Source: a virus. From it: a stretch of DNA of 20,803 nt. Position 1 is the stretch's first letter. Every line of letters starts with the position of its first letter. Positions 1 through 20,803 of the stretch are shown here, one piece after another. The position numbers and the translations under genes were made by a program. Under the pieces are notes generated by a model. That model worked only from the letters and a program-made list of their open reading frames with translations. It was not told the DNA's origin and searched no databases. The DNA is taken from IMG/VR virus record IMGVR_UViG_3300025594_000069, positions 1-20,803 of that record; one strand, given 5' to 3'.

Positions 1-3000
1 TAATAAAATCTTGCGCCATGTTTGCCGAAATAACTCGGGTCATACGTGTCCAGCTCTCAAGACCGATGGCTGTAAAGTATTTATCCGACCACTTACGTGC
101 GCCGGCATCCATATACTCAGAGCCGTAGGATTGAGCCAAGGCTTCTTGAATTGCCGCTCTTCCGGCTGCACCGATCCGTTCAGCAAAGGCTTCTTGTTCT
201 TCCCTTGATTGCTTACTGATATAACCACGCCACGTTTTCATTGCGCTCTTAAAACCGTCCATATCTTTTGATCGAACGATTGGATTGCCTGCGTCAGTGA
301 GTGACGCCACTGTAGCAAAGAGTAATGTTGTTGCAAACTGAAGTGCGGCAACGTATGACTGGAACTTATTCCATTTAGGGTTAATATCAGCCCCTAATTG
401 GCCCATGTAGCTCAGCACTATGTTACGCGCCTGAGCTTGTTGTTTTGGGTTCATTTGTTCTATTAACGCTGCGGCTTCTGCCTCAACTAATGCATACTCA
501 GCGTGTTTAGTGGCTTGCTTTAGGTAAGCTTGAATCGCAACTGCTGGAGGTTGATAAAAACCTAATTCCTGCATCGCCTTCATGTCCATGTTTTTTAGCT
601 TACGCTGTAGCCTAGAATCAAACTTAGCGCCCACTACCTGAGCGTTCGGTATCGGCATCTCGTCAACAAACGCGCCTTCGTTTTGCATCATTTTTTTGAA
701 AACTATCTTCGCTTCACGTTTCGATAGTCCCGCTTTTTCAAGTTCAGCAAGCATCGCAACTGGGTTTTCGGCCATTGCCCTGGTGTTGTAAACAATAGGG
801 AAATAGTTCTGTATAAATCCAATTTTCGGCAAGCGCTTTTGGAGGTAGTCTTTGTGGAACCTCTCAAAAAAACTCGCGAGTTGCTGACGCATTTTCGGAT
901 CTGCAGAGTCTTGGATTGGGACACCACGCTGCATCTCTTCAAGAACTTTAGACGAAAGCGCCTCATCTTCCCCAATTATTTCGCTGTACTGCGCGTTCCA
1001 CTTGTCCATAGAGTGGTTACGTCTGTTCAGCATATCCCCGTCCTTTCCAGCTTCTTGGCTACGTTTGTAGAAAAGATTGGCGAATGCGGGGCCATTTTTG
1101 CCTAGACGCGTGCGTGCATACTGGTCAGCAGACAATGTTAATTTCAACATCTGCGACACTGTATCACTCCCCCACATCTGACTTAATAGTTCTGTCAGTT
1201 TAGCAACTGCCCTAGAATCAATTATGTCGGCAATAGCCATTGCAATTGGATCTTCGGAGAACTGCTTAAAGTCTGGGGCCTTCTTCTTTTTAAGGTTGGA
1301 GCTTTTTGCATATGCCGCTCGTTTTTGGGAGCGAGGGGCCGCTTTATTTTTGCTACTAGTGACAAACTCTGCGCCACCCACCAAAACAAAATTGACAGAC
1401 CCATCAGGTTTTTTGCCGGCAACTTCATCTAAGAACTGTTCAAAGGTTTCGTTTAACGTTCCACGTTCTTTTGTATCGCGCAATTGTTCGCGGGCTTTGT
1501 CAGACAAACCTTGTTCTAGCTGCGTCCTTACGAACTGCCTAGAACGATTGAAAATTTGCTGAACCTGTTTTGCTACCTTCTTAAAGAATGACTCAGAAAA
1601 GTCAGAGGGTTTGGTCGTTTGTTTCTTAGCCCATGCACTGACTTGGTCAGCAAACCACTCCTCGAAACCTGCGCTATCATCTGTGTAGGTGTACGCACCT
1701 GCGCTCTTAGTTAAACGCTCTTTGTCGAATTGCTTTTGCAACCTATCTTTTTGCGCTTGAGGAAGAGATGTCCACATGTCCCACATTACGATGTGGCCCA
1801 TTTCATGGCCAAGTATAAATAGTTGTTCTGCCTGCCTGTAAGCGTTATCCACCTTAAGCTTTTTCAGCACAATGTATCTTTGGCCTTTGTGCTGCACTAC
1901 CGCAGCCTTCGCCCCCCGCCTGAACACATTATCAGCGAGCTTTATAACTTCTGAAGGCATGCCGGTTGATGCAAGATCACTGCGGTAAACAATGTTAATC
2001 TTACCTTCAATGGATAATATTTTTCTAATTGCATCAACATATTCCATAAACATTGTAGGGACATCACCCCATGCCGTTGTGCCGTTTATAGGGTCATCGC
2101 CCCTTGCCTTTGTGCCGTTTTCGGAAGTCCGTTTTTTTGTTACTTTTGGTTTTGTTCCTTTTTTTGAAGAAGGGTTTATCGCATTACCGTCTTCATCGAA
2201 CATCCGTTTTTTGTTTTCGTCTGAGCGCGCCTGATTTTCGCTCATGATCGTAGTGTCAGTTTCTAAACTTGCATCTAATTTATCGTCGTTGATTTCATTT
2301 AACTCAGCCAACTCGTTTTCTGCATCTAGAAGTAACTGTTGTGTTTTGGCGCTGTCTTTAGCTGATTTTAGTTTCTCAATCCGCTCTTCCAGTTTTATAG
2401 TTCTAGACTCTCTCCCCGCTTCGCCATCAAACGCTGACCCTTCCTTTGTATCTTTTCGTTCAGCCCACGCGTCTTGGAGGTCACCCCATGTGTACGTTTT
2501 ACCACTAGCTTTTGCAAGAACTGTTTCTCGAGGCAGGCTGTTAAGGTCAATTTTGAACCCCCGTCCAGCGAGCTCCTGGTTCATTCGTAAAAAACCTGAC
2601 ATAAGCAGCTGTGGATATGTCATGTTAGACGCGTTAGCCTTATCCTTATTGTTGGCGCGCTCACCAGCTTTTGTCAATTCTATTGGGGCTAAAGTAGTTT
2701 CGTTACCTTGCGGATCTGTTGCTGGTAAAGTGCGGTCTGCACCTTCAGCTAGCATACCTTTAACTGCTTTCTTTAAGCCTTCATCTACAATCTCGCTGAC
2801 GTCGAAGCTGCTCTCTACGACCTCTTCAACAAATGACATGCCGTCTTTTTGTACAATTCTGTATTGCCTGCCAGGGTTTTCTTCTTGCAGTTTTGCCATT
2901 TTGCCTTTGACAGCTTTACTGTTGAGCTTATACCCATCGCCTTTTTGATTCTTGCCGATAAGACGTTCTTGATAACCTTGAGGCTGCTCTTCCAATTCTC

Positions 3001-4738
3001 CTTGCAGAGTCCGCTGCTCAGTAGCGCCTGCTTCGGGTAGAGTACTCGCCTGCTCGAGTGTGTCGTTGAATATCTCACGTTCGATCTCTGTCTTACCATC
3101 GCTTTCTGTTTCTTGCTTACCCGCAGCCTTCTTTTGAGCTTGGCGCATTAGAACCATAAACTTATTTGCGCCCATTTCGTCAGCACGCCTGTTTAACTCT
3201 TGTACCGCAGCTGCAGCTTCCGGGTTTCCTTCTGGGTCAACAGCACTAGGATTACCATTCTCATCTGTTGGCATTACTGCTAAGAGATCGGCCAGTGGTG
3301 TTTGAGATATGTTAGCGGGGCTAAATTGAGCCTTGCGTTTTGCCTGTTCTAGTACAGATAAATTTTCGCCGCCCATTGTGGCCATGCCAGCTGATCTTGT
3401 TTCATCGCCTGGAACAAACGTTCGGCCTTGTCTAGGTTGAGGTCCACTTAGTAACTGTTGTTCCTCTGGGGTTACTTCTTTTTCCGTTGGGTTTTTTTGA
3501 TCACGCCGTTCAGATAGAATCCGTGCGGTTTCATCAGCAGTACTGTTGATTTGGCCCAGAACGTTTCCAGCAAGTTTGCCCGATGATGCCAACGACTTAC
3601 CTGCAACGAAACCTGCAAATGCTGCTTCGGACATTCGCATCGTTGCACTTTTGATATCGTAGTTAGGGTCTTGGATAAATCGCTGAGCGATCATCAAACC
3701 TGTTTGACCTGTTTCTGCTCCTAATTCTTTTAGACCCTGAACGCCGCCAGCTTTGAGCACACCGCCTGTTAAATTGCGTAGATACTTGCCTTTCTTTATG
3801 TGATTGCCACCGACCAAACCTTTTATTGATTTGTAGAACGCGAGTTCTGGCAGAACGTCCATTACAGCAAAAGGCACGCCCATAGCAAACGCTAGCTGGG
3901 CTGCATCCTCCTTCTCTATATCAGATTCCATCGATTCGCTGAATGAAGACGCCGCGCCTTGCACGTAACCTGAACCGAGGGCACCTATTTTACCTCCCGT
4001 TTTTGCTCCTTTTACGCCGAATTTTTTTGTTGCTTGTCCTGCTGCCGTTCTCTTTATTGCATCTTGCGCAATCTTAATTTGATCAGGGGTTGCGAGGCCT
4101 TTAGAATAATCTTTGATCGCTTTTGTTACAGCACGTTTGACTTGGCCTTTGGCAACAAGGCTCCCGACGGCACCGGGCACCGCGCCAACGCCACCAGTTG
4201 ACATCCCGCCTGTTACAAAACCAGCTACTGTCCACGCAAGTGAATCGACTGCTGAGGGTATGGCTTGGTTAGCAGTGTATGTGACGAGTTCCCCAAAATC
4301 GCTGAGCAAATCCACCGCGTTCTTGTTCCCATCAACACCTTTGTATGAATTAGATACGTCGCCAACAAAATCTTCAAACTTGACAAGATGCTGACTTATT
4401 CGTGAAGCCTGGCTGTCTTTGACTGCGGCTCTTTCCATGAGTTCGGCACCCTCTTCGTTATCACCAACGAGATAGTTGCCTGCGGCTCTAAATGTAAGGT
4501 ACGAGGACTGTAGTCCTTTCCAACCTGCTGCCCGCCCCGCCTCACTGGCCGATAAGCCAGTAGGCGTAATAGTATTGCCGTTCTTTTGATCGACTTTTAA
4601 CGAGGCTATCCTGCCTTTTAGATCCTCTATACCTTTACGTTCTTTTTTCCTTGATTCCTCTAAATTACCGCGTAATTGTTGACTAAGAGTTTGTAACTCC
4701 TCTGTAGACATGTTCTTCGGATCAAAGTTAGTAGCCAT
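1..4738 (-). CDS. Giant internal-virion/ejection (polyvalent-type) protein with metallopeptidase motif, C-terminus cut by window edge
   Basis: One uninterrupted frame of 1579 codons runs from ATG at 4738 off the left edge; the stretches I checked codon by codon have no stop. It begins 2 bases after the upstream gene's stop. The N-terminal third has Gly/Ala-rich hydrophobic stretches (about residues 150-195 and 245-300), as in phage proteins that cross membranes. Residues about 370-900 are low-complexity and Gln/Glu/Lys-rich. A zinc-binding HEMGH motif (residues 978-982) is followed by FEEWFADQ (1025-1032), whose acidic residues could supply the third zinc ligand. Beyond about 1280, FIQNYFPIVYN and a later segment ending SLTDAGNPIVRS (about 1480) resemble conserved stretches of large phage polyvalent proteins. 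Inference: it is packaged in the capsid, ejected with the DNA, and the peptidase acts on the envelope or on host or virion proteins. The family is judged from motifs only. Confidence 0.9.
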   Translation of the reverse strand, partial: MATNFDPKNMSTEELQTLSQQLRGNLEESRKKERKGIEDLKGRIASLKVDQKNGNTITPTGLSASEAGRAAGWKGLQSSYLTFRAAGNYLVGDNEEGAELMERAAVKDSQASRISQHLVKFEDFVGDVSNSYKGVDGNKNAVDLLSDFGELVTYTANQAIPSAVDSLAWTVAGFVTGGMSTGGVGAVPGAVGSLVAKGQVKRAVTKAIKDYSKGLATPDQIKIAQDAIKRTAAGQATKKFGVKGAKTGGKIGALGSGYVQGAASSFSESMESDIEKEDAAQLAFAMGVPFAVMDVLPELAFYKSIKGLVGGNHIKKGKYLRNLTGGVLKAGGVQGLKELGAETGQTGLMIAQRFIQDPNYDIKSATMRMSEAAFAGFVAGKSLASSGKLAGNVLGQINSTADETARILSERRDQKNPTEKEVTPEEQQLLSGPQPRQGRTFVPGDETRSAGMATMGGENLSVLEQAKRKAQFSPANISQTPLADLLAVMPTDENGNPSAVDPEGNPEAAAAVQELNRRADEMGANKFMVLMRQAQKKAAGKQETESDGKTEIEREIFNDTLEQASTLPEAGATEQRTLQGELEEQPQGYQERLIGKNQKGDGYKLNSKAVKGKMAKLQEENPGRQYRIVQKDGMSFVEEVVESSFDVSEIVDEGLKKAVKGMLAEGADRTLPATDPQGNETTLAPIELTKAGERANNKDKANASNMTYPQLLMSGFLRMNQELAGRGFKIDLNSLPRETVLAKASGKTYTWGDLQDAWAERKDTKEGSAFDGEAGRESRTIKLEERIEKLKSAKDSAKTQQLLLDAENELAELNEINDDKLDASLETDTTIMSENQARSDENKKRMFDEDGNAINPSSKKGTKPKVTKKRTSENGTKARGDDPINGTTAWGDVPTMFMEYVDAIRKILSIEGKINIVYRSDLASTGMPSEVIKLADNVFRRGAKAAVVQHKGQRYIVLKKLKVDNAYRQAEQLFILGHEMGHIVMWDMWTSLPQAQKDRLQKQFDKERLTKSAGAYTYTDDSAGFEEWFADQVSAWAKKQTTKPSDFSESFFKKVAKQVQQIFNRSRQFVRTQLEQGLSDKAREQLRDTKERGTLNETFEQFLDEVAGKKPDGSVNFVLVGGAEFVTSSKNKAAPRSQKRAAYAKSSNLKKKKAPDFKQFSEDPIAMAIADIIDSRAVAKLTELLSQMWGSDTVSQMLKLTLSADQYARTRLGKNGPAFANLFYKRSQEAGKDGDMLNRRNHSMDKWNAQYSEIIGEDEALSSKVLEEMQRGVPIQDSADPKMRQQLASFFERFHKDYLQKRLPKIGFIQNYFPIVYNTRAMAENPVAMLAELEKAGLSKREAKIVFKKMMQNEGAFVDEMPIPNAQVVGAKFDSRLQRKLKNMDMKAMQELGFYQPPAVAIQAYLKQATKHAEYALVEAEAAALIEQMNPKQQAQARNIVLSYMGQLGADINPKWNKFQSYVAALQFATTLLFATVASLTDAGNPIVRSKDMDGFKSAMKTWRGYISKQSREEQEAFAERIGAAGRAAIQEALAQSYGSEYMDAGARKWSDKYFTAIGLESWTRMTRVISANMAQDFI

Positions 4739-4740
4739 TC

Positions 4741-7092
4741 TTAGTTATCCCCCAGAGCAGCTTGTCGCTGTGCCAACTCTGCTTGCATCGCTTCTAATCG
4801 CCTTGGTATTAGGTTTTCCTCCACTTGGGTAGGCGTTTTAAGGATTTTTGAAAGGGCTTTTTGCACAGCGTTGTCGCCTATATCTGTAAGCTTGTAATCC
4901 CTGTCACCGTGGGGTACGCCATACTGATCGTACATGGTGATTGTCCCATCGGCTGATAAAGCAAAGCGCGTTGTAACTTTTTCCATTGGGTTTAATGAGG
5001 AAAACTTATTATAGTCAAATGGACCAAAGCTAGCTTGGTCTTCATCCGAACCTTCAAACCAGTCAATAAAGCTGTTGAACGCGTTTACACCTAATTCTTC
5101 GTATAGCACTTGGTTCAGATTCTGGGACAACAAGTTCTGTTCAAGCATTGGCATTTCGGTTACGTTGTAATTGTTTGACAATGCTACGACTGAATCGTAA
5201 ATGTCCAGCCCGTTTTTACCCTCATCATTGTGCTGTTCCACAACCTCCATTATAGCCGCTTGGCTTCGTCCATCATTTTGATCCGCGCCCGGTTTATGCT
5301 CCCACAAAACGTTGCCGGTTTTTGAATCTAGAGCTTGGACTGTGCCGTCGGCTGTTGTGTTATATTTTGGTTTGCCCGCATCGCCTGCAATTTTCATTGC
5401 CTCTTTTAAAAGACCATTTTCGTTGTTCATTTGTGTTTGGGTTAGCTCACCCGCTTCAATAAGTTGCTGCTTCATTAAATCAACCGCACTTTGAGAAAAG
5501 ACTCCCAAATCTAAGGCTGTCTGTAATGACGTTTGGTCTATAAGGCCCAACGCTTTTGCCGTGTGTAGCTGATAAAGCATCCCTGGAGTGACCTTTTGTG
5601 GCGTACTTAGTGCCTGCGCAACCTGTTCGATCGGGGGTGGGTTTGCAACGATCTCTTTCTCTACTGCGGCTGCAAGCTCAGGTTTTTTTGACTGACGTGG
5701 GTCGATCTCAGCTTTTTTAACAATGTTGGTTGCTGCTTTATCTATCGCAGTAGGCGCCGGCTTTTTACCGTCAGCCACTTCTTTTGCGCTAAGCAAGTCA
5801 TTGTGCGCCTTTTGTGCGGCGTCGACCGTATCATTACCCGCTGCTTTCCGTGCGTCTAACCTTTTGCTGTTGTTGTTAAGTAGCTGCATCTGACCCTGTA
5901 ATCCATCGGGCACCTCTCCGTCTACTTCATCGATCCGCTTTTGGACCGAAGCTATGGTCTTGTTGTTTCTCTCGATCATCTTATCGACATTGCCGAAAAC
6001 AACAGGTCTATCTAGCATCGTTTGGAGCCGCTCCTCTGAGCTCTCTAATGCTGTATCCCACTGACTGTCAGTAAGCGAATTCAGCTGATCCCACGAATAG
6101 GTAGACAGGTCATGATTACTAGGGTCCATTATTGCAGTTTCTGTCGGGACGCCGTTTTCGTAGGGCCCAACATCTGTTCGACTAGTCCCCAATTTTTGTG
6201 CTTTTGGTTGTTCTTTTGGCTGCTGTTGCGCAGCCTGATCGACTTGCATTTGCTCACTTAACTCAGCCGACTGCTGGATTGTTTGGTTATCAAGGAGTAT
6301 CGGTGTGTTTTGTGGCTGCTGTCTAATGGCGTTCATGCCGTCAGCTGCAGCTTGTAGGTCCGCAGTTAGGGGTCTTCCGTCTGCCTGATGTAAGGCAATG
6401 GACACTTGTGATTTCAGGATGTCGAAACTCATCAAGTCCATCGATGTGAGAGGGTCGCTCTCCACAGCGGTGCGATCTTTGGACATGTACATAACTTTGT
6501 CTGGGTTGTTTGGGTCCGTGATCTGGATAGCCCTACGTCCATTACCTGCGTCAACAGCGCCTTTAAACTTGTAGGCTGTGCCGTCAGACCCTGTGAGTAG
6601 TAGTTTACTGATTCCCGGCTGGTTGATAATTGCGCCGAAAAACTCTTGGGTCTCTGGGTTGTCTAACTTTTTATCAGTGCCATCGGCATTCATCATGTGT
6701 TGCCACCAAAGCCCTCCTTCGTTTTTGAGTAGGGCTTGCTGGTTCGTGAACTGTTGTGCAGTTGCGGCTGCGGTATTAACCGCTGCCGACGCATCTTGTG
6801 CGCCCGCCTGCGAATTCGTCAAAGCTAAATTTGCATCACGTTGAGGCTTGGCTCCTTTAAAACGCTCTGCCTCAAGGTCTACCAAAGCGGCATTTGCTGC
6901 CTCAGCAACACCTGTTGCCCTTTTGTTCTCACCTAAAACATCTTGGCGGTAGGTTTGATCTTTTTCCGTGTTTGCTTTGTTCTCAGCAAATTGTGCAATC
7001 TGAAGCCCAAGGGATGCCTCGAACTGTTTGTTTTGGAGTCTCGCAGCTTCACTAGATTGCACCGCGCCTAAAATGGGGTTGCTATATGCCAT
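4741..7092 (-). CDS. 783-residue probable internal virion protein, Gln/Ala-rich
   Basis: I do not recognise a named family. The 783-residue product starts MAYSNPILGAVQSSEAARLQ with the SD-like AGGGAAAA upstream of its ATG. The first 130 residues are Ala/Gln/Asn-rich, strongly helical and probably coiled-coil. Around 130-220 lies a more globular, Gly- and Trp-containing part. The middle (about 270-600) is again long, polar and Gln/Lys-rich; the C-terminal 150 residues are more mixed. No signal peptide or membrane segment is evident. Its place between smaller Ala/Gln/Ser-rich virion proteins and the giant ejection protein, with gaps of 10 and 2 bases, suggests a structural protein of the inner core or ejectosome. 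That role comes from position and composition only. Confidence 0.85.
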   Translation of the reverse strand: MAYSNPILGAVQSSEAARLQNKQFEASLGLQIAQFAENKANTEKDQTYRQDVLGENKRATGVAEAANAALVDLEAERFKGAKPQRDANLALTNSQAGAQDASAAVNTAAATAQQFTNQQALLKNEGGLWWQHMMNADGTDKKLDNPETQEFFGAIINQPGISKLLLTGSDGTAYKFKGAVDAGNGRRAIQITDPNNPDKVMYMSKDRTAVESDPLTSMDLMSFDILKSQVSIALHQADGRPLTADLQAAADGMNAIRQQPQNTPILLDNQTIQQSAELSEQMQVDQAAQQQPKEQPKAQKLGTSRTDVGPYENGVPTETAIMDPSNHDLSTYSWDQLNSLTDSQWDTALESSEERLQTMLDRPVVFGNVDKMIERNNKTIASVQKRIDEVDGEVPDGLQGQMQLLNNNSKRLDARKAAGNDTVDAAQKAHNDLLSAKEVADGKKPAPTAIDKAATNIVKKAEIDPRQSKKPELAAAVEKEIVANPPPIEQVAQALSTPQKVTPGMLYQLHTAKALGLIDQTSLQTALDLGVFSQSAVDLMKQQLIEAGELTQTQMNNENGLLKEAMKIAGDAGKPKYNTTADGTVQALDSKTGNVLWEHKPGADQNDGRSQAAIMEVVEQHNDEGKNGLDIYDSVVALSNNYNVTEMPMLEQNLLSQNLNQVLYEELGVNAFNSFIDWFEGSDEDQASFGPFDYNKFSSLNPMEKVTTRFALSADGTITMYDQYGVPHGDRDYKLTDIGDNAVQKALSKILKTPTQVEENLIPRRLEAMQAELAQRQAALGDN

Positions 7093-7102
7093 GGTATTTT
7101 CC

Positions 7103-7852
7103 CTAACTTATTCCGAAGCCAATAATTTGACCTATTGTTTGCATGTTGGATGCGTGGGCTGCTGCCTTATCGCGCTGATATTGAGATTCTCTCGATGCCT
7201 CCATACCCGCAGCGCTGCCTAACCCGCCCATGGCTACGCCTAGCTGCTCCTTACCCATGCCCAAAAGTGAGGCTTTAAGACCTAAGTTGCGGTCCCTTTG
7301 ATCGAGTACCGAGTTGTTAACTGCGCCAGTAAAACTCGCTGCGTTACCCACGGAATTCATACGCTGCTGTGAGGCCTTCTGGGCGCCCGTCATGTTTGCG
7401 CCGTAACGGCTCAACGAACGTTGCTGCATGCCGGCAGAAACCTGCTGACCAAGCGCCTGAGACGACTTAGCGTCATCGATCATCTTCGTGCTGTTAGTGT
7501 CCGCTAACAATTCTTCTTCAGTACCGCCATATACCTCTAGATAGTTCGCAAGCTCGTCGCGCGATATATTCGCGAGGGTGTCCGAAGCACTAGGCCCCTC
7601 CGGAACTTGGGCAGCAGGCTGCTCGTTGTTGTTGTTGTTGTTGTTGTTGCTGCTGCTGTTGTTGTTGTTAGTAGACGTCTTGTTAGAAACGAGGCTATTG
7701 TTGACGGGCTTCGTCCCATAAGTATTGCCCGGGGGCCCACCGTTGGTATAGTTTCTGCCTGGGGGTCCATTCGCAGTAGGAACACTAGGCGCACCGAGCG
7801 TATCTTTTTTTGCGCTTGGGTCCATAAAGCTTTTTATGATCTTACCTAACAT
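7103..7852 (-). CDS. 249-residue probable internal virion protein with poly-Asn/Ser linker
   Basis: The ATG at 7852 follows AAAGGGG and lies 2 bases beyond the previous stop. The product has three parts. A Pro/Gly-rich N-terminus (about residues 20-55) is followed by an Asn4-Ser3-Asn8 linker (about 62-76) encoded by a trinucleotide repeat. A helical C-terminal half (about 130-249) contains RYGANMTGAQKASQQRMNSV, LDQRDRNLGLKASLLGMGKEQ and a Gly/Ala/Met-rich tract ending in a short hydrophobic tail. A helical region of this kind, starting with an R-YG motif, is common in small internal or ejection proteins of podoviruses. Inference: it is part of the DNA-ejection machinery together with its neighbours. 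The name is uncertain but the gene is secure. Confidence 0.85.
   Translation of the reverse strand: MLGKIIKSFMDPSAKKDTLGAPSVPTANGPPGRNYTNGGPPGNTYGTKPVNNSLVSNKTSTNNNNSSSNNNNNNNNEQPAAQVPEGPSASDTLANISRDELANYLEVYGGTEEELLADTNSTKMIDDAKSSQALGQQVSAGMQQRSLSRYGANMTGAQKASQQRMNSVGNAASFTGAVNNSVLDQRDRNLGLKASLLGMGKEQLGVAMGGLGSAAGMEASRESQYQRDKAAAHASNMQTIGQIIGFGIS
7625..7669. repeat. 45-bp trinucleotide microsatellite, (GTT)8(GCT)3(GTT)4
   Basis: Fifteen uninterrupted trinucleotide units lie inside the 249-residue gene. On the coding strand they read four AAC, three AGC, then eight AAC codons, giving Asn4-Ser3-Asn8. All units keep frame, so slippage would change only linker length. Confidence 0.95.
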
Positions 7853-7854
7853 GG

Positions 7855-8454
7855 CTATGCCCCTTTGTAAAAACTATCTATTTGTGCTTGAAGACGGTCT
7901 ATTTCTGGTGTTGGGGTTGGGTTAAACTTTTTATACAGCCCTGCACCAAGATCGCTAGCAAACGCCATGCTGGTATCTTGCATACTGCTTGCTGCTTGGG
8001 ATTTAGCTACAATTTCTTGGTTCTGAGCACGCGCCGCTTGGGATAAACCTTGCATTGCAACACTTCTGCCACCCTGCCCAACCTTTACAGCACCTAACTG
8101 TGAGCCGTCTTTTACGGTCTGTGCTGTTTTGCTTGCCCCAGCTAATGCACCACCAAGCGCGTTACTTTGGATAACCCCCTGGTTGGCTTGTGTCATCATA
8201 GAACGACCACTGCCAAAGCCACCACTACTGCCGGAAGCACCCAAACCGGCCCCTTGACTTGAAGAAAAGGCCTGAGCCGTATCAGCGTTTGCTCTGCCAC
8301 CAAGGACGCCAGAAACATCGCGCCCAGACTCCTTAACAAAGCCTGCTTCAAGGGGTCTGTATAATTCTTTATTGCGATTAGCAATTGTGTTGGCGTTTTC
8401 CACCAATGCTTTTTCATGTTCGCCTGCTTGTGTTTTACTTGCTGAACTACCCAT
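7855..8454 (-). CDS. 199-residue Gly/Ser/Ala-rich probable virion protein
   Basis: The frame starts at ATG 8454, inside the end of the upstream gene (8-base overlap), with AGGTGA as likely ribosome site. The product begins MGSSASKTQAGEHEKALVEN, has a helical first 50 residues, then a Gly/Ser-rich stretch (about 85-110, GASGSSGGFGSG). A long Ala/Gln-rich helical region follows, ending in PTPTPEIDRLQAQIDSFY, a short amphipathic helix. There is no catalytic motif or membrane segment. Such Ala/Gln-rich proteins sit between neck and ejection genes in many short-tailed phages and are often internal core components. I infer the same here. No specific family is claimed. Confidence 0.85.
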   Translation of the reverse strand: MGSSASKTQAGEHEKALVENANTIANRNKELYRPLEAGFVKESGRDVSGVLGGRANADTAQAFSSSQGAGLGASGSSGGFGSGRSMMTQANQGVIQSNALGGALAGASKTAQTVKDGSQLGAVKVGQGGRSVAMQGLSQAARAQNQEIVAKSQAASSMQDTSMAFASDLGAGLYKKFNPTPTPEIDRLQAQIDSFYKGA

Positions 8455-8881
8455 TTCTATTCACCTGAAAATGGTATGTTACGAATGCTGGCTCAAAGCC
8501 CAGCTCCTTAACACGTTTGCCCCAACCTAACCGGGCTGAATTAAATTCGATACGATCAACGCCCAATGTGCTTGCCAAATCGTGGCCTGCAGCAATGGCT
8601 TCTGCGAAACAATCGATCGCTGGAGTTAGCCATAAGTGGTCAATCACTAAGGTGGACACTTCCTCGTATCCAGAATCGTATTGGCTAAGTATCACGAACC
8701 CTAGACGATCCATACCTTCTTCTACCCAGTAAAGGTGGACCTTCCCCTGCATAAGGTGGTGGTAGATGTCGGCGACACAAAACTTCGCCCGCACCTTGAG
8801 GATGATGTCCCTCATGCCACTCTCAAAATATAAATAGTCGGCCCTAATTTCGGCCTTAGTGGCCGGCACTAACTCAACCAC
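8447..8881 (-). CDS. GNAT-fold acetyltransferase-like protein (144 aa)
   Basis: The start is GTG at 8881, overlapping the previous TAG by one base (TAGTG) and preceded by GGAGG. The product has the layout of a short GNAT protein. Strand HLYWVEEGMDRLGFVIL and strand STLVIDHLWLTPA (with the region where the core strand feeds the CoA pocket) are followed by a helix CFAEAIAAGHDLASTLGV. Next come strand RIEFNSA and RLGWGKRVKELGFEPAFVTYHFQV, the usual GNAT ending 'GFxxxxxxY'. The classic Q/RxxGxG/A loop is not clear, so catalytic activity is doubtful. Small GNAT-like proteins sit among head and internal-virion genes of other podoviruses. Fold assignment is moderately sure; substrate and role are unknown. 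Confidence 0.8.
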   Translation of the reverse strand: MVELVPATKAEIRADYLYFESGMRDIILKVRAKFCVADIYHHLMQGKVHLYWVEEGMDRLGFVILSQYDSGYEEVSTLVIDHLWLTPAIDCFAEAIAAGHDLASTLGVDRIEFNSARLGWGKRVKELGFEPAFVTYHFQVNRNG

Positions 8882-9507
8882 TACAAGCCTCCGTATCGCA
8901 CTGTTCTGCGCGTTGGTCCATTACGTCCGTCAGCCTTTTCACTTGCATCACGTATATGAGCGCCAAACTCAGCCTCATGTTTCGCTGCCCGCTGTGGGTT
9001 GGCCCATGGCATCTCATGTGCGTTAAATAAATTAGCCAATGCACCTGCCATAATCCCATCCACATGATCCTCAACAAAATCAGTTTCGATGTTGGTTGAG
9101 GATAAGCTGGGTTTCAGCGATGCCTGGAGAATTACGTTATCCCCAGACTTAATAGGCACAGGCACTAAGTACATGAGTTTGTTGCTCGGGCGTATGTAGT
9201 GCGTTGGGGTACTTTTTTCTGTTCGCCACTGTGCGTTTGCTTGAGTTGCGCCTTGCACGGTGTCAGGCAATATCTCTTTTTCCCCCAGGATTACTGAGTG
9301 GATTGCGACAATGTTTGTATTTCTCGGCATGTCGATATCGTACTCGAACAGGCCTTCAACGGTTAGAATCGGGTCAAGCGTTGCGCGGTATGCGCCACTG
9401 CGCTTGCAGTAGCTCAGCACTGCATCCTTAATTGCCTTTTCCACTACAAACTCAGGACAGCCTGCTATTTGGTATGGGAGTAGGCTGACCATATCTTTGT
9501 AGTTCAT
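8881..9507 (-). CDS. Probable head-tail adaptor/neck protein (208 aa)
   Basis: ATG at 9507 follows GGGG three bases past the previous stop. The product starts MNYKDMVSLLPYQIAGCPEF, with a helical N-terminus including VVEKAIKDAVLSYCKRSGAYR. A beta-rich middle (about 40-130) contains FEYDIDMPRNTNIVAIHSVI and KLMYLVPVPIKSGDNVILQ. A helical C-terminus contains DHVDGIMAGALANLFNAHEMPW. An N-terminal helix pair, central beta sheet and C-terminal helix is the usual pattern of podovirus adaptor/tail-tube-A-like proteins that sit under the portal. Its place two genes after the capsid and beside another adaptor-like protein supports this. The exact ring it forms is not determined. Confidence 0.8.
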   Translation of the reverse strand: MNYKDMVSLLPYQIAGCPEFVVEKAIKDAVLSYCKRSGAYRATLDPILTVEGLFEYDIDMPRNTNIVAIHSVILGEKEILPDTVQGATQANAQWRTEKSTPTHYIRPSNKLMYLVPVPIKSGDNVILQASLKPSLSSTNIETDFVEDHVDGIMAGALANLFNAHEMPWANPQRAAKHEAEFGAHIRDASEKADGRNGPTRRTVRYGGL

Positions 9508-9510
9508 AGT

Positions 9511-10161
9511 TTACCCCTGGGCTACTGTTCGCATGTTTGGGCTAGTCACGGCATCTAGTTGGATTTTAACGCCTAGAGAAGCGATCATTGCTTGGTAGTG
9601 CTGGCTGCTTCGTTGCTCACCGCCGCCGGCAGTTTCTTTCGCATAAGCACGATACAAAATGTAATCCAGTAAATTGTTTGAGTGAATGTCTGGGATAGTG
9701 ATATTGCCCCCAGACGTTACTTGTGCTGGTTCTACCGCATATACTGTTTCAATATGTCCCGCCCCGTTATTGGGTGGGTACACGTAAAAAGTCTGTGGGT
9801 CTAACTCGTCAAATGTGTAGTGATCAGCAACCGCAGTTTGTGTGGCGGTGTGCCACATCGGTTGGCGCGTATCTAACACATCCCTACTTATGATACGGAC
9901 TACTTTGCCACCTAAGCCTTCGCTGGTTAGGTTACGTACGATACGTAATACCTGCAGACCGTCAGCAGGTATGGTTTGTTTCGTGCCCGCTACTAATGCC
10001 ACCGACTGATTGGTTGCACTTACGGATGGCTTAAGAAGACAGATTTCGCGCTGCCCGTCATTTAACCAAGAAAGCAACTCCGTTGTTGGCCAACGAGTTG
10101 CTGAGGTATCCTGTAAAACCGTCTGGGCTTTACCGATAATGTCGTTCGATGAAATGGCCAT
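9511..10161 (-). CDS. Phage adaptor protein (216 aa, DUF6682-like)
   Basis: The ATG at 10161 overlaps the upstream stop (TAATG), so translation is probably coupled. The product starts MAISSNDIIGKAQTVLQDTS and has RWPTTELLSWLNDGQREICLLKP, typical of phage head-tail adaptor proteins in which two N-terminal helices pack against the portal. A beta-rich centre follows (RIVRNLTSEGLGGKVVRIIS, HYTFDELDPQTFYVYPPNN). The C-terminal helical part has LLDYILYRAYAKETAGGGEQ and HYQAMIASLG. These are hallmarks of the family annotated as 'phage adaptor protein'; the family name is from memory. Role: joins portal to tail and closes the filled head. Confidence 0.85.
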   Translation of the reverse strand: MAISSNDIIGKAQTVLQDTSATRWPTTELLSWLNDGQREICLLKPSVSATNQSVALVAGTKQTIPADGLQVLRIVRNLTSEGLGGKVVRIISRDVLDTRQPMWHTATQTAVADHYTFDELDPQTFYVYPPNNGAGHIETVYAVEPAQVTSGGNITIPDIHSNNLLDYILYRAYAKETAGGGEQRSSQHYQAMIASLGVKIQLDAVTSPNMRTVAQG

Positions 10162-10541
10162 TACGCCTCGCTAATCACAGCCCAAGCTGCGTCGCGTTGT
10201 TTAGAGGTGATGTCATAGCCCAGAATCTTTTCAATGCTCTGCACTCTAGGGTCACCGTTTTTAGAAAAAGCTTTGTTATCGCCTTTCTCCATCAATTGCT
10301 CAATTGCGGCTACAATTTCCATAGCACGGTCCTCTTCTGAGACCCCGTCTACGCTATTTTCACTCGCCGTTTCAGTAGCAACTGCTTGCTTAATTTGTGG
10401 TTGTTTGCCTACTAGATATGCTCCAGCAGCAATACATTCATCCACCAGAGGTGGTGGGACTTCTCGCGCAACACCAGCTTCAAACCAAGCCGACTGGCCC
10501 GTCATACTGCTAACGTATATTGCCTTATCAGAAATCAACAT
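10161..10541 (-). CDS. Small phage protein of unknown function downstream of the capsid gene (126 aa)
   Basis: ATG at 10541 is preceded by GGAG with 8-base spacing; the SD lies just past the T-run of the capsid terminator, so the gene may depend on readthrough. The N-terminus (MLISDKAIYVSSMTGQSAWF, then EAGVAREVPPPLVDECIAAGA) resembles the short N-terminal module of Mu-like structural accessory proteins. The middle is acidic and polar. The C-terminus has GDPRVQSIEKILGYDITSKQ followed by RDAAW, a pattern seen at the end of several small phage proteins near capsid genes. I cannot give a specific function; a head-completion or decoration-associated role is a guess from position. Confidence 0.75.
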   Translation of the reverse strand: MLISDKAIYVSSMTGQSAWFEAGVAREVPPPLVDECIAAGAYLVGKQPQIKQAVATETASENSVDGVSEEDRAMEIVAAIEQLMEKGDNKAFSKNGDPRVQSIEKILGYDITSKQRDAAWAVISEA

Positions 10542-10553
10542 ATATAAAACTCC

Positions 10554-10580
10554 AAAAAGCCCCCAGCGTCCTGCCGGGGG
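10554..10580 (-). terminator. Rho-independent terminator after the capsid gene
   Basis: Read on the minus strand, CCCCCGGC, a 5-base loop and GCTGGGGG form an eight-pair stem with one G-T wobble, followed by CTTTTT. It lies 17 bases past the capsid stop. It probably attenuates transcription so that capsid mRNA exceeds the downstream neck genes. Confidence 0.85.
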
Positions 10581-10596
10581 AAGAGGCCCTAATTAT

Positions 10597-11706
10597 TTAA
10601 ATGGCAGTGTCTAGCGTAATTACGCCAAAGTCTTGGCTATCGCCAGTTACCATGCTGGTGTACTTTGGCTTACGGAAGCCTAAGATCTTACCGATTGAGA
10701 TACCGTGCTGGTTACCGTAATCGTAAGTGTCTTCAACCCAGTCAGCGTCGCCAATGTCAGCCATTGCCAATGCTTGTGCGCCACAGAACAAAGCGCGCTG
10801 GCCGTTTACTGTGCCGTCAGCACCAAACTTACCATCAGCTGCTTCACCAGAAGTGTCATATACATGACGGAACTCATGAACCATTACGCCGTCTACCATT
10901 ACAGAAGAAGAACCTGAGAACAAAGAGTTAACTGGTCCACGGTTGCCCGCGTTACGAACGTTAGCTAGGAAATCAGCATCTAACTTCAACTGAGCCATGC
11001 CTTGTGGAGTAACGAACATATGGAAACCTTCGTCACCACCTTTACCACGTACACCACGCATGTAGTGATCTTTGGCGTAAGCTTTTAGGTTTACGATGTT
11101 CTTGTAGCCTAAGATGCCAGTAGTAGCTAGGTTACCAGTACCAACAGTACCGTCAGCGTTTGCAATTAACGTACGTGCACTAGTAGGAGCAGTTACGTCT
11201 GCAGAAAACTCAAGGTTGCTTAAGTTTTGGCCAGCAGCGGCTACAGTACGCAAGCCACCGTTGTTCTTCTTGGTGTAAGCCAAACCAGACAAAGTTAAAA
11301 ATGCTAACTGGTCCATACGGTCAGCCATCCAATAAGCCAATGAATCTTTAGAGGCTTCGCGGAAGTTAACGATAGATTTTTGGTCGGCTAAACGGCCAGC
11401 CAAACGGTTTGCGTTACGCATCTGGTCGATACGAACTGTGATGTCAGAACTAGAAAGAGCTTCTTCGTTGCCTTCTAGAGTGTAATCACCTACAACACCG
11501 TCTCCAGACAAGTCAGCTAGCAAAGTTAATACAGCGCGTGCGCCCTTTTCACTTTTAGTTAAGTCAGTAATACGCTGAACCATGGCGTTAGAGCCAGAAC
11601 CAGCAAATTGGTTAATGAAGGATGCGTTACGGGCAGCGTGCCAGAAGTCGCGAGACCATACGGTCTTTTGCTCTGAAGTTAGAGCGGCAAAGTTAGTTAA
11701 TGCCAT
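10597..11706 (-). CDS. Major capsid protein (DUF4043/N4 capsid-like, 369 aa)
   Basis: ATG at 11706 has AAGGTGA about 8 bases upstream. The start MALTNFAALTSEQKTVWSRD, then FINQFAGSGSNAMVQRITDL, DYTLEGNEEALSSSDITVRI and DQMRNANRLAGRLADQKSIV, matches the N-arm and first beta region of the DUF4043 capsid family, an HK97-fold group that also covers N4-like coat proteins. FREASKDSLAYWMADRMDQL is the long-helix part and LRTVAAAGQ the following loop. Length (369) fits the family. It is downstream of a scaffold-like gene, has its own long leader and a terminator directly after it, as expected for the most abundant protein. Forms the icosahedral shell. Confidence 0.93.
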   Translation of the reverse strand: MALTNFAALTSEQKTVWSRDFWHAARNASFINQFAGSGSNAMVQRITDLTKSEKGARAVLTLLADLSGDGVVGDYTLEGNEEALSSSDITVRIDQMRNANRLAGRLADQKSIVNFREASKDSLAYWMADRMDQLAFLTLSGLAYTKKNNGGLRTVAAAGQNLSNLEFSADVTAPTSARTLIANADGTVGTGNLATTGILGYKNIVNLKAYAKDHYMRGVRGKGGDEGFHMFVTPQGMAQLKLDADFLANVRNAGNRGPVNSLFSGSSSVMVDGVMVHEFRHVYDTSGEAADGKFGADGTVNGQRALFCGAQALAMADIGDADWVEDTYDYGNQHGISIGKILGFRKPKYTSMVTGDSQDFGVITLDTAI

Positions 11707-11740
11707 GAGAAAATCACCTTTTGAATAGATTTAAAATAAA

Positions 11741-11759
11741 TTATAAGTACTGCTTATAA
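11741..11759. promoter_or_regulatory. Dyad operator-like site upstream of capsid gene
   Basis: TTATAAG-N5-CTTATAA, a perfect 7-base inverted repeat. It matches the TATAAGC-N3-GCTTATA sites found in other gaps except for one T replacing C. On the minus strand its arm contains TATAAT, so a bound protein would cover a possible -10 box. Confidence 0.65.
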
Positions 11760-11955
11760 ACGGTCGCCATTAATCAAGCAGGGGCGACAACCACTGCATG
11801 CTGTTGGACGTGTCGTGCCCGAACGAAATAGCGACCTTTTTAAGAGGGACGAGCTCATGGCCTTTTTAAGCTGGCGATAGCTACCGTGTATCGTACGGTT
11901 TTCGATTTAATAAGCTTTGGCAGTTGTCGTACTGCAAGACGAGCCTGTGTACATA

Positions 11956-11972
11956 TATTAGCACAGCTTATA
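11956..11972. promoter_or_regulatory. Dyad operator-like site, second in capsid leader
   Basis: TATTAGC-ACA-GCTTATA: an inverted repeat with one mismatch between arms and the same 3-base spacing as the other sites. It lies 215 bases from the 11741 site, so one regulator could bridge both. Confidence 0.6.
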
Positions 11973-11974
11973 AA

Positions 11975-11998
11975 TTAAGGGAAATTAATAGCCCTTAA
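11975..11998 (-). terminator. Weak hairpin at the end of the scaffold operon
   Basis: TTAAGGG-N10-CCCTTAA is a perfect 7-base inverted repeat that spans the stop codon of the 84-residue gene. On the minus strand it is followed by AATTTATAAG, not a true U-tract, so it may be a weak terminator or an mRNA-end stabiliser. Confidence 0.4.
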
Positions 11999-12249
11999 AA
12001 CAGGTCATCTACTATTAAGGGTGTGTGCTCACCCATAAAAGCACCTTCAATATTGGACTCGATAAATTCCTTAGCCTCGTCAATACCCATACCTTGTCGG
12101 ACAAGGTTTTCCAGGATCTTGATCGTGGAGTACACAACGACTGGAACCAGGTTCTTCGTAGATACTCCAATAATTGCATCATCTAACCCATCTATGAAAA
12201 GGAGCCCAGAGGGCCCCAAGTCATAAGCTTCTACTATCCCCTCTCGCAC
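11995..12249 (-). CDS. Small conserved phage protein of the scaffold-capsid interval (84 aa)
   Basis: The start is GTG at 12249, sharing one base with the scaffold gene's TAG (TAGTG); GGGGA upstream can act as ribosome site. The product reads MREGIVEAYDLGPSGLLFID, then LDDAIIGVSTKNLVPVVVYS, ending with ESNIEGAFMGEHTPLIVDDL. Small phage proteins with a similar pattern (a 'DGLDDAIIGV' opening, central helix, 'N..GA..GE.TPI' ending) are common near portal and capsid genes, but their function is not known to me. It is a compact, acidic, soluble protein with no membrane segment. The coupled overlap suggests co-production with the scaffold. Confidence 0.8.
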   Translation of the reverse strand: MREGIVEAYDLGPSGLLFIDGLDDAIIGVSTKNLVPVVVYSTIKILENLVRQGMGIDEAKEFIESNIEGAFMGEHTPLIVDDLF

Positions 12250-13259
12250 TAACCGAAGTCCCCGCGTAGGCGTTTCATTTGGGCATCAGACAGTTTGTCG
12301 AAGTCCGCGTCAGTCATGGTGCTAATGTCGACGACATCGTTACCGCGCGTTGCCGCACTTTCGCCTTTTAACTTGGCAGGTTGCTTGTTGGCTGCTTCTA
12401 ACTTCTGCTTCACATCAGTTGTCCGCTTTTTAGCTGCAGGCTTTGACTGAACCGCTTTCGGTTGCAACAACTCAGGCATGTTGGCTGCCAGCGTCATTCG
12501 CACTGCTTTACGAAGCGCGTCAGCTTGTGCCATACCTTTTTCTGCATACATGCCCATCAGTTCGTTAGCTTCAGCAATTAGATCTGCATCAGCTTCGTCA
12601 CTCTTGGAATCAAGTACTGGGTATGACTCCACCATGTCAGCAACGGCAACATCTAAATCTAAGTGCTGCTTGGTTACATTCGTTGTGTTGTGGATGTCCT
12701 GACGTAGCTCTTTGGCCATCGATTCCCGTTCAGCACTACGGATTTCTTTGCGAACCTTTTGAGCTTTATCTGTCTCGCCATCAAGCACTGCGTCCATGTA
12801 TTCAGCTTCTTTGCTGTCGAAGTCAAACTCAGGTTCGGGCGCTTCTTGGGGTTTCGCATTATCTTCTAACTTGGCAAGACGATCTTCGAGTTGACGGCGG
12901 CGAGCAATCTCTTCGTCCATACGTGCCTTTGGCACCATGTGCGATTTCTCATCACCCTTAGTGGCTAACTCCTCTTCAGGTTCCGTTTCCTCCTCTTCTG
13001 GCTCGACCTCCTCTTCATCAATTTCAGCCGCTATTTCTTCTTCCGGTTCTTCTACTTCTTCCTCGACTTCTTCCGATTCTTCCACTTCTTCATCGGCTAC
13101 TTCGGCTGACTCCTCCAGGGTGGCTTCCTCTTCAGGAAGATCGCCTCGGTCTAAACCACTAAGGTCTAATTCTTCACGACCATCACCACCTGCAAATTCA
13201 TCAAAACTATCATTACTGTCATCGTGCTCTAAATTGGCACTTATTTTGGATTTAGGCAT
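12249..13259 (-). CDS. Capsid scaffolding protein (336 aa)
   Basis: I choose ATG at 13259 because GGAGG sits 5 bases before it; an in-frame GTG at 13286 overlapping the portal stop would add nine residues. After MPKSKISANLEHDDSNDSFD come about 80 residues made largely of Glu (roughly 40-105, many EEVEE and EPEEE runs). A Lys/Arg-rich helix follows (MVPKARMDEEIARRRQLEDR), then coiled-coil-prone helices to about 250, and a basic tail (KPAAKKRTTDVKQKL). A very acidic, helical protein between portal and capsid genes is typical of phage scaffolds, which guide assembly and leave before DNA entry. The basic C-terminal part is where coat-binding helices often lie. Assignment is from composition and position. 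Confidence 0.82.
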   Translation of the reverse strand: MPKSKISANLEHDDSNDSFDEFAGGDGREELDLSGLDRGDLPEEEATLEESAEVADEEVEESEEVEEEVEEPEEEIAAEIDEEEVEPEEEETEPEEELATKGDEKSHMVPKARMDEEIARRRQLEDRLAKLEDNAKPQEAPEPEFDFDSKEAEYMDAVLDGETDKAQKVRKEIRSAERESMAKELRQDIHNTTNVTKQHLDLDVAVADMVESYPVLDSKSDEADADLIAEANELMGMYAEKGMAQADALRKAVRMTLAANMPELLQPKAVQSKPAAKKRTTDVKQKLEAANKQPAKLKGESAATRGNDVVDISTMTDADFDKLSDAQMKRLRGDFG

Positions 13260-13285
13260 TAGGGCCTCCGTTGGTTTAATTAACA

Positions 13286-15421
13286 CTACTTAGGTAAAAC
13301 ATTTTTATCAGAGTTGTTGGGCTTTTGCGCTTGGCTACCAAGACGCAGTATTTCTGCAGCGATCTTAGTAGTCGATTGGGTTTCGGAAACCTGTTCCTTT
13401 TGAGTCGCGGACAACTCAGCCAATTGCATCCGAACATCCAATTCTTGGCGCTTAAGTTCCATACGTGCTTCTAGCTCAGCCATCTCTTTTTCAGGAGTGG
13501 TTTCTATATCATTCGCTTTAGCTGTCGCCAACATAGCCTGTGCTTGTAGATGCGCCGATTCTGCTTGGAGCTTCTGAAGTTCTAACTTCACTTGTTCCAT
13601 CTCGATCTGCTGCTGCATCTGAGCGGCTTCTTGCTGTTCTGGCGATTGCTCAACACCCGTAAGCATTCGGATACGCTTAGCAAGCTCACCCTTACGCTGT
13701 AAGTGTGAATACTCAATAATAGCGTCGTCAGGGATAGCGATACCCACTTGACGTAACTGCAACGCTTCAGCGAACTGCGATTCATCAAAGGTGTCGCGTG
13801 CTGGCATCGATGACACAACCACATCGTATTCACCCAAAGTCATGTCATTGACCACTTCGCCTTCTGGGGTCATTTGGTTCAACACCAACTCTTCCCTTGG
13901 TTTCATAGGGTCATCGTCATTCGTGATCTGAATCACGCGTTCTTCGGTATAGAACGATTGGATCAAACACATAATATTCTTTGCAACGAATACTCTTGAC
14001 CGAGCGAGGTTGTCCAAAGGTACTTGGATTTGGATCTGACCACGATTCTGTTTTGCCTGGATGGCAACACCTGAAACTTCTGCACTATCCTGGCCAAGCA
14101 TCGCATCAGACACACCTGAGATCTCTTTGATGTTATTGGCTGCTTTTTGGCCAATGCGATCAAGACCTGTTGGGATCTGGTTTGGTTGAATCTTTGCTGG
14201 GGCAGCTGATCCTCGGTTGTATTCCAATACTAAACCTGTCTGAGCGCCACGTTCTTGGAGATCATCCGATGTCATGCCGTTTAATGACCCGGTTTCTACG
14301 ACCCAACCGCTGTTGGCAGTCGTGTTCACAATGTGTAGCTCTTGTGAAGAGATCTTATTCAATTGTTCTTGAGGCGATAGAAGGTTGCGAACCATACCGA
14401 ACGGTTTGCCACGCCTAAAATAGGGGAAGTAAGGGACAATGGTGAAGTCTTTGTACGGCGACCAGTCATCATGCAGTACAACTTGGTCCGCAGTAATCGT
14501 CCAACGTACCTTTTTGACTAACTTTTTGAGCATGCCCAGGCCGAATTCTTGGGCAAACAACTCAGTTCGCTCTTCATCCCACGATTCTGGAACGATGCGC
14601 ATGTCCTTTGTTTTAGGGTCAACGAAGTGAGGGGTCAATGTTAGCTTTCTGTGCTGTCTTTCAACAACTCGAATGGCACGAACACTGTGTTTGTCGTCAA
14701 TATGTCCGCCACTAAGTACGGCTTCTTCAACATCACCAAACGTCGAATCGCGCATTTCTACCAAATCCATCGAATCACGGCCCAAATGCTCGCCGTTTTC
14801 AGCGATCACGCGCAAACGATCCGCTTTCTCTTGGCCATACTGTTGTTCAATGTCATCGATACTCAGCCATTTGGTCTTGATGACCTCGTTCCATGTGGTG
14901 GGGTCGTAATCTTTGGCATCTGGATCGGGCAAGATGTCCAACGGATCTTCCGCTGTGATCAGCACTTCACCTTCAATGTGGTCGTCAAAATTCATGCGAA
15001 TGTCAAAGTAACCACGATCTTGGATAATGCCGTCAGCAAACACCTGACTTTCCAAGTAATCGTATTGGTTGTTGTCACTAATCTGCATATAAAGTTTGGT
15101 GAGCACCGCAGCAACTTCATCTGAGGAGTTACGTCGAGGCTTAAATAGTACGTCCGCACGTTTAGAGGACTGCTCCCCCAGTATGGTGTTGACGGTGCTC
15201 AAAATGGTATTAATGGTTAGGTGTGGACGACCCTCGGAATCTAATGCATCAATGTCCGTTTGATCCCACTGCTCACCACGATAATAGCGGTCACACTTGA
15301 TCGCTGTCTTGATGTAGTCAGTGTGCCCCGCATCTCTTGCTCGCACGTAGCGAGCCCAGTTGTTATCTACGATCTTACTTTCTTTTAAAGGATCGATTTT
15401 TTTTGACTTCTTGTACGCCAT
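13286..15421 (-). CDS. Portal protein, P22-type (711 aa)
   Basis: ATG at 15421 lies 2 bases past the terminase stop; only a weak ribosome site is visible, consistent with coupling. The product opens with a lysine-rich segment and WARYVRARDAGHTDYIKTA, CDRYYRGEQWDQTDIDALDS and GRPHLTINTILSTVNTILGEQ. This is the N-terminal signature of the P22/epsilon15-type portal. The clip-and-wing region contains ITAEDPLDILPDPDAKDYDP. FTIVPYFPYFRRGKPFGMVR and LSPQEQLNKISSQELHIVNT form the stem-and-crown core. The last 130 residues are a Gln/Glu/Ala-rich coiled coil (barrel-like helix). At 711 residues it matches the family size. It forms the dodecameric ring through which DNA enters and leaves. Confidence 0.93.
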   Translation of the reverse strand: MAYKKSKKIDPLKESKIVDNNWARYVRARDAGHTDYIKTAIKCDRYYRGEQWDQTDIDALDSEGRPHLTINTILSTVNTILGEQSSKRADVLFKPRRNSSDEVAAVLTKLYMQISDNNQYDYLESQVFADGIIQDRGYFDIRMNFDDHIEGEVLITAEDPLDILPDPDAKDYDPTTWNEVIKTKWLSIDDIEQQYGQEKADRLRVIAENGEHLGRDSMDLVEMRDSTFGDVEEAVLSGGHIDDKHSVRAIRVVERQHRKLTLTPHFVDPKTKDMRIVPESWDEERTELFAQEFGLGMLKKLVKKVRWTITADQVVLHDDWSPYKDFTIVPYFPYFRRGKPFGMVRNLLSPQEQLNKISSQELHIVNTTANSGWVVETGSLNGMTSDDLQERGAQTGLVLEYNRGSAAPAKIQPNQIPTGLDRIGQKAANNIKEISGVSDAMLGQDSAEVSGVAIQAKQNRGQIQIQVPLDNLARSRVFVAKNIMCLIQSFYTEERVIQITNDDDPMKPREELVLNQMTPEGEVVNDMTLGEYDVVVSSMPARDTFDESQFAEALQLRQVGIAIPDDAIIEYSHLQRKGELAKRIRMLTGVEQSPEQQEAAQMQQQIEMEQVKLELQKLQAESAHLQAQAMLATAKANDIETTPEKEMAELEARMELKRQELDVRMQLAELSATQKEQVSETQSTTKIAAEILRLGSQAQKPNNSDKNVLPK

Positions 15422-15423
15422 AG

Positions 15424-17223
15424 CTATGCACTCATCGCTGATTTACTGCGGTTAGGGGCCATGAGTCCTGGGAGCTTATCTCTCCAAGACTCTTCAATTA
15501 TTTTTTGGTCTACAACAGTGGACATCTCAGACATCATTAGTCCGATCCAAGCTAAACCATCCACTTGGTCATCATGTACGCCGTTAGGAAATCGCAACAT
15601 CTCTGCCATTAATCCTGCATTCCACAGTTGGAACTTAGGAAAAAACACCATGCCTTGTTGCATACGGCCCTGAATCGCACGAGCACGAGCTTCTTTATCT
15701 CTGCGCCCCGTTTTCAGCTCCATCAAATACATTTCATACAGATTACGTTCTTTAATTCGCTTCTTTAGGAAAGGCCCAAGCGCCATTTCAATGTGTCCAC
15801 GCTCGATACCAACGATCGACGGGCGGTATTCTTCGTAGACGTCGAGAATCTTCTCAACCAACTCGAAACCGTCCCATTTACCTCGCTCAACGTGCATCAC
15901 ATACATCTTATCTTCTTGGTCTACACCCACAACGACGCCCACAGAGAAGTCATTTCGGTCTGCTTTACCAATCGCAAGGTCCCATGCGCAATACACCTTG
16001 AGTTTTTTGTTCTCTAGGGATTTGTCTTTGTAATATTGGAACATTCCTAATTTGAAATATTCACCTTCGTCGGCCACTGGGTTCTGCTGGTACAATGCGG
16101 ACCAGTCACGAGGGCCTACAGCCTTCTGTATGCGCATTAGCGCGTCGGAGTCATAACGGGCAGGATGCAACGGTTCGTGCTTCTTACGGTACTTCTCGTC
16201 CTCCTCAGCGATGGCTGGGTACTTGATGACTTCCCAAGAGTCGCCGCCGTCTTTTTCTTGCTCTAATAACCACCCTGCAAGGTCGTCATCGTGCCAACGC
16301 GTTAGGATAACGAGGATGCCACCGCCCGGCGCGAGACGCGTATAGGCCGTTGAGGTATACCAATCCTTCGCGGTTTGGCGAGCGGTCTCCGATTCAGCCT
16401 GCTCCCGGTTCTTTACCGGGTCATCGATCACTAATATATGGGCACCTTTACCCGTAATTGGTCCACCAACACCTGCTGCGACGTAACCACCGCCTTCGGT
16501 CGTTAGCCATTGCTCAGCGCCCTGCGATTCGGGGTCTAATCGAGTTTTAAACAACGATTGGTACTGCTGATCACGCAAAAAGCCACGTACTTTGCGCGAA
16601 AACCCCATGGCCAACGAGCCAGAGTAGGAACACGCGATGAATTCGTGGTTTGGGTAGCGCCCAAGGTGCCATGCGGGGAAGGTTTTTGAGGCCAGCTCAC
16701 TCTTACCATGGCGCGGTGGCATAAATAGCATGAGTCGGGGGGACTTTTTCTCCGCCACATCTTCTGAAAACTTTTCCAGGCGCAGGCAGATGTCTTTATG
16801 CACCCATCCTGGGATGTAACTGTCGTTGAATCGCTGAACAAAAGGCAACAGGTGCCTCCGAGCCAGCTCGCGCTTAGCCAATTCTGCTTGTGCAGCCATC
16901 TTAGGGTCGAAAACACCGCTTTCGTCTGTAAAATCTGGCTGTTTTCCTAAGTCTTGTTTTTCCAACGTATCCCGTTCCGACTGTTTTAAACGTTTTTTGT
17001 GTAAAAGTTTGCCGGTGTGAGCCAGTTGGGCTTTTTGCTCGGCTTGCTTTTCCTTCAAATACTTTTTATGCCGCTTTGGGTCGGCAATAATGGCTTGAAA
17101 CGCACGGCGCTCGCCGAAATTCTTGCACTTTGAGCAAACGGTCGGCGCGCTATTGGCATCGAACAACGTGTGTGGTCGATCTTCGTTGCAGTAAGAGCAC
17201 TTTTTAGTGTCCCTCTTCTCCAT
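15424..17223 (-). CDS. terL: Terminase large subunit with N-terminal zinc ribbon (599 aa)
   Basis: I start at ATG 17223 (MEKRDTKKCSYC), with GGAGG upstream inside the terS end; the frame is open further up but that would overlap terS more. Residues 9-33 carry CxxC-N17-CxxC, a likely zinc ribbon. The ATPase has Walker A MPPRHGKSE (168-176), Walker B HILVIDDP (262-269) and coupling motif VILTRWHDDDLAGW (about 305-318). The RNase H-like nuclease has CAWDLAIG (Asp 415), VGIERG (Glu 474) and HDDQVDGLAW (Asp 551, 552, 555). All needed motifs are present. It is the packaging motor and DNA cutter. The zinc ribbon plus about 120 charged residues before the ATPase is longer than in many TerL proteins. 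Confidence 0.96.
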   Translation of the reverse strand: MEKRDTKKCSYCNEDRPHTLFDANSAPTVCSKCKNFGERRAFQAIIADPKRHKKYLKEKQAEQKAQLAHTGKLLHKKRLKQSERDTLEKQDLGKQPDFTDESGVFDPKMAAQAELAKRELARRHLLPFVQRFNDSYIPGWVHKDICLRLEKFSEDVAEKKSPRLMLFMPPRHGKSELASKTFPAWHLGRYPNHEFIACSYSGSLAMGFSRKVRGFLRDQQYQSLFKTRLDPESQGAEQWLTTEGGGYVAAGVGGPITGKGAHILVIDDPVKNREQAESETARQTAKDWYTSTAYTRLAPGGGILVILTRWHDDDLAGWLLEQEKDGGDSWEVIKYPAIAEEDEKYRKKHEPLHPARYDSDALMRIQKAVGPRDWSALYQQNPVADEGEYFKLGMFQYYKDKSLENKKLKVYCAWDLAIGKADRNDFSVGVVVGVDQEDKMYVMHVERGKWDGFELVEKILDVYEEYRPSIVGIERGHIEMALGPFLKKRIKERNLYEMYLMELKTGRRDKEARARAIQGRMQQGMVFFPKFQLWNAGLMAEMLRFPNGVHDDQVDGLAWIGLMMSEMSTVVDQKIIEESWRDKLPGLMAPNRSKSAMSA

Positions 17224-17716
17224 TGCTAGCCTCCACTTCCTCAAATACACCATCGATCGTTGAATTAGGGTCAAAATGGGTGTCACCCAGCCCTGCCAAC
17301 CTTAATAAATCTGCATCTGATGCGGCTTCTATGTGTCGCTCAGAATTTATATTTACACTAATCGTCTGTATCTTTTGTGGCTCGTAGAGGCCATGCATTT
17401 TTGCAATCTCTCTTAGTGCTGCGACTTCTTCCGTTGAGCTACCACTCTTTCTGTGGGCCTCAAAAAATAATTTAGTAATACTTTCCCGCGTCACCGCAAT
17501 GCGATCGAACTCTTTCTCTCGAAAGTAGGTCAACGTGCGTTGTATCACGGCATTGTTCACCAACTTTGATGAATTAGCCTGCGAATACCCTGCTTGTTTG
17601 CCTGCCTCAGTGGTCGAATACCCGAGCAAGTAAAAACGAACAAATTGTTCTTGCTGTTTCGTCAACTTCGGCAGCACTTTGTGCCCTTCTTCAAAGGCAT
17701 CTTCTGAAATTTCCAT
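17204..17716 (-). CDS. terS: Terminase small subunit (170 aa)
   Basis: ATG at 17716 begins MEISEDAFEEGHKVLPKLTK. LTKQQEQFVRFYLLGYSTTEAGKQ followed by AGYSQ is the helix-turn-helix start of the Terminase_2-type small subunit ('T-kQ..Fv..Yl..g....A...aGYs'). A central helical oligomerisation region follows (about 60-115, including EEVAALREIAKMHGLYEPQK). An acidic, flexible C-terminus overlaps the terL start by 20 bases. Role: recognises the packaging site and loads TerL. No strong SD is seen; instead a 17-base dyad lies 11 bases upstream of the start, so its synthesis may be controlled there. Confidence 0.88.
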   Translation of the reverse strand: MEISEDAFEEGHKVLPKLTKQQEQFVRFYLLGYSTTEAGKQAGYSQANSSKLVNNAVIQRTLTYFREKEFDRIAVTRESITKLFFEAHRKSGSSTEEVAALREIAKMHGLYEPQKIQTISVNINSERHIEAASDADLLRLAGLGDTHFDPNSTIDGVFEEVEASNGEEGH

Positions 17717-17727
17717 ACTTAACGGCC

Positions 17728-17744
17728 TATAAGCACTGCTTATC
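17728..17744. promoter_or_regulatory. Dyad operator-like site between the HNH gene and terS
   Basis: TATAAGC-ACT-GCTTATC: arms match at six of seven positions. It fills most of the short gap between the HNH stop and the terS start, where a promoter or translational control element would lie. Confidence 0.65.
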
Positions 17745-17746
17745 TA

Positions 17747-18169
17747 TTATTCCGGTCTAACGCCGAATTTATGTTGAAACAATTGCCATGCAAAAAAGTC
17801 TACGTCTTCATCTCTAGCGACATTCTTGCAGTAGTTATACATGACACACACTACACGCGTGTTCTCTGGCGTATAACCTTGTGCGTTGTCCGAGCGATCC
17901 AAGCTAACCGAGAATGGATGCCTCACATACCTTTCGTCTTTACTGTAGTCAAAGGCGATCCCTGTTTTTGCACAACGATCGTTTTGCTCAGAAATTTTAG
18001 CTTCCATCCACTCTAACGTGATCGCGAATTCAAACCCCTTGAACGCCGCTCGTTTTCTAGCGGTGTTGAATACCTCTTTAGGTCTGCCAAGTTTGCTGTA
18101 GTAACGATCCTGCTGCCACAGCTTTTGTTGTTTTCTACGCTTCTCTACATCTCTCAATGGGTTCCACAC
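17747..18169 (-). CDS. HNH-like endonuclease upstream of the terminase genes (140 aa)
   Basis: The frame opens at GTG 18169; there is no SD and only a TATAAGC half-site just upstream, so the start (GTG here, TTG a few codons on) is uncertain. The first 50 residues are basic (KRRKQQKLWQQDRYYSKLGR). The core reads CAKTGIAFDYSK, then FSVSLDRSDNAQGYTPENTR, then VVCVMYNYCKN. 'SLDR.D...GYT..N.RVV' is a known HNH/endonuclease VII-like (His-Me finger) signature in phage proteins. The usual leading His of HNH is not obvious; the core Asp-Arg and later Asn are. HNH proteins beside terminase genes assist cleavage of packaging sites in several phages; a free-standing homing nuclease is the alternative. 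Confidence 0.8.
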   Translation of the reverse strand: MWNPLRDVEKRRKQQKLWQQDRYYSKLGRPKEVFNTARKRAAFKGFEFAITLEWMEAKISEQNDRCAKTGIAFDYSKDERYVRHPFSVSLDRSDNAQGYTPENTRVVCVMYNYCKNVARDEDVDFFAWQLFQHKFGVRPE

Positions 18170-18426
18170 AACGCTTATATTATATTAGCAGTGCTTATAA
18201 TAACATAATAAAAAATAAATTTGCATTTTTATATGCTCTATGACCGACGGGCGGGGGTTGGGTACTTTGTCTTGACCTACCCCCCTTCCCCGATTCCGAT
18301 ATTGGAACCTTGTTTTCAAATTTCGACTCTAGGGACCCCTACCGTTTTTCGCCCCTCGCTGCGCTCGTAGCGTTCGTTTTGTCTCTTTGTCAATTTTGAC
18401 TTCAAACATTCAAAGGATTACATCAC
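18170..18426. other. 257-base divergent gap between leftward packaging genes and rightward operon
   Basis: Holds the three phased half-sites at 18173-18199, an AT-rich stretch (18196-18235), a GC-rich hairpin at 18253-18285 (11-base stem with one mismatch and one wobble), a pyrimidine run, and the GC-rich CGCTGCGCTCG element near 18356. Both operons must start here. TTGACC at 18272 resembles a -35 box but its -10 partner is poor, so no promoter is called. A packaging (pac/cos) site could lie here because it borders the terminase genes. Confidence 0.55.
18173..18199. promoter_or_regulatory. Triple phased half-site operator-like element
   Basis: GCTTATA (18173), TATTAGC (18183) and GCTTATA (18193) start exactly 10 bases apart, forming two overlapping dyads with 3-base spacers. 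The last arm overlaps TATAAT on the plus strand (18196-18201), and the first arm is 4 bases from the HNH start. Suited to cooperative binding on one DNA face. Confidence 0.65.
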
Positions 18427-18606
18427 ATGACTAACTTACCCGCAGTTCAAACGTTTTACGCCGCACGTAAAGATGACAACCAGTTCGTGGTTACCGCCTA
18501 CGCTTTTGTAGTCGGTATGTTGCTACCGATCATCATCCCCTGTGTGATCGGCTACTTAGTAGGCATAGCAATCGTGGGCATGTTCACTAAGAAGAAGGGA
18601 GCATAA
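18427..18606 (+). CDS. 59-residue small membrane protein
   Basis: ATG at 18427 has AAAGGA 9 bases upstream. The product has a soluble N-terminus of about 19 residues (MTNLPAVQTFYAARKDDNQF). Residues 20-53 are almost purely hydrophobic with two prolines (VVGMLLPIIIPCVIGYLVGI), giving either one long or two short membrane segments. The end is basic (KKKGA). No family is recognised. It is the first gene of a rightward operon of three tiny membrane proteins with spacing of 2 bases or an overlap. Small size, hydrophobic core and basic tail are compatible with a holin-like or host-membrane-modifying role, but nothing proves it. Confidence 0.72.
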   Translation: MTNLPAVQTFYAARKDDNQFVVTAYAFVVGMLLPIIIPCVIGYLVGIAIVGMFTKKKGA

Positions 18607-18608
18607 CC

Positions 18609-18803
18609 ATGAAAGCATACAAGTTTACTAAGACCGTGGTGTGTATTGTTTTAACACTACTCATCATGTTCGTTGCGTTGTTCCACCTACAGGGCTTTGG
18701 CCTGTTGCTGATCATCACACTCCTAGTGTTAGACCGTGTGGTGTCGTACATCAACAAAGTGCAGGTGTGGTTCGCCATGCGTGCCTGGAGGAAGATGCTA
18801 TGA
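18609..18803 (+). CDS. 64-residue small membrane protein
   Basis: The ATG lies 2 bases after the previous stop, with AAGGGAG upstream (inside the previous gene), so translation is coupled. After MKAYKFTK there are two hydrophobic segments, residues about 9-27 (VVCIVLTLLIMFVALFHL) and 30-47 (GFGLLLIITLLVLDRVV). A basic/aromatic amphipathic end follows (INKVQVWFAMRAWRKML). The positive-inside rule favours both termini in the cytoplasm. No known family is recognised. It overlaps the next gene through ATGA, so the three membrane proteins are probably made together. Confidence 0.72.
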   Translation: MKAYKFTKTVVCIVLTLLIMFVALFHLQGFGLLLIITLLVLDRVVSYINKVQVWFAMRAWRKML

Positions 18804-18997
18804 ACCGCAGTACAACGCTCTTTGTCTACTCACTGATCACTGTCCTTACTGGCATCTTAGCCCTGCTGGATGCTCGTACTGCAGTGATCTTTGGTTGCTT
18901 CTGCCTTGTTCTTTGCGCCCTGCTTCTGGATGCGACTGAACAACAGCCTACCGTGCATGAACGTGTTCGTGCTTCTCGTGCAAGGAGAAGGCGCTGA
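18800..18997 (+). CDS. 65-residue small membrane protein with Arg-rich tail
   Basis: ATG at 18800 overlaps the upstream TGA (ATGA) and is preceded by GGAGG, so the shorter start is favoured over upstream in-frame starts. MNRSTTLFVYSLITVLTGIL and the next residues form one membrane segment (about 5-23). AVIFGCFCLVLCALLLDA forms a second (about 28-45) with several cysteines. The rest is polar and ends in RASRARRRR, a cytoplasmic basic anchor or nucleic-acid/ribosome-attracting tail. The hairpin topology (in-out-in) recalls small phage membrane proteins such as holins, but no match is claimed. An Arg-rich tail is the distinguishing feature. Confidence 0.7.
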   Translation: MNRSTTLFVYSLITVLTGILALLDARTAVIFGCFCLVLCALLLDATEQQPTVHERVRASRARRRR

Positions 18998-19023
18998 ACG
19001 CTCGTGCCTCGCGCGCAGCGTTC
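18996..19023 (+). repeat. GC-rich hairpin GAACGC...GCGTTC after the membrane-protein genes
   Basis: A six-base perfect stem (18996-19001 with 19018-19023) spans the stop codon of the third membrane protein; the loop is GC-rich. There is no U-tract, so probably not a terminator. The end (AGCGTTCGTT) recurs near 18369. Confidence 0.45.
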
Positions 19024-19062
19024 GTTGCGCATGGTGTCTTTATAACTAAAAGGAGTTAAGGC

Positions 19063-19233
19063 ATGTACGACATCGTACCCACAACCGGCGGACAAGATCC
19101 GTTGGATTTACTGCTAGAGCACGAAGCGTTAGCAGCATACCAATGGGACTGTGAGTTAGAAGCTGACAGCCCATTACAAAACCGCGAAGAGTTCATTCGC
19201 AACAACGCGCAACGTCGCGCAAACCAAGCTTAA
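19063..19233 (+). CDS. 56-residue acidic protein of unknown function
   Basis: ATG at 19063 follows a strong AGGAG (19051). The product, starting MYDIVPTTGGQDPLDLLLEH and continuing EALAAYQWDCELEADS, is acidic in the first 40 residues and has a basic end (REEFIRNNAQRRANQA). It is predicted mostly helical, soluble, with no membrane segment. It sits between the small membrane proteins and the 212-residue gene, 10 bases before the latter's start, so is in the same operon. No family is recognised. Small acidic phage proteins sometimes inhibit host enzymes; that is only a possibility. Confidence 0.7.
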   Translation: MYDIVPTTGGQDPLDLLLEHEALAAYQWDCELEADSPLQNREEFIRNNAQRRANQA

Positions 19234-19243
19234 GGAATTTACC

Positions 19244-19882
19244 ATGACTAAACTTAAAACTGCAGTTCAAACCGTGACCTTTGAAATGACCCCAGCTGTA
19301 CAGAGCTACTTGCAAGAGCAAATGGACTTTCTAGCCCAGCACGCCGTCAACCAGATCGGCACGATCGCCAACTATGCAAATATCGCAGGCTTTCAAGCAT
19401 TGCCAACGTTCCAGCAAATGTTCGGTGACGACTTCGGTCTGGCCAACGACAGTAACCAGCGTACGCTGAAGTACTGCGCGCAGACCGTTGCTAACTCGCC
19501 TGACATGCTAGTGCAGCTCAAGCCTTCGGGCAACGTGTATGGCGCTCAAGAAGCTGACGGCGTGCAACACACAGTGTTCAGCGACACAGATCGCAACAAG
19601 ATTCAGCTGTCTGACTTTGGCTACAAGGTCGTGACTGAAACTGCCGAGCGCTACGCAAAGACCATGACCGATTTAAGCATGCTCAATGCTAACTTCGGCA
19701 TCGTCCCCACCACCTCGCGCACTGAGCGTTATGAGTTGTTCGTTGCTAACGAGCACGCTAAGAAACGTTCAAAGCAAGAGATGCAATCTCGCACAGAGAG
19801 CAAGTTTGCAGAGAACAAGCAGCATAATGACTGCATCGTTCAACTGGTGAAAGTAGCACAAGCAACGTCGCACCTAGTCTAA
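19244..19882 (+). CDS. 212-residue soluble protein of unknown function
   Basis: ATG at 19244 has AAGGA 9 bases upstream. The product begins MTKLKTAVQTVTFEMTPAVQ, then has helical DFLAQHAVNQIGTIANYANI and AGFQALPTFQQMF. A mixed middle contains LKPSGNVYGAQEADGVQHTV and RNKIQLSDFGYKVVTETAER. A highly charged C-terminal helix follows (KKRSKQEMQSRTESKFAENK). There is no signal peptide, membrane segment or familiar catalytic motif. It is the last and largest gene of the rightward operon and ends right at a hairpin and a terminator. The composition is ordinary for a phage protein. Function unknown. Confidence 0.85.
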   Translation: MTKLKTAVQTVTFEMTPAVQSYLQEQMDFLAQHAVNQIGTIANYANIAGFQALPTFQQMFGDDFGLANDSNQRTLKYCAQTVANSPDMLVQLKPSGNVYGAQEADGVQHTVFSDTDRNKIQLSDFGYKVVTETAERYAKTMTDLSMLNANFGIVPTTSRTERYELFVANEHAKKRSKQEMQSRTESKFAENKQHNDCIVQLVKVAQATSHLV

Positions 19883-19890
19883 CGACTAGG
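19873..19890 (+). terminator. Hairpin on the stop codon of the 212-residue gene
   Basis: CCTAGTC-TAAC-GACTAGG is a perfect seven-base stem whose loop contains the TAA stop. Without a U-tract it may shield the mRNA 3' end or pause polymerase before the main terminator. Confidence 0.45.
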
Positions 19891-19898
19891 CACGATGG

Positions 19899-19925
19899 AA
19901 AAGGGCCAATTGGCCCTTTTTTTAT
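19899..19925 (+). terminator. Strong rho-independent terminator of the rightward operon
   Basis: AAAAGGGCC-AATT-GGCCCTTTT forms a perfect 22-base palindrome followed by more T residues on the plus strand (T-run 19917-19923). As it is self-complementary with A and T runs at either end it could work in both directions. Confidence 0.93.
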
Positions 19926-20031
19926 GCCCCGGTACAACGCGCGTTGGGCAGTGTGTGTTGTTGTGCCGATTATGGTGTACAATGAACGTTGTTCCATGCC
20001 AATAACCGTCGCGCCCAGCCCGCTGCGGCAG

Positions 20032-20048
20032 ATGTCGCATTTAGGACA
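20032..20048 (+). repeat. TGTCG-N6-GACA composite repeat, left copy
   Basis: ATGTCGCATTTAGGACA matches 20532-20548 at 15 of 17 bases and lies exactly 500 bases away. It is a weaker palindrome (ATGTC-N8-GACAT, taking the next base) than the right copy. Confidence 0.7.
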
Positions 20049-20071
20049 TTTAAGTACTCATTTTAAGACAA

Positions 20072-20085
20072 ACGAGCAGCGCGCA
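20072..20085 (+). repeat. GC-rich 14-mer repeat, copy 1 of 3
   Basis: ACGAGCAGCGCGCA. Copies 2 (ACGAGCAACGCTCA at 20355) and 3 (GCGAGCAGCGCGCA at 20556) are in the same orientation; consensus RCGAGCARCGCKCA. Confidence 0.7.
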
Positions 20086-20309
20086 TTATCAGTGTAAATG
20101 CTCTACAGGCCACGCGTAGTATACATAGTTGCTAATATCCCAATTATTGGGTTCAAAGAAGAGTCCACTTAGCATTCTACACAGTTACACCATACCTAAA
20201 AACGTCTTTAACATATGACCCTAAAATTTGTTCAATCTCCAACCACGATTTCGCTCTAGCCCTTTGGTACCAACACTTTCCGGATGGTTGGAAATGAGAT
20301 TCTCACTTT

Positions 20310-20327
20310 TCCACTTCCAACCCAAAA
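20310..20327 (+). repeat. 18-bp direct repeat, copy 1
   Basis: TCCACTTCCAACCCAAAA recurs exactly at 20372-20389 (62 bases apart), with a 13-base partial third copy at 20520-20532. It contains the CCAACCC core seen several times in this region. Confidence 0.9.
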
Positions 20328-20354
20328 TAATAACCTGTTATATATCAACGACCT

Positions 20355-20368
20355 ACGAGCAACGCTCA
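20355..20368 (+). repeat. GC-rich 14-mer repeat, copy 2 of 3
   Basis: ACGAGCAACGCTCA; differs from copy 1 at two positions and lies just before the second copy of the 18-bp repeat. Confidence 0.65.
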
Positions 20369-20371
20369 ATG

Positions 20372-20389
20372 TCCACTTCCAACCCAAAA
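20372..20389 (+). repeat. 18-bp direct repeat, copy 2
   Basis: Identical to 20310-20327. It runs directly into the palindrome AAAATGGCAGCCATTTT (20394-20410). Confidence 0.9.
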
Positions 20390-20478
20390 CACGAAAATGG
20401 CAGCCATTTTACGTCGTGAAACACTTTCGTGGAACATTATTAACATTAGCAAACGCTAACATGGTTACTTTTTAACCA

Positions 20479-20519
20479 GTTGGGTTGGTAATATGACGTT
20501 TTCTCAATACCAACCCAAC
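20479..20519. repeat. 12-bp perfect inverted repeat (stem-loop) built on CCAACCC
   Basis: GTTGGGTTGGTA (20479-20490) pairs with TACCAACCCAAC (20508-20519) around a 17-base loop. The arms carry the same CCAACCC core as the 18-bp direct repeats, here in both orientations. No U-tract follows, so a terminator is unlikely. Confidence 0.85.
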
Positions 20520-20531
20520 CTTCCAACCCAA

Positions 20532-20548
20532 ATGTCGTATTTACGACA
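20532..20548 (+). repeat. TGTCG-N6-CGACA composite repeat, right copy
   Basis: Contains TGTCGTATTTACGACA (20533-20548), a perfect 7-2-7 palindrome, followed 7 bases later by the third GC-rich 14-mer. A palindrome of this size suits a dimeric DNA-binding protein. Confidence 0.75.
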
Positions 20549-20555
20549 ATGACCA

Positions 20556-20569
20556 GCGAGCAGCGCGCA
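20556..20569 (+). repeat. GC-rich 14-mer repeat, copy 3 of 3
   Basis: GCGAGCAGCGCGCA. Like copy 1, it follows a TGTCG-type repeat, so copies 1 and 3 belong to a diverged composite element. Confidence 0.7.
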
Positions 20570-20596
20570 ATGAGCGTGGTTCATGGCACTTCACAC

Positions 20597-20625
20597 TTCA
20601 CAAAAGTCTTGCTTAATTATATAAG
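20597..20625 (+). promoter_or_regulatory. Sigma-70-like promoter for the rightmost gene
   Basis: TTCACA (20597-20602) and TATAAG (20620-20625) are separated by 17 bases; each hexamer matches consensus at five of six positions. The -10 box lies inside the left arm of the dyad at 20620. It is about 45 bases upstream of the start at 20671. An alternative (TTGCTT at 20609, TAATAT at 20632) is weaker. Confidence 0.7.
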
Positions 20626-20636
20626 CACGGCTAATA
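20620..20636. promoter_or_regulatory. Dyad operator-like site over the -10 box
   Basis: TATAAGC-ACG-GCTAATA, arms matching at six of seven positions. A further half-site TATAAGC sits at 20653-20659, 11 bases before the start codon. Binding here would block RNA polymerase, the usual position of a repressor operator. Confidence 0.7.
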
Positions 20637-20670
20637 TTAACCATCTACATTTTATAAGCAAGGAAAGAGC

Positions 20671-20803
20671 ATGGAACTAAGAAGCAATTGGGCCTACCCA
20701 GCACTACGTGAATGGGCCAAGAGGCAGAAAGTACCTAACGACCGTATTGATCGCATGATTATTAGGGCTCGGAAAGAGAAATTGCCGATGTGGGCAGTGG
20801 AAC
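20671..20803 (+). CDS. Rightward gene start, possible small DNA-binding protein, cut by window edge
   Basis: ATG at 20671 has AAGGA upstream. Forty-four codons are open to the edge: MELRSNWAYPALREWAKRQK, then VPNDRIDRMIIRARKEKLPM, then WAVE. The pattern of a basic helix, a short turn ('VPNDRI') and a second basic helix ending in 'LP.W' could be a helix-turn-helix of excisionase or Cro-like type, but the fragment is too short to name. It is expressed from the promoter at 20597 and sits beside the operator-like dyad, so autoregulation is possible. This is inference from position. Confidence 0.7.
   Translation, partial: MELRSNWAYPALREWAKRQKVPNDRIDRMIIRARKEKLPMWAVE

Follow-up and report, generated by a model that had tools for sequence, protein, structure and literature searches.

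Phage NrS-1 encodes a PrimPol that initiates at a biochemically defined site, TTTGGTTA (PMC8718748). Exactly one copy of this site is present in the NrS-1 genome, where it lies at the junction of two repeats inside a GGTTACACTTT array (NrS-1 17060-17450), directly 3' of the primase gene. SaPI and SCCmec (Cch2) elements likewise combine short element-specific repeats with a self-loading AEP/SF3-type initiator, and their arrays are located just downstream of the initiator gene (PMC7581432). In plasmid pRN1, which relies on the PrimPol-helicase initiator ORF904, the origin diverges between conserved flanks and is functional when moved elsewhere, a precedent for the movement of such an origin (PMC4234260).

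We analyzed a complete IMG/VR record of 20,803 bp (the window), the 3' end of which falls 133 bases into a gene. Close to this end lies an element that is likely to be an iteron-type replication origin of a probably temperate phage, served by a phage-encoded PrimPol-helicase. An iteron-type origin was not previously recognised in this phage group. The sequence-only reading of this DNA had proposed a candidate origin in which it recognised no known family; a relation to the iteron origins of AEP/SF3 initiators, of the SaPI, SCC and P4 kind, is nevertheless recognisable. As in NrS-1, repeats in both orientations form one dominant array per genome in an AT-rich stretch, and the initiators have homologous SF3/DUF5906 helicases. 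In contrast to NrS-1, the repeat sequence is another one, the N-terminal initiator halves lack detectable similarity, and the initiator gene lies about 5.8 kb downstream of the array. The element shares short specific repeats and the initiator type with SaPI and SCCmec. However, in SaPI and SCCmec a C-terminal domain reads the iterons and rep directly precedes the origin, whereas here the initiator diverges most in the region behind the primase core and its gene is far from the origin. Compared to the single 100-nt stem-loop of pRN1, the element has several short iterons forming several stems. Finally, the intergenic repeats of phages KPP25 and phiR18 (KPP25 26219-26894) occupy the same genome position class and run in both orientations, but they read TGTTACGAAAT / GTGACAAAA and include a three-fold 49-nt unit that is not seen in the window. 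The candidate origin would work like those of SaPI/SCC and NrS-1, but is distinctive in lying away from its initiator gene and in occurring as exchangeable alleles.

The minus strand of the window carries terminase, portal and capsid genes, and its terminase places the window closest, among annotated phages, to Aeromonas phage phiA008 and Pseudomonas phage KPP25. Also on the minus strand are a long internal-virion-type protein with a zinc-protease-like motif, LGHEMGHIV (2-4738, truncated at the window end), and a protein of the structural region with long asparagine/serine runs (7103-7852). A longer contig, G001 (35 kb), is identical to the window across the element region (925/925) and continues into early genes, which encode DNA polymerase A, an 863-aa initiator, a nuclease, a helicase, a CI-like HTH protein, an excisionase-like protein and an integrase. 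Since G001 encodes both the CI-like HTH protein and the integrase, the window phage is probably temperate. A second contig, G002 (63.7 kb), is a near-complete relative.

At the core of the element, a 12-base repeat, TTCCAACCCAAA, recurs in both orientations to form an array that is flanked by TGTCG-type palindromes at 20033 and 20533. Six sites with at most three mismatches to TTCCAACCCAAA occur in 410 nt, where the rest of the window predicts 0.40, and CCAACCCAA-type sites form a cluster at the element only. The locus thus holds a short repeat in several copies, clustered and unique to it, as in an iteron origin. Its features are as follows (window coordinates).

19899-19923, plus strand: terminator of the upstream 212-aa gene, a perfect GC-rich stem with a T-tract; left limit of the intergenic region
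20033-20548, no strand: putative origin module, from blastn and alignment with L008, L091, L090 and L021; at two different places in related phages
20033-20048, no strand: left edge motif TGTCGCATTTAGGACA, conserved at the same place in relatives
20101-20133, plus strand: conserved block CTCTACAGGCCACGCG...TATACATAGTTGCT, from the alignment of relatives
20237-20248, plus strand: degenerate iteron CTCCAACCACGA; its counterpart in L091 is TTCATAACCACGA
20244-20265, plus strand: conserved spacer core CACGATTTCGCTCTAGCCCTTT, confined to this phage group in an exact-pattern scan of viral contigs
20282-20293, minus strand: inverted, degenerate iteron TTCCAACCATCC, from mismatch count and alignment
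20315-20326, plus strand: iteron TTCCAACCCAAA, read from the sequence
20377-20388, plus strand: iteron TTCCAACCCAAA, read from the sequence
20416-20436, plus strand: conserved spacer GTGAAACACTTTCGTGGAACA, from the alignment of relatives
20463-20477, no strand: palindrome GGTTACTTTTTAACC, kept in L008 and L091, with base changes in L090 and L021
20479-20490, minus strand: inverted iteron TACCAACCCAAC, left arm of a 12-bp stem, read from the sequence
20508-20519, plus strand: iteron TACCAACCCAAC, right arm of the 12-bp stem, read from the sequence
20521-20532, plus strand: iteron TTCCAACCCAAA, read from the sequence
20533-20548, no strand: right edge palindrome TGTCGTATTTACGACA, adjoining the last iteron without a gap, likewise in aligned relatives
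20609-20637, plus strand: promoter-like TTGCTT-N17-TAATAT of the next gene, outside the module
20671-20802, plus strand: start of a conserved 82-aa early gene, complete at L083:9428-9676

The unit probably spans about 20033-20548, with conserved DNA beginning at about 19983. In the distant relative G009, CTCTACAGCCCCCGCC takes the place of CTCTACAGGCCACGCG. The region 20139-20548, reported earlier as gene-free, is indeed non-coding, as the ORFs inside it (57 to 63 aa) have no counterpart in G002 or G017. It is bounded by the terminator at 19899-19923, whose stem recurs behind the 212-aa gene in relatives, and by the promoter-like sequence at 20609-20637. The sequence-only reading had cited an adjacent promoter in favor of an origin. 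However, the promoter-like sequence stays with the next gene when the element sits elsewhere, and L086 and L013 have TTGACC-N17-TTATTA at the equivalent position. Because the promoter travels with the following gene and not with the element, it is not part of the module. A repeat of another kind, GACNNRCGAGCARCGCNCA, occurs at 20067-20085, 20350-20368 and 20551-20569 and is apparently a form of the GCGCA/CGTTG-rich spacer repeats that precede several small genes in these phages. The edge palindrome was also considered as a dispersed CI operator and discarded, a genome-wide search giving good matches only at the module edges. The pattern GTNTACATAGTTGCT matched many unrelated contigs and was hence unused.

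The sequence-only reading had based the origin on a chain of hairpins. The named structures are present, namely AAAATGGCAGCCATTTT at 20394-20410, the 12-bp stem 20479-20490/20508-20519 and TGTCGTATTTACGACA at 20533-20548, and the region folds far better than shuffled sequence, as the proposed folding-energy check required. For 20139-20548, the DNA fold energies are -46.6 kcal/mol (z -4.62) on the plus strand and -51.6 (z -3.89) on the minus strand, and the RNA fold reaches -90.4 (z -5.08); none of 100 shuffles folded as well. Perfect stems of at least 6 bp with a loop of at most 40 number 11, compared to 4.0 +/- 2.1 in shuffles, a count matched by 0/200 shuffles and by none of the tiled 410-nt stretches of the window. 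The excess is modest when only short stems are counted (at least 5 bp, loop of at most 20; 13 versus 7.8). Also as described, a terminator U-tract is lacking: there are no plus-strand terminator-like sites within the region, and a single weak minus-strand match at 20548-20533. However, the hairpins are mostly a by-product. The earlier reading overlooked that most of the longer stems stem from one motif, TTCCAACCCAAA, repeated in direct and inverted orientation; it is the concertedly changing iterons that are conserved, and not the hairpins as such. Single-strand initiation (ssi/PriA) sites were set aside as an explanation of the hairpins, since AAAATGGCAGCCATTTT is not conserved in the alignment of relatives and the repeats account for most longer stems. 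The GC-skew of G002, another suggested check, rises steadily with no turn at the element. Its AT-skew has a minimum near 36 kb, which is not an independent indication because it coincides with the point where the transcription direction changes.

The proposal of a candidate origin is thus supported in its conclusion by comparison with PrimPol phages, including NrS-1 with its biochemically defined initiation site in an equivalent array, while its reasoning from hairpins is right only in part. When each genome was scanned for its best bidirectional 9-mer array within 600 nt, one dominant array was found in the majority of the PrimPol phages covered: NrS-1 (13 copies), Stenotrophomonas phage S1 (11), Halomonas phage H4907 (10), Pseudomonas phages Turba and pAN (10 each), KPP25 (11) and the metagenomic contigs G009 (13), G010 (13), G011 (9) and G017 (10). 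None of the five non-PrimPol controls, a small set, had an array at the threshold used, with at most 8 copies. By this count the window array is modest, its 6 copies alone not exceeding the controls. No array was detected by k-mer scan in the PrimPol-helicase phages phiA008, KpTRp1 and Mcat7; phiA008 has only inverted repeats, within an AT-rich gap. In NrS-1, S1, Turba, pAN and H4907, the array lies directly 3' of the primase gene. The window repeat does not contain the NrS-1 initiation site, its other strand reading TTTGGGTTGG with only TTTGG in common, and the core AGCCTTAGTGC is common to KPP25 and L013/L088. These comparisons suggest, as a simple genomic signature of PrimPol-type phage origins, a single array in which a private repeat runs in both directions. 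They also provide a concrete candidate origin for KPP25-like and phiA008-like phages, since the records examined for them carry no annotation of where replication starts. Two annotated genes overlie iteron arrays, NRS1_29 of NrS-1 (L233:17055-17456) and gp2 of Stenotrophomonas phage S1 (L235:2454-2804), and are probably spurious ORFs. KPP25 carries a second cluster of its repeat TGTTACGAA, with four copies per orientation, at about 58000-58600 (L225:43001-43600), largely in the gap between gp88 and gp01; this cluster may be another origin or a region of the copy-control type.

At least eight related contigs have a recognisable version of the module, which occurs with several repeat alleles. 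The window and L008 have the repeat CTTCCAACCCAAA in common, while L091, L090 and L021 carry TTCRTGACCCAAA at homologous places, including inverted copies flanking the core CACGATTTCNCTCTAGCCCTTT. At homologous positions and in both orientations, the motif reads TTCCAACC in the window and L008 versus TTCRTGACC in L091, L090 and L021, with the spacers between conserved. Further alleles are GGTGACCAGCAAA in L086 and L088, CTGCCCCAGCAAA in L013, GGACAGCAAA in G017 and another in the distant G009. All repeats change in concert while the relatives retain the spacer blocks and the TGTCG-type edge motifs, and the last iteron abuts the right edge motif in all five aligned genomes. Such concerted change of dispersed sites between conserved spacers points to one sequence-specific factor as the reader.

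The module follows the 212-aa gene in the window, L086, L088, L013 and G017, and occupies the upstream divergent gap on the terS side in L091, L008, L090 and L021. Being present at two places without linked genes, it therefore moves as a unit. L008 and L090, from one metagenome, have flanks that are 100% identical on the left and 98-100% on the right, whereas the iteron part is 41-92% identical. Confined as it is to the module, this difference is a natural exchange of the module. An exchange between otherwise identical flanks resembles the immunity type, and the iterons could be operators bound by a transcription repressor for immunity and early-gene control, the alleles then being immunity groups. 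G001 does encode a CI-like HTH protein and an integrase, in keeping with a probably temperate phage, the promoter-like sequence at 20609 is 60 bp downstream, and iterons often regulate as well. However, the CI-like proteins of G001 and G002 are similar in their HTH segments, their genes lie far from the element and are oriented like early genes, and the module moves with neither a linked regulator gene nor the promoter at 20609. As equivalent arrays track the primase gene and not a repressor (NrS-1, S1, Turba, pAN and H4907), we regard an operator array as improbable.

In several relatives, terS is no more than about 2 kb from the module, and partition (centromere-like) or packaging (pac/cos) sites can carry repeats in both orientations. 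Such a role is very doubtful: despite their different repeats, the window and G002 have nearly identical small terminase subunits, the early regions examined contain no recognisable partition gene, and unrelated phages have their arrays with the primase. Subgroups carry the direct and inverted copies in opposite order, and G017 has the central block turned around, which better suits DNA sites than a single RNA fold. A structured non-coding RNA (e.g., a P4- or C4-type antisense RNA) is accordingly most unlikely, despite the strong RNA folding (z -5.1) and although a swap of the module alone would be workable if lock and key were both inside it; an Rfam search of 17500-20803 gave no match even at E 1, and a sigma-70 scan recognised no promoter inside the element.

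As an iteron-type origin, the element would be served by the 863-aa initiator of the near-identical G001 (L101:7316-9907). The helicase half of this protein is homologous to the ring helicase of NrS-1 PrimPol (6k9c; E=2e-17 by sequence, 4.7e-42 by profile), matches DUF5906 and belongs to the SF3 helicases of the NrS-1 CTR type. For the N-terminal part there is a match to phrog_3712, "replication origin binding," and its residues D113, D115, H180 and D226, invariant in 10 relatives, fit the AEP motif order. It is this evidence on which the name PrimPol rests for the N-terminal half, because its profile had no match to NrS-1 N300 or the PDB, and an AlphaFold model was too poor (pLDDT 39) and was discarded. 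In the initiator, an N-terminal part that is probably a primase/polymerase is fused to an NrS-1-type SF3 helicase. A peptide-pattern search of reference genomes for prophage copies of the initiator returned none. In G001 the element and the initiator gene are about 5.8 kb apart, and in G002 the element is in another gap; an origin beside its initiator gene is usual in known cases, yet not strictly defining.

Early genes were compared between G001, G002 and G017. The initiators of G001 and G002, which have different iterons, are 87% identical, but residues 243-335 are 31% different versus 11% elsewhere (scan permutation p<0.0005), the region having been picked after the divergence peak was seen. 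Between G002 and G018, taken from the same metagenome as L021 (G002-type repeats) and possibly one phage with it, the region is 8.6% different versus 6.0% elsewhere. In AEP PrimPols, a helix-bundle domain binds the recognition site (PMC8718748). Residues of about 243-335 would correspond to this domain by position and are the best candidate for the iteron reader, although the co-evolution of initiator and repeat is suggestive only and divergence of the helix-bundle region may partly reflect general rapid evolution. As nature offers a range of repeat alleles together with related initiators, it can be tested directly which part of a PrimPol reads the start site, likewise a question for NrS-1.

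The initiator is not the sole candidate reader because the small HTH protein (34% identical), the excisionase and the integrase vary too. Among the most variable genes, like the iterons, are those for the integrase, which has no match between G001 and G002, and for the excisionase-like protein (28%), and the edge palindromes look like recombination cores, as could be expected of an attachment or recombination site with arm-type repeats for these two proteins. This explanation carries little weight with us: in G001 the integrase gene does not adjoin the element, about 16 kb separating the two, and the edge motifs copy each other imperfectly instead of forming a single crossover site. Moreover, KPP25 has an equivalent array with no integrase annotated in the part examined, and arrays elsewhere adjoin the primase instead.

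For the iteron-type origin, we propose that the 863-aa initiator would bind the TTCCAACCCAAA iterons in either orientation (the opposite strand reading TTTGGGTTGG), assemble helicase rings there and open the DNA at the element, with primer or DNA synthesis beginning at or beside the iterons. More tentatively, the origins of this group could be cassettes that are exchanged between phages and exist as several repeat alleles, with a helix-bundle allele of the primase to match each one. Coexisting near-identical phages might thereby be split into replication-specificity classes, perhaps under selection from satellites or from superinfecting relatives, which could hijack the initiator if there were no such classes.

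The integrases of G001 (L101:17440-18630) and G002 (L102:5381-6550) are of different subfamilies and have no blastp match to each other. Their excisionase-like partners are divergent as well; the integration modules of these phages, too, are swapped.
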